A stretch of DNA of 53,253 bases from Fidelibacterota bacterium. Its GTDB lineage: Bacteria; Fidelibacterota; UBA8477; JABMPR01. The DNA is taken from positions 1 through 53,253 of the forward strand of contig JADHVL010000026.1 of NCBI GenBank assembly GCA_016784025.1, read 5' to 3'. The notes beneath the pieces are model-generated. The model had not been told where the DNA came from, did no database searches, and saw nothing but the letters and a program-made list of their open reading frames with translations. Positions 1-53,253 of the stretch are shown here, piece by piece (position 1 is the first letter of the stretch; each line of letters starts with the position of its first letter). The position numbers and the translations under genes were made by a program.

Positions 1-139
1 AGGAACGAACTTCACTCAATCCCTTGGCTGCCAACACCTGTGTGATAGCTGCTGTTAATGTTGTCTTACCGTGATCAACGTGACCGATCGTTCCAACATT
101 GACGTGCGGCTTATTACGTTCGAATTTTACTTTTGCCAT
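1..139 (-). CDS. tuf: Elongation factor Tu, N-terminal fragment (runs off window edge)
   Basis: The reverse strand encodes [20 protein letters not shown] followed by [13 protein letters not shown], the unmistakable EF-Tu start with the GHVDHGKT P-loop that binds GTP. EF-Tu delivers aminoacyl-tRNA to the ribosome in the cytoplasm. Only the first 46 codons are in the window; the rest lies to the left of base 1. The ATG is preceded by GGAGG with a 9-nt spacer. It is the last visible gene of a Thr-Tyr-Gly-Thr tRNA cluster, the same order as the thrU-tyrU-glyT-thrT-tufB locus known from Escherichia coli, so cotranscription with the tRNAs is expected, although a terminator-like hairpin lies before the last tRNA. 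Confidence 0.97.
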
Positions 140-193
140 ACTTCAATTCCTCCGTATCGCTTCATGTTGTTAATAATTCTATGGGGAAGCTAG

Positions 194-266
194 AGCTCGA
201 GAGCGGATTTGAACCGCTGACCTTCTCCTTACCAAGGAGGTGCTCTACCGACTGAGCTACCCGAGC
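194..266 (-). tRNA. tRNA-Thr (anticodon GGT)
   Basis: A 73-nt cloverleaf can be folded on the minus strand: acceptor GCTCGGG pairs with CTCGAGC (one G-T pair), anticodon loop TTGGTAA, T-arm loop TTCAAAT, discriminator T, no encoded CCA. Pair 27-43 is a C-A mismatch at the top of the anticodon stem. It is the tRNA closest to tuf. Confidence 0.95.
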
Positions 267-275
267 AGTTGACAT

Positions 276-298
276 AAAAAAGCCCCGGTCCTAGGGGC
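276..298 (-). terminator. Terminator-like hairpin between tRNA-Gly and tRNA-Thr(GGT)
   Basis: On the minus strand GCCCC-loop-GGGGC (8-base-class loop TAGGACC) is followed at once by six Ts, the form of a rho-independent terminator. It lies 10-30 nt upstream of the 5' end of tRNA-Thr(GGT), inside a cluster that is normally a single transcript. It may be a partial terminator, an attenuator or a processing site. Confidence 0.65.
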
Positions 299-315
299 AA
301 TTCACTGTCAAGTTG

Positions 316-386
316 AGCGGGTGATGAGGATCGAACTCACATAACCAGCTTGGAAGGCTGGTGTTCTACCATTGAACTACACCCAC
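316..386 (-). tRNA. tRNA-Gly (anticodon TCC)
   Basis: A 71-nt cloverleaf on the minus strand: acceptor GTGGGTG pairs with CACCCGC (one T-G pair), anticodon loop CTTCCAA, T-arm loop TTCGATC, discriminator T. No CCA is encoded. Confidence 0.95.
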
Positions 387-439
387 TGGGTCCAGACAGC
401 AACTTCTTCGAATTGCCTCCCCAATATTGTTAAAAAGCG

Positions 440-522
440 TGGGCCGAGATGGATTTGAACCACCGTACTCGATTGAGAGCAGATTTACAGTCTGCCGCCT
501 TTAACCACTCGGCCATCGACCC
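440..522 (-). tRNA. tRNA-Tyr (anticodon GTA)
   Basis: An 83-nt cloverleaf on the minus strand with the long variable arm expected of a class II tRNA. Acceptor GGGTCGA pairs with TCGGCCC, the anticodon stem is GCAGA/TCTGC around loop CTGTAAA, and the discriminator is A. No CCA is encoded. Confidence 0.95.
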
Positions 523-544
523 AAATAAAAAAAACACAAGTTCG

Positions 545-617
545 AGCCAAGGACAGGAATCGAACCTGCGACCGCCGGTTTACAAAACCGATGCTCTACC
601 AACTGAGCTACCTTGGC
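545..617 (-). tRNA. tRNA-Thr (anticodon TGT)
   Basis: A 73-nt cloverleaf on the minus strand: acceptor GCCAAGG pairs perfectly with CCTTGGC, anticodon loop TTTGTAA, T-arm loop TTCGATT, discriminator T. It is the first tRNA of the cluster that ends in tuf. Confidence 0.95.
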
Positions 618-641
618 CGTTTTTTTTTCTAAAAGCCGAAG

Positions 642-669
642 AATATATAAGCTGGACTTGCAGACACAA
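642..669 (-). promoter_or_regulatory. Candidate promoter of the tRNA-tuf cluster
   Basis: On the minus strand TTGTGT (-35 like), a 16-nt spacer and TATATT (-10 like) end about 24 nt before the 5' end of tRNA-Thr(TGT). The position fits transcription of the whole cluster. Based on consensus match only. Confidence 0.4.
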
Positions 670-740
670 GAACTATTGAGAAAGTAATTCTGAAAATTTT
701 ATAGGGGGAAAGATGTCCTATCCAGAGTGTTCCTAATGGA

Positions 741-2147
741 CTACTTCATTTTCCATTTGGTACCTTCAGGCGTATCAATCAATTCCACGCCCAGCGCAAC
801 CAATTCATCGCGGATGGCATCGCTGGTGGTAAAGTCTTTATTGGCTCGCGCTTCGTTTCTATCTGCAATTTTTGATTCAATGAAATCGGCATCAATTTCA
901 ACATTCAATCCACTCTCCATATCCAGTACACCCAAGACATGATCAAACTTACGAATGAGGATAATTAGATCATTGGCACCGGTGGCACTTAACCGTCCCT
1001 CGACCATGGATCTATTTCCCCAGCGTACCAGTTCAAAAATGGCTGCCAAGCCACCAGAAATATTCAAATCGTCATCCATAGCAGAAGTGAACTGCTCATC
1101 AGCAACTCTTATCTGATCCTCCGCATCCTCCTCACCTGAACCATCATAAGCCTTCAGTTTTGAGTAGAATTCTCTCAGACGATTCACAGCCTTTTGGGCT
1201 TCTTCCAGGCGAGATACAGAGAAATTAAGTTTCTGGCGATAGTGCGTGGTAATCAACATCCAACGGATGGCCTCTGCAGGGTAATCCTGATCTAAAAGAT
1301 CTCTCAATGTGTAGAAATTGTTGAGAGATTTGGACATCTTCTTATTGTCGACCAGTAAATATTCGGAGTGAAGCCAGTAGTTGACAAAATCTGCACCCGT
1401 GGCACATACACTCTGGGCCAATTCATTTTCATGATGAGGGAAAATATTGTCTACACCACCACAATGGATATCAAAGTGGGGACCCAGGAGCTCTGTGGAC
1501 ATAACAGAACATTCAATATGCCAGCCTGGCCTGCCTTTTCCCCAAGGTGACTCCCACTGGACATCTCCATCCTCAGCTTTATACCCCTTCCAGAGGGCAA
1601 AATCACGTGCTCCCTCCTTCTCATAACTGTCATCTGCGACTCTACCGCCACTTAACATTTCATCTGGGTTGAGGTTGGCCAACTTTCCATATTGTTCATA
1701 CTTTCCAATATTAAAAAATACACTTCCGTCTGGAGTGGTATAGGTATAGCCCTTGGTCTCCAGATCAGAAATCATATTGATCATTTGAGGAATGAAGTTG
1801 GTGGCTTCAGGATAATTCTGAGCAGCCTGCATATTCAATGTTTTCAAATCTGCGTGAAAAGCCGCCTTAAATTCATCCGTGAGTTCAGTGAGTGAAATGT
1901 CTCTCTCCCGACTGCGACGGATGGTATTGTCATCAACATCAGTGAGATTCATGGCCTGATTTACATCAAATCCACGAAATTCAAGATAGCGTCGAAGCAG
2001 ATCTTCAAAGATAAAGGTTCTATAATTCCCAATATGAGCATAATCATATACGGTGGGTCCACAAGTGTACATCTTAACCTTGCCAGTTTCCAGGGGTTGA
2101 AATGCTTCCTTCTGCCGTGTGATTGTGTTATAAAACCGAATACTCAT
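741..2147 (-). CDS. cysS: Cysteine--tRNA ligase
   Basis: Class I aminoacyl-tRNA synthetase charging tRNA-Cys with cysteine and ATP in the cytoplasm. The 468-residue length is normal for CysRS. Near the N-terminus the CGPTVYDYAHIGN block holds the first zinc-binding Cys and the HIGH-type motif. Mid-protein ECSVMS and GGVDNIFPHHENE supply the remaining zinc and substrate residues, and KMSKSLNNF is the KMSKS loop. The C-terminal quarter (RNEARANKDFTTSDAIRDEL) is the anticodon-binding DALR-like region. It is the last gene of an lgt - permease - ddl - cysS run with 10-nt gaps, so it is probably cotranscribed with cell-envelope genes. No oddity seen. Confidence 0.97.
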   Translation of the reverse strand: MSIRFYNTITRQKEAFQPLETGKVKMYTCGPTVYDYAHIGNYRTFIFEDLLRRYLEFRGFDVNQAMNLTDVDDNTIRRSRERDISLTELTDEFKAAFHADLKTLNMQAAQNYPEATNFIPQMINMISDLETKGYTYTTPDGSVFFNIGKYEQYGKLANLNPDEMLSGGRVADDSYEKEGARDFALWKGYKAEDGDVQWESPWGKGRPGWHIECSVMSTELLGPHFDIHCGGVDNIFPHHENELAQSVCATGADFVNYWLHSEYLLVDNKKMSKSLNNFYTLRDLLDQDYPAEAIRWMLITTHYRQKLNFSVSRLEEAQKAVNRLREFYSKLKAYDGSGEEDAEDQIRVADEQFTSAMDDDLNISGGLAAIFELVRWGNRSMVEGRLSATGANDLIILIRKFDHVLGVLDMESGLNVEIDADFIESKIADRNEARANKDFTTSDAIRDELVALGVELIDTPEGTKWKMK

Positions 2148-2157
2148 ACTGTTTAGC

Positions 2158-3063
2158 CTAATTATATTTGTTCAAACTTAGTTTGAGAATCTCATCAATT
2201 AATTGGGGGAAACTGAGACCATTTGCAGCAGCACCCATGGGCAGGAGTGATGTCTCTGTCATTCCAGGTAAAGTATTAATCTCAAGACACCATGGTTGAT
2301 TCTCTGGATCCAGACGGAAATCTACTCGACCATATACCTGAACCCCTACTGATTGCATGGATTTAACCGCTAAATCCTGAATATGCTTCGTTAGGGCATC
2401 ATCCAACCTGGCCGGGCATTCATAGTTACTCATACCCTTGGTGTATTTTGATTCGTAATCATATAGCTCATGACCAGGGAAAATTTCAACAATGGGGAAA
2501 ACTTGATCTCCAAGAACACCCACAGTGAGTTCACGTCCTGGAACGAACCGCTCAAAGATTAATCTGCTGAATGCTCCAGAGACCTGTTGAGCTTCAATCA
2601 GGTCTTCAGGTTTTGAACAAACTGATAGACCAATTGTCGAGCCTTCGTTATCAGGTTTGATGACATAAGGTAATTGGAGTTTGGTTTCAGGTAAGTCCTG
2701 ACCCGTCTCATGTAAAATGAGTTCCCAGTCCGCAGTTGGGATCCCATATTTCTTGAATTGACGTTTTGAAGCATCTTTTGAGAATGCCAACAAGCTGTCA
2801 GCAACACCAGCGCCGGTAAAAGGAATCTGATTGGCATCCAGCGTCGCCTGGAGCAGTCCATCCTCTCCAGCTCTACCATGAAACCCCAAGAGGACAATAT
2901 CATAGGAATCATCCCACTCGTTGGTGACATCCAATTCATTTCCCATATCCACGCGTCTATAGGCATAGCCTAGATCCTGGAGAGCTCGTTCCATGGCCGC
3001 AGTAGAATTTAACGAGACCTCGCGCTCATGAGAGCTTCCACCGCCTGCCAATAAAATTTTCAT
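2158..3063 (-). CDS. ddl: D-alanine--D-alanine ligase
   Basis: ATP-grasp enzyme joining two D-alanines for the peptidoglycan precursor pentapeptide. The N-terminus has GGGSSHEREVSLNS, the typical Ddl glycine-rich block with the catalytic Glu and Ser. The middle carries the ATP-grasp core (VIKPDNEGSTIGLSV), and the C-terminus LEINTLPGMTETSLLP holds the metal and substrate ligands. At 301 residues it is the length of the compact DdlB-type enzymes. It lies 10 nt downstream of the metal permease and 10 nt upstream of cysS. Function assigned with high confidence from these motifs. Confidence 0.96.
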   Translation of the reverse strand: MKILLAGGGSSHEREVSLNSTAAMERALQDLGYAYRRVDMGNELDVTNEWDDSYDIVLLGFHGRAGEDGLLQATLDANQIPFTGAGVADSLLAFSKDASKRQFKKYGIPTADWELILHETGQDLPETKLQLPYVIKPDNEGSTIGLSVCSKPEDLIEAQQVSGAFSRLIFERFVPGRELTVGVLGDQVFPIVEIFPGHELYDYESKYTKGMSNYECPARLDDALTKHIQDLAVKSMQSVGVQVYGRVDFRLDPENQPWCLEINTLPGMTETSLLPMGAAANGLSFPQLIDEILKLSLNKYN

Positions 3064-3073
3064 TAATTATCCC

Positions 3074-4870
3074 CTAATCATGACAGTCATCACAACAATC
3101 ATCTTCTTCTTCGGAGTCTCCCAGACCTTCATATAGATTCTCCAACATTCCTCTCGGTCCAATTCTGAATAACGAACCAGCAAAGAGCAGCAATAAGATA
3201 GCGCCAGCAAATATATTTATCCACGAATGATCATCGCTTAATTCTGCACCGGCACCCACGTGGGCTGAGTCACCCATGACAAAATTAACTCCAAAACCAA
3301 TGACAATGGTTAGCCCAATAATCACGAGAGGAAAAATAATAGCTATGCGTCCACCATGGAGTTTTTTCATCACACCGAGGGTGGTAATGTTTGTGGCAGG
3401 TCCAGTAATAAGAAAAGCTATCACGGCGCCAGCAGAGACACCATTTAGTAGCATGACAGCTGCAATGGGTGTTGCTCCTGTAGCACAGACATAAAGGGGC
3501 ATTCCAATGAGAGCCATAATCAAGATATCCACACCGTATGGGAGCGAACTCCAATCTAGCTTACCCAGAAAGGGATCTGTAATGGCGGCAATGATAAGGC
3601 CCATCAGAACCCAGGGGCCAAGATGGTCGATCATTTCTTTATTCAAGGTGGACCAGAAACGTTTCCAGGGATTGACCGCTGTTTTCAGCATTTCTGGTTC
3701 AATCACAGGGATGGCCGTTGCCTGTGTTGCAGGTACAACCAGGTCCATGATGTACCCAGTGAGCCAGGCTATTAATGCAGCAGCAATCAAACGGGCAACT
3801 GTCATCTTCCAGCCCAGGAGAGGTACGGAAATCATGATAGCATCAATTCCCAATTCAGGGGTGGCGATTAAAAATGCCATTCCAGCACCCACAGATACGC
3901 CGCGTCTAACAAGACTATGGTAAAGCGGGACAACCCCACAGGAACAGATGGGCAGCGGAAGTCCAAAGAGCATCCCCTTCCCCACTCTAATTGATCTATT
4001 TTTTGAATGAAGCCAATTGATCCCTGCTTCAGGAATGAAATTTTGAATACTGGATGCAATTGTAAATCCCAATAACAAGGCGGGAGCACTCTCGAAAAAG
4101 AGAGACAAGGTAAGATGAGCAGTTGATCCAATTGAATGGGCATGAGGTAACTCATGACCCAGTGGTAAAAGATAAAGCAGACCAGCCCCTGCCAGAGCAC
4201 CGAAGGCTGATGGTAAGGCATTCTTCGAATTGGAATGTTTGTGGTCGGGCTCATTTTCTTCAGAAGCTGCGCCGTGAATGTGGCGATGAAAGAGAACATG
4301 TAGGAGTGATCCAGTTACCAGAGCCTGGAAATAAGTAATGTAAGTGGATTGTGCTCCAGGGAACTCCGCCGCCCCCAGACTAAATCCTGCAGCCGTTGCC
4401 AGGCTCATCAACGCAAGAACAATCACGATGACTTTAATATTGCTGAGCGGTTTTAATGCCCACCAGATCAACAATCCAACTGGAAGACGATGTAAGATCA
4501 CTGCGTAAGCCAATACCTGACCAGACCCATGGTCTCGTGAAGCCTGTGACACGGCAATACCATCCAGGAGTGTATGCACCAGAATACCGCTGAATGCCAG
4601 GACGAGAACACCACTGTGAGTCGCCCGTTCATAGTTATGAAAGGCCCGTTCTGCGAAGTAGGGTAATAAAGCCCCTAGAACGACCATGAGGAGCGCCCAC
4701 CCTCCAATTTCAACCACAGCTTCAGGCAAGAGGTGGACGACGGCGATGCCCCCTATGGAGACCAGGATGAATCCATCCAGGAATCGATTGATGCCTGGTT
4801 GTTGCTCAAAGATCTTTGCCAGGAATGGACCTAAAAGAAGCGCTCCAATGGCAAGAATAAGCAGGGTCAC
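3074..4870 (-). CDS. Fused ZIP-like / YraQ-type (DUF318) metal permease
   Basis: A 598-residue integral membrane protein with two halves. Residues about 1-200 resemble a ZIP metal transporter: the helix with VHTLLDGIA matches the ZIP HxxxDG motif and ILHRLPVG matches the next-helix H-x-x-P motif. A short His/Glu-rich linker (HRHIHGAASEENEPDHKHSN) follows. The second half is a predicted permease of the YraQ/ArsP/SO_0444 type, with PLPICSCGVVPLYHSL and a later repeat containing CATGATPIAA. The last residues, DDCCDDCHD, look like a metal-binding tail. SO_0444-type proteins are reported as Cu/Zn efflux transporters, so divalent-metal export is the likely role. The start is GTG, overlapping the lgt stop codon by 4 bp (GTGA), which indicates translational coupling. 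Confidence 0.8.
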   Translation of the reverse strand: MTLLILAIGALLLGPFLAKIFEQQPGINRFLDGFILVSIGGIAVVHLLPEAVVEIGGWALLMVVLGALLPYFAERAFHNYERATHSGVLVLAFSGILVHTLLDGIAVSQASRDHGSGQVLAYAVILHRLPVGLLIWWALKPLSNIKVIVIVLALMSLATAAGFSLGAAEFPGAQSTYITYFQALVTGSLLHVLFHRHIHGAASEENEPDHKHSNSKNALPSAFGALAGAGLLYLLPLGHELPHAHSIGSTAHLTLSLFFESAPALLLGFTIASSIQNFIPEAGINWLHSKNRSIRVGKGMLFGLPLPICSCGVVPLYHSLVRRGVSVGAGMAFLIATPELGIDAIMISVPLLGWKMTVARLIAAALIAWLTGYIMDLVVPATQATAIPVIEPEMLKTAVNPWKRFWSTLNKEMIDHLGPWVLMGLIIAAITDPFLGKLDWSSLPYGVDILIMALIGMPLYVCATGATPIAAVMLLNGVSAGAVIAFLITGPATNITTLGVMKKLHGGRIAIIFPLVIIGLTIVIGFGVNFVMGDSAHVGAGAELSDDHSWINIFAGAILLLLFAGSLFRIGPRGMLENLYEGLGDSEEEDDCCDDCHD

Positions 4871-5730
4871 TTAACAATTTCTCCAGAATTCTTATGTTGG
4901 GTGTACCCAAGGTACCATACCAGGCATGCTCCCAGCATCATTACGAAGCTGAGGATCTGTCCCATACTAAAATAATTTAGCAAGATAAACCCAAGGTGTT
5001 CATCTGGCTGTCGGAAGAATTCGATAAAGAAACGTGCAAACCCATATGTGAATAAAAATAAACCGGAGAGAAAGCCCTGGAAGGGAGCCTTCTTCCTAAA
5101 TGACCAGACAATAGCAAATGATACTATCCCTTCAAACAATGCTTCGTATAACTGGGAAGGGTGTCTTAAGAGCCCGTCTCTGGCGTGAGGGAAATACATC
5201 CCTATCCAACTCTCTGTGACACGGCCATAAAGTTCGCCATTGATAAAATTCCCAATACGTCCAAAAGTATAGCCCAATGGGATGCCTACCATGATCAAAT
5301 CTGTCAAATCAAAAAACTTAACTTTATGCTTACGTGCGTACAACCAAAGCCCAACAGTTACGCCAATACCACCACCGTGATAGGACATACCGGAGATACC
5401 AGTAAATTTCCAATGGCCATTGATTTTGGCAATGGGGGAGATAATTCGGATTGGATCCATTAACAGATCTTCAAAACCATAGAAGAGCACATATCCAAGA
5501 CGTCCGCCGAGGATGACACCAACAATGGCATACATAATGGCATCAGCTAGAAAATCTATGCTGTAAGGTAACTTTTCGTCTTTGATCCGATATTTTGCCA
5601 CGAGATAAGCCGTTCCGAAGGCAGCAATGTACATCATACCATACCAGCGCAGTGGGAAGTTTCCAATAGTGAAAATGACTGGATCCATTTGTGATGGTAG
5701 ATGCTGCCACCACTCTATAAAACGATTCAA
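4867..5730 (-). CDS. lgt: Phosphatidylglycerol--prolipoprotein diacylglyceryl transferase
   Basis: Lgt transfers diacylglycerol from phosphatidylglycerol to the lipobox Cys of prolipoproteins in the inner membrane, the first step of lipoprotein maturation. At 287 residues with about seven hydrophobic segments it matches the family. The Lgt signature GRIGNFINGELYGR is present, as are the upstream SYHGGGIG block and the HPSQLYEA block. It begins the operon that continues into the permease, ddl and cysS. Several lipoproteins encoded in this window (9484-10692, 23558-24607, 46734-47225) would be its substrates. Its stop codon is TGA. Confidence 0.96.
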   Translation of the reverse strand: MNRFIEWWQHLPSQMDPVIFTIGNFPLRWYGMMYIAAFGTAYLVAKYRIKDEKLPYSIDFLADAIMYAIVGVILGGRLGYVLFYGFEDLLMDPIRIISPIAKINGHWKFTGISGMSYHGGGIGVTVGLWLYARKHKVKFFDLTDLIMVGIPLGYTFGRIGNFINGELYGRVTESWIGMYFPHARDGLLRHPSQLYEALFEGIVSFAIVWSFRKKAPFQGFLSGLFLFTYGFARFFIEFFRQPDEHLGFILLNYFSMGQILSFVMMLGACLVWYLGYTQHKNSGEIVK

Positions 5731-5880
5731 AGTACATCCTCCTGGTTCAAAGAATTCATTGGCGCAAAATTAGACTAAACACATGCCATACCAAGTAAAA
5801 GCACATGCCACACCTCGGCAATCAATGAATATTTGTTTTAAAAATGGATGAGGAGCTGCGAATATTTTTAATTCAATCAT

Positions 5881-5908
5881 CCAGGCTGGAATTCAAATCC
5901 CAGCCTGG
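5881..5908. other. Hairpin downstream of the DUF35 gene
   Basis: A 9-bp stem, CCAGGCTGG with CCAGCCTGG, and a 10-nt loop lie in the 205-bp gap 5731-5935. There is no clean T-run on either side, so it may be a weak terminator or a plain palindrome. The rest of the gap shows no gene. Confidence 0.4.
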
Positions 5909-5935
5909 AGTTGATGGTTTTACATTATACTTAGG

Positions 5936-6526
5936 TTAAAAACTAAATCCCTCAGGTAAGTCCGCAGCACTTGTTCCTGCAGGTACCCAGGAAAGATCCA
6001 TTATGGTGAAAGTTGGATTCTTTGTTTGGAAGATTGGCACCACTTTCATTCCAATTGTGGGCTCACCAATTGAGAGATACCCCATCAGGATAGTTGATAC
6101 ACCTTCAAACTCAACGTTTACAAAACGAATTGGTTTTTCCAGGGTATTGAAAGCCCCGGTCCGTTCAGTGATCATAAAGGTATGCACGCTGGCACCTTTG
6201 CGAGCTAGTTCAGTGAGATCGACTTCTTCATTTCGCATGAGACAATCTGGACAATGAATACGATATGGAATATAGACCGAACCATAGGTCTCGCATTTTG
6301 GGTTCGCACATTTCGTCCCCAACAATTTGGCATTGCTAAGATTCTCAAAGAAGGGAGCTTCCCCGCCGTAGGCATGAATATGAGTCATATCAGCAGGGTT
6401 CGTAATACCTAGAAGTTTTCCTGATTCATCTCTGATAGGCTCATTCGGGTAGGCATAATGGAAGTTACCTGATACACGATAACGACCATTCTCGACCTTG
6501 ACAGTTCCTCTATTTTGAGTAGTCAT
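5936..6526 (-). CDS. DUF35-type Zn-ribbon / OB-fold acyl-CoA-associated protein
   Basis: A 196-residue protein with a rubredoxin-like zinc ribbon (CANPKCETYG ... IHCPDCLM) followed by an OB-fold-like segment, the DUF35 arrangement. DUF35 proteins form complexes with thiolase-superfamily enzymes and are thought to help bind acyl-CoA. That fits here: the gene starts 1 nt after the stop of a thiolase-fold gene, with GGGAGG 7 nt before its ATG. An N-terminal extension of about 80 residues precedes the ribbon. The exact substrate cannot be read from sequence. It is most likely the obligate partner of the upstream gene. Confidence 0.85.
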   Translation of the reverse strand: MTTQNRGTVKVENGRYRVSGNFHYAYPNEPIRDESGKLLGITNPADMTHIHAYGGEAPFFENLSNAKLLGTKCANPKCETYGSVYIPYRIHCPDCLMRNEEVDLTELARKGASVHTFMITERTGAFNTLEKPIRFVNVEFEGVSTILMGYLSIGEPTIGMKVVPIFQTKNPTFTIMDLSWVPAGTSAADLPEGFSF

Positions 6527-6527
6527 C

Positions 6528-7952
6528 TTAGCCCCTCCCTTTTAATTGATGATCTGGATGAACAAGGACAGTAGCAGTTACATGCGATCCAACACCGGCA
6601 TGACTAATGGCCATTCCTCTTTTGGCTCCCTTAACCTGTAAATCGGTCCAATCATCTGGTTTCACACGGTTAAAGCGTTTCCACTTCGCTTCATCAGCGT
6701 GCATTTCCGACCAGCGGCCCCAAATATGTTGAGCCACCTCAATCACTTGCATAATACCTGTGGCTCCCACGGCATGCATACAGCCAATGAGACCTCCTGA
6801 AAGGTTGGCTGGCAGTTTCCCTGGTTGACCAGTAAATGGATTGGTATGATAGCAGTCGCCTGATTCCACATAGGTACGTCCCTCACCATAAGGACGTATT
6901 CCGATGTCTTCATAGGTTTGGATATCACTTATGGTGAATGCATCATGTAGTTCAACTAAATCAAGGTCTTCTGTAGGATCAACAATGCCAGCCATGCCAT
7001 AGGCATAGTAGGCTGCCATTCGTGCAGCGAGGAACCCTGTAAAACCAGGATATCTGTCCCCACCTGGAAAACGAACGCCCAGATCTTTGTATTGGTCGGG
7101 ACTCTCATTGGGTAACAATGGGATAGCCATATCGCGACGGTCAGCCACGCGCAGGGTATGGGATCCAGCAGATGTATACAGGAGCAGTGGATTGTCTGTC
7201 ATCTCGTAGGCTGTTTTCTCATCAGCCAAAATGACACAGGATGCACCAACACTCATGAGACAACAATCAAGCGCCCGTAGTGGATGGGCAACAATGGGAG
7301 AATTAAGTACGTCTTCGACTGTAATCTTCATGGGGCTCTGGGCATGAGGATTCATGCGGGCATAGCCCTTATTTTTCACAGCAATTTCAGCCAAAGTCCG
7401 GCGGAAGGATTCTTCCTCTTTACCAAATACCTGCCAGTATTTTTGAGCCATGACAGCATAGTATCCCGTATAGATATGACCCATGGGGGTTTCCCAGTCT
7501 TTATCGGCTGCTGAGGCGATGTAGTGATTTCCCTCATCGGTGGGCACTTCATCCATGCGTTCCCAGCCCATGGCCAATGCAGTATCTGAGTAGCCTGAGG
7601 CAACTGCTTTGTAAGCCTCCCAGATGGTTGAGCCTCCTGTGGCACCACCGGTTTTAATACCGACATTTCCAAGTGGATCCAGGCCGAGCCGATCATGTAT
7701 GACTGCTTCCCCTAGCAGTTGATCACCAAAATGATCTGCGAAATGACCGTAATAGCAACTATGGATGTACTCTTTTAATTCTTCAGGGGATTTCTTGATA
7801 AATTCGGCTGCCTCTAAAAAGGCATCGATAACCAGCTCTTCGGTCCGCTTCTCCGGTATGGCCCTATCAAATTTTGACATGCCACCCGTTACCAGATAAA
7901 CGGGCTTGCTCATCTGTGGAATTTTGAGCTGTTGTTTACTGAATTTGATCAT
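6528..7952 (-). CDS. Thiolase-superfamily protein lacking the nucleophilic Cys
   Basis: A 474-residue SCP2-thiolase-like protein. The segment GGATGGSTIWEAYKAVASG (from residue 102) aligns with the thiolase CASG-type active-site loop, but Gly103 stands where the acyl-accepting Cys should be. The later catalytic elements are retained: LHDAF at 335-339 and GLIGCMHAVGATG, with the catalytic-type His393. A protein with this pattern probably does not perform normal Claisen thiolysis. The best known parallel is the steroid side-chain aldolase Ltp2, a Cys-less thiolase fold that works with a DUF35 partner. A DUF35 gene follows directly here. The start is supported by GGGAG 6 nt upstream. The substrate is unknown; ordinary acetyl-CoA acetyltransferase is the less likely alternative. 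Confidence 0.8.
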   Translation of the reverse strand: MIKFSKQQLKIPQMSKPVYLVTGGMSKFDRAIPEKRTEELVIDAFLEAAEFIKKSPEELKEYIHSCYYGHFADHFGDQLLGEAVIHDRLGLDPLGNVGIKTGGATGGSTIWEAYKAVASGYSDTALAMGWERMDEVPTDEGNHYIASAADKDWETPMGHIYTGYYAVMAQKYWQVFGKEEESFRRTLAEIAVKNKGYARMNPHAQSPMKITVEDVLNSPIVAHPLRALDCCLMSVGASCVILADEKTAYEMTDNPLLLYTSAGSHTLRVADRRDMAIPLLPNESPDQYKDLGVRFPGGDRYPGFTGFLAARMAAYYAYGMAGIVDPTEDLDLVELHDAFTISDIQTYEDIGIRPYGEGRTYVESGDCYHTNPFTGQPGKLPANLSGGLIGCMHAVGATGIMQVIEVAQHIWGRWSEMHADEAKWKRFNRVKPDDWTDLQVKGAKRGMAISHAGVGSHVTATVLVHPDHQLKGRG

Positions 7953-8127
7953 GTTTCACTCCCATATTTGAGTTGTGTAAATGGGATAGGTATCACTAAA
8001 AGAGCTGACACAATACCCGCACTTAAATATCCAGATTCTATTCAAAAAATGTTGAGGTGTTCGGGGATAAACTAATAGGAAGGCTTGTATTCCAAAAGAG
8101 AATCTGATTACAAACCAGTCACTTCAT

Positions 8128-8157
8128 AAAAAAAGGCGCAGTGTCATCACTACGCCT
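8128..8157 (-). terminator. Rho-independent terminator of the outer-membrane barrel gene
   Basis: On the minus strand AGGCGTAGTG-ATGA-CACTGCGCCT, a 10-bp stem with one mismatch, is followed by seven Ts, about 30 nt after the stop codon of the 8187-9461 gene. The remaining sequence of the gap 7953-8127 shows no gene. Confidence 0.85.
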
Positions 8158-8186
8158 CTAATGATTTGGTCAATTATTGTCTTGGT

Positions 8187-9461
8187 TTAGTACAGGTAGC
8201 CCAATCCTATGTATAGACCAGAATTGCCATCTTGTTCATCCTTAGCCAGACCATAATCCACTGCGATAATAAAATTCTCATTGAGCACGATTCTTAAACC
8301 ACCTCCAAATGATAAATGCAAACCTTCCTCAGCAGCAACTGGAAGTGTTTGACCTTCAACCTCGTAGGGAGTCAGAACCTGACCAAAATCAGAGAAGCCA
8401 TTCAGAGCCAGGTACAGGTTTTGCCCGCCAATGACTGTTTTATAGAACTTCCATCTCGCTTCCATATTGGCCATAAAAATAGCGTTTCCAACAATGCGAT
8501 TTTTCAGGATACCACGTAGGGATTTTGATCCACCCAGACCTTCGGTCATCTTATAGCTACTCTGATACCATGGCAGCATGAAGAAGGGGGCCTCCCCTAT
8601 CTGTTGCTGATAGCCCAAGCGGTAGGCAAATGACAAGTCATTCTCAATTAACGTGAAGTATTGTCTGTGCGTGGCTGTGAGTGTTGTGAATGGAAAATCA
8701 CTTCCCATAAAGCCAGGATAAGTGGTGAGCAGCGCTTCGGTCCAGATGCCACTCATGGGATTTGGCTCATTATCTCGGGTATCATATACAAGACCCAGTT
8801 TAATGAAATTAGTCACACCACCATGTTTCTCTTCATCCCTGATATATTTCTTAAAGACATAATCATCGTAAAGAGTGAGGGAATCCAGGGGTAGGAGATC
8901 ATCATCTTTACCCTCATTCAATCCTGCCTCATCCACCGTGTCCACCTTTGTATCGATATATCCAAACCCTGCAATGACGCGGATATTCTCATTGACAACA
9001 CTCTTTTGAAAATCGGCTGATAAACGCAGAGTATTGCGCTCATGTCGATAGTACATCCTGGTAACATAGTTGTTTGAATCTGAAGCTTCAAATCCAGGAG
9101 TGTAATTCGCTTCATAACCATTGAATCCATAGAACGGTAAAGCCTGCTCCGTAAGGTATCCTGCGTAGGCTGTCACTCTGATATCATTAGGTAGTAGGGA
9201 TTTGGAATCGAAAAAGAGGGTGTTCTCTCCACTGCCCTTGGTGGTTCTGGTCCAGGTAGGCTTGATTGTGTAATCATAATCAGGATAGCGAGATCCATCA
9301 CCGTAGTTGTATGCTTCAAAAACAATTCCATATAAAAATCCAGTATCTGAATTATAGGCAACGGCAGGTACGCCGCCAAAGCCCCAACCTGTTTTAGCTT
9401 CCTGGCCATAGGCGAAAACCATTGAGAATATCATGATTGCCAATAAGAACTTCCGATTCAT
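8187..9461 (-). CDS. BamA/TamA-like (D15 surface antigen) outer-membrane beta-barrel protein
   Basis: A 424-residue exported protein. The ATG at 9461 is chosen because GGAGG lies 8 nt upstream and gives a clean signal peptide, MNRKFLLAIMIFSMVFAYGQ; a start 11 codons earlier would overlap the preceding gene. The mature part has alternating aromatic strands and ends in GLYIGLGYLY, the terminal aromatic residue typical of outer-membrane barrels. Its closest family by pattern is the Omp85/D15 barrel (ANMEARWKF, glycine-rich final strands). It has no POTRA repeats, so it resembles the barrel-only patatin-type or YaeT-related proteins rather than BamA itself. It follows the thioredoxin-like lipoprotein gene by 22 nt and ends in a strong terminator. 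Confidence 0.75.
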   Translation of the reverse strand: MNRKFLLAIMIFSMVFAYGQEAKTGWGFGGVPAVAYNSDTGFLYGIVFEAYNYGDGSRYPDYDYTIKPTWTRTTKGSGENTLFFDSKSLLPNDIRVTAYAGYLTEQALPFYGFNGYEANYTPGFEASDSNNYVTRMYYRHERNTLRLSADFQKSVVNENIRVIAGFGYIDTKVDTVDEAGLNEGKDDDLLPLDSLTLYDDYVFKKYIRDEEKHGGVTNFIKLGLVYDTRDNEPNPMSGIWTEALLTTYPGFMGSDFPFTTLTATHRQYFTLIENDLSFAYRLGYQQQIGEAPFFMLPWYQSSYKMTEGLGGSKSLRGILKNRIVGNAIFMANMEARWKFYKTVIGGQNLYLALNGFSDFGQVLTPYEVEGQTLPVAAEEGLHLSFGGGLRIVLNENFIIAVDYGLAKDEQDGNSGLYIGLGYLY

Positions 9462-9483
9462 ACCACTTTCCTCCACTAATAGT

Positions 9484-10692
9484 TTAACTATCAAGCAAAC
9501 TCTCCAGACGCCATGTCATCTCTCTGACAAAGTCTTTGTCTGGATCAAATCCCACGATCTTGTAACGGATTTTTCCTTGTGGTCCTATTATAAACAGACT
9601 TGGGATACCTTCCACCCCAAATTTTGTAGCAGTATCTCCAGCATATGCCACGGGAAAAGTAAATTTCATTTCATCAATATAAGGCTGAACCTTTTGTTTT
9701 TCCTGGTCTGTGGATGCAGCAACAAACACAACACGTGGGTCATCTTTGTAGAGTTCATAGAAGGCCTGAAATTCAGGTAATTCTCGACGACAGGGATTAC
9801 ACCAGGTAGCCCAGAAGTCCACAAAGACCACTTTGCCAAACATGTTGGCATTGTTTAAAGATCTTCCACTAAAATCAGTCATTTGGAATTCAGGGGTATC
9901 GATATTAAAAACTTCAGAGAGAACTTCCTCTTTGCGGCGTTCATCAAGACTGGTGTGGAGATCGCGCATGAAGGGCTGTGAATCTTTTCCAGGATTGAGT
10001 TTTGTATACATCTCTACCACTTTTTGATTAATCAGGGCCTTGCCTGGGGACAGCTGCAGAGCAGCAATATAATCCTCCAGCGCACTTGCAAAGTTTTCCT
10101 GAGCTTCAAAAATGAGTCCGCGGCGCAATAAAGTTTCAGGTTGCTCTAGGTACTCAAGGGCCACGCCATAGGCTTCAAGGGCTTTTTCAGTCTCATCCTG
10201 CTTCTCATAAATATTGGCTTGGGTATCGAAGATCATTGCTCCCAATTCATCCTGCCACTTCAGTCCCTCCTCCTCTGCTCTAAATTTCTCTATTGTATAT
10301 TCCATCACAGCAGGAGCTTCGTTAAAAAGCAGCATCTGGTCAGACATGACCCAGGCCAATCGATTACCAAATGCAATCTGATCAGTAACCTCCAGAGCAC
10401 CATTGTCAGGGTAGTTTTTCAATAAATCAAATATTTTCACAAAACGGTCTTCATCGCGTTCCATGACGGCACGTTCTGCAGAGCGAACCATTGCCATACC
10501 TGCAGCATATTCCTCAGGATAATTTTTGCTCAACTCATAGGTGAGGTCCATCCAGACATCATATTCAAGTTCCTGACCTACTGTATCTACCAAGACCTTA
10601 AATCTTTCAGGTGATACTTCCGCTTCTTTCCCACAAAAGGTGAACATCATGGTCAGCCCGATTATTAATACCAGCAATAAACTTTTTTTCAT
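9484..10692 (-). CDS. TlpA-like thiol-disulfide lipoprotein with TPR region
   Basis: A 402-residue protein with a lipoprotein signal ending at Cys20 (MMFTFCGKE). Residues about 50-240 are helical and contain at least one recognisable TPR pair (EKALEAYGVALEYLEQPETL, ENFASALEDYIAALQLSP). The C-terminal 140 residues are a TlpA/ResA-type thioredoxin domain with the redox motif WCNPC (Cys298, Cys301) and the cis-Pro loop GIPSLFII. Such proteins reduce disulfides or assist cytochrome maturation in the periplasm. Here the protein is probably membrane-anchored and substrate-selecting through its TPRs. It is cotranscribed with the downstream outer-membrane barrel. Confidence 0.88.
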   Translation of the reverse strand: MKKSLLLVLIIGLTMMFTFCGKEAEVSPERFKVLVDTVGQELEYDVWMDLTYELSKNYPEEYAAGMAMVRSAERAVMERDEDRFVKIFDLLKNYPDNGALEVTDQIAFGNRLAWVMSDQMLLFNEAPAVMEYTIEKFRAEEEGLKWQDELGAMIFDTQANIYEKQDETEKALEAYGVALEYLEQPETLLRRGLIFEAQENFASALEDYIAALQLSPGKALINQKVVEMYTKLNPGKDSQPFMRDLHTSLDERRKEEVLSEVFNIDTPEFQMTDFSGRSLNNANMFGKVVFVDFWATWCNPCRRELPEFQAFYELYKDDPRVVFVAASTDQEKQKVQPYIDEMKFTFPVAYAGDTATKFGVEGIPSLFIIGPQGKIRYKIVGFDPDKDFVREMTWRLESLLDS

Positions 10693-10725
10693 TACATCCT
10701 CTTTTCTCTATAATTGAAATCTAAC

Positions 10726-11676
10726 TTATTTTTCTGTCAAAAACTTAAAGACGGTGGGAACCATCCACGACTTCCCATATTGGTTTACAAATCCCACATG
10801 TCCCCCTCTATCTGTCAACAACGAGGTAACCATTCCCGTTGACTTTTGAGGCATGGATGCTTCTGGAACAAAGGGGTCATCCCGTGAGGCCAGATAAAGT
10901 GTAGGCACAGGGATATCCTTCAAACAGTTTTTTGAACTCATTTCAGCATAATAGTGAGCCGCATCTCTAAAACCATGGATGGGTGCTGTGGCAGCATTGT
11001 CCAGTTCCCAGAAGGTTTTTGCTTTAGCCAATTGATTTGCCATTGTGGCATCACCTATCAGTTCTGCTTTGAGATGGTATTTCAGCAACAGAGAGTTCCG
11101 AAATTTAATGACATAATTCCGGCTAAAACCCTTGCTCATAAAATCTGCGGAGGCTCCTAAATCCAGGGGTGTGGATATGATGGCAGCTGCCTTAACGCGT
11201 TCCAGTGACTTTCCCTTAGCCAGGTAGTGTGCGATCTGACTTCCACCAAGAGAAACACCCAGTAGATATACCTGTTGACTCATTTCCATTTGAGGTAGTC
11301 GTTCATCCAGGAAATATTTAATGTCTTCGTGAAATCCAGCGTGGTAGAATTGTTTATGTTTGTTGATAAGTCCCCCACAACTCCGCATGTGTAGGACCAC
11401 ACCACGCCACCCACGCCTGTCGCACTCGTTCATGAATAGCCTGCAATAACGGCTTTCTGAGCTCCCCTCCATTCCATGGATGAGCACGACCAGGGGTGTT
11501 CCAGGTTCACCATCCACCCAATCTGCAGCGATGACGTCCCCATCTGGAAGGTTCAGGATTTCCCGTCGATATTTCGGGAGTTTCACTGGCATGAATAAAG
11601 ATGCAAAAATGGATTGAAAATGACCATTGGGTAGCCAGCTGGCAGGATTAAAAGGGCTGGGTTGAAATTTCTCCAT
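10726..11676 (-). CDS. YheT-type alpha/beta hydrolase
   Basis: A 316-residue cytoplasmic alpha/beta hydrolase of the YheT/ABHD1-3 family. FNPASWLPNGHFQSIF is the family's N-terminal hallmark, LIHGMEGSSESRY is the oxyanion-hole strand, and GVSLGGSQ is the nucleophile elbow with the catalytic Ser. ASRDDPFVP carries the acidic residue and RGGHVGF the catalytic His. The substrate is not known for the family; a carboxylester or lipid is likely. It is transcribed away from the amidotransferase-like gene, so the region 11677-11782 must hold divergent promoters. Confidence 0.92.
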   Translation of the reverse strand: MEKFQPSPFNPASWLPNGHFQSIFASLFMPVKLPKYRREILNLPDGDVIAADWVDGEPGTPLVVLIHGMEGSSESRYCRLFMNECDRRGWRGVVLHMRSCGGLINKHKQFYHAGFHEDIKYFLDERLPQMEMSQQVYLLGVSLGGSQIAHYLAKGKSLERVKAAAIISTPLDLGASADFMSKGFSRNYVIKFRNSLLLKYHLKAELIGDATMANQLAKAKTFWELDNAATAPIHGFRDAAHYYAEMSSKNCLKDIPVPTLYLASRDDPFVPEASMPQKSTGMVTSLLTDRGGHVGFVNQYGKSWMVPTVFKFLTEK

Positions 11677-11782
11677 AGAATTGAAAATAGTTTTTAGAGG
11701 TCTTCATGCAACCCAGTAAATTGCAATAACTTTGCTACCAAATGATAGCAATCCACACCAAATCCTTTCAATCCATGCCTGT

Positions 11783-13054
11783 ATGAACTACATTTTCGCC
11801 ATGTTGTTACCATTTCTTAAGCGAGCTTTAGTCCTGCTATTGCTGATAGTACCATTGTTCCCGTGCCGTATGCTGGGTGTGATTGCTTTACCAGGCGAAT
11901 CGCTGAGCAGCACTTATACAAATGGTGATTGGCACCCCTATCTCATGGGTGAGCTGGAGGAATTTCGCTTGCAGGGTGGTTCAGGTGAATGGCCTTACAA
12001 TAATCGAGACGGCTGGGCCATGACGAGCTATCACGAGAGTCTGGGTGTTCCTGAATTCCAAACGGTTCGATCTGATGAAGAAGCTTATTCAGATGTCAAT
12101 TATTATTATGATACCTCGATGCTGTTGGCGGAAACCCAGGTGCCCATACTTATGGGGCATCTTCGTCAAACCAGTTCGGGGGCAAGCGATATTGAAAATC
12201 CCCACCCCTTTATTTATACCAGTGATGATGGTGTAAATTTCAGTTTTGGTCATAATGGTGATGTAATCAAGGAATCGGTTCGTGAACTCATTGGAGATGA
12301 TTGGTTGGCCCTCCACCCACCCCAAACTTATGGAGCGGGACCCTGGGATGGATCAGGCTGGGATAGTGTGGTAGATTCGGAGTTGTTTTTCTTCTGGATC
12401 ATTAAAAATATTGAAGAATCAGATTCGGTGCTTGAAGGAATCCAGCAGGCACTCATCGTATTGGAAGAGCAGCAACCCTGGCAATTAAAAAATTTCCTGT
12501 TTTCTGATGGATTAGATTTATACGCTTATCGTCGATCGTTAATGAGTGATATTCACTATTTTGATGCCAGTCAAAATGATAGCCTGCCCCCACACCTATC
12601 AGAGAGCAATCATCGAGTGGTTATGAGCACACCTCCTGCAGGTGGAGATGTAGCTGAATTACCGTGGATTGAGCTTCCAGATAGAAATCTCCTGATCTTC
12701 AGAGGGGATGGTAGCACCGAGGTTCATGGTAATTTTATCCCAACTGGATTAATTGCGGATGCCCAACAACCAGATCAAAATAGACTAAGCCAGGCATACC
12801 CCAATCCCTTTAACAACAGCACCATCATACCTGTTCATGCTAATGAATCAGGCGCTTACACTCTCCACGTATTCAACACGAGAGGTCAGGAAGTGTTCAC
12901 AGAAACAAATTGGATTGGTGATGGAAGTGCATACAATTTTCTGTGGTCAGGTAAAGATGATGGGGGAAACGATTTAACTTCTGGTAGCTTTTTCTTTCAG
13001 ATTAGCTCAGGTTCCGAAAATGTCTCAAGTGGAAAACTATTGTTACTCAAATAG
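11783..13054 (+). CDS. Exported class II glutamine-amidotransferase-like (Ntn) protein with C-terminal sorting domain
   Basis: The mature part matches YafJ/EgtC-type class II amidotransferases. CRMLGVIAL corresponds to their N-terminal MCRLLGY block, where Cys is the nucleophile. It is followed by DGWAMTSY, then GHLRQTSSG (Arg128) and NPHPF, then GHNGDV (Asn158-Gly159, oxyanion and glutamine site), then FLFSDGLDLYAYR and VVMSTPP. Unusually, a hydrophobic segment (LKRALVLLLLIVPLFP) ends exactly before this Cys28, so signal-peptide cleavage would itself create the catalytic N-terminus outside the cytoplasm. The last 80 residues are a Por/type IX-like sorting domain (AYPNPFNNST to KLLLLK). The start is uncertain: the ATG at 11783 is chosen, ATG 11801 is possible, and an upstream TTG at 11732 is unlikely. 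No clear Shine-Dalgarno sequence is seen. Function outside the cell is unknown. Confidence 0.82.
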   Translation: MNYIFAMLLPFLKRALVLLLLIVPLFPCRMLGVIALPGESLSSTYTNGDWHPYLMGELEEFRLQGGSGEWPYNNRDGWAMTSYHESLGVPEFQTVRSDEEAYSDVNYYYDTSMLLAETQVPILMGHLRQTSSGASDIENPHPFIYTSDDGVNFSFGHNGDVIKESVRELIGDDWLALHPPQTYGAGPWDGSGWDSVVDSELFFFWIIKNIEESDSVLEGIQQALIVLEEQQPWQLKNFLFSDGLDLYAYRRSLMSDIHYFDASQNDSLPPHLSESNHRVVMSTPPAGGDVAELPWIELPDRNLLIFRGDGSTEVHGNFIPTGLIADAQQPDQNRLSQAYPNPFNNSTIIPVHANESGAYTLHVFNTRGQEVFTETNWIGDGSAYNFLWSGKDDGGNDLTSGSFFFQISSGSENVSSGKLLLLK

Positions 13055-13057
13055 GGC

Positions 13058-14545
13058 TCAATCACCTATATACTGATCTATTGCTCCGACAATACTAAAT
13101 ATTTCTTCATTTTCAACCCGATAGGATGTATTCACGTAATCATTCTCTGAATTCAGCTCATAGTCCAGGGCATATGTCTCACCGTTTTGTATAATATCCC
13201 TGAGTGCGGCCATGAGTCGAGCCACATCCTCCAGGGTTGAATACAGTCCAAAACTGGCTCTCACCATCCCTGCTTTGCGCATAAATTCCGGGCTCATATT
13301 ACCAAAATCAATTTCCCCAAATTCAGCTTCCAGATCATCAGACATCATTTCCTTGACATATGGGTGAGCGCAAAAGCATTGATTCCTCACAGCAATATTG
13401 AAGTAGTCGTTTAACTGGGCGGCCACCAACCCATGGTCCATTCCTTTAATGTTAAAGGAAATTGAGGCAGCTCGTGGACAAGCTTTCAGGTCAGTGCCAC
13501 CATAGACCAGAATTTCTGGGATGCTAGCCATCTCATTAATGGCGGCTTCCAGAACTTCCTCTTCCTCTTCCATCAGTGTTTGCATACCGATACGATCAAG
13601 AATTTCAATTGTTGTAGCCAGGGCTATAGCGCCTGGAATATTGGGGGTGCCAGCTTCTTCTCGATCCGGAAATGTCTCTTTGACCTGGTAGCGATCTTCC
13701 AGGACTCGATCTACCATGCCTCCGCCAACCTCTTCAGGCTCAATGGCTAATAGGTGGTCTTTGCGGGCCACAACAACCCCAGGTGATCCCGGTGTGTAAG
13801 TTTTATGCCCAGAGAATACCAGAGCATCAATACAGGCGTCAGGATCATCAGGAAAAAACATTTTTGTGGGGAGATGAGCAACACTTTGGGCACCATCCAC
13901 CATGAGCAGGGCTCCATATTTATGGGCGAGGCGAGCCATATCATGAATGGGATTAATAATTCCCGTTACATTACTCACTGCGGTAATGGAGACATAACTA
14001 ACTCTACCAGCCCCATTCCGAAGTGCTTCCTCCAATTTGGGTAAACTGATACACATCTGATTTTCATCCAGACCATCGACGGGGACATGATATACATGCT
14101 TCATATGCTTTCGATGGGGCAAATCATTGGAGTGATGCTCCATGATTGATATGATTGCTGTATCTTTTTCAGGATGTACATCTCGGAAGACACGCGCCAT
14201 CCTGTTGATGCCCCCTGTGGTTCCAGAGCCAGTAAAGAAGCAGGTATAAATATCAGGATCTGCACCTACAAAGCTGAGTATCCTTTCATGAGCCCAATCG
14301 TAGGCAGCTGTGGAAATGTGGGCGGAATGATGGAGTTTACTATGGGTATTGGAGTAATGATTCATGAAGTCAGCCGTAATATGAGCTGCAGGTCTAAGCA
14401 TGAGTGAGCTGGCAGTTGAATCCAGATAAATTCGTCTGGTTTGCTCCCCTCCTACCGTCTGGTAGGTGGTATCTAAACCAATAAAGTCAGAACGAATTTT
14501 TTCGAGAAGTGCCTTGCCGGTTAAAGAATTTCCAGATGATCTCAT
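13058..14545 (-). CDS. Class V aminotransferase, cysteine desulfurase / selenocysteine lyase-like
   Basis: A 495-residue PLP enzyme of fold type I, class V. LDSTASSLMLRPAAH is the SufS/CsdB-like N-terminus, MEHHSNDLP the His stacking on PLP, MVDGAQSVAHLP the Asp/Gln pair, and SGHKTYTPGSPG holds the PLP lysine. RNQCFCAHPY is in the position of the desulfurase active-site loop and contains two Cys. The start at 14545 is preferred over an ATG 12 codons upstream because TGAGGAG lies 7 nt before it. It converges with the amidotransferase gene, only 3 nt apart. Sulfur or selenium mobilisation is plausible; isopenicillin-epimerase-like activity on another amine is the alternative. It lies next to two predicted selenoprotein genes, which may be chance. 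Confidence 0.8.
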   Translation of the reverse strand: MRSSGNSLTGKALLEKIRSDFIGLDTTYQTVGGEQTRRIYLDSTASSLMLRPAAHITADFMNHYSNTHSKLHHSAHISTAAYDWAHERILSFVGADPDIYTCFFTGSGTTGGINRMARVFRDVHPEKDTAIISIMEHHSNDLPHRKHMKHVYHVPVDGLDENQMCISLPKLEEALRNGAGRVSYVSITAVSNVTGIINPIHDMARLAHKYGALLMVDGAQSVAHLPTKMFFPDDPDACIDALVFSGHKTYTPGSPGVVVARKDHLLAIEPEEVGGGMVDRVLEDRYQVKETFPDREEAGTPNIPGAIALATTIEILDRIGMQTLMEEEEEVLEAAINEMASIPEILVYGGTDLKACPRAASISFNIKGMDHGLVAAQLNDYFNIAVRNQCFCAHPYVKEMMSDDLEAEFGEIDFGNMSPEFMRKAGMVRASFGLYSTLEDVARLMAALRDIIQNGETYALDYELNSENDYVNTSYRVENEEIFSIVGAIDQYIGD

Positions 14546-14624
14546 GCTAAAACTCCTCATTGATATCTCATGATTTGACACATAAAATGAACCAGTATAT
14601 ACTCAGGTCTAGCATATAATACCA

Positions 14625-14784
14625 ATTTAACTTCAAAATGCACCCAATTTAGTTGGATTATCTTTACCCTTCGAGAGCCTCCAGCCTCCGCATTCCTGCT
14701 TCGGCTTGGCAGGCAGGGAGACGAGAAGTGTGTCTTGCTGAGCCTGTCGAAGTATGACACAGTACGGGTATTCTGAAGTTAACT
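14625..14784. repeat. MITE-like element with terminal inverted repeats
   Basis: A 160-bp noncoding element in the 333-bp gap 14546-14878. The left end AATTTAACTTCAAAATGCA-CCC and the reverse complement of the right end AAGTTAACTTCAGAATACCC match at about 18 of 20 aligned positions, allowing a 2-nt gap. Nested inside is a second inverted structure with ends CTTCGA (14669) and TCGAAG (14752) and a central CCTGC/GCAGG hairpin. There is no ORF. No clear target duplication was found. Confidence 0.5.
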
Positions 14785-14818
14785 TGTAAAAAATATTGTA
14801 GAACCTGATGATTCGTAC

Positions 14819-14854
14819 AAAAAATCAGGAGGCCATCCAAATGGATGGCCTCCT
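14819..14854 (-). terminator. Rho-independent terminator of the first selenoprotein gene
   Basis: A perfect 12-bp stem AGGAGGCCATCC/GGATGGCCTCCT with a 4-nt loop, then GATTTTTTG on the minus strand, 25 nt past the TAG stop of 14879-17485. Its core GGCCATCC/GGATGGCC recurs in the terminator of the paralog at 17649-17680. Confidence 0.9.
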
Positions 14855-14878
14855 TAACCTCTATTTATAGTGTGATGT

Positions 14879-17485
14879 CTATTTAAGCAACATCATTTTT
14901 ACTATTTGCTCTGAGCCAGCAGCAGTTATACGGGCAAAATAGATACCTGTTTCTACCGATTTGGAAGAAGCATCAGTACCATTCCATTGATAGCGGTATG
15001 TGCCAGTTACAAGTTCCGACTGAACAAGGCTGTTCACCTCTTGACCCAGAATATCATAAATCATCAGGGTTACGAAACTATTGACAGGTATACCAAACTC
15101 AATGGTAGTCGAGGGATTGAAAGGATTGGGATAGTTCTGCTTCAATTGAAGCACTTCAGGCATTTCAAATCCATCAACACTGAGGAACTGACCAGTATAG
15201 AAACCGGTCCTCTGATTATTACCGCGGGCAGTTGACCAGGTAGGACCAAGCTCAGAGAGCATTTTAAGATTAATAACAGTGAGGTCATTATTTGACCCAA
15301 CGATGATCTCCAGAGTACCATCCTGACTTAAATCAGCCACACTTGGAGTTCCCTGGACAGGTCCTGACATTGCTAGTGGAAATAGATCCACGGACATGCC
15401 ATCATGATGGAAGGCATATAATTCTCCAGAGTTTGAGCCAACTATAATCTCTGGCGCACCTACACCATCAAGATCTGCAACAACGGGAGAACTATAACAG
15501 GCGCCATCTAGACTTTGCGGCCACCCTGCTACAGCATTCCCCTGATAATCAATCATATTGATGAGTCCAGCGAGAGTTGTATAAATAATTTCCATAAAAC
15601 CATCACCATCGAAATCATACACAGCTGCAGAGGTACGAATACTGGCAGATGAAAGTCTTTGAGTCCAAAGTACACTTCCATCGCTACCAATAGCATAGAA
15701 ATAGCCACCATCTTGACCGGCTAAAATTTCCAGTGAGCCGTCCCCATCAATGTCAGCAATGACAGGAGGAGAGGCAACATTGGAAACCAAATCTACTGGA
15801 AATCCACTTAACAAATCTCCATTAAGATTATAGGCGAATACGCTATCACTCCAGGTACCTAGGACGAGATCTTTGCTTCCGTCTCCATCAATATCTGCTA
15901 TGGAAACACCACCAGACATTCTTCCGCCGTCAATAATGACAGGATAATTATCCAGAGGAGTACCATCATGGTGAACAGCTACTAAATCATAACCATACCC
16001 ACCAGCGACTATTTCAAGGTCTCCGTCGTTGTCAAGGTCATCTAGAGCAGGTGTACCCATAAGATAGCTTGAAGCTTCTGTGATTGCGGCGCCTGTCCCA
16101 TCATGTTGGATGACATGAAGTTTGCGATCGCGGGAAGCCACTACAACTTCCAGATCACCATCATTGTCAATATCAGCAACAGCTGGAGCACCAATAATCA
16201 CATTCCCAGTGGCGTATGGAAAACCGGCCAACTCAGTGCCTGCCAGCGTAAAGACGTGAACAAGACTATCAGATCCACCCACCACCACTTCGTTGGTTCC
16301 ATCACCATCAAGATCCACAACTGCATTTCCACCTGTAATGGGTTGAGAAACAGCAACTGGGAAATTGGCTTGGAACAAATCGATGCTTACGGTGAGAGGA
16401 ATGATCGCTTCATAAGGATCCTCGGTGCTTTGATTGGCAACCATTCTAAGATTAAAATTAAAATCTGAGATATCTGGTGCATCTTCTGAAACCGAGAAAG
16501 CAAATTTGTCGTTGAAATTTGTGACAATATCGCAGGACACAATCATATTGTAAAATCCCACACTATCCGTAATGGTAATATATGGGCTTGATGTAGATAG
16601 ATAACCTGTCACATCAAAGGCGCTGACAAAATCACAACTATTGCTTACTGTCACTGTATACTCGGCTGATTCACCGGGATTCAGCTTACCATCACCATCA
16701 TCACCAACTATGATGATATTTGAGGAGGCGGCAACCAGATTTGGGATGTTGAGTGGTGCAATATCACCCACATACCCTGTAGAAGCATTTAGCACGGCTT
16801 GATCCGAACCCTGAACAAAGACAACCAGTCTACAATCATCTACAATAAAGGAAGGGTCAAGGAAGAAATCAACTACCTCCACGTGCTGAACGCCTGCCTC
16901 CAGGGCGACAGTTGTACCTGAGGAACTGGGAAACATATCCCGCATGACATTTTCGTGGTCTGGGTAGCCATTTGATCCCATATAATATAGTCCATCCTGG
17001 ACCAGAACGACTTGAAGGGTATAATTTCCACTAACTCCCTCTTCAGGGTCTAGCGTCACAAGTACACTTCCACTGAGAGTTTGATAGTCAAAATTGCCTG
17101 CCAGACTAATAGCAAGTGGTGCTGTAGTCTGTGCATTGGCTAAAATATGACTCTCCCAGGCCGTTGTACTGCCTCCGTCAGTAACACCATCAATTTCAAT
17201 CCATGGAACCCATTGAACATTATAATAGCCCTGTCTAGCTGTACCATCTGCGCTATTAAAATTGTAAAAAGGATCAGTACCCGGCCATGACATATGGTAG
17301 TTAATTTGGGTATGTGTTGTCGGATTATTTTGTTGAAACACGTTCAACTGAGCCCCTGCGGGGCCACAGGAAGGTCAGCCAGCGTTTGTGAAATATTCAG
17401 CTAAAACCAACCGTTCGGCAGAATGCCCCAACGCGAATAACGCAAGCAGTATCATCACTACTGTTGCGAATCTGTTTTTGATCAT
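14879..17485 (-). CDS. Predicted secreted selenoprotein: Omp28/thioredoxin-like domain (UxxC), FG-GAP repeats, sorting domain
   Basis: An 868-residue protein if the in-frame TGA at 17375-17377 is read as selenocysteine (codon 37). The ATG at 17485 has GGAG 5 nt upstream. Residues 1-22 are a signal peptide (MIKNRFATVVMILLALFALG, then HSA). The mature N-terminus RLVLAEYFTNAG-U-PSCGPAG has the redox motif U37-P-S-C40 where thioredoxin-like Omp28 relatives have CxxC. WVPWIEIDG (about residue 93) fits the cis-Pro strand. A beta-rich CARDB-like stretch follows, then eight FG-GAP/VCBS repeats with Ca-binding DxDxDGxxE loops (DLDGDGTNEV, DIDNDGDLEV and others), probably a propeller. The last 80 residues form a YPNPFNPS sorting domain ending MMLLK. 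Likely extracellular or surface-bound. A simple reading would begin after the TGA and miss the redox site and signal peptide. Confidence 0.85.
17352..17377 (-). promoter_or_regulatory. Sec UGA codon and candidate bacterial SECIS hairpin (first paralog)
   Basis: The UGA (17375-17377) is followed after 10 nt by GCCCC-GCA-GGGGC. The apical loop begins with G and starts 15 nt after the UGA, close to the spacing and loop rule reported for bacterial SECIS elements. The identical hairpin at identical spacing occurs in the paralog. The element lies within coding sequence. Confidence 0.7.
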
Positions 17486-17544
17486 AATCTCTCCAAGTTG
17501 AATTGTATTATGTGCCTATGTAAAGCATGCCATAACATAGATAA

Positions 17545-17578
17545 ACGAGGTGGCCTGTGCCACCACAAAGCTCCTCGT
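17545..17578 (-). other. Leader hairpin upstream of the first selenoprotein gene
   Basis: ACGAGG and CCTCGT pair around an inner GTGG/CCAC hairpin, 60 nt before the ATG at 17485. On the minus strand GCTTTGTGGTGGCACA then TTATCTATGTTA resembles the leader of the paralog (20386-20413 and following), so the duplication seems to include upstream sequence. Role unknown: promoter-proximal operator, leader, or a relic of an upstream terminator. Confidence 0.45.
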
Positions 17579-17648
17579 GAAAGAAACGTTAGTAAAAATT
17601 AATTTTACCATCCAAAATTGTTCATTCTTGAACCTTAGTATTGATACT

Positions 17649-17680
17649 AAAAAGAAGGCCATCCAATGGATGGCCTTCTT
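17649..17680 (-). terminator. Rho-independent terminator of the second selenoprotein gene
   Basis: A perfect 13-bp stem AAGAAGGCCATCC/GGATGGCCTTCTT with loop ATT, followed by TTT on the minus strand (five Ts in all), 20 nt past the gene end. Similar to the terminator at 14819-14854. Confidence 0.9.
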
Positions 17681-17700
17681 AGCTAAGATTGTGAGTTAAT

Positions 17701-20322
17701 TTATTTTAGCAGCATCATTTTTATGAGTTGTTCTTCTCCACCCGCCTGAATCCGGGCAAAATACACACCTGCAGCAACTTGATTGCCTGCATGATCCAAC
17801 CCACTCCAAACTAAAGAATAGTGCCCTGCTGAAAGATTTTTATCAATCAGGCGAGTCACTTGATTACCTAAGAGGTCAAAGATTGTTAAATCTGTAACTG
17901 AGCTAGTAGGAATCCCAAACTCAATAGTTGTACTGGGATTAAAGGGGTTGGGGTAATTCTGCTTTAAGGTCAGAATATCAGGCAGAATAGATTGTGAAGA
18001 TGAACTCGCAATGGGATTGGGGAAATATCCTGTCCGCTGGTAGTTCCCTCGTGATGTATACCAAAAGGGTCCGGCTTCACTTATTGCAGGCATATCCACA
18101 ACACTGAGGCCAGCGTCAGTCCCCACGACAATCTCCAGATTTCCATCCAGATCCAAATCTGCCACAGTTGCAGCACTATGCACTCTGTCTCCCTGTAGCA
18201 TTGGGAAATTAGGCAGAAGCGTCCCATCAATATGAAATGCATAGAGGTTATCTGAGTCATCCCCTAGTATTATTTCTGGAACATCATCTCCATCGATATC
18301 TGCGATAATCGGTTGACTGTAGCAGGTAGTTGCCAGAGTTTGTGGCCAACCCTCCAACATATTCCCGTCATGATCCAACACACTTACTCGACCATCAGGC
18401 AATATGTAGACTGTCTCCATGAGACCATCCCTATTATAATCAAAAACGGAATGACCCGTCAATACAGGAATGGCAACCAGTTGATGATTCCACAGCTCTG
18501 TACCAGTGCTGGACAGTGCGTAGATCATTCCACCCAATTGACCAGCGATAATTTCCAGGTTTCCATTTCCAGTCAAGTCAGTAACCACCGGCGCTGTTTT
18601 GATATCAGCTGATAGATTGACTGGGAATCCAGTCAAACTGTTACCACTTGCATCGTATGCATGTATAAAGTCACCAGTGGTGCCCACGATAATATCATTA
18701 AAGCCATCACCGTTCAAATCGGCAATTGCAGCTCCACCCTCCATCCTTTCACCATCCAGAATTAAAGGGAAACCTGACAGGGCGCTTCCATCATGATGAA
18801 TGGCAGTGATATCATAGTCAAATCCAGTGGTAACGATTTCCAAATCGCCATCATTGTCCAGATCATCTATAGCAGGGGTTCCCAGGACGAGCCCGGCGGC
18901 CTGGGCAACTAATTCACCGCTTCCATCAGACTCAACCACATATATACTTCCACCAAGGGTAGTAAATACAATTTCCAGGTCACCATCATTGTCCACATCT
19001 CCAATTGCAGGTGCGGACGTAATTTTACCATTTGAGACAAAGGGAAAACCTGACAATTCAAGCCCTGCCACCGTGATGACATGAAGTAGGCTATCAGTCC
19101 CGCCAAATATCACTTCTTGAGATCCATCACCATCTAGATCTAACACTGCATTTCCACTCACAATCCCAGACTCATAGTCAATGGGAAAATGATTTTGGAA
19201 CATATCAATGGTTACGGTGATAGTCTCATTCGTTTCATATGGAGTCTCGGAATCCTGGTTTGCAAGAATGCGTAAATTGAATTCAAATTCACTTACACGT
19301 GGGGCTTCTGATGAAACAGTGAATGTAAATTTATCTATTTCATTGCTTGTAGTACTACATGGAGAAAGTGAACTAAACACACCCACGCTATCACTAATAC
19401 TAATTAAAGGATTGGTGCTGGATAAATATCCAGTAATTCCAGTTGCTTCAACCCACCCACAATTGTTATCAATGGTCACATAATAATTAGCTGATTCACC
19501 TGGATTAAGCTTGTTGTCAGCGTTGTCATCAAACAGGTCGATATTTGTGGATAGTACCTGGATATATGGAACATTGATTGGGGTCAACTCAACCACATCA
19601 AATGTGGCGGTATTCAAGACTGATTGATCTGATGCCTCAACAAACACGACGAGACGGCAGTTGGCAACTACAAAATCCTGAGGTATTTGGAGATTGATGG
19701 TTTCAGTAATGTCGATACCAGCCACCATATTAATGGGTGTACCTGCTGGGCTGGGGAAGATATGGCGCATGACAGCTTCATGATGTGGATACCCGTTTGA
19801 TCCCATGAAGTAGATACCATCCTCAACCAGAACAACCTGGAGCGTATAGTCGCCGTCTACTCCAGCTTCAGGAGAAAGTGTTATATCAATGAAGCCCTCT
19901 CCCTGATAATTCATGTCACCCGTAGCGGATATGGAGAGGGGTGATGTTAAAGCAGCTTGATCCATGATGGCTGCTCCCCATACTGAAACGTCCTGGGTCT
20001 CATTCAGTGTCGCATGATCACCACCATCGACGACAAAATATGGCACCCAACTAAAACCGTAGTGTGCCCTGCGGGCATTCCCATCGGCACTACTATAGGT
20101 GTAGAATGGATCACTGCCTGGCCATGACATATGGTAGTGAATAGAGGTAAAAGCGGTTGGGTTATTTTGTTGGAACACGTCCAACTCTGCCCCTGCGGGG
20201 CCACAACCAGGTCAGCCAGCGTTTGTAAAATACTCTGCCAGGACGAGTCGTTCAGCTGTATGACCCAATGCGAATAGAGCCAACAGTACCATCAAAACTA
20301 TTGTCAGTCTGTTTTTCATCAT
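17701..20322 (-). CDS. Predicted secreted selenoprotein paralog: Omp28/thioredoxin-like domain (UxxC), FG-GAP repeats, sorting domain
   Basis: An 873-residue paralog of the next gene downstream, with the same architecture. The ATG at 20322 is preceded by GGAGAG. The signal peptide is MMKNRLTIVLMVLLALFALG then HTA. TGA at 20212-20214 is codon 37, the same position as in the paralog, giving AEYFTNAG-U-PGCGPAG with U37-P-G-C40. WVPYFVVDG supplies the cis-Pro strand. FG-GAP repeats such as DLDGDGSQEV, DVDNDGDLEI, DLNGDGFNDI, DLTGNGNLEI and DIDGDDVPEI follow. The end is a sorting domain (YPNPFNPS to MMLLK). That both copies keep TGA, with a Cys three residues on and divergent flanking codons, argues for selection rather than a chance nonsense mutation. 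It has its own terminator, so the two genes are separate transcription units. Confidence 0.85.
20189..20214 (-). promoter_or_regulatory. Sec UGA codon and candidate bacterial SECIS hairpin (second paralog)
   Basis: UGA at 20212-20214, a 10-nt spacer, then GCCCC-GCA-GGGGC, the same hairpin and spacing as at 17352-17377, although spacer bases and downstream codons differ. Confidence 0.7.
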
Positions 20323-20385
20323 AATCTCTCCATAAATTTTTGAAACTAATTGATCTATAAAACTGTTGACTAAGATAGATAAGCA

Positions 20386-20413
20386 AAGGGCTTTGTGCCA
20401 TCACAAAGCCCTT
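20386..20413. terminator. Perfect 12-bp hairpin between RND gene and selenoprotein gene
   Basis: AAGGGCTTTGTG/CACAAAGCCCTT with a 4-nt loop lies 43 nt after the RND stop codon and 64 nt before the selenoprotein start. It could terminate the efflux operon, though only a weak T-rich tail (TGCTTATC) follows on the minus strand. Part of it is shared with the leader of the paralog at 17545-17578. Confidence 0.5.
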
Positions 20414-20456
20414 CGTAAAACTTTTTTAATAAACTAAAATCTGATTGAAAAATCGA

Positions 20457-23400
20457 CTAGGCTGTGCGCTCCAATTTTTTTCTCTCTGCACGGCTCTCAA
20501 TGATGGAATACAAAACTGGAACCACGATGAGAGTCAGAAAGGAGGAAACTGCCAGACCAAAGATCAAACTAACCGCCAGGGGTCTCCAATATTCGGCTCC
20601 ACCTGCGAGATTCAAGCTTAAGGGAATCATACCTGCCAGCGTCGTAACTGTCGTGAGGATGATTGGACGTAGTCTGTTCCTGCCAGCTTTTATTAACGCT
20701 TCCCTTACCCGCATACCTGTCTTACGGAGATCGTTGACATAGGCGATAAGCACAATTGCATCATTTACCACCACTCCCATGAGAGCTACTACACCAAAAA
20801 AGGCCATAATACCAAATGGAACCCGTGTGACCATGAGACCAAAGATCACCCCAATAAATGATAGTGGAATAGCCAAACCAATAATCAGGGGCTGTTTGAT
20901 AGACTGGAATTGGGCACTGAGGATGATCATAATGACGATGAAACCTATAATCATGGCTTTACCAAGACTAGCAAACGATTTACCGGCTTCGTCTTCAATT
21001 CCACCATATTCCACACTTACACCGTTGGGAACTGCCAATTGAGCCAGGAAAGGATCCATACGACGTCGAATATCTGTTGCATCGACGCCCTTCGCCAGAT
21101 CGCAGGAGACTGAGATATTGCGCTTGAAATCCTGGTGTTTAATCAGAGTTTCACTGCTTCCCAGCTCCAGTGAAGCTACATTCTCAAAAGGTATCATCTG
21201 ACCCATTTGGTTCATGATGTTCAGATTCCGAATAGCATCTACAGCATCGTCACCATCTGTCTCCAGGCGAACCACAACTGGAATATCCTCAAGTCCATCC
21301 GAGTAGGTCGTAGCCTCCAGACCAATCATAGCTGCTGCCAGGGTGTTACTTATTTCCTGACTGGATAGTCCATAACTTGCAGCACGATCATGATCTACAA
21401 CGGCTTGAAATTCGGTTCTGCGGACACCCAAACTGGATTCCACATTCAGAGCTCCTTCAACGGTGGCCAGATCTCGTTTAACCTGTTCAGCAACAAAGCC
21501 AATGGCATCCAGATCATCACCACTGACGTCTATGATCACATTGCTGGCTATGGGTGGTCCTTCCACGATGGTCTGCAACACAATTTCAACACCTGGTATA
21601 CGGGAGAGTTTTGCATCCATGATGGCCATGAGATCATCAACGGAAATATCCCGGTCACCTGCGTCCACCAGATCCACATTTATCTGGCCTATTTCTGCGC
21701 CTTTTCCCCCTCCTTGAGCCAGACGTACATTCTGTACGCCACTCTCCCCAACCGTAGAGACAATTCGATCCACTTCAGCAAAGGTCAGGAGATATGCCTC
21801 TATATCCTTAACCACGGCATCTGTATAATCGAGTTGACTGCCTGCAGGGGTATTGATATCTACAATAATCCTGGGTTTCGCAACCTTGGGAAAGATTTCT
21901 AACTTCACAAGTTTGGTATCACTGACGGCAGAAATTCCAACCGCAGCAATGGACATAAAGAAAATGACTGTGATTCCCAATATAACGATGAGTCTATGGT
22001 ATAGAGCCCAGCCAACCATCTTAGTATATAGACGCTTACCGATCCATTCACCACTTAGCACGCCAGCTCGTTTCGTGACCACCATCAATTTGGAGGCCAG
22101 AACTGGTATAAGAAAGTGATCTGCCAGGAATGCTCCCACCAGAGTAAATATCACGACTTTAGGAATCACAGATAAAAACTGACCCATGGTCCCCGTCATA
22201 TAAATTATGGGTGCAAAGGCCACCATGGTGGTCAATACTGAAGTCATAATTGGGACACCCACCTCATCAAGTGCTTTAATGGCTGCCGCCTTCCGATCCA
22301 AACCTTCTTCCATATGCCGATAGGTTGATTCGGCCACGATAATGGCACCATCCACAACAATACCTAAAACGATAATGAGACCAAACATGGAAATACCTGT
22401 CCGTGCCAGATCAAAGACAGCCATCAGAGGGAAGGAAGACATGAGTGCAAAGGGCAGTGCAATGGATACGATCAGGGCATTCTTGAACCCTATTCCAGCA
22501 AACAGCACAATGATAACAAACAAAATCCCCCAGGCAGCGTTCTGATTCAGCTGACTATTCTGCCTTTCAATATCTGTGGCCTGTCTGGCCGTGTAAGCAT
22601 ATTCCATCCCCTGAGGAAATTTTGCAGCGAGTTTGTCCACAACTGCTTCGATCTGCTCAGTGGCCTCCACTATGTGGGCACCGGTTCTTTTTGAAATAAG
22701 CAAGGTCACGCTATTTTGTTGCTGGAATCTGGAGTAGCTGGAAGGGATTTCAAATCCATCGGTAACCGTCCCAACATCACGAATACGTTTCACATTTCCT
22801 GATTGATCTACGCCGAGAATAGTGTTCTCTATATCGTCGATCTCAGAATACTTACCCACAGTCCGAACAAATATATCCTGTCCCTTGAGTTTTACAGTAC
22901 CACCAGGAAAGTTCATATTGCTCTTTCTCAGAGCCATCAATACCTGGGGGATACTGAGATTATTGGCCAGGAGCAGATCTGGGTCAATTTCAATGGCTAT
23001 TTCGCGCTCTTCTCCACCAAACATTTCAACCTGATTCACTCCCGATACTCTGGTAAGTTGATCTTTAATAAGTTCAGCCTGAATCCGCAAATCGTGAGGT
23101 GAATAATCTCCATAGATATTTAGGATGCTGATGGGTGTATCGGCAAAATCAATATCCGTTACCGTCACATTATCTATCTCTTCTCTCAGTTCGGGTATGG
23201 CTTCGTTAACTTTCTCCTTGAGATCATCAATACTTAAATCCAGATCAGCCTCTGGCGAAAACTTGATGGTGATAAAACCAACATTCTGCATGGCATATCC
23301 GGTGATATCATCAACATCCTGCAATTGAGCCAGTTTCTCTTCAATGGGTTTGATAATCTCAGTTTCCACTTCAGAAGGCGCAGCTCCCACATAGGTCGCT

Positions 23401-23543
23401 GAAACAAAAGCATACGGGATTTCGATGACGGGAACCAACTCCAGGGGAAGCGTCAAATATGCTGTAATACTGGCAATAAAAATTCCCAGGGCTGCAAATA
23501 TGACGGCCATGGGATGCTGGATGGCCTGTTTTGATATTTTCAT
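20457..23543 (-). CDS. RND-family efflux transporter permease
   Basis: A 1028-residue inner-membrane RND pump of the AcrB/MdtB class, driving proton-coupled export through a tripartite complex. The N-terminus IQHPMAVIFAALGIFIASI is the first transmembrane helix, followed by porter-domain sequence with YVGAAPSEVETEIIKPIEE. The second half repeats the fold (GLSSQEISNTLAAAMIG; final helices GVVVNDAIVLIAYVNDLRKTG and NRLRPIILTTVTTLAGMIPL). In TM4 the usual Asp-Asp pair is read as VVDGAIIVAES, so only one Asp is kept. It is the last gene of the TetR-TolC-MFP-RND operon, 14 nt after the adaptor gene. Substrate range cannot be told from sequence. Confidence 0.95.
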   Translation of the reverse strand: MKISKQAIQHPMAVIFAALGIFIASITAYLTLPLELVPVIEIPYAFVSATYVGAAPSEVETEIIKPIEEKLAQLQDVDDITGYAMQNVGFITIKFSPEADLDLSIDDLKEKVNEAIPELREEIDNVTVTDIDFADTPISILNIYGDYSPHDLRIQAELIKDQLTRVSGVNQVEMFGGEEREIAIEIDPDLLLANNLSIPQVLMALRKSNMNFPGGTVKLKGQDIFVRTVGKYSEIDDIENTILGVDQSGNVKRIRDVGTVTDGFEIPSSYSRFQQQNSVTLLISKRTGAHIVEATEQIEAVVDKLAAKFPQGMEYAYTARQATDIERQNSQLNQNAAWGILFVIIVLFAGIGFKNALIVSIALPFALMSSFPLMAVFDLARTGISMFGLIIVLGIVVDGAIIVAESTYRHMEEGLDRKAAAIKALDEVGVPIMTSVLTTMVAFAPIIYMTGTMGQFLSVIPKVVIFTLVGAFLADHFLIPVLASKLMVVTKRAGVLSGEWIGKRLYTKMVGWALYHRLIVILGITVIFFMSIAAVGISAVSDTKLVKLEIFPKVAKPRIIVDINTPAGSQLDYTDAVVKDIEAYLLTFAEVDRIVSTVGESGVQNVRLAQGGGKGAEIGQINVDLVDAGDRDISVDDLMAIMDAKLSRIPGVEIVLQTIVEGPPIASNVIIDVSGDDLDAIGFVAEQVKRDLATVEGALNVESSLGVRRTEFQAVVDHDRAASYGLSSQEISNTLAAAMIGLEATTYSDGLEDIPVVVRLETDGDDAVDAIRNLNIMNQMGQMIPFENVASLELGSSETLIKHQDFKRNISVSCDLAKGVDATDIRRRMDPFLAQLAVPNGVSVEYGGIEDEAGKSFASLGKAMIIGFIVIMIILSAQFQSIKQPLIIGLAIPLSFIGVIFGLMVTRVPFGIMAFFGVVALMGVVVNDAIVLIAYVNDLRKTGMRVREALIKAGRNRLRPIILTTVTTLAGMIPLSLNLAGGAEYWRPLAVSLIFGLAVSSFLTLIVVPVLYSIIESRAERKKLERTA

Positions 23544-23557
23544 GAGGTGATCCTTCC

Positions 23558-24607
23558 CTACTCCACGATATCCAAAAGAACACCATCTTTGACATCATTG
23601 TGACCTTTGACAATGATCATATCACCAGGGGCAATATCCGCTTCAATGAATACTTGTGATCCTGATAGAGCACGAATTTTGACCCCTTTCTGTACAGCGC
23701 GACCTTCTTCCTCAAGAAAAATGAATTTCTTCTGCCCATCATCCTGAATCAGATTGAGGGGCAATACCAGGGCTTCTTCATAATATTCCTGCACAATGCG
23801 AACATCACCAACCAGACCCAATTTCATGCCCATCATATTCCCGGCCATACGAACTTCAACATCATAGTTATTAGACATATTCTTGGGAGCCATTCCAATG
23901 CGGAGCACAGCACCTTCAAATACCCGATCTGGGAAGGTTTTAAACTCAATCTGGGCGAATTGACCATTTCTGATCTGCCCAATGCGAGCTTCGGGTACAG
24001 GGACAATAATTTTTAAGCGGTTCATATCAGCTAGAACCATGGGTGGCTGCATGGCTCCTCCAGGAGCTACCAGATCACCTATATTCAAATTCTTGGCGAC
24101 TATCCATCCGCTAAAAGGAGCGCGTAACATGGTATTATCCATAGAGTTTTTTGCCTGGGTGTAGGCGGCTCTAGAGTTGTCCAGACCAATGCGGGCCATC
24201 TCAAACTGATCAGAGGAAATCACGTTGGAGTTAAAAAGCTCCCTGGCGCTTTCTAAATCGCGTTTGGATTTCTCGTACATGGATTTTGCCTGGGCATACA
24301 TGGTTGAATACACATCAGTTTTGATACTGGCCAGACGCTGATCCTTGAATACGTAGTCTCCAATATTGGCCCAGATTGAATCAACCTGTCCACCTGATTG
24401 GAACAACAAACTTACCTGATTTTCAGAAACGACTCTTCCAATACTGTGGAAATCAATCTGAAAGGGTTGATATCTCACAGTATCCAGTGCCACTGGGACT
24501 TTTGTTTCAACAATTTCTTTTAATTCAGCCTCACCACCGCAATTGGCTACGACCAATAAGCTTGAGGTGATAAGCAGTATGGATATCCATGTCTTAATCG
24601 ATTTCAT
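23558..24607 (-). CDS. RND efflux periplasmic adaptor (MFP) lipoprotein
   Basis: A 349-residue membrane-fusion protein. The signal peptide ends in a lipobox (LLVVANC, then GG), so it should be anchored by lipid. Domains in order: barrel-sandwich half (SLLFQSGGQVDSIWANIGDYV), an alpha hairpin of about 65 residues (YAQAKSMYEKSKRDLESAREL to RAAYTQAKNSM), the second lipoyl half (LRAPFSGWIVAKNLNIGDLV), a beta barrel and a membrane-proximal domain. It links the RND pump to the TolC-type channel. Its ATG overlaps the TolC gene's TAA stop by one base (TAATG), showing coupling. Confidence 0.94.
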   Translation of the reverse strand: MKSIKTWISILLITSSLLVVANCGGEAELKEIVETKVPVALDTVRYQPFQIDFHSIGRVVSENQVSLLFQSGGQVDSIWANIGDYVFKDQRLASIKTDVYSTMYAQAKSMYEKSKRDLESARELFNSNVISSDQFEMARIGLDNSRAAYTQAKNSMDNTMLRAPFSGWIVAKNLNIGDLVAPGGAMQPPMVLADMNRLKIIVPVPEARIGQIRNGQFAQIEFKTFPDRVFEGAVLRIGMAPKNMSNNYDVEVRMAGNMMGMKLGLVGDVRIVQEYYEEALVLPLNLIQDDGQKKFIFLEEEGRAVQKGVKIRALSGSQVFIEADIAPGDMIIVKGHNDVKDGVLLDIVE

Positions 24608-26052
24608 TATTCTTCTCCAAGGGCACGTGCCAATGAAGCACGGGCGCTGTTATATTCAAAATATGCCTGGTAAAGACCAAGTTCGGCCTGGTCACTTGCG
24701 CTCTGGGCATCTAAAACCTGCAGTTGACTCGCCATACCCTGTTGGAAGAGTCTTTGAGCCATATCAACGCCCTTATGGGCTTGGGCTACACCTTTGAGCC
24801 CGGCATCAATTTTCCGGGAGGATTCTTTGATGCTCAGGAAAATACTTTTCAGTTCCAGGAGTAAATTCTCCTTCATATCATGTTGCTGATATTCTGATTT
24901 CCGATGATCGGCTTTGGCCTTCTGCACTCTGGCAGTGGATCCAAAACCGTTGAAAATGGGCATGTTTATACCCACTGCTATTGATGAGGATTCGTTAAAA
25001 TTTGCATCAGCAAACCCGTCGTCATTGTAAGACTTCATTTCCTGATAAGAGCCTGTTAAAGCAATTGAAGGCATAAACTCTGCCTTCACCATGAGGATAT
25101 TCTCTTTCATGAGTTTAACGTTGGCTTCCAGTTGATTCAACATGGGTTGATTTGAAATCATTTTGCGCTCTAAATCAGCCAGATCAAGATCATTCACAAT
25201 TTCAGTTTGAAGTTCACCCAGTATCACCACATCCTGATCAATCTGGAGCCCACAGCTACGCTTTAATCCTGCATAAGCCAATGCTTTCATTTTGCGGGCA
25301 TTACTCACCATGGTGGTCTGGTTGGCAACCTGAACATCAGCTCGGATCACATCGAATTCAGCTGTTTTTCCCTGGGCATATAGTGCTGTGACATTTTCCA
25401 GGTTTCGTTGCATGACTTCCAATGAATTTTGCATAACAGAGACCATTTTGTCAGCCAATAAAACGCCAAAATACGCTTTCTTGGTATTCTCAATAACTGA
25501 GAGTCTAGTGACATCAGCAGCTGAGCTTGCCAGATCACCATACACATTGGCTCCACGGATTGCAGCGATGACACGCCCCTCAAACAGAGGTTGAGTCAGG
25601 CTGAGTCCATAGACCATGGTATTGTCTGATCCAAAAGCCAGTTCCAGGGGTACCATCTGAATCCCCGTTGCCTGTAAATATTGGCCGGGAATGTCCTCAC
25701 CGTATTCGTCCTTGCGTGGTACTGGTATTCCTGGATTGCCGGGAGTAGAATAAAATATAGGAGCACCATTTGCATCCAATACTCCAAAGGGAACTGGAAA
25801 GGCTATGGGCTGAGCTCCAATGGCAAAACTATGGGATACCTGGCCAAAAGCTGATACTACAGGCAGGGCTGATGAAAAGGCTTCTTTGCGCTGTGCCTTG
25901 GCTTTGAGCAAATCTTCCTGGGCATTTTGCATATTCACATTGTTGTCCAATGCCAGCTTGATAGCCTGGTTGAGCTCTAGCTCCAGGGTCTCAGCTTCCA
26001 CCGAGTTAATCAACGTGAGGCTGACCATCAACGTCAGCAAATATTTATTCAT
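24607..26052 (-). CDS. TolC-family outer-membrane efflux channel
   Basis: A 481-residue protein with a signal peptide (MNKYLLTLMVSLTLINSVEA) and two homologous OEP halves. The first opens with LELELNQAIKLALDNNVNMQNAQEDLLKAK, and the second has the repeated long helices (FNESSSIAVGINMPIFNGFG to LQVLDAQSASDQAELGLYQAYFEYNSARASLARALG). It forms the trimeric exit duct of the efflux complex. Its ATG overlaps the TetR stop by 4 bp (ATGA), and it overlaps the adaptor start by one base, so the four genes are translationally linked. An insert of about 50 residues rich in Pro/Gly lies between residues 75 and 125. Confidence 0.94.
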   Translation of the reverse strand: MNKYLLTLMVSLTLINSVEAETLELELNQAIKLALDNNVNMQNAQEDLLKAKAQRKEAFSSALPVVSAFGQVSHSFAIGAQPIAFPVPFGVLDANGAPIFYSTPGNPGIPVPRKDEYGEDIPGQYLQATGIQMVPLELAFGSDNTMVYGLSLTQPLFEGRVIAAIRGANVYGDLASSAADVTRLSVIENTKKAYFGVLLADKMVSVMQNSLEVMQRNLENVTALYAQGKTAEFDVIRADVQVANQTTMVSNARKMKALAYAGLKRSCGLQIDQDVVILGELQTEIVNDLDLADLERKMISNQPMLNQLEANVKLMKENILMVKAEFMPSIALTGSYQEMKSYNDDGFADANFNESSSIAVGINMPIFNGFGSTARVQKAKADHRKSEYQQHDMKENLLLELKSIFLSIKESSRKIDAGLKGVAQAHKGVDMAQRLFQQGMASQLQVLDAQSASDQAELGLYQAYFEYNSARASLARALGEE

Positions 26053-26666
26053 GATTTGGCTCCATTTAAGAAAATATCTATAATTTCATCGGCGTACATT
26101 TCATCCATTTGCATGTCCCCTGTGTTGAGAGATCGGACCTGCCCGTGAATCATCCCACTCAAATAGCTGGCATAATGTTGAGCATTCCCCGGACGCAATT
26201 GACCTGCATCTATGGCGGCCTGCATTTCGATGACCACCAACTTTTTTAAATCCTGAAAACGATCAAAAACTTGTTTGCTACAGGCATGATTCATCAATAT
26301 CTGGTGATTGGTCATAATCACATTCATAAAATCAGTATTGCTACGATAATAATTAAACTGAGAATTGGCGATGAGGCGAATTCGCTGGAGGGGATCAGAA
26401 ACTGAGGACAGTTGATCGTATAAAAAATCCAGTACATTCCCTACAGCATAGTCAAACGCTGAGAGAAGCAGATCATCCTTATTCTTAAAATAATTATAGA
26501 GGGTACCCTTACCAAACTCTGCCAGAGCGGCGACATCCTCGAGTTTCGTCTCAGCAAAGCCCTTCTGGGCAAAGAGATGTACGGCAGCTTTCAGGATGGC
26601 TTCCTTATTGCGTAGCTTGTCTCTTTCTTTGCGGCTTAAAACAGTGGTATTTGAACTAATATTCAT
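26049..26666 (-). CDS. TetR-family transcriptional regulator
   Basis: A 205-residue regulator. The N-terminal helix-turn-helix is typical: ILKAAVHLFAQKGFAETKLE then DVAALAEFGKGTLYNYFKNKDDLL. The C-terminal domain is a helical ligand-binding and dimerisation domain with no specific family match. It leads the efflux operon, so it most likely represses the operon and itself, with an exported compound as inducer. AGGAG lies 7 nt before the ATG. Two candidate operator types lie upstream (26678-26709 and 26754-26767). Confidence 0.94.
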   Translation of the reverse strand: MNISSNTTVLSRKERDKLRNKEAILKAAVHLFAQKGFAETKLEDVAALAEFGKGTLYNYFKNKDDLLLSAFDYAVGNVLDFLYDQLSSVSDPLQRIRLIANSQFNYYRSNTDFMNVIMTNHQILMNHACSKQVFDRFQDLKKLVVIEMQAAIDAGQLRPGNAQHYASYLSGMIHGQVRSLNTGDMQMDEMYADEIIDIFLNGAKS

Positions 26667-26677
26667 TATATGACTCC

Positions 26678-26709
26678 TGGGTCACAATTAAGTCTTGTGG
26701 GTCATAATT
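26678..26709. promoter_or_regulatory. Direct repeats TGGGTCAYAATT over the efflux operon promoter
   Basis: TGGGTCACAATT (26678) and TGGGTCATAATT (26698) are spaced 20 bp start to start, about two helical turns. On the minus strand they overlap a plausible promoter, TTGCAA-16 nt-TTAATT, and run into the TetR gene's ribosome binding site. They suit autoregulation by the adjacent regulator. Confidence 0.45.
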
Positions 26710-26753
26710 GCAAGAGGCTTTGTTCTTTTTTTGATTTTTTTTGTACTTCTTAC

Positions 26754-26767
26754 TACATACGTATGTA
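26754..26767. promoter_or_regulatory. Palindrome TACATACGTATGTA, candidate operator
   Basis: A perfect 14-bp palindrome between the divergent TetR gene and the histone-deacetylase-like gene, 32 bp upstream of the latter's ATG. It may be a regulator site for either gene. Confidence 0.4.
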
Positions 26768-26798
26768 CAAGGCATGAGATTTGAATATCTTTGCCGCC

Positions 26799-27713
26799 AT
26801 GATAAACATTATTACCAGCGAGCGATTTCTACAACACGATACCGGCTTTGGTCACCCCGAACGACCTGAGCGGCTATCTGCCTGCACTGATGGAATTCGT
26901 AAAAGTGAATTCCTTGACCAGATAAAATGGATGGAACCTCGTAGGGCCGATGTTGAAGAAATAAAGCTTGTTCATACTCCAGCGCACATCCTGAATGTCC
27001 GCAACACTGCTGAACGCGGTGGGTTTAGCCTGGATCCAGATACCATGGTCAGTCCAGAGAGTTATGACATAGCACTACAAAGTACTGGTGCCTGGCTGGA
27101 TGGAGTTGATCGTATTGTGGGACACCAGGAGTCTTCATTTGTCATTTCTCGTCCTCCGGGACATCATGCTGAGCGTGATAACGCCATGGGATTCTGTCTC
27201 TTTAATAATTGTGCCATCGCAGCCAATTACGCCATGACTGTCAGAGGTGTAAGTCGAGTAGCAGTTCTGGATTGGGATGTCCATCACGGGAATGGCACCC
27301 AGCACATTCTTGAATCTGATCCAAACCTGGCCTATTGCTCACTCCATCAGTGGCCTTACTATCCAGGTACAGGTGCCGATCATGAAAAAGGTGATTTCAA
27401 CAATGTGCTGAACATTCCGCTTTCAATCGGGTCTGGTAAATATGAATATTTCGATGCCTTTGATAAGAAAGTTTTACCTTTCCTCAAAAATTGGGAACCT
27501 GAGTTACTCATTATCAGTGCCGGATTTGATGCCAGTCAAAATGATCCTCTAGGTGGTATGCTGCTTTTGCCTGAACATTTTGCAGAATTTACCCGTTATT
27601 GTCTGGATATTACTCCTCATTTGCTGGTAGGTCTTGAGGGCGGCTATGATTTGAAAGATCTTGCTGATTGTTCCAGATCGGTGGCAGAGGTTTTAATTGA
27701 GCATGAATCATAG
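26799..27713 (+). CDS. Histone-deacetylase-family (acetylpolyamine / acetoin-type) amidohydrolase
   Basis: A 304-residue zinc-dependent deacetylase of the HDAC superfamily. TGFGHPERPERL is the N-terminal hallmark. RPPGHHAERDNAMGFCLFNN holds the catalytic His pair, LDWDVHHGNGTQ the zinc Asp and His, SAGFDASQNDPLGG the second zinc Asp, and GLEGGYDL the final loop. Bacterial members deacetylate acetylpolyamines or other small acyl-amides; the actual substrate cannot be fixed. The start ATG 26799 is chosen over an upstream TTG at 26781, because family members begin just before the HPERP block. No strong ribosome binding site is seen. Confidence 0.93.
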   Translation: MINIITSERFLQHDTGFGHPERPERLSACTDGIRKSEFLDQIKWMEPRRADVEEIKLVHTPAHILNVRNTAERGGFSLDPDTMVSPESYDIALQSTGAWLDGVDRIVGHQESSFVISRPPGHHAERDNAMGFCLFNNCAIAANYAMTVRGVSRVAVLDWDVHHGNGTQHILESDPNLAYCSLHQWPYYPGTGADHEKGDFNNVLNIPLSIGSGKYEYFDAFDKKVLPFLKNWEPELLIISAGFDASQNDPLGGMLLLPEHFAEFTRYCLDITPHLLVGLEGGYDLKDLADCSRSVAEVLIEHES

Positions 27714-27751
27714 CTCAAAGTCCAGCCTAGAAATAGATTTTACATTTATCC

Positions 27752-27779
27752 CTAGGCGGCGATTCGAATCGCCGCTTGG
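27752..27779. repeat. Intergenic palindrome centred on ATTCGAAT
   Basis: GCGGCGATTC/GAATCGCCGC is a perfect 20-bp palindrome, extended to about 14 bp arms with wobble pairs. It lies between the deacetylase-like gene and the DASS transporter gene. No T-run follows, so it does not look like a terminator. Confidence 0.6.
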
Positions 27780-27795
27780 ATTATTAAGGAATTAG

Positions 27796-29211
27796 ATGCT
27801 TGATACCCGTCGGCAAGCCAGGCGACTACTCGGCAAATTAGAAATTTCCTCCACGAGGCGCTTGGTGAAAATGATTTGCGCTGCACTTTTTGCAGCTATG
27901 ATCGCCTTCATCCCCTCATATTCCGGTTTAGAACCAGCTGCTATGTGGACACTCTTTATCCTCATCTTTGCGGCAGGCTTATGGATGACAGAGGCTATTC
28001 CTGCATTTGCCGTTGCCATCCTCATCATTGGTCTGGAAATTCTCATATTAGGTCAACCTGGTGGTGTGTATGCCACGGGTCCCAAGGATTGGCAGATGTT
28101 TGTAAATCCCTGGGCCAGTCCTATCATGTGGCTCTTTATGGGTGGCTTTGTTTTGGGCCAGGCGGCTCAAACCACTGGTCTCGACAGAATGATGGCTCGA
28201 TTTGTTCTAAAATGGTTTGGATCAAGACCCTCCAATGTGCTGCTGGGAGCCATGGGATTGACCTTTGTGTTTTCTATGTTTATGTCTAACACGGCTACTA
28301 CAGCAATGATGATGTCAGTTATGGCACCAGTCATTGCCGGGATCGATAAAAAAGATCCCTTTGTCAAGGCCCTGTTACTCGGTGTCCCCTTCGCGGCCAA
28401 TGTGGGTGGTATGGGAACCATCATTGGGAGTCCACCTAATGCCATTGCCGCAGGTTTGCTCAGTGAGACCCATGCCATTAGTTTTGTTGAATGGATGACT
28501 TTGGGCCTCCCCCCAGCCATCGTGCTATTTTTTATTGCCTGGCTCTATTTACGATTCGCACATCCATCGAATTCTGAGACGCTTGATCTCCGTGGACTGG
28601 AATGGGAAACCAGAACGGGTTCCTTGCTTCCCATGTGGAAACGTCTTCTGGTATTCCCTGTTTTCATGCTGACTGTCATATTGTGGATGACTGGCTCGAT
28701 ACACGGCATGCCCACGGCAGTCGTCTCATTTATTCCCATCACAATTTTTGCAGTAACTGGTATCCTGAATGTTGCTGAAGTTCGCCGTCTCCAATGGGAT
28801 GTGCTGATGCTCATGGCAGGCGGATTGTCTCTGGGTGTGGCCATTCAAATCAGTGGTCTTGCCACCTGGGTGCTGGGTCTCATCCCCATGGATGCTATGG
28901 GTTTGCTGGCCATCGCCTTTGTATTGGCTTATATCACCACCTTGTTGTCAAATTTTATGAGCAATACAGCCGCCACGAATATCCTTGCTCCTCTGGGTAT
29001 CGCCGTTGCAGTTGGTTTTGAACCCATCGTAGTCGTTCCGTTAGCCCTGGGCGCCTCAGCAGCCATGTGTTTGCCCATCTCCACACCTCCCAATGCCATT
29101 GCATTTGCCACTGGAGGTATGAAAACCACAGATTTTTTTAGAGGAGGTTTGTTAATGGGGATACTTGGTCCTGCCCTGGCAGTCATCTGGGTATTCTGGA
29201 TGTTAGGATAG
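27796..29211 (+). CDS. DASS/SLC13-family sodium:carboxylate (or sulfate) symporter
   Basis: A 471-residue inner-membrane transporter with roughly a dozen hydrophobic segments. The two DASS signature repeats are present: MSNTATTAMMM and GSPPNAIAAG in the first half, MSNTAATNILAP and STPPNAIAFATGG in the second, the Ser-Asn-Thr motifs that bind sodium and substrate. WMTEAIPAFAVAILI is the typical early DASS block. It likely imports dicarboxylates with sodium; sulfate or phosphate cannot be excluded. It follows the deacetylase-like gene by 82 bp, with a palindrome between. Confidence 0.93.
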   Translation: MLDTRRQARRLLGKLEISSTRRLVKMICAALFAAMIAFIPSYSGLEPAAMWTLFILIFAAGLWMTEAIPAFAVAILIIGLEILILGQPGGVYATGPKDWQMFVNPWASPIMWLFMGGFVLGQAAQTTGLDRMMARFVLKWFGSRPSNVLLGAMGLTFVFSMFMSNTATTAMMMSVMAPVIAGIDKKDPFVKALLLGVPFAANVGGMGTIIGSPPNAIAAGLLSETHAISFVEWMTLGLPPAIVLFFIAWLYLRFAHPSNSETLDLRGLEWETRTGSLLPMWKRLLVFPVFMLTVILWMTGSIHGMPTAVVSFIPITIFAVTGILNVAEVRRLQWDVLMLMAGGLSLGVAIQISGLATWVLGLIPMDAMGLLAIAFVLAYITTLLSNFMSNTAATNILAPLGIAVAVGFEPIVVVPLALGASAAMCLPISTPPNAIAFATGGMKTTDFFRGGLLMGILGPALAVIWVFWMLG

Positions 29212-29249
29212 GGCGGTTTTGCTGTAAGATAGATGCCTATTGCAACCCG

Positions 29250-29277
29250 GTACGGGCGGATTGCAATCCGCCCGTAC
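29250..29277. repeat. Perfect 28-bp intergenic palindrome centred on ATTGCAAT
   Basis: GTACGGGCGGATTG/CAATCCGCCCGTAC pairs perfectly over 14 bp in the space between the convergent DASS gene and the BlaR1-like gene. It could act as a bidirectional terminator, but its shape resembles palindromes at 27752 and 44376. Confidence 0.65.
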
Positions 29278-29317
29278 TGAAAACTATGAATCTTAATTGA
29301 TGGGAATCCCGCCCTTT

Positions 29318-30664
29318 CTAATCAATTGGGGTAGATTCCTTCGCCACATCTTTTGTCTTTAACCTGAAGACAATTGGAATGGAAATTTTCACACTGACTG
29401 CTTCACCTTTGATCCGTGCTGGAATCCATTCGGTCTTTATGGCCGCATTCATAGCGGCTGAATCCAGAGATGCATTTCCTGAGCTCCTCAATATTTCAGG
29501 AGCCTCGGCAATACCAAGTTTGTTAATGATTACTTGTAGAATGGTGGTCCCCTCTATCCCGGCTTTCCTGGCTAACTCGGGATAGTGAACATTCTTCTGA
29601 ATTGCTGCAAACCCTCCCTTTGGTTCTGGTGGTTTGTCATAGGCTTGATATTCAACAGCTTCGTTCGTTCCAGATGTTTTTTCCAGACCCACGGGCTCCA
29701 TTGTGCTCTGCGATTCCTCTGAATTACATGCAATGAGAACTGCCATGCTGATAACGATCAGGATGAGTAATACATGATGTGGTTTTAGTTTGTTTTGCAT
29801 ATTTCCCCTCTTTTCTTTGATATATCGAAAGCGCTTGATGATGCTGCTATCGCTCATAAAAAAACCACCGGCCAATACAGGAACTGATCTCGTGCCCTGC
29901 TCGGTTGCCAGCTGTCTGAATAATTGATCTCCATATGCTTTGCGTTCGGTTCTGGAAAGTTCAATTGCCGCATCATCGCAAATCTTCTCCCGCTCCAAAT
30001 CAATTTGATCATTTACCAACCAAATGATGGGATGAAAGAAATAGAGCGTTCTTACTGCTGCTTGAAGGTAGATAGTGACCATATCCAATCGCCTCACATG
30101 GGTGAGCTCATGGGCCAGGACACTCTGTTGTTCTTTAAGCGTCCATGAGCTGAATTCCAGAGGCAGGTAAATTTTAACCTTCCATAAGCCTTGCATTAAA
30201 GGACTCTGGATATGATCATCTGTAAACAATCTGATTTTTTGTCTGACGCCCATTTCTATCTGCATGGCTTCGAACCAAGGTTCAGGTGTGATTGGTACAG
30301 CATTTCTTATTTTTTTCCGATGTGAGGACTCCGAAACAAAAAGTTTTATGGTCAAGAGGAGAACACCTGTGAGCCACATGATGGCCAGGATGGTTTTAAT
30401 TGAGAGGTTCCCTGACGAACCAATACTGGCATCCTGAATAAATTGACCTGAAAATACGGGTGCTAATTCAACAATAGGAAGTTGTTGGCCAGGCAGGGTG
30501 ATATTGATGGGGATAAGGGCTTTTACGAGGATCACGACCCAGAGGATATAGGCAAAATTCGGGTAGGCCTTTTTACTTAATCTACTTAATGGCCAGACAA
30601 TGAGTGACAGAATGAGGATCTGCCAGGACGACTGTATGAGCATGTTTAAAACTTGATCAATCAT
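29318..30664 (-). CDS. BlaR1/MecR1-like M56 metalloprotease with C-terminal TonB domain
   Basis: A 448-residue membrane protein. The start at 30664 is preferred over an ATG 15 codons earlier because GGGGGAAG lies 6 nt upstream and the protein then begins MIDQVLNMLIQSSWQILIL, the first membrane helix. The M56 zinc protease core has HELTHVRRLD (HExxH) and EREKICDDAA as the third ligand region. After a membrane helix and linker, the last 90 residues are a TonB C-terminal domain (YPELARKAGIEGTTILQVII, ending IVFRLK). There is no penicillin-binding sensor domain. It overlaps the BlaI-type repressor gene by 8 bp. By analogy it cleaves the repressor after a periplasmic signal. Confidence 0.88.
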   Translation of the reverse strand: MIDQVLNMLIQSSWQILILSLIVWPLSRLSKKAYPNFAYILWVVILVKALIPINITLPGQQLPIVELAPVFSGQFIQDASIGSSGNLSIKTILAIMWLTGVLLLTIKLFVSESSHRKKIRNAVPITPEPWFEAMQIEMGVRQKIRLFTDDHIQSPLMQGLWKVKIYLPLEFSSWTLKEQQSVLAHELTHVRRLDMVTIYLQAAVRTLYFFHPIIWLVNDQIDLEREKICDDAAIELSRTERKAYGDQLFRQLATEQGTRSVPVLAGGFFMSDSSIIKRFRYIKEKRGNMQNKLKPHHVLLILIVISMAVLIACNSEESQSTMEPVGLEKTSGTNEAVEYQAYDKPPEPKGGFAAIQKNVHYPELARKAGIEGTTILQVIINKLGIAEAPEILRSSGNASLDSAAMNAAIKTEWIPARIKGEAVSVKISIPIVFRLKTKDVAKESTPID

Positions 30665-31046
30665 TTTTTTCTTCCCCCTGTAAAATGTCTTTAATCTTAT
30701 CAAGATCATCTTGATTCAGTCTATTATTTTTCAGTAGATAGGCAGCCAGACTTGATCCTGAGCCCTGAAACACCTTGTCAATAAAGTTGCTGGTGGCACC
30801 ATCAACGGCAGATTCTCGAGGTATCTCAGTCGTGTAGAAATTTACCATTCCTAATTTTTCTTTGGTGAGATAGCCTTTGTCCACCAATCTTTCCATATAG
30901 GTTTGGATGGTTGTATATGCACGTTGGCCCTCTTCAGGCATGGCCTCCATGACCTCTCTGGCAGAGGCTTTTTCTACTCCCCAGATATGATTCATGATGA
31001 GCCACTCAAATTGACTTAATGCATCAAGATTTACCCTACTACTCAT
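30657..31046 (-). CDS. BlaI/MecI/CopY-family transcriptional repressor
   Basis: A 129-residue winged-helix repressor: ALSQFEWLIMNHIWGVEKASAREV, then YTTIQTYMERLVDKGYLTKEKLG (recognition helix and wing), with a C-terminal dimerisation helix pair. It is paired with an M56 sensor protease, the standard BlaI-BlaR1 type module. AGGAGAG lies 7 nt before the ATG. A TACA/TGTA operator sits just upstream, so autoregulation is expected. Whether the regulon concerns beta-lactams is not shown; the TonB-bearing partner suggests an envelope signal. Confidence 0.94.
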   Translation of the reverse strand: MSSRVNLDALSQFEWLIMNHIWGVEKASAREVMEAMPEEGQRAYTTIQTYMERLVDKGYLTKEKLGMVNFYTTEIPRESAVDGATSNFIDKVFQGSGSSLAAYLLKNNRLNQDDLDKIKDILQGEEKND

Positions 31047-31058
31047 ATCGCCACTCTC

Positions 31059-31070
31059 CTACATTTGTAG
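31059..31070. promoter_or_regulatory. BlaI-type operator CTACATTTGTAG
   Basis: CTACA-TT-TGTAG is a 5-bp inverted repeat with the TACA/TGTA half-sites recognised by BlaI/MecI repressors. On the minus strand it lies between a -10 like TATATT (around 31072) and the ribosome binding site of the repressor gene, so bound repressor would block transcription. Confidence 0.65.
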
Positions 31071-31164
31071 TAATATATAACAAATCCTCAGTTAGGGCAA
31101 ATATTTTTTTCAGAAGGGTGTGTCGCAATATGCCCATACTTCGTGGGGTATATCTGAATCTAGC

Positions 31165-31281
31165 CTAACTGAAGACTGATTTATGTACGAGATGAATCAG
31201 AGATGAATAGCTTTCATCGGTGACACGTTCACTAAGCTCTGGAACCAGAATACCTATATCTCCTGTAAAACCGCAACACAT
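31165..31281 (-). pseudogene. Remnant of a duplicated FAD/Fe-S oxidase 3' end
   Basis: The minus strand reads MCCGFTGDIGILVPELSE then RVTDESYSSLIHLVHKSVFS stop. This is the C-terminal tail of the oxidase at 39934-42810 (GCCGFAGDRGFLVPELSE and TDESYSSLIHLVHRAVFS), with 31 codons deleted in frame between the two parts. A 32-nt block (31191-31222) is identical to 39978-40009, and a 24-nt block (31227-31250) to 40107-40130. There is no ribosome binding site. It lies in the 267-bp gap 31047-31313, which otherwise shows only the BlaI-type promoter region. Confidence 0.8.
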
Positions 31282-31313
31282 TGCATCCAAATGCCTATTC
31301 ACATAGTGGTGAG

Positions 31314-33710
31314 TTACCGGGCTAGACTTATCCTGATCTTTCGTGTATCGCCCCTGCCATGGTCATCAATAGCACTTACCTGGAACACACCTGGCTTAAG
31401 GGACCAGTGTTGCGTGTTCTGTGGATCTGATTTTCCAATATATATATCATCAACAAACCAATAAACTTCCTTCACATCTGCATCTGTTGTTACGCGTAAA
31501 GGCAAACTGTTAAACCAGGTTTCTCCCAGGGTAATTAGATACTCTGTACCCTCAAGAGGGGATTGAATCTGAGGCGGATTTCCGATGGCTGACATTCTTT
31601 CAATACTCTCTTTTGGATCGAATGGGGGTGGAACTACACGAGGAATACCAGCCTGTCTGAATAGGTAAAGCAAGTCTGTTGGCCAAAACTCAAAGACCTC
31701 CTTTTTTATATTTTCACCAGACTGGATAAATGTCCGGTATCCAGTCTCCACATTGATATAGATTTCTCGACAAATATCACAGGATTTGATTGGTGATTTT
31801 CCTGGAATATACAGTGTCATCATTTTTTGTTTACAATGGGTATGTGCTAGCTGACCGGAAAGCGTACAAATTTCCTGACGGATGACCCCCATAGGCAATT
31901 CGGCTTCCTCATCAGTATGCTCTGAAACAAGGTCTGGCGAAACAGAATCGATAATCTCGAACATAAGGGGAGTTGCCATTTGACGTCCGTTAAACGAGGG
32001 ATTTCCATAGCCACTAAAATTCCCCAGCCAGACCGCAATGATGTAGTGATCAAACATACCAATGGACCAGCAATCTTTAAAACCGATTGATGTTCCTGTT
32101 TTGTAGGCAACAGCCAGTTGATTCGAGATGGGGAGCGACCATTTTGAACTGTTTGGTCTTGGATTCTGCTCAAGGATGGTTCGGGTGATAAAACAAACCT
32201 CCTCACTCAGAGTGGAATGAATCGTACTATCGGCCTCTGTATCGGGTTCAAAAGCCTCGACAAGATGCTGGTATTGACCATTGTTCGACAAGAGACCATA
32301 AAGCTCAACCAATTCAAACATGCTCAGCTCCGCACTCCCGAGCACTATTGACAATCCATAGTGATCTTGAGGCTTTAAATTACCCAGGTTCAGACCATGG
32401 ATAAGATCATAGAGATCAGGATCATTTAGTTTTTGAGCCAAAGCAACCGCAGGAATATTGCGACTGTTGATCAGGGCTTCCCATGCTTTAACGGGTCCTT
32501 TGAAATCTCTTTCATAATTATCAGGCGAGTACTCTGAAAAACTTAGTGGAGCATCCTTTAACATGGTTCCTGGGTGTATCAGGCCCTGTTCCATAGCAAG
32601 TGCATAGATAAATGGTTTTAACGTCGAGCCTGGAGATCTACGAGAAGTGGTGCCATTTACCTGTCCTTCTATCTCGGAATTAAAGAAGTCAATGGACCCC
32701 ATTGTGCTCAGGATTTCCATGGAATTCGCGTCAACCAGCATCACGGCAGCGTTATTCACACCCAGAACACGCTGTCTTTGAATGTAGCGCTCACTAATTC
32801 TTTCAACGCTCCTTTGAATTTTCATATCCAGGGTCCCATAGATTGCAACTTCATCAGAATACTTATTCATGAGCCTGGTTGTATAATGGGGTGCCAGAAA
32901 GGGTACGCGATATTGATAATTGAGGGGCATGTTAAAAAGCGATGTATCACCGACCTGTTCAGGATGTTCCGCCCTCCAGAATGAAGCTATTCTTTCATAT
33001 GCTTCCAGAAGCGATTTTTCAGGAGATTTAGACCTGGGGCGATAGGCGGATGGATTTTGCGGTAACACACACAGAAACCAGGCTTCTTGCAGCGTCAGGT
33101 CGATGAGATGCTTATCCAGGCAGATCATTGCAGAAGCAGCAAAGCCCTCAATATTCCCACCACAGGGAGCAATATTGATATAGGCTTCCAAAATTTCATT
33201 TTTATTGTAGTAGAGTTCGTAATAGAGGGTCAGAATAATTTGTTTGATTTTACCTGAAATTGAATGGGTTTCAAAACCATGAATCAATCGAACGAGCTGC
33301 ATACTGATAGTTGAGCCGCCGATTCTTTTGCCACCCTTGACAAAGGTTTGAAAAAAAGCGCGACCAAGGGATGCGAGATTAACACCGGGATGATAGAAGA
33401 AATAGCGATCCTCCTTGAGCAATAGTGCATCTATGAGGATGGGGCTGACCAAGTTTATGTGTGAATAAACCCGATATTTGTCATCATCAGACAAGGAAAT
33501 CCGCATGATTTGTCCATGTCGGTCATAGACAACCTGGGAGAAATCGAATTGATCTAAAATTTTTTCAGATGGATAAAACGCCCAATACAGTATCAGAAAA
33601 AATAGCAAGCCCCCTCCTACTATCAGGAGGGGGCGTTTTATATTACTCAACGACAAATGGTTCCTGAGGTGAAACACCAAAAATCGTCCTATCGTACATT
33701 GATTCTCCAT
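31314..33710 (-). CDS. pbpC: Penicillin-binding protein 1C (bifunctional peptidoglycan glycosyltransferase / transpeptidase)
   Basis: A 798-residue class A PBP of the PBP1C type. After one membrane anchor (LLIVGGGLLFFLILYWAFY) comes the GT51 domain with KEDRYFFYHPGVN and GGSTISMQLVRLI. The transpeptidase follows with catalytic SPGSTLKPF (SxxK), SRNIPAVALA (SxN) and YKTGTSIGFKD (KTG). The C-terminal part carries QEICTLSGQLAHTHCKQ and a BiPBP_C beta domain. It lies directly after the alpha-2-macroglobulin gene, a known partnership in which A2M is thought to trap proteases while PBP1C repairs the wall. The start is uncertain: ATG 33710 overlaps the previous gene by 68 bp, while a TTG near 33650 would overlap by 8 bp. 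Confidence 0.93.
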   Translation of the reverse strand: MENQCTIGRFLVFHLRNHLSLSNIKRPLLIVGGGLLFFLILYWAFYPSEKILDQFDFSQVVYDRHGQIMRISLSDDDKYRVYSHINLVSPILIDALLLKEDRYFFYHPGVNLASLGRAFFQTFVKGGKRIGGSTISMQLVRLIHGFETHSISGKIKQIILTLYYELYYNKNEILEAYINIAPCGGNIEGFAASAMICLDKHLIDLTLQEAWFLCVLPQNPSAYRPRSKSPEKSLLEAYERIASFWRAEHPEQVGDTSLFNMPLNYQYRVPFLAPHYTTRLMNKYSDEVAIYGTLDMKIQRSVERISERYIQRQRVLGVNNAAVMLVDANSMEILSTMGSIDFFNSEIEGQVNGTTSRRSPGSTLKPFIYALAMEQGLIHPGTMLKDAPLSFSEYSPDNYERDFKGPVKAWEALINSRNIPAVALAQKLNDPDLYDLIHGLNLGNLKPQDHYGLSIVLGSAELSMFELVELYGLLSNNGQYQHLVEAFEPDTEADSTIHSTLSEEVCFITRTILEQNPRPNSSKWSLPISNQLAVAYKTGTSIGFKDCWSIGMFDHYIIAVWLGNFSGYGNPSFNGRQMATPLMFEIIDSVSPDLVSEHTDEEAELPMGVIRQEICTLSGQLAHTHCKQKMMTLYIPGKSPIKSCDICREIYINVETGYRTFIQSGENIKKEVFEFWPTDLLYLFRQAGIPRVVPPPFDPKESIERMSAIGNPPQIQSPLEGTEYLITLGETWFNSLPLRVTTDADVKEVYWFVDDIYIGKSDPQNTQHWSLKPGVFQVSAIDDHGRGDTRKIRISLAR
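33597..33634 (-). terminator. Terminator-like hairpin inside the start of pbpC
   Basis: GCCCCCTCCT/AGGAGGGGGC, a perfect 10-bp GC-rich stem with loop GATAGT, begins 9 nt after the alpha-2-macroglobulin stop. It is followed on the minus strand by TTGCTATTTTTTCTG. It fits a rho-independent terminator or attenuator, though it also encodes the PBP1C membrane helix (PLLIVGGGL). Confidence 0.55.
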
Positions 33711-36700
33711 ACAGTGGTGGAACTGTAAAACTGCCCTTATTGATTGCCCTTAATGAGTAGGAGACTTCCTGAACCTCAGGAGATACCGTCCCATAAAAGA
33801 TCAATCGATCTTCCCTGATCTCTGTGTGTTCTGGTTTCCATGAACCACTTAGATTAGATCTCAGACTGGTAGGTACGGCTTCCAGTCCAGCTGGCAGCAT
33901 ATCGATAATAGCTATGTTATACAAGTATTGATCGTTGAGGCTACGGAACTTTAAGTGGACAAAAATCTCCTCACCAAGTTCAGCAGAAGTCACTTGATCG
34001 CCCTCATCATTTCTGAACTCTCTATACAACTCAATATCATTGCTGATACGTTTGCTGGGTAATTCCGTATTGAATCCGGATTCAATAACCTGGTAGTACA
34101 GTGGTTTGGATTCACCATTATCGATTTGTAACTCTCTGGCTTCTGCTGAAAAATCTACACTTGGAAAATTACCCAATGGGAGGGGTATGGGGACTGCCGG
34201 TCCCTTACCAATCAGCTGGCTTATATCCACTTCATCATTCGCTGGTGCACCTGATACCTGAGCGAGGGCATCCAATCCCATGACCATATACGAGGATGTG
34301 ATGGTTGTATATAATCCTCGTTCAAGCACTTTGGCAATCCTACCGACCATTTCAGCCGATATCTGATCCAACATATGGGGCGCATGATTGGCAAATAGAT
34401 ACAATAACTGGCTATTCCGGGTGGTTGCATCGCAGAAATGCCAGGATTCCGTGTGTTCTGGAATCTTTACGGAGATATCACTAAAGATGCGGTCAGCTTC
34501 TTTATGCATTTTCATAAGACTATAGGCACTACCGATATAAGCACCTGCAATATCCGTATGCCACAATTGGGTTCGTTTGCTTAGCTGATTGATGAGGGTC
34601 GCAATTCGATTCGTAGTGAGCTTCTCATTTTTTGTCAGGATGTAAACGGCATAGGCCTGGATTCTTAACTCCTTAAGATCACTCTCTCGCTCTCCCACCA
34701 TGGTTTCAAGAGCTGTCAAAGCATTATCATATAAACTGCTGGGGACATAGTATCCAGCCTGTCGACATTCCGTGATAAAATGAGCAGCATAAACTGTGAT
34801 GAAATCTGATGTGTGTGCATTAGCTGCCCAGATGCCAAATTTTCCATCACTATACTGACGAGCGTGCAGAACCTTCAATGCATAGTCAATTTTTGACCTG
34901 GCGGATTTGTCATCAATACCAAAGCCATTGGTTTCTTTGAGGTAAAGGTAAGGGAAAGCCTGGCTTACAACCTGTTCAGTACACCCGTGTGGAAAACCAT
35001 CAAGATAGCTCACCAGACCTTTTGACAGACCAACAGGCAAATAAGAAACTGAGGCATTCAGTGTCCGAAAATCCTCGTATAATTTCCGGGTAATTTTGAC
35101 ATCTACATTATCCTTAGTTAGAATTCCGCCAGTCATCCAGGTTTGGAATGGGATAGCGGGGCGTACACTCAGATAGGAACTCAATGTCGATTGTTCTTCG
35201 CCACCAATGACCTTAAATGTCAGGTTTGCACCACCAGGTTTATTATTTGTTTTTACATAGAAACTAAGAGTTGTATCAGCATTTTCAGGCACGCGTAAAT
35301 TGAATTTCTTGTGCTGCAATGAAAGCTGAACAGTGCTTGATATGGAAAGCGTTTGCTTGGCTTCAGCTCCGGAACCACGCAACATATTGCTCACCGTCAC
35401 TGAGACCAAAAAGGAATCTCCCGGTGCTGCAAACATGGGTACATTCGGACTTATGATGAATGGATTTCGTACCACGGCTTTTTCCTGGAAGCGACCTATG
35501 GTAGACTGTGAAACAGCAATGGCCATGACACGCAAAGTTCCGTTAAAGTAATCTGGTACTTTATATTGAAGTGTCCTGGGAGTCTCATCGGTCTCCAGTA
35601 TCCCAGACCAGTACACTACTGGTTTCTGCTGTTTCCGTTTGAATGGGTTCAAATTATTATTAATCTCGTCCATGCCCATACCCCCACCCATGGCGCCCTT
35701 CACATCGGAGAGGCTGAAGTCGGGTAGGATCAGATCCAGCAATTGTGATGTTTTCACTTCAAGTGCTTTTTTCTTGAAAAAATGAGATAAAGGATCAGGA
35801 GTGCGGTAACCAGCAACTTGCAGAATGCCTTCGTCAACGGCAAAGACAACAATCTTCCCTGGCTTCTCCGTCTGGTATTTGATATTAAAGACCTCACCAG
35901 ACCGAGCTTGTGTGGGAAGTTCAATAGTGATGGGATTCATTCTATTTTCTTTACTTACGAAGAATGGAGCAACTCCATAACTAAGTGGGCTCATATAGAT
36001 ATCTTTTGAATCCGCCGCTCGAACAAAGGCCACATTGATATATCCATTCCCCTCCATGTCATTGGGCAATTGGATCTTCTCAATGAAGGAATTATCCTCA
36101 GATTTAAACCATTTGAAGGCATAAACCTTGTCCCGCTCTATGGTGATCAAACCTGCGCCTTTGTAGGGAGCCTTGATATAGATCTCTATTTCTTCTCCAG
36201 GATCAAAATCATTTTTATTAAGTTTGATCTCCAGTTCAGAGGTTTTATCAAGTGATCGAGACAGATTGCCTTTACCCACTACTGTATATTGAATCCTGGA
36301 AAGTTGGATACCTTCTGCATTCTTGATGATCAGTTCATATTCACCAGGTGAGCTTGTTTTCAGAGGGTAATTCAGGCCTTCTTCATTAACATCCATAACG
36401 AACGAAGTGTCGATTACGCTTTTGGGAACTGATTTATAGGCATAGGTTCCATTTGCATTTTTGGTCAACACCGATACCTGCTGTATTTGCATCAATTCAA
36501 ATTTCAGATTCTTCACCAGGGTTTTATCAAGTGCATTGTCAATCGCAATCAGTGAAAGTATGCGTTCTGAATTTCTATAGATGTAGTTCAGATCACCATT
36601 CACCTTTGTCCCCAACAAGTATTTCAGTGGGGACACGAGGAGCCGTGATTCAGTTGAGACATTCCGCCCCCCCTCTTTCTCAAAGGCATTAACCATGAAA

Positions 36701-39537
36701 TTCAGCGAATATGTGGCTCGATCGTACTTGGAAAGATCTAATTCATATATTGCCTTTCCTTGAACATCCGTGTATTGATCAGCCAGCGTTTCGGTGTAGG
36801 ATTTCCCCTTAGTCATGGGATCAGTAAAGTGGTAGTCACGGAATTGCTTAAACCACATAACTCCCGGTGACAATTTCAAATTTGCTACCAGCCGATTGCC
36901 AACTGCTGGTGCGCCAAAGAGATTTCGTAACGTCACTGAAGCCTGTAGGTTCTCAGGTGCGACCCAGGCCAATTTTCCTATATCATCAAAATGGGAGTTT
37001 ATAGCGAGTCGATCAGGCAAAAATTCTTCAATTTTCACCGTCGTTGATCCAATGAGCTGATAACGCTGACCTCTCCGCATGGTATATAGATTCACCTGAT
37101 AGACACCCGTAGGTGACGTGTTCTCAGTTTTGTAATCCAAGGCTTCAAAGCCACTTGAATTGAGCGAAATTTGGCGCTTATGAACTTCAAGCCCACGTGA
37201 GTCAGAAATGGTCACCTGTAAGGGGGTTCCTGCCAGACGATGCTTCCAGTTTCCTGCTTTCACAACCATACCGATATTAAAGGTATCTCCAGGTCGATAA
37301 ATTCCGCGATCCGAGAATAAATAGCCATTCAACCTGGACTCGTCTGAACGACCATGAACGCCACCAACATCGAATTTGGAGTAATCCAGCCATCGTCCTC
37401 TGGCATTTACTGGCATAAAGGTCAAATCATCGCCTTTGCTTACCACATAAACGGTGGGAGTTTGTTCTCGCTGAAAACCATAAAATGTGGGCAATTCAAC
37501 ATGTCCCCGGGAATCTGTATATTTTGTAAGAATCGGTACACCATTTTTACCAATGACTTCAACCTTGGCTCGATAAATTGGCTTTCCAGTTGAAATGGAT
37601 TGGACAAATATCTCATGACTTTTATCCGGTCCATCTTTGGTCAACATGCCCAGATCACTGATCATGATCAACCGTTTGTCACTCGTTCCGCGGGCATATC
37701 TATTGTTGGAATCCCATTCCTGAACCTCAAAAAAGAAGATACCCTTCCTGAGTGTTCCAAGATCATGCTGCACCAGATAGCTTGAAAAATCATAGGAGAA
37801 ATAATTGGCTTCTCCGGGTTTCAGACGTGTGAGACTTTTTGTTGAATAGGTGTTATCTACAATATTTTCCTCGGTGAAATTATAATTATTGAATTCCAGA
37901 CTGGTTAGATCACCATCAGACTGACTGATGAGGTGATTCAATTGATCTGATGGGATTCGTCCTATCCTGAATCTGACGTGATCCACCCCCATAGAAAGAA
38001 TTGAAATTTTCTTTTTTCCGTTGGATGAGAGCACAACACCATCATGCATAATTTCCAATTGTTTGGGATATGGCTTAACTCTCAGAACGCTATCGAAATC
38101 CTTTGAAAGATTGTATTTCCCATAGAATGGAGCACCTTTCTTAATACGAATATAAAGATGTCTCCCCGGTTCAGCTTTGATTTTGAAGCTATTAAGTTCA
38201 GAATATTCTAATTCTGCTTCCATTTCTTCAAGTCGCACTGGTTTTGCGAGTGCCAACACTTCAGGACCAACCAGCAAGGTGTTTGGCCAACCATAATTCC
38301 TTCGCGCTCGTACGCCAGGAGTCGCCGGTAAATCCTTGGGTAAAATCCAGGCTTCTGTATATTTGATCAAATCCTCAGCTTTTGCCTTCCCTTTGGAATC
38401 AACGACCAGAATTTGTTCTAGTTTATAATCATCATTGCGAACCATTGACTGACTGGCAGATCTAATTTTGATAAATGTGGTAATACCTGGGATGGTAATG
38501 TTGGATGTAGGTGTATTTTGCGAGCGTTGGCCACTCCGACAGGCGACTCCCTCAGAGATGGATAAATCCATGGAAAGATCATCTTCAGGCATGGGTAAGC
38601 TTTCGGATAAGATGTAAGCCTTCCCGAAATAATCATCATAGGTGATATTGAGATCATAATCCCGATCACTAAACGATTGGATGGAACGATCCAGTTTTTG
38701 GGGTCTGAGTTTCACCATTTTTTCAAAGGACTCTGGATCCACAGGGTGAGAAAAGCTAACCGTGGCTGATACTTGTTTCAGATCCTGGTTTACCGGATCG
38801 ATATGAAACTTTGATGAAACAATTTTAAATGTAAAGGGAGCTGTAGTAAAAGCTGGTTTATATAGATTTAATAATACGTGCGGTGGGAACAGTTCCTTTG
38901 CCAATTTTATGGTGTAGCGTGTATCTGGTTTCCAATCAACTGTAGGTTGAAAGGTGAGTCTCGTATCCTTTTCCCACTTCCATTCTCCTGCTATCTCCGG
39001 ATAGATTTCAACACCTGTAGTGACTGTTTTTTGGACATCCTCCAGTCGAGCAGCAGAACCATTAAAACGGAGTGTGAGCTTACTGGGGACGGCATTATTT
39101 TTCAATGCCATCGGACGGGGAGCTGAGAAAGTTACCTTAATTTTTTTAGGCTCTGGAACTGTTGATTGCCACACCATGACAGCACCTATTCCGACAAATA
39201 GGATGGGCAGTATTATTTTAACTGCCCGGGGTATGGTTGGGCGCTCGCTTCTTTTTCTACTACTCTCAGAAGTTATACCGCCAGTCTTTTCATTGTCAGA
39301 TCCTTCAACTTCCAACTTCTTTTCACCATCCTGCTTTGCTTTACTGGCCTTTCCACTGCCTTCTAGCTCTTCGAGCTGTTCTTGTTTGGTGATTTGAGCC
39401 TTTGTAGTTGATTCTTTTGTTTCAACTCGGGTCGTTGATGGTTTTTCCCTGTTTTGATTCCAAAATGCTGGTGGCTCATAGGTGATTGTTCCAAATACAG
39501 TCTTAACTAATCGTCGAATAAATCTCAGAATATGCAT
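33643..39537 (-). CDS. Alpha-2-macroglobulin family protein with thioester (CTEQ)
   Basis: A 1964-residue bacterial A2M of the YfhM type, a giant protease trap facing the periplasm. The thioester motif is FPHGCTEQ with Cys1519, followed by the all-helical thioester domain (QYSDGKFGIWAANAHTSDFITVYAAHFI). Upstream are MG-type beta domains (LNGYLFSDRGIYRPGDTFNI is the family hallmark) and a bait region with GMGMDEINNN. Instead of a lipoprotein signal, residues 1-104 are a charged, low-complexity, probably cytoplasmic tail, and a single helix (KIILPILFVGIGAVMVW) anchors it. The ATG at 39537 is chosen because GGGGAA lies just upstream; one 4 codons earlier lacks a site. It is followed by pbpC. Confidence 0.92.
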   Translation of the reverse strand: MHILRFIRRLVKTVFGTITYEPPAFWNQNREKPSTTRVETKESTTKAQITKQEQLEELEGSGKASKAKQDGEKKLEVEGSDNEKTGGITSESSRKRSERPTIPRAVKIILPILFVGIGAVMVWQSTVPEPKKIKVTFSAPRPMALKNNAVPSKLTLRFNGSAARLEDVQKTVTTGVEIYPEIAGEWKWEKDTRLTFQPTVDWKPDTRYTIKLAKELFPPHVLLNLYKPAFTTAPFTFKIVSSKFHIDPVNQDLKQVSATVSFSHPVDPESFEKMVKLRPQKLDRSIQSFSDRDYDLNITYDDYFGKAYILSESLPMPEDDLSMDLSISEGVACRSGQRSQNTPTSNITIPGITTFIKIRSASQSMVRNDDYKLEQILVVDSKGKAKAEDLIKYTEAWILPKDLPATPGVRARRNYGWPNTLLVGPEVLALAKPVRLEEMEAELEYSELNSFKIKAEPGRHLYIRIKKGAPFYGKYNLSKDFDSVLRVKPYPKQLEIMHDGVVLSSNGKKKISILSMGVDHVRFRIGRIPSDQLNHLISQSDGDLTSLEFNNYNFTEENIVDNTYSTKSLTRLKPGEANYFSYDFSSYLVQHDLGTLRKGIFFFEVQEWDSNNRYARGTSDKRLIMISDLGMLTKDGPDKSHEIFVQSISTGKPIYRAKVEVIGKNGVPILTKYTDSRGHVELPTFYGFQREQTPTVYVVSKGDDLTFMPVNARGRWLDYSKFDVGGVHGRSDESRLNGYLFSDRGIYRPGDTFNIGMVVKAGNWKHRLAGTPLQVTISDSRGLEVHKRQISLNSSGFEALDYKTENTSPTGVYQVNLYTMRRGQRYQLIGSTTVKIEEFLPDRLAINSHFDDIGKLAWVAPENLQASVTLRNLFGAPAVGNRLVANLKLSPGVMWFKQFRDYHFTDPMTKGKSYTETLADQYTDVQGKAIYELDLSKYDRATYSLNFMVNAFEKEGGRNVSTESRLLVSPLKYLLGTKVNGDLNYIYRNSERILSLIAIDNALDKTLVKNLKFELMQIQQVSVLTKNANGTYAYKSVPKSVIDTSFVMDVNEEGLNYPLKTSSPGEYELIIKNAEGIQLSRIQYTVVGKGNLSRSLDKTSELEIKLNKNDFDPGEEIEIYIKAPYKGAGLITIERDKVYAFKWFKSEDNSFIEKIQLPNDMEGNGYINVAFVRAADSKDIYMSPLSYGVAPFFVSKENRMNPITIELPTQARSGEVFNIKYQTEKPGKIVVFAVDEGILQVAGYRTPDPLSHFFKKKALEVKTSQLLDLILPDFSLSDVKGAMGGGMGMDEINNNLNPFKRKQQKPVVYWSGILETDETPRTLQYKVPDYFNGTLRVMAIAVSQSTIGRFQEKAVVRNPFIISPNVPMFAAPGDSFLVSVTVSNMLRGSGAEAKQTLSISSTVQLSLQHKKFNLRVPENADTTLSFYVKTNNKPGGANLTFKVIGGEEQSTLSSYLSVRPAIPFQTWMTGGILTKDNVDVKITRKLYEDFRTLNASVSYLPVGLSKGLVSYLDGFPHGCTEQVVSQAFPYLYLKETNGFGIDDKSARSKIDYALKVLHARQYSDGKFGIWAANAHTSDFITVYAAHFITECRQAGYYVPSSLYDNALTALETMVGERESDLKELRIQAYAVYILTKNEKLTTNRIATLINQLSKRTQLWHTDIAGAYIGSAYSLMKMHKEADRIFSDISVKIPEHTESWHFCDATTRNSQLLYLFANHAPHMLDQISAEMVGRIAKVLERGLYTTITSSYMVMGLDALAQVSGAPANDEVDISQLIGKGPAVPIPLPLGNFPSVDFSAEARELQIDNGESKPLYYQVIESGFNTELPSKRISNDIELYREFRNDEGDQVTSAELGEEIFVHLKFRSLNDQYLYNIAIIDMLPAGLEAVPTSLRSNLSGSWKPEHTEIREDRLIFYGTVSPEVQEVSYSLRAINKGSFTVPPLYGESMYDRTIFGVSPQEPFVVE

Positions 39538-39549
39538 TGATTTCCCCAT

Positions 39550-39933
39550 TCTATTTCTGTGAGCTTAACAGTTGAACTATTCTCATTATTGACTTTGACA
39601 ATTCAAAATACTACGAGTAGTAATTGGCGACCCATTGCAGGACATATGTCTATACCTGCAATACCTGGAAATGGATCATAGTTAGTTCAAACATAGTAGC
39701 ATTAATCTTAAAAATATTGCTATCTCCCCCGAAACAGTCAGAATACTGACTTTTAACATCAGTGCGTCACAATAGCTCAAAAAAGCTTATAATTAATTAA
39801 TATGAGACAAAACTAATGTCGATGTTTAATAAATCAACACTTCATAACGTATCCAGAACTCACCAAAAGATTTATTTTGAATCAATAAAAGATCAGTTTT
39901 TGATCTGAGTCCTTCAAAGCTGCAATCGCTTTA
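39550..39933. other. Intergenic region without a recognised gene
   Basis: 384 bp of AT-rich sequence between two minus-strand genes. It must hold the alpha-2-macroglobulin promoter. An inverted pair TGCAGG/CCTGCA (around 39646-39671) is visible, but no terminator with a T-run after the oxidase gene and no ORF of note. Confidence 0.5.
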
Positions 39934-42810
39934 TCAGTTCAGAGTGTCATTTGCTGAGAATACAGCCCTGTGAACCAGATGAATCAGAGATGAATAGCTT
40001 TCATCGGTGGCATTTGACATCCCCATTTCACAAGTCCGAGATGTGGAGAAATGTCCGTTTACCCCATGATGCTGGCGCATTTCTACTGCCTCATCACGGG
40101 TGGCATGTTCACTAAGCTCTGGAACCAGAAAACCTCTATCTCCTGCAAAACCACAACATCCTATATCCTCAGGGACAATAGCCTCCTGGGCACAGGACTG
40201 GCCTACTGCCAACATCTTCCCTTCCAGACCCATCTTCCGCGATGAGCAGGTAGGGTGCAGAATGATCTTGTTTGCTTTGTGTTTAATATCCAACTGAGGT
40301 ATGATGGTATCATTTAAGTAGGCAATTATGTCCACAATCTGCAAAGTCTTCCATTGCTCAAGATATTCACCCTCCAGGACGGTATCGTAATGCTGCATCT
40401 TATAGGTACAGGGCGAAGTGTCCACAACAATGGGGAGTGTGCCACGCTGTGAAGTTTTCCAGAGTGAGCGTACGGTATTCTCTGCCATCAGTTTGTAGGC
40501 TTTGTCAAACCCCTTGGATGAGTAGGGTGTTCCACAACAAAGGTCTTCCAGATGGTCAGGGTATATTGGATGTATGCCTGCCTCCTGCAAGAGTTGAATA
40601 AAAGCCTCTGGAGTGCTCAGTTTGTTGGTTTCACCTGGGATTTTATTCATACCTCGATTAAGACAGGAGGCGAAGTACACCATTTCCTCTTTTTCATCAG
40701 AGTTCTTGATGCGGATGATAGGCAATCCCTTGCCACCAGTGGGCATAAAATTGTGCCAGACGGGAATTCTTCCGCCACTCCAGCGATAAAGAACCATGGA
40801 CAAAGTAACAATTCTCTGGCTACCAATGAGTCGAGCAATAGGAGTTACCAGGTTGAGACCCAAACGAATCATCTCAACTACAAAACTAAAATATCTTACG
40901 GTCCACCAGGCAATTCGGCGACTGATCAGGCCATGACTTTCTTTTCTAAAATGACGGGTTAAGTCTCCCGTATCAATTTTTACAGGGCATCCCAGAGCAC
41001 AAAGCCCATCAACTGCGCAAGTGTCAACACTCTCAAAGGCATAATCCTTCAACAAAACCTTTGCAGTTTCCCTCTCAGTAAAATCGCCTCTTTGCAAAAG
41101 CTGAATTTCACGCCAGGTTGCAATACGGCGTCTCGGTGTCATGCTCAAGTCCTTTGAAGGACACCAGGTTTCACAAAATCCACATTCGATACACTTATCC
41201 ACCACCGCTTCAATGGTGGGAGTAGGTTTTATATTTTTGAGATAAATCTCAGGGTCATCATTGATGATCACACCAGGATTCAGGAGCAGATCGGGGTCAA
41301 TCAGGGCTTTGAGATCGCGCATGATGTCCACAGCTACCTCACCCCATTCCGTTGCCAGGAAAGGTGCCATGTTACGACCCGTACCATGTTCAGCTTTCAA
41401 AGCACCATCGTAGGTGCCTACTGTCATATCCACTACGTCTTTGATAAAATGTTCATACTGATCCCGGCCTGCGGTATCAGCAAAGGTTTGAGAAATTACA
41501 AAATGGAGATTGCCATCTTTGGCATGACCAAAAATAATAGCATCGGTATATCCATGTTTCTTAAACAGGTCCTGAAGTTCAAGCGTTGCATCGGCTAAAT
41601 CCTTCAATCGGAAACAAATATCCTCGATAATAACAGTTGTTCCTGACTTCCTCACAGCACCAACTGAGGGTAGCAAGCCTTTACGTATCTTCCAATAGAG
41701 CAACCGGGTTTGCTCATCCCTGGTGAAATCTGCTGGATGAATCAATTTGGCAGTTTTTAGGACATCCAAACCTGCATCCACTTTCTTTGAAAGGTTTTTA
41801 GAATGAGGTGCCTGAAATTCGCAAAGTAACGCTGCTGCATTTTCCGGTAGCGTTTTGATCTCCTCAGGCATGCCTGGTTCATCCTGTATGGAACGTAGCG
41901 CTGCTCTATCCATGAGCTCCAAGGCCTGTGCTCCAGCCTTTTCCAGAGGGAGCACCGCCTCTGTTGCTGAGCGTATGTCTTTAAAGAAAAGAAGTGCTGC
42001 AGATTTGTGTGGGTCATCTGCCAGCGTCTTTAGCCGTACCTTGGAAATGAACCCCAGGGTTCCTTCGGAGCCCACCAGGAGATGACTTAGAATATCAATG
42101 GGTTTTTCATAATCGATGAGTGCATTAAGTGAATAGCCCTGGGTGTTCTTGCGGGTGTATTTATCTCTCACCCGCTGGTAAAGGGTTTTGTCAGCGAGAA
42201 CGCGTTCTCTAAGATCAAGCAGACCCTGATGAATTTCCGGAGATTGCTCTAGAAGTTGCCCATCACACTTCTCATCGATGGTATCGTAGGTCTGACCATT
42301 AGGGAGAACGAACCGCACAGAATCCATGGTGTGGTAGGCATTGTCCTTTACGCCGCAGCACATACCACTGGCATTGTTGGCAATGATTCCCCCAACCATG
42401 CAGGCATCTAATGATGCTGGATCAGGGCCAATTTTGCGACCATAACGCGCTAACCGCCGATTCACCTGCCCACCAATTAAGCCCGGTTCCAGTTGAATAG
42501 TTCCTCGCTCTTCATCGAAGAAAAAGTCCTGCCATTTGTTGCTGACTTCTACCAGAATTCCGTCAGTAATTGATTGACCAGACAGAGAGGTTCCAGCAGC
42601 TCTGAAAACCAGGGGTATCTTACTTCGCTGAGAATATGCAAATAGATGGATGATCTCTTCTTCGTTCACAGGTTGAACGATCACCTTTGGAATCAGCCTG
42701 TAAAAACTGGCATCTCTGGCAAAACTATGGCGATCAATGAGTCGTGCTTTAATCCGATCCTCAGGCAGGATGGCGCTCAAAGCATCCAGCATTGGGTTTT
42801 CAGATCCCAT
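39934..42810 (-). CDS. FAD-linked oxidase / Fe-S fusion (D-lactate or glycolate dehydrogenase type)
   Basis: A 958-residue fusion of a GlcD-like flavoprotein with a GlcF/GlpC-like iron-sulfur protein. Residues about 40-270 are the FAD-binding PCMH fold (PLVFRAAGTSLSGQSITDG, GGIIANNASGMCCG). The cap domain ends with HAKDGNLHFVIS and LKAEHGTGRN. Two ferredoxin-like clusters follow (CIECGFCETWCPSKDL and CAVDGLCALGCPVK), then two CCG domains (DLCCGTPYSSKGF, GCCGFAGDRGF). Enzymes of this layout (YdiJ-like, Dld-type) oxidise D-2-hydroxyacids and feed the quinone pool. A decayed copy of its 3' end lies at 31165-31281. The next gene upstream is a Ppx/GppA phosphatase, 11 nt away. Confidence 0.9.
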   Translation of the reverse strand: MGSENPMLDALSAILPEDRIKARLIDRHSFARDASFYRLIPKVIVQPVNEEEIIHLFAYSQRSKIPLVFRAAGTSLSGQSITDGILVEVSNKWQDFFFDEERGTIQLEPGLIGGQVNRRLARYGRKIGPDPASLDACMVGGIIANNASGMCCGVKDNAYHTMDSVRFVLPNGQTYDTIDEKCDGQLLEQSPEIHQGLLDLRERVLADKTLYQRVRDKYTRKNTQGYSLNALIDYEKPIDILSHLLVGSEGTLGFISKVRLKTLADDPHKSAALLFFKDIRSATEAVLPLEKAGAQALELMDRAALRSIQDEPGMPEEIKTLPENAAALLCEFQAPHSKNLSKKVDAGLDVLKTAKLIHPADFTRDEQTRLLYWKIRKGLLPSVGAVRKSGTTVIIEDICFRLKDLADATLELQDLFKKHGYTDAIIFGHAKDGNLHFVISQTFADTAGRDQYEHFIKDVVDMTVGTYDGALKAEHGTGRNMAPFLATEWGEVAVDIMRDLKALIDPDLLLNPGVIINDDPEIYLKNIKPTPTIEAVVDKCIECGFCETWCPSKDLSMTPRRRIATWREIQLLQRGDFTERETAKVLLKDYAFESVDTCAVDGLCALGCPVKIDTGDLTRHFRKESHGLISRRIAWWTVRYFSFVVEMIRLGLNLVTPIARLIGSQRIVTLSMVLYRWSGGRIPVWHNFMPTGGKGLPIIRIKNSDEKEEMVYFASCLNRGMNKIPGETNKLSTPEAFIQLLQEAGIHPIYPDHLEDLCCGTPYSSKGFDKAYKLMAENTVRSLWKTSQRGTLPIVVDTSPCTYKMQHYDTVLEGEYLEQWKTLQIVDIIAYLNDTIIPQLDIKHKANKIILHPTCSSRKMGLEGKMLAVGQSCAQEAIVPEDIGCCGFAGDRGFLVPELSEHATRDEAVEMRQHHGVNGHFSTSRTCEMGMSNATDESYSSLIHLVHRAVFSANDTLN

Positions 42811-42821
42811 AGATGAATCCC

Positions 42822-43778
42822 CTATTGATTTTTTACATATTCATCGTGCATATGATGCACCAATCCATCTGCCAGGCCAAATTGGGGAACAAATATTTCA
42901 TCAATCTCACCCCATTGCATAATGGACTTGAATATTTTTGATGCATGAATAATAACATCGGCTCGGTCTGGTCGTAGATGTAACACTCTGATGCGCTCTT
43001 CAATATTGTATGAATTGAGCATGGCATCAATCTCGTTTAATTCGGTAAAACTAACTGGCTTATCAAATTTGCTGCTGGAGAGTCTGAGGATTTTATTCAT
43101 GTTACCTCCTGAGCCAATGGCACTTAGCTGAATATCGACCGGGCGATATTTTAATACCCAGGCTTGCATATCATCCCAGACACTCTGACTCACTTGCCGA
43201 TTCAATAGACGGACCGAACCAATGGGAAAGGAACGTGATATCAAGCGTTCACTCCTGGCAAAAAAGGTCAATTCTGTACTTCCACCACCTACATCAATAT
43301 AGAGATAGGCTCTATCAGGATGGAGTGTTTCGGCGATATGGGATGCAAAGATCATCTCTGCTTCCACACCACCATCTATAACTTCCAGATTTAGCTGACT
43401 TTCCTCTTTAATTCGAGCTGCTATGCTGGCTCCATTCCGGGCTTCGCGCATGGCCGAGGTTGCACAGGCCCGATAGTCCCGTGGCTCATAAGCTTTTATT
43501 AAATGAGAGAATGCTATGAGGGTGGAAACGAGTTGCTCTTCCTTTTGGGGAGAAATGGCTTGATGCCTGAATACATCTGCACCGAGACGAATAGGCATTC
43601 TTACCAGAGATTCTTTGGCAAACACACAGTGTGCTCCGGTGGTCATCACTTTGGATAAGAGCAGACGGACACCATTAGAGCCAATGTCGATGGCAGCATA
43701 TTTTTGTTCAGAGTCTGGGACCCAATTGAGCTCAGGATCTCTATTTGTCACACGAAACTTCTTAGAAGATTTGGGCAT
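42822..43778 (-). CDS. Ppx/GppA-family exopolyphosphatase / pppGpp phosphatase
   Basis: A 318-residue member of the ASKHA phosphatase fold. YAAIDIGSNGVRLLL is the phosphate-1 motif, ACATSAMREARNG the conserved Ppx/GppA block, and YIDVGGGSTELTFF the phosphate-2 motif. It has only the two core domains (about 300 residues), as in short Ppx proteins that hydrolyse polyphosphate ends or the pentaphosphate alarmone; sequence alone does not separate the two. An N-terminal tail of about 25 residues is extra. It sits between a SixA-like phosphatase (7 nt gap) and the oxidase gene, in a likely operon. The SixA-Ppx pairing recurs in bacteria. Confidence 0.93.
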   Translation of the reverse strand: MPKSSKKFRVTNRDPELNWVPDSEQKYAAIDIGSNGVRLLLSKVMTTGAHCVFAKESLVRMPIRLGADVFRHQAISPQKEEQLVSTLIAFSHLIKAYEPRDYRACATSAMREARNGASIAARIKEESQLNLEVIDGGVEAEMIFASHIAETLHPDRAYLYIDVGGGSTELTFFARSERLISRSFPIGSVRLLNRQVSQSVWDDMQAWVLKYRPVDIQLSAIGSGGNMNKILRLSSSKFDKPVSFTELNEIDAMLNSYNIEERIRVLHLRPDRADVIIHASKIFKSIMQWGEIDEIFVPQFGLADGLVHHMHDEYVKNQ

Positions 43779-43785
43779 CTATAAT

Positions 43786-44283
43786 TTAGGACAGATTCTT
43801 TTTTGTGAGGTAGGTATGCAGCTTACCACCCTTTTTGATTGCCTTTTGCCAGGATCTTGTGTTGAAATTGATACCAACAACTGATGAAGTTGGCATCCCC
43901 TCACGAAAGTCTTTGCATAAATGCCAGCTTAAGGCATTGAAAGTTGGATTGTGGCCAAAGAGCATAAGGGTTTCCACATCATCGTCAACATGGGAGATGA
44001 TGTCAATGGCCTGGTCAATTCCCCCAAAATGATAGAGAGGTTCCAGCTGGACGATATCGGATGCGGGATAATTCAATTGTTCGGCAAAGATATTTGCAGT
44101 TTCAAGAGCTCGACAAGCGGGACTTGAAAGTATGAGATCAACATCGGTTAGATCCTGGGCGAGATGTTTGGCAATGGCGGTCGCTTTTTCTACACCATAT
44201 TCAGCCAAACAGCGGTTGAAATCGGAAAAGTCAGGTGCTGTTTCAACTGCCTTGGAATGCCTGATGATATACAATTTTTTCAT
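43786..44283 (-). CDS. SixA-like histidine phosphatase
   Basis: A 165-residue phosphatase of the phosphoglycerate-mutase-like (RHG) superfamily. MKKLYIIRHSKAVETAPDFSDFNR has the catalytic RHG-type motif (Arg-His) at the N-terminus. LILSSPACRALETANIFAE is the second Arg block, and MLFGHNPTFNALSWHL has the second catalytic His. SixA removes phosphate from histidine phosphotransfer domains. The start is placed at 44283, because homologues begin at MKKL; an ATG 11 codons upstream (44316) is less likely. It opens an apparent operon with the Ppx/GppA gene. Confidence 0.9.
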   Translation of the reverse strand: MKKLYIIRHSKAVETAPDFSDFNRCLAEYGVEKATAIAKHLAQDLTDVDLILSSPACRALETANIFAEQLNYPASDIVQLEPLYHFGGIDQAIDIISHVDDDVETLMLFGHNPTFNALSWHLCKDFREGMPTSSVVGINFNTRSWQKAIKKGGKLHTYLTKKNLS

Positions 44284-44375
44284 AGTTCTGAGCCCTAACA
44301 TGGTAGCGTAAAACATAGCATAAACTGGGCTGATCTGTTAGTGGGTTTTTGGGGGAAATGATGGTAATTATTGTG

Positions 44376-44409
44376 GTGGTAGGGTCGTTGCATGCAACGA
44401 CCCTACCAC
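44376..44409. repeat. Perfect 34-bp intergenic palindrome centred on TTGCATGCAA
   Basis: Two 17-bp arms, GTGGTAGGGTCGTTGCA and its exact complement, meet with no spacer in the 151-bp gap between the SixA-like gene and kbl. No T-run follows on the minus strand, so it may be a mobile palindrome rather than the kbl terminator. Confidence 0.65.
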
Positions 44410-44434
44410 GATCAAATATCAAATGTGTATTAAA

Positions 44435-45616
44435 TTAAATAACCCCGAATTCCTTGCCAACTGCGACAAAGGCCTGAATTGCCCGATCGAGATGCTCGCG
44501 GGTGTGGGCAGCGCTGATTTGAGTCCGAATTCTGGCTTCTCCCTTTGGCACTACTGGGAATGAGAATCCAATCACATAGATTCCCTTTTCCAGCATGGCG
44601 GCAGCGATATCGGCAGCCAGTTTAGCATCGCCAAACATGATAGGAACGATAGGATGCTCCCCCGCTTTTATATCGAATCCTGCTTCAGTCATTTTCTCTC
44701 TAAAGTAACGTGTGTTCTCCTCCAGTTTCTGACGTAAATCTGAAGATTCAGACAGGAGATCAATGACGGCAATGCTGGCTGCTGTGATGGCAGGTGCCAG
44801 TGTGTTACTGAATAAATAAGGTCTTGAGCGCTGTCTCAGCATATCCACAATTTCCTGGCGGCCTGCTGTGAAACCTCCGCTGGCTCCACCCATGGCTTTT
44901 CCCAGGGTTGAGGTGATGATATCTACACGTCCCATGGCACCTCGGAATTCGTAGGAGCCTCTTCCATTGGGTCCAAAAAATCCTGTGGCATGTGAATCAT
45001 CCACATGAACGAGAGCATCGTACTTTTCTGCCAGATCACAAATCTTATCTACTTGAGCAACATAGCCATCCATTGAAAAAACACCATCTGTGGATATAAG
45101 GCGTGTTCTGGCATCCTGTGATTCCTTCAGGATGGATTCCAGTTCGTCCATATTGTTATTGGCATAGCGATATCGCCTGGCTTTACAAAGACGGACACCA
45201 TCAATAATGGAGGCATGATTGAGCTGGTCTGAGATAATGGCATCCTCAGGTCCCAGAATAGTCTCAAAAAGTCCACCATTGGCATCAAAACATGAGCTGT
45301 AGAGGATGGCATCATCCAGACCCAGAAAGTCGGCGATTTTTCCTTCTAATTCTTTATGAATACTCTGGGTACCACAGATGAATCTGACTGAGCTGAGTCC
45401 AAATCCCCATTTAGCCAGCCCATCTTGAGCTGCCTTGATGAGACGGGGATGATTGGCTAGACCGAGATAGTTGTTGGCGCAAAAATTCAGCACAGAGGTA
45501 CCACCAACCTGGATTTCGGCACTTTGCTGTGATTCAATCACCCGTTCAGCTTTGAATAGTCCTGCAGATTTAATCTCGGCGAGTTCTGCAATTAGACGTG
45601 TTTTAGTTGTGTTCAT
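44435..45616 (-). CDS. kbl: Glycine C-acetyltransferase (2-amino-3-ketobutyrate CoA ligase)
   Basis: A 393-residue PLP enzyme of the alpha-oxoamine synthase family. It converts 2-amino-3-ketobutyrate plus CoA into glycine and acetyl-Co[17 protein letters not shown] is the characteristic N-terminal block, [18 protein letters not shown] holds the PLP-contacting residues, and [15 protein letters not shown] contains the PLP lysine. The length is typical. Its ATG overlaps the stop of the preceding threonine dehydrogenase gene by 14 bp, so the two are coexpressed and would channel the unstable intermediate. 8-amino-7-oxononanoate synthase is the nearest alternative; the neighbour favours kbl. Confidence 0.95.
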
Positions 45617-46625
45617 AACGGCTCCTGATCACGGGCATTAAATATTCTGAAAAAGCTTTATCCAGATCGTGGTTGGCTGACCAACCCCAGTCAGCTCTGG
45701 CCTGATCGTCATTAATATCTTCAGGCCAGCTGTCAATGATAGACTGGCGATTATCGTGGATAATAAAATCTATATTGGCTTCTGGATAATAGGATTTAAC
45801 CTTGGATAAAAACTCCCCTGCCGAGGGATTAAAGGCTTTCACATTGTAAACCATCTTGGTCAGGGCATCCTTGGGTGCTGCCATGAGCATTTCGATGGCG
45901 ACAATGGCATCACTCATGGTCATAAATGGAATGGTGGCATCTTCCCGCACAAAGCAGCTGTAGTGTTCGCCCTTGGCAGCGGCATGGATCATTTCCGGTG
46001 CGTAGTCACTGGTTCCACCTGCTGGAAGCGTGTGAGCGCTGATAATTCCTGGGAACCTAATACTTCTAAAATCAACTAAACCTGCTGTGTCTGTCGTGGA
46101 GAGTCTTTTATAATAGTGGCTGTAGTAATCTCCCAGGCTTTCACAATAGAGTTTGTTACACCCATACATGGTTTGGGGATGACGGTAATCATCTTCACTA
46201 ATGGCACCCACTGAGGATTTCTCCTCAAGGGTTGGGATTCCATAAACTGCAATTGAGCTGGGAAAGAAAAATTTTACAGATTGACCATGACTCTGGGCTT
46301 GCTCCATGGCGAGATCCAGCAGATTCAGGGTACCATCCACATTCACTTCGTGGGCAATCACTGGCGAAAATTCTGCCCTGGTGCTCAATAGAGCGGCCAT
46401 GTGGTAAATAGCTTCGATTTGATATTGAGCGTTGATTCGATCCAACAGGTTATGATCCAGAATATTTCCTATGAGACAATCCAAAGTTCTTTCCTGAACA
46501 AAATCATCTGGCGTGCTTAGATCAATACCAATGAGATTGCGGATACCCTGATTGTAGAGAGAACTAACCAGACCATGACCGATTTCACCATTTACACCTG
46601 AAATCAAAATAATCGATTGACGCAT
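45603..46625 (-). CDS. tdh: L-threonine 3-dehydrogenase, epimerase-like (SDR) type
   Basis: A 340-residue extended short-chain dehydrogenase. [13 protein letters not shown] is the NAD-binding GxxGxxG motif, and [19 protein letters not shown] contains the catalytic Tyr of YxxxK-type enzymes, here read YGCNKL with Lys four residues on. The late region ([27 protein letters not shown]) is the block seen in the UDP-galactose-epimerase-like threonine dehydrogenases. It oxidises L-threonine to 2-amino-3-ketobutyrate, which kbl, overlapping its 3' end, splits to glycine and acetyl-CoA. The context makes this more likely than a sugar epimerase. Confidence 0.9.
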
Positions 46626-46665
46626 ATACCTTCTCCAGAACGCTTGTTCTCATGATTTGAGAATA

Positions 46666-46703
46666 AATAAAAAAGTCCCCGGCTGGAGTCAGCGAGGGGA
46701 CTT
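46666..46703 (-). terminator. Rho-independent terminator of the lipoprotein gene
   Basis: AAGTCCCC/GGGGACTT stem on the minus strand with a 15-nt loop and a TTTTTTATT tail, 30 nt after the stop of the 46734-47225 gene. It separates it from the threonine-degradation pair. Confidence 0.85.
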
Positions 46704-46733
46704 AAAAGATGTGGTTTCAAAAAAAGGGCTGTA

Positions 46734-47225
46734 CTATTCGGTTGCAGCCTCATCCTTTGTCAAGTAGTCATTAATAGCTTCGTTAAAGGTTTCAAGCGCC
46801 TTCACAGGAAGATTATCGATGTTGTCGTTGATGCGACGGATAACCATGCGAGTACTACTGGCGTTGGTTTTCACAGTTGTCAGTTCTTTTTGCATGGTGT
46901 TAATTGATTTATCTACATACATTTGAGATGAGTCCATTTGTACAGTGAACTCAAGCATGAGGGAATTGATAGAATCTAACTGGGCAGTCATGACCAGTAA
47001 TGCAGCCCTATCTTCCATCAGAACAGAGTCGAGAACAGCACTCAAACTACCAGCGAGGTCTGAGACCAAGGCCTCTTTTTGTGCCTCACCTTGAGCCTGA
47101 ACATACTCAACTGTAGCCAGATTAAATTTTGCTGCACCACCCTCTGTAGGGAGAAAGCTCATTGTAGAACAAGATCCCAGAAGAATTGCAGCAAGTAAAA
47201 TTGAAAGTGTCATGAATTTGTTCAT
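46734..47225 (-). CDS. Coiled-coil lipoprotein of unknown function
   Basis: A 163-residue protein with a lipoprotein signal (MNKFMTLSILLAAILLGSCS, lipobox LLGSC at Cys19). The mature part has no Trp or Cys and is mostly helical, with heptad-like stretches (LSAVLDSVLMEDRAALLVMTAQLDSI, QMYVDKSINTMQKELTTVKT) that suggest a coiled-coil rod in the periplasm or on the outer membrane, like a Lpp- or ZapB-type spacer. It is not recognised as a known family. It stands alone, with its own terminator and a 177-bp upstream gap (47226-47402) in which no gene is seen. Confidence 0.8.
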   Translation of the reverse strand: MNKFMTLSILLAAILLGSCSTMSFLPTEGGAAKFNLATVEYVQAQGEAQKEALVSDLAGSLSAVLDSVLMEDRAALLVMTAQLDSINSLMLEFTVQMDSSQMYVDKSINTMQKELTTVKTNASSTRMVIRRINDNIDNLPVKALETFNEAINDYLTKDEAATE

Positions 47226-47402
47226 TTTATACCCCTTAAGTGGAAAGAGTGATGTGCGCTCAATGTGATCTGAGCCACACGTTATATGCTTTCGAAAAAA
47301 ATAGCTTTTGCCACCCGCAAGTCAAGGGAAAAGCAGAAATTATGCCATTTTCCATAAGATGAGAGAAGTCATTCTTCACACCATCTTGAAAGTACCTCTT
47401 TT

Positions 47403-48074
47403 TTAAAACTCCTTCTTGAGGAATATCCATTCACAAAGCTTCAAATTGAGTCCATTTAATATCAAAAGCGTGAGGGCACTGGTTAGATAATTCAAGGGGC
47501 TGATATGATATGCCTGCAACGAGATGATAAGCGACTTCAATATTTCAAAAATGTCCGGTCCAGTAGCATTGAAGCGCATGAGAAAGTAAACACCAAAAAG
47601 AGCATTGAGTCCCAATGCGAATACTATGAGTGCCTGAACACCTTTGCCAAGAAACATAAATAGGACAGGATATGCAATCAATGTTATACCTGACAAAACC
47701 CAGAGATAGGTAAATAGCGTTTTTAGGTCAAGATGATGAATAAAAGCCTTTAATGCTTCGGGGTATATGAGGCCTAGGCCAAAGCCTAGCACGACGATAT
47801 AGAGCATTCCTGCGCCCATGAATGCCCAGCCTGAGAGGAATCGTGCTCTGGCAATTCCAGCTCGACTAAAGGGCATGCTCAGTAGCTGCCGAAGACTGGT
47901 ATCATCTTGTATAAATACAAATACAGAAAAGATGAAGACAACGGGTGCACCTATTACAAAATAGCCATCATCCGCTTTGGGAAATAAAAGAATCAGGCTC
48001 ATGGATAGAATGGGCAATAGAAATAAATATTTATGCTTAATCAGAATCCAATCTCTTTTCATAATTTCAAACAT
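47403..48074 (-). CDS. ABC-2-type transporter permease subunit (putative)
   Basis: A 223-residue protein with about six hydrophobic helices and few conserved motifs. It begins MFEIMKRDWILIKHKYLFLL, typical of ABC-2 permease subunits, in which a short amphipathic cytosolic helix precedes TM1 (ILSMSLILLFP). Its function is inferred mainly from its place 3 nt downstream of an ABC ATPase gene in an operon headed by a YtrA-type regulator. The substrate is unknown; lipid, peptide or envelope-stress antibiotic export are typical of such systems. Confidence 0.75.
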   Translation of the reverse strand: MFEIMKRDWILIKHKYLFLLPILSMSLILLFPKADDGYFVIGAPVVFIFSVFVFIQDDTSLRQLLSMPFSRAGIARARFLSGWAFMGAGMLYIVVLGFGLGLIYPEALKAFIHHLDLKTLFTYLWVLSGITLIAYPVLFMFLGKGVQALIVFALGLNALFGVYFLMRFNATGPDIFEILKSLIISLQAYHISPLNYLTSALTLLILNGLNLKLCEWIFLKKEF

Positions 48075-48077
48075 AGC

Positions 48078-48932
48078 TCAATCTCCTTTCACCATGTGGA
48101 TCATTATATCTGCATAATTGGGTATTTCGGCTGGAGTATCAGCAGGAAGGCGTTCTTGAAGATTCCCAAAATCGGATGTTAGCAGAGAGTATCCAAAGGA
48201 TGTTGGTATGATGCCCTGGACAGCATCCAGAGATGAGACACCTGTGGGGAGGTCCTCCAGCTTCAATATGCGCCAATCATCACTGATTGTCTCCCGATTC
48301 TCGCTCATGAGGATTTGTCCCTGGTCAATGATGGTCAGGTAGTCCGCAATTCCATCCAGATCAGAAGTCACATGAGTTGAGAACAGTATGGATTTGCTTT
48401 CATCCCTAAGTTCTTCCTGAAGTAGCCCCATGACCTCATTTCTGGCCACAGGATCCAACCCAGCTGTGGGCTCATCCAATAAAATCAACTTGGCATTGTG
48501 GGAAAGTGCCAGTGCGATACCAAATTTGACTTTCATACCCTTCGATAATGTCTTGGTTTTCATTTTTTGATCAAGGTTAAATCTACTCATCAAGAGCTGA
48601 AATTTTGTCTCGTCCCAGTCTGAATACACCGAGGCAAAGGCTTCCTTTTGGGTTTTGAGCGAGAGGTCACCCATTCCTATTGGATCCTCCGAAAGATAGG
48701 CGATCTGGGATTTGGCCTGTGCTTCATCAGTCTGATGGTCGTAGCCAAATATTTGAATCTCACCATGAGCTTTTAAGAGTTGGTTCATGATGGTTTTGAA
48801 AAGGGTGGTCTTTCCAGCACCATTCTTCCCTACCAGACCCATGATATATCCCTGTGGCAATTCCAGGTTGATATTTTCCAGGGAGAACTTTGAAAAGGAT
48901 TTTGTCAATCCGGTGATGTGTAGCGCATTCAT
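48078..48932 (-). CDS. ABC transporter ATP-binding protein (YtrB-like)
   Basis: A 284-residue nucleotide-binding subunit. GLVGKNGAGKTTLFKTI is the Walker A, LSKGMKVKFGIALALS the ABC signature, LILLDEPTAGLDP the Walker B with catalytic Glu, and ILFSTHVTSD the switch His. A C-terminal tail of about 70 residues follows the ATPase core. It lies directly between the GntR regulator (abutting; the regulator's stop and this start are adjacent) and the permease gene. It ends in TGA. It resembles YtrB/BcrA-type systems. Confidence 0.95.
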   Translation of the reverse strand: MNALHITGLTKSFSKFSLENINLELPQGYIMGLVGKNGAGKTTLFKTIMNQLLKAHGEIQIFGYDHQTDEAQAKSQIAYLSEDPIGMGDLSLKTQKEAFASVYSDWDETKFQLLMSRFNLDQKMKTKTLSKGMKVKFGIALALSHNAKLILLDEPTAGLDPVARNEVMGLLQEELRDESKSILFSTHVTSDLDGIADYLTIIDQGQILMSENRETISDDWRILKLEDLPTGVSSLDAVQGIIPTSFGYSLLTSDFGNLQERLPADTPAEIPNYADIMIHMVKGD

Positions 48933-49307
48933 TTATTCACCTCCATAAATGAGATCGAGCATGACGTGCATGTCTTCAAGTTTGATTCCCAGAGATCTGG
49001 CTTCTTTGACTGCCTGGGACAGAATTTTTTCCACCTCTCTCATTTTCTTCTCAGTGAGCAATTCCTGACTCTGTTCAGCGACAAAACTGCCCTTCCCGCC
49101 TACTGTATTGATAAAGCCATCTCTTTCCAGTTCATCATAAGCCCGTTTGGTTGTGATAACACTGATCTGTAGATCAACGGCTAGCTTTCGAATGGATGGT
49201 AATGCAGATCCAGGGGGTAATTTTCCAGCAATTATCTGTTTCTGGACCTGCTTCACGACTTGCTCATAAATCGGTGTAGGATCGGCATTTGAAATAATAA
49301 TTTTCAT
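48933..49307 (-). CDS. GntR-family regulator, YtrA subfamily
   Basis: A 124-residue short GntR regulator. MKIIISNADPTPIYEQVVKQ is the typical YtrA start, followed by the winged helix-turn-helix (LPPGSALPSIRKLAVDLQIS, then VITTKRAYDELERDGFI and a GKGSFVA wing). The C-terminal extension is only about 45 residues of helices, so there is no effector domain as in longer GntR types. The ATG at 49307 is chosen by family start; one 10 codons upstream (49337) would leave almost no leader after the predicted promoter. It likely represses its own operon with the ABC genes. Confidence 0.92.
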   Translation of the reverse strand: MKIIISNADPTPIYEQVVKQVQKQIIAGKLPPGSALPSIRKLAVDLQISVITTKRAYDELERDGFINTVGGKGSFVAEQSQELLTEKKMREVEKILSQAVKEARSLGIKLEDMHVMLDLIYGGE

Positions 49308-49345
49308 GACATTGGGTCTCTTGTTAATACTGTTCATGTCTTATA

Positions 49346-49379
49346 TATACAGTATACTCTTTTGAGGTTTATTGTGCAA
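49346..49379 (-). promoter_or_regulatory. Promoter and palindromic operator of the YtrA-type operon
   Basis: On the minus strand TTGCAC (49374-49379), a 17-nt spacer and TATACT (49351-49356) make a near-consensus sigma-70 promoter. The palindrome TATAC-A-GTATA (49346-49356) covers the -10 element and is a good candidate site for the GntR regulator. Confidence 0.65.
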
Positions 49380-49464
49380 GCATTTTTTTGATTTCTTAGA
49401 TTGGATTTTGGCAGGCTACTCTTTATTCTTTGCCCCAAATCACTTATTGAAAGAGGAATTGAAT

Positions 49465-50454
49465 ATGGAATATCGTCGGTTAGGAAGCTCAGGTTTAAAA
49501 GTAAGCACTTTGTCATTTGGTTCATGGGTCACCTTTAAGGCTCAGGTTGATCTGCCCCTGGCTGTAGACATGATGAAAACAGCTTACGATGAGGGTGTGA
49601 ATTTTTTTGATAATGCAGAAGTATATGCTGACGGTGCCTCAGAAGAGATCATGGGTGATGCACTCAAGCAACTGGGTTGGAGCCGAGACACTTTTATTGT
49701 TTCCTCTAAGGCTTTCTGGGGAGGGCAGCTACCTACTCAGAGAGGATTAAGCCGTAAACATCTTACAGATTCCTGTCATGCTGCTCTGGGCAGACTCAAA
49801 GTAGACTATCTCGATCTATTCTTCTGTCACAGACCTGATGAATCCACACCTATTGAGGAAACTGTGCGTGTCATGACTGATCTAATTCATCAGGGTAAAG
49901 TTTTGTATTGGGGAACTTCTGAGTGGAGCGCTCAGCAAATCATGGAAGCTTATGGGATTGCCCGTCAATATGGACTTATCCCCCCAACCATGGAGCAACC
50001 TGAATACAATATGTTCCGTCGAGATTATGTTGAATCTGATTATCGACGGCTCTATGCAGAAATTGGTCTGGGTACCACTATCTGGTCGCCGCTTGCCTCA
50101 GGATTACTCACAGGGAAATACAGCCAGGGAATCCCTGATGATGCCAGGGTCAATCTCCCTGGATATGGCTGGTTAAAAAGGATTGTCGAATCTCCAGAGG
50201 GTCAGGCGAAAATTCAGAAGGCTATTAAGCTTCAGGAGATAGCCAACGATATTGGACACTCCCTGACAAATATGTCATTGGCCTGGTGCGCCGCCAATCC
50301 CAATGTGAGTACCGTTATCCTGGGTGCTTCAAAAATGTCCCAATTGACAGATAATTTAAAGGCTCTGGATGCCTTGCCAGCTTTAACGCCTGAAGTGATG
50401 GAAAAAATTGAGGCAGTTCTCGGCAATAAGCCAGCCCCACCTCCGCAGTTTTAG
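49465..50454 (+). CDS. Aldo/keto reductase, Kv-beta-like (AKR6 type)
   Basis: A 329-residue NADPH-dependent reductase with a TIM barrel. EYRRLGSSGLKVSTLSFGSW is the N-terminal block of Kv-beta/YghZ-like AKRs. The catalytic tetrad is visible: Asp in NFFDNAEVYADG, Tyr in the same block, Lys in VSSKAFWGG and His in FFCHRPDES. The NADPH-binding end is VSTVILGASKMSQLTDNL. The start 49465 has AGAGGA 7 nt upstream and matches the family N-terminus; upstream codons in the same frame are not family-like. Substrates are unknown carbonyls. It is divergent from the YtrA-type operon, and its 3' end faces the usher-like gene 13 nt away. Confidence 0.92.
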   Translation: MEYRRLGSSGLKVSTLSFGSWVTFKAQVDLPLAVDMMKTAYDEGVNFFDNAEVYADGASEEIMGDALKQLGWSRDTFIVSSKAFWGGQLPTQRGLSRKHLTDSCHAALGRLKVDYLDLFFCHRPDESTPIEETVRVMTDLIHQGKVLYWGTSEWSAQQIMEAYGIARQYGLIPPTMEQPEYNMFRRDYVESDYRRLYAEIGLGTTIWSPLASGLLTGKYSQGIPDDARVNLPGYGWLKRIVESPEGQAKIQKAIKLQEIANDIGHSLTNMSLAWCAANPNVSTVILGASKMSQLTDNLKALDALPALTPEVMEKIEAVLGNKPAPPPQF

Positions 50455-50467
50455 AGGAAAAACAGGA

Positions 50468-53068
50468 TTATTCCAAGATGAAGTTCAGGTCTTCGACATA
50501 ATCTCCGTCAGAGCTTCCTAGGACATAGAAAAGAAGCTTTTCAGGAGTTGATTGGACCCCCAGAAATTCCAATTGGCTTTCATCCACCCAGGCTTCATAC
50601 TCGCCAGGTGGAACCTCCATGGAGTAATAAGAACCATCGGCAAAAGTGCGCAACATAGATTCATATGATCCATCTATCTTTCGAAGGTGAATTTTAAGCC
50701 CTGCTACTGGAATAAATTCATCGCCCCTAACCTTGTATACACGTCCCTCGATGATACCTGTGGTATAGAAGGGCACATCTATTCGCTTTATTCGATTGGG
50801 GTCTGTTATGACAGAAAATTTAGGTTTGCTCGAAACCAAAATGGGATTGTTAATTCTGGCTTCATTCACTCGAAAATTGTATCGACGATAGGGTTGGAGT
50901 TGAGTGAGTCTGGTAATCCCTGATTTGGTTACCAATCGGCTGGAAGACTGCTCTATGGTGACAGCATTTCCTGGAATTATTTTCTCGTCCAGATCAAAGG
51001 TGCCAGAATTATTCTCGTCCTCAAACATTCGAATACTCACTCCAGATCGTCCCACTTGTTGTCGGCTATCCCAGATGACTTGTCCGTTGGTCCTGTCAAG
51101 ACCTGCTGACCCACGCAATGTTTGGGTGAAGGATGGCGAGGAACGGGTGCTTCTGAGAGTAGATGTGGAGCGAATCGCATCCAGATCCCATGTTAATCCC
51201 ATTTCGAAGAAATAGGTATCCTGATTCAGATCATATGAGGTTAGTAATTGAGTCTTTAACTTGGAGGAGAACTGTTTAATAAATTGAAATTTTACTTCTT
51301 CTGCCCTACCCATAGAACTATTGATACTGAGATCAGTCCGGAAATAACTTCCTCTTAAAAGATAGTGAAATGAAGGTAGTCTAGGAATCAGATATACAGC
51401 TCCAAGAATGACCTCACTGGCAATTTGGTGTCCTGTGGGCGAAAAATTATGCTGTTCATTTAAGCCATAACGAAACCGAAATCCGCGCAGGAATTGATTG
51501 ACATCCAGTTTGATATCCAGTTGATCATTGTCTTCTCGATTCACCCATCTCAATGAACTTCTGCCTGTAAAGCGCATAGTTCCCATTCTAAAAGGATAAA
51601 AGAGATTCATATTGAAATTCTGTTTCACACCGAAGGGGTTGTAGATATCCTGTTTATCGAAATAAGTGTGGTCCAATGAAAATGAAGATGCATTGGGACC
51701 AACTCCACGGACAGATAGTCGGTAGAAATTCTCAAGCACAGCATCCAGACTTACCAGCATATCGCCAGCTACTCTGGATGATAATTTTGTGTTAAAAATA
51801 GGTCTATCCCCATTGCTGTTTTCGAAATATTCCACACCTAAACTACCGGTTAACCAGTTGGTCATCCCAAAAGATAAATTCCCAGTGGAAGTATTCAGTT
51901 GGTCCTCCCAACCTAGAGATTCAGAGGCAATTCGGCCTCCTGATACATCATATCGAAAGTCTCCAACTGGTAGAAAATGGAAGGGAATCTGAACACGTCG
52001 TTCCAATTCAATGACACGACCCTGTTTTCCAAATATCCTCAGCATGAATTCGGAAGTACCGTAGTTCAGCGGCACCATAAAGCGATAATAACCAATATCA
52101 TCTGCCTGTATCACTTCAAGCAAGCGACCATCCTGATACAGCTCGACTTCAGCTTCTGGATCGGTAGTACCATCTATGGAGTAGCTATCGTAGCTTCGTA
52201 AGGGAATCAGGGATTGGTTCGTCACCGTTATACCCTGGAAGGTTGCATTGGTTAGTCCAGAAGCGCTCTGCTGTCCCAGTGTAACCGTGGAAAACCACGG
52301 TTGAATTTCATTGGCATAGCGCCAGCGCACATTGGTTCCCTCCAGTACTGTCGTGTCTTTATTAACCGTTGTAATGAGGGTACCTTGAACATCTCCATAG
52401 AGGATTTCTCCACCTAAGTTTAAATTCAGATTACCATATTGTCTTTCTGAAGACACGGTGCTTAGTAGGGAGTAGTCAAAAAGAGCGCCATCAAGAATAC
52501 GTGGATCTCGATCCAGAAGAAGGTCATATTGCTCATCAGATGATGGGTTGGATCTAGCTCTAAGCGCCTCCTTGTTACGTTGTGAATGTCGTTTCACTAT
52601 GGGGAGTTGATGTTTGGTAATCAGGCGAATGGATAGTCTTGAGAGATCTACAATTAATTCCAACCCAAAAACTTCTTTAAAAATTTCCGGGGTAAGAAAA
52701 AAATCGAGTTCCTTTATTTTGTAATTGTTTACATCGAGTTGGAAGACATCACTTCCAACTGTGGCCTGTCTGCTGCTAAAATCCAGCGAATAGCGATTGC
52801 CCTTTGTTAGAAAAAAGCCGCCAATAGACAACCTGGATGGATCAAATTCATAGTTAACACCAAAGATATCAAAAAGTTCTGTCAGTGGCAGGTAGAACCG
52901 TTCACCTGTGTAATAGGCGATAACAATCTCATCAATTACTCCAAGATACCTGACTGAGAGATAAACTTCTTCTTCAATTGTTTCAACAGAATCCTTCTGG
53001 AACAGAGGGGTTCCAAGGAGTGAGTTAAAACATAATAAAAGGAAGACTAAATGGAGGTATGGCTTCAC
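50468..53068 (-). CDS. Usher-like outer-membrane protein with C-terminal carboxypeptidase-regulatory-like domains
   Basis: An 866-residue exported protein (signal MKPYLHLVFLLLCFNSLLGT; start codon GTG). The middle region resembles FimD/PapC ushers: Tyr/Arg-rich strands, PWFSTVTLGQQSASGL, then IDGTTDPEAEVELYQDGRLLE and DIGYYRFMVPLNYGTSEFMLRIFGKQGRVIELERRVQIPF, matching the usher plug and middle motif, then many aromatic barrel strands. The C-terminal 200 residues have an SdrD-like acidic EDENNSGTFDLDE loop and a carboxypeptidase-regulatory-like fold (GRVYKVRGDEFIPVAGLKIHL to VPPGEYEAWVDES). No chaperone or pilin gene is near, so it may secrete or display a different partner. Confidence is moderate for the usher relation. 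Confidence 0.75.
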   Translation of the reverse strand: MKPYLHLVFLLLCFNSLLGTPLFQKDSVETIEEEVYLSVRYLGVIDEIVIAYYTGERFYLPLTELFDIFGVNYEFDPSRLSIGGFFLTKGNRYSLDFSSRQATVGSDVFQLDVNNYKIKELDFFLTPEIFKEVFGLELIVDLSRLSIRLITKHQLPIVKRHSQRNKEALRARSNPSSDEQYDLLLDRDPRILDGALFDYSLLSTVSSERQYGNLNLNLGGEILYGDVQGTLITTVNKDTTVLEGTNVRWRYANEIQPWFSTVTLGQQSASGLTNATFQGITVTNQSLIPLRSYDSYSIDGTTDPEAEVELYQDGRLLEVIQADDIGYYRFMVPLNYGTSEFMLRIFGKQGRVIELERRVQIPFHFLPVGDFRYDVSGGRIASESLGWEDQLNTSTGNLSFGMTNWLTGSLGVEYFENSNGDRPIFNTKLSSRVAGDMLVSLDAVLENFYRLSVRGVGPNASSFSLDHTYFDKQDIYNPFGVKQNFNMNLFYPFRMGTMRFTGRSSLRWVNREDNDQLDIKLDVNQFLRGFRFRYGLNEQHNFSPTGHQIASEVILGAVYLIPRLPSFHYLLRGSYFRTDLSINSSMGRAEEVKFQFIKQFSSKLKTQLLTSYDLNQDTYFFEMGLTWDLDAIRSTSTLRSTRSSPSFTQTLRGSAGLDRTNGQVIWDSRQQVGRSGVSIRMFEDENNSGTFDLDEKIIPGNAVTIEQSSSRLVTKSGITRLTQLQPYRRYNFRVNEARINNPILVSSKPKFSVITDPNRIKRIDVPFYTTGIIEGRVYKVRGDEFIPVAGLKIHLRKIDGSYESMLRTFADGSYYSMEVPPGEYEAWVDESQLEFLGVQSTPEKLLFYVLGSSDGDYVEDLNFILE

Positions 53069-53097
53069 TTATAGCTTATTAAACTTACCCCGAGCTT

Positions 53098-53187
53098 TCA
53101 CCGTAGGGGCTGATACTGTAAGTCATTTGAACATTTGGCACAGTTTGGACAATAAAATAAGAGAGACTTCCTTGGCTTCCTAATCAT
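53098..53187 (-). CDS. Possible 29-residue Cys-containing leader peptide
   Basis: A short reading frame, MIRKPRKSLLFYCPNCAKCS then NDLQYQPLR and TGA, lies 29 nt upstream of the usher-like gene. Its ribosome binding site AGGAGG sits 10 nt before the ATG, partly in a hairpin (53191-53211). The Cys-Pro-Asn-Cys motif with a third Cys is suggestive of metal or redox binding, but the frame is too short for family assignment. It may be a true leader peptide, a remnant, or chance. Confidence 0.3.
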   Translation of the reverse strand: MIRKPRKSLLFYCPNCAKCSNDLQYQPLR

Positions 53188-53190
53188 GTT

Positions 53191-53211
53191 GCGGACACCT
53201 CCTGGTGTCGC
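53191..53211 (-). promoter_or_regulatory. Hairpin holding the ribosome binding site of the leader peptide
   Basis: GCGACACC-AGGA-GGTGTCCGC (minus strand) pairs over 6-8 bp with one bulge. Its loop plus the first stem bases spell AGGAGG, so the site may be partly hidden and controlled. Confidence 0.4.
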
Positions 53212-53226
53212 TGTTTGAGATTGATT

Positions 53227-53251
53227 CGCTTGCGCCCTGCAAGCGTTTTTT
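53227..53251 (+). terminator. Rho-independent terminator on the plus strand
   Basis: CGCTTGC-GCCCT-GCAAGCG followed by six Ts at the right edge of the window. It points rightward, with no plus-strand gene visible upstream in 53069-53226; it may end a small RNA or a readthrough transcript. Confidence 0.75.
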
Positions 53252-53253
53252 GT

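Follow-up and report, generated by a model that had tools for sequence, protein, structure and literature searches.

Tandem genes for predicted surface-displayed selenoproteins of the Omp28-related family in a Fidelibacterota genome

Two neighboring genes, copies A and B, on a 53,253-nt contig of a Fidelibacterota bacterium (JADHVL010000026.1, positions 1 to 53,253; hereafter, the window) each carry TGA at codon 37, raising the question of whether this codon ends translation or is decoded as selenocysteine (Sec). Each reading frame contains this single TGA and no TAA or TAG (Table 1). As a preliminary description of the locus had stated, both genes have a ribosome binding site, GGAGAG in each case, and a likely signal peptide, here recognized by inspection. 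The copies are 51% identical and both retain the UxxC block. Protein-level selection acts on codons 1–36, which precede the TGA (pN/pS 0.116, pooled across 11 pairs), and marks the TGA at codon 37 as more than chance, as the earlier description had argued from the conservation between two diverged copies. The terminator consensus scan found 9 candidates against 4.6 expected in shuffles, and four tRNAs were the sole Rfam matches in the window at gathering thresholds.

Table 1 Predicted features of the tandem genes (positions in the window).
Feature	Positions	Strand	Basis
Copy A, predicted selenoprotein gene, 868 aa	14879..17485	-	ATG at 17485, TAG stop 14881-14879
Copy B, predicted selenoprotein gene, 873 aa	17701..20322	-	ATG at 20322, TAA stop 17703-17701
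Copy A codon 37 TGA, predicted Sec, U-P-S-C	17377-17375	-	sequence, homologue alignment, covariation
Copy B codon 37 TGA, predicted Sec, U-P-G-C	20214-20212	-	sequence, homologue alignment, covariation
Copy A ribosome binding site GGAGAG	17489..17494	-	sequence; -9 to -4 from ATG
Copy B ribosome binding site GGAGAG	20326..20331	-	sequence; -9 to -4 from ATG
Copy A predicted signal peptide, residues 1-23	17417..17485	-	inspection; hydrophobic helix 3-19 in copy B model
Copy B predicted signal peptide, residues 1-23	20254..20322	-	inspection; hydrophobic helix 3-19 in copy B model
Copy A head, UxxC-bearing thioredoxin-like lobe plus Omp28 beta-sandwich, about residues 24-245	16751..17416	-	Pfam Omp28, alignment
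Copy B head, same lobes, HBP35-like fold, residues 24-250	19573..20253	-	Pfam, model
Copy A FG-GAP beta-propeller, about residues 376-740	15266..16360	-	Pfam FG-GAP_3, 5 stretches
Copy B FG-GAP beta-propeller, about residues 381-745	18088..19182	-	Pfam, model, Foldseek
Copy A T9SS type A sorting tail, about residues 783-868	14882..15139	-	TIGR04183, 33.2 bits (cut-off 23)
Copy B T9SS type A sorting tail, about residues 788-873	17704..17961	-	TIGR04183, 34.7 bits (cut-off 23)
Copy A predicted SECIS apical hairpin GUUGAA-CGUGU-UUCAAC	17332..17348	-	covariation, fold, synonymous freeze
Copy B predicted SECIS apical hairpin GUUGGA-CGUGU-UCCAAC	20169..20185	-	covariation, fold, synonymous freeze
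Copy A proximal GC-rich hairpin GCCCC-GCA-GGGGC, between UGA and distal hairpin	17352..17364	-	alignment pairing, weak covariation
Copy B proximal GC-rich hairpin GCCCC-GCA-GGGGC	20189..20201	-	alignment pairing, weak covariation
Terminator-like hairpin 3' of copy A	14827..14854	-	consensus scan
Terminator-like hairpin 3' of copy B	17652..17680	-	consensus scan
Terminator-like hairpin between upstream pump gene and copy B	20384..20415	-	consensus scan

Elsewhere in the window TGA is a normal stop, as previously noted: it ends 5 of 33 ORFs (a selection from 47 listed), including the TetR gene. Homologous regions were compared at the codon 37 position, using 60 regions chosen for matches spanning the head, so that totals are lower bounds; the UGA copies come from the matches listed, which leave out the weakest, and some of the other 214 genomes may hold more. 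All 20 aligned long-form genes, which were picked as TGA-bearing, have one in-frame TGA each, at the Cys position. From 67 homologous segments (one, the downstream part of L075, misses the site and was excluded), the 66 sites read besides those of the window copies have TGA in 40 cases and Cys in 26, with no third residue and no shift of frame, although the motif script seeks C/U-x-x-C and is thus biased towards these two. Neither random residues nor shifted frames, which the preliminary description had named as contrary evidence, were seen. Cys occupies the position in homologues from Zixibacteria and Ignavibacteria. The Cys homologues belong to other subfamilies (about 25–35% identical); the alignment has 25 Cys rows, and a Cys paralogue from the same genome (L103) was read separately. 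FG-GAP repeats were absent from the Cys-bearing relatives of >600 aa that were scanned (L102, L122, and L123), and no FG-GAP long form with Cys instead of UGA was found among the relatives examined.

The genome encodes the machinery that the earlier proposal called for, i.e., selA, selB, selC, and selD, and its tRNA-Sec has the anticodon TCA. SelB was not found in 3 of the 31 genomes with UGA sites (G225, G238, and G074; about 86, 90, and 67% complete, respectively).

Two hairpins are predicted downstream of the UGA. The apical (distal) one has a 6-bp stem and a 5-nt loop, CGUGU, with G at the second loop base and the loop 32 nt past the UGA, and it is conserved across the alignment with compensatory changes (28 of 42 UGA sites entered the covariation test; the 14 distant ones were scanned for the best stem). 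It agrees in loop size, stem, early G, and distance with the bacterial SECIS model as outlined in PMC13188914, i.e., a loop of 3–9 nt with G at its first or second base, a stem of 4–16 bp, and 16–37 nt past the UGA. The same model sets the free energy at or below −7.5 kcal/mol; in the two copies the apical hairpin alone has −3.0 and −5.4 kcal/mol, and together with the proximal hairpin −14.2 and −14.9 kcal/mol. Single-sequence folding downstream of the UGA was no better than shuffles over 60 nt (z −0.90 and −0.98) or over 43 nt, which truncates the hairpin (z −1.02 and +1.28); it was the alignment that set the region apart from shuffles. Both the shuffles and the Fisher test ignore the kinship of the sequences compared.

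The proximal hairpin is paired in 91.9% of alignment cells and covaries weakly (2 cells altered on both sides), with its loop about 15 nt past the UGA and the expected early G in 20 of 28 rows by hand count. The SECIS may in fact be this hairpin or include it; given its weak covariation and the missing early G in the other 8 rows, we prefer the distal hairpin, and both may act together. The Cys homologues lack a hairpin, a loose control given their membership in other subfamilies. In the 14 distant UGA sites, the loop of the best hairpin nearby lies 15–19 nt past the UGA (19 nt in L096); in SelD of the same genome the putative SECIS loop lies at 20 nt.

A covariance model of the region (R1), run on its own genome, recovered both window sites. 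A third match (E 0.47; starting at a TGA, UHFC) has three more TGAs just upstream, its frame ends 18 codons on, and it is antisense to a 313-codon ORF; it was dropped. Separately, a scan of the window by eye for TGA read-through frames (≥150 codons, ≤2 TGAs) showed one further UxxC context, UDDC, within a two-TGA frame antisense to the ORF at 27796-29211, and none besides.

The reading of more than 800 codons beyond the TGA, with Omp28, FG-GAP, and sorting domains, was recovered with models above the Pfam and NCBIfam cut-offs in all cases but one: the sorting model PF18962 scores 28.0 bits in copy A and 26.3 bits in copy B (cut-off 27). Omp28 (PF11551) matches at 56.9 and 64.3 bits (gathering score 34.9), starting at residue 85–86, downstream of the redox site. 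The 250-residue head of copy B, modeled alone, gave a mean pLDDT of 88.6 and a two-lobed fold as in HBP35 of Porphyromonas gingivalis. The full-length model has a good propeller and fails in the head (pLDDT <50 over residues 1–125), so the head is read from the separate model. Together the models predict an eight-bladed propeller behind a thioredoxin-like lobe and a beta-sandwich. The UxxC precedes a helix and a conserved proline (P94) follows the second helix, the layout of thiol-disulfide oxidoreductases.

The family is already known, which corrects the earlier impression of an unusual architecture. It was found in 2008 as 'hypothetical protein GOS_C', described with a Trx-like fold and UxxC (Zhang and Gladyshev, PMC2398784), is also entered in a table of PMC13188914, and corresponds to NCBIfam NF045500, 'Omp28-related selenoprotein', which likewise has U-x-x-C replacing CxxC in an Omp28/Trx-like head. 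One member that scores above the cut-off, L096 (309.5 bits, same phylum), likewise combines FG-GAP repeats with a T9SS tail. At 36.5 and 21.2 bits, the window copies fall below the curated cut-off of 200 and are a divergent branch of the family; they differ in their tandem arrangement and in the covarying hairpin loop at 32 nt rather than the 15–19 nt of the distant UGA sites. Prokaryotic selenoproteins are treated in PMC9312934, PMC2398784, and PMC13188914; FG-GAP, type IX, and Omp28 do not appear in the last. Our literature search found no paper joining selenoproteins with Omp28, nothing related on selenoproteins with type IX secretion or FG-GAP (by title and abstract start), and nothing on this among the papers listed on selenocysteine or selenoproteins in Marinimicrobia/SAR406 (by title, in part also abstract start).

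Among solved structures, HBP35 (PDB 5y1a) is the nearest fold to the modeled copy B head. It has two cysteines (C48 and C51) where the window copies have predicted Sec and Cys, it binds hemin, and its 344 aa would leave no room for a propeller. P. gingivalis Omp28 (PF11551, PDB 2r2c) matches mainly after the thioredoxin lobe (residues 105–240, by profile). The body has a counterpart elsewhere in the genome: a T9SS subtilase (G000:C1, L016; PF00082) shares the Ig-like, FG-GAP, and T9SS regions (37% identity over residues 249–873, without an internal stop), but its head is a peptidase S8 domain where the window copies have the selenothioredoxin. Because the same body stands behind a protease head, the redox head appears to be a swappable module.

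Could the UGA nevertheless be a true stop, leaving a 36-residue peptide and a separate protein started at a downstream TTG or ATG? TGA does end other ORFs of the window, and the models of the 48 head-region relatives found among 120 listed proteins all begin downstream of the UGA. Such a product would lack a signal peptide yet keep a T9SS tail and secreted-type domains, and the purifying selection on codons 1–36 in the same frame, the alignment of UGA with Cys, and the covarying hairpin after it all argue for read-through; we reject a stop as very improbable. Least probable of all, and also rejected, is a changed code or suppressor tRNA reading UGA as tryptophan or cysteine: it too would yield one long frame, but TGA is a stop elsewhere in the window, the 20 long forms have their single TGA at the Cys position, and the genome has a tRNA-Sec with the TCA anticodon. 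The selenoprotein interpretation of the tandem pair is thus supported at the sequence level.

With Sec inserted, the head might be, instead of a general thiol-disulfide exchanger, a surface peroxidase or a heme- or metal-binding redox site, where Sec would react with peroxide, sulfur species, or a metal; Sec is known in peroxidatic and metal-binding sites according to the review PMC13188914, and HBP35 is reported to bind hemin through a region independent of its two cysteines (PMC2907840). The U-x-x-C and P94 layout points to thiol-disulfide exchange, as does the reported loss of insulin reduction when both HBP35 cysteines are changed (PMC2907840), and we regard this alternative as rather unlikely. 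Retention in the periplasm or outer membrane, with a tail that is no working T9SS signal in this phylum, would fit the modest tail scores (33–35 bits, with copy B below the PF18962 cut-off) and a lipoprotein-like, tail-less form among the head relatives. Against it, 136 places in the genome match copy B, nearly all across the tail alone, and the T9SS sortase PorU is present (679.4 bits; curated cut-off 420), making retention improbable.

Most likely, then, the UGA at codon 37 of both genes is decoded as Sec by the genome's own tRNA-Sec, SelA, SelB, and SelD, and the product is predicted to be a thiol-disulfide oxidoreductase exported to the cell surface by T9SS. Hairpin-bound SelB would insert Sec, the signal peptide and T9SS tail would carry the protein across both membranes, and the sortase would cut off the tail and leave the protein anchored at the surface. 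In that setting the Sec-Cys pair, some 14 residues past the N-terminus of the mature protein, may exchange disulfides with extracellular proteins or small thiols, by analogy with what HBP35 performs with two cysteines, while the propeller may hold a partner or matrix.

In the broader picture, which we consider about evenly balanced, a Neomarinimicrobiota lineage would display selenothioredoxins by T9SS, their redox head swapped onto a body also used by a protease, to carry out disulfide chemistry on other cells, particles, or matrix; the SECIS would have shifted between subfamilies (32 nt here, 15–19 nt in sisters, 20 nt in SelD), with a second conserved hairpin in the gap. The aligned UGA/Cys sites and covarying hairpin form a clean set for studying this positional shift of bacterial SECIS elements and for correcting the gene models of relatives: because those 48 models start after the UGA, they miss the signal peptide and active site, and they include one VCBS-repeat protein, one FG-GAP-repeat protein, and a few 'hypothetical protein' entries, most being unnamed. 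For NF045500/GOS_C, where the 2008 entry and the model gave no stated function that we found, the HBP35 fold match offers a testable one, i.e., surface thiol-disulfide exchange. Selenocysteine is costly and easily oxidized; if this reading is true, a lineage exporting it to the outer surface would therefore be informative about the benefit of Sec in an extracellular setting.

The two genes, of 873 (copy B) and 868 (copy A) codons, lie in tandem in a draft genome of 47 contigs (3.5 Mb, 86% complete), flanked by a pump and an aminotransferase gene. As the preliminary description stated, both have a ribosome binding site, a signal-peptide-like start after the ATG and an in-frame TGA at codon 37. 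The binding site reads GGAGAG, the TGA is the single one in each frame, and the frames end in TAA or TAG. The copies are 51% identical, and each is probably transcribed separately, since terminator-like hairpins follow copy A, copy B and the pump gene. In a tree of 20 long forms (Omp28/thioredoxin-like head, FG-GAP propeller and T9SS tail), six B copies formed one clade (100/100) and seven A copies another (100/99), with S_L070, from a genome in which one copy was found, as sister to the A clade (100/99). The duplication therefore predates several species. All 15 long-form loci within the genus have the gene or pair next to the pump and/or aminotransferase gene; two of the 15 are second contigs from genomes already counted. 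These neighbours were absent from the locus of another genus (L079) and from five short-form loci, in which the head lacks the propeller and T9SS tail.

Coordinates of the selenoprotein genes and of other features in the window and in related loci
Feature	Location	Strand	Remark
Copy A	window 14879-17485	minus	
Copy B	window 17701-20322	minus	
Class V aminotransferase gene	window 13058-14581		flanks the pair
AcrB-type pump gene	window 20457-23543		flanks the pair, other side
Proximal hairpin, copy A	window 17352-17364		
Proximal hairpin, copy B	window 20189-20201		
Four tRNA genes (Thr, Gly, Tyr, Thr)	window 193-617		cluster at contig end
Read-through frame with UDDC	window 28552-29040	minus	antisense to ORF 27796-29211
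SelD of the same genome	G000:C42:55748-56671 (L011)		
421-aa paralogue of the same genome	G000:C31 (L103:3564-4829)		
Subtilase of the same genome	G000:C1:79286-81151 (L016)		
Copy with in-frame TAG, genome G236	L075:8336-8617 and beyond		

Four lines of sequence evidence (machinery, position, selection and RNA), drawn from draft genomes of uncultured bacteria, agree in pointing to the TGA as a selenocysteine codon. The search for selA, selB, selC and selD suggested in the preliminary description recovered the whole set in the genome itself, as SelA, SelB, tRNA-Sec (anticodon TCA) and SelD. Across the phylum SelB (PF09107) was present in 175 of 245 genomes. It was found in 28 of the 31 genomes with UGA read at the site and in 147 of the remaining 214 (Fisher p 0.011, kinship ignored), although the UGA genomes were taken from the matches listed, so that UGA copies may also be present in some of the 214. 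The three SelB-negative UGA genomes (G225, G238 and G074) are drafts with completeness of about 86, 90 and 67%, respectively.

Alignment with cysteine homologues, also suggested earlier, gave a consistent position. Sixty regions from relatives (one from the same genome) yielded 67 homologous segments, 66 of which extend to the site, where the codon is TGA in 40 and Cys in 26; the site-reading script sought C/U-x-x-C and is biased to these outcomes, yet one or the other stood at the aligned position in every one of the 66. In a named collection the codon was TGA in 18 of 20 loci (16 under the title Neomarinimicrobiota or Marinimicrobia and 2 under 'bacterium' alone), many of them on the same contigs as in the 60-region set, and Cys in Zixibacteria and Ignavibacteria loci. 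Named loci with the same head were mostly Candidatus Neomarinimicrobiota bins, the nearest being 95% identical over 250 residues, which makes this phylum the most likely one for the host. The pN/pS ratio was 0.116 over codons 1-36, so the frame upstream of the TGA is protein-coding, and 0.18-0.22 in regions after codon 52.

The same genome encodes a lipoprotein-like paralogue with Cys (CVNC) at the site; its C-terminal head is of the same kind, making a predicted Sec/Cys pair inside one genome. One copy in G236 has an in-frame TAG 57 codons past the UGA, either through gene decay or through an error in the assembly. Elsewhere in the window, a 163-codon frame that reads UDDC at one of two TGAs is probably a chance shadow frame.

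Inspection of the RNA downstream of the UGA revealed a predicted SECIS in 28 near UGA rows, a distal 6-bp stem whose loop begins 32 nt past the UGA (CGUGU in 18 rows, a different loop in the remaining 10). Over 27 distinct rows 162 of 162 cells were paired, and four of the six pairs changed on both sides (24 cells). None of 500 shuffles matched the stem on four of five measures; on the fifth, the number of pair types, 284 did. Sliding the stem by 1-3 columns reduced pairing to 18-64%, and 25 Cys rows from distant relatives were 55.3% paired at the hairpin position, with nothing above shuffles. In same-residue comparisons, synonymous changes numbered 12/153 over codons 38-52, 2914/7106 over codons 53-873 and 108/339 over codons 1-36, and the ten lowest of 858 15-codon windows begin at codons 33-42; these comparisons use non-independent pairs and carry no p-value. 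The free energy of the distal (apical) hairpin by itself falls outside the published SECIS limit.

Most near relatives also have a GC-rich proximal hairpin, about 15 nt past the UGA and ahead of the distal one, with 91.9% of its cells paired. It may be a spacer, or else a leftover or still functional portion of the older element. At 14 more distant UGA sites the best near hairpins have their loop 15-19 nt after the UGA; in these relatives (L086-L099; families f17, f18 and f21) loops are often GGA or GUU, and the site reads UPGC, UPYC, UPSC or UGPC. An in-frame TGA makes SelD of the same genome a predicted selenoprotein as well (AAGUAGKIG); its hairpin loop lies about 20 nt after the UGA, closer than in the Omp28 pair.

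As a broad kind, the Omp28-type selenoprotein is already known. GOS_C was one of seven selenoprotein families new in 2008, with 74 UGA sequences, a thioredoxin-like fold and UxxC (PMC2398784), and a 2026 review gives it as NF045500 (PMC13188914), for which the NCBIfam name is Omp28-related selenoprotein. Against this model (cut-off 200) the window copies reach 36.5 and 21.2 bits, and nine scanned relatives range from 22.1 to 309.5 bits; a continuum therefore links the window copies to NF045500. FG-GAP repeats and a T9SS tail occur in the highest-scoring relative too (L096, 309.5 bits), which means that the architecture, earlier described as unusual, extends beyond the window branch. The best near hairpin of L096 belongs to the 15-19 nt class (loop at 19 nt), whereas that of the window copies lies at 32 nt.

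A subtilase of the same genome (Peptidase_S8, 126.7 bits) has the same Ig-like/FG-GAP/T9SS body, with 37% identity across residues 249-873. This shared part is therefore best seen, from these sequences, as a display body, with different heads on one surface body. The five short forms (L080-L084; 304-308 aa, UGA-bearing) share the head and the distal hairpin, and by eye a C-terminal dockerin-like repeat pair replaces the propeller and T9SS tail; Dockerin_1 in L082 scored 17.4 bits, under the cut-off of 22.9. A 5.8-billion-protein collection supplied a list of 120 proteins, of which 48 match starting inside the long-form head, including two marked as encoded by the window itself (P0003 and P0023), and none of the 48 covers residue 37 because every model begins downstream of the UGA.

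In the literature searched there is apparently no record of surface export as a reading, of a link to HBP35, of the tandem branch or of the hairpin placement. HBP35, the surface thioredoxin of Porphyromonas gingivalis, is reported to lose insulin reduction when C48 and C51 are changed together (PMC2907840) and to be carried to the cell surface via the Por (type IX) system (PMC3120885). Its redox site has these two cysteines, whereas the window proteins have a predicted Sec as first residue. The order in which the fold elements occur, rather than a residue-level alignment, suggests U37 as the counterpart of C48. Sec in place of Cys would give faster attack and a site that is easier to regenerate following over-oxidation. 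On the simplest reading, the window proteins would act like HBP35, with the same type of chemistry but with Sec replacing the first, attacking Cys.
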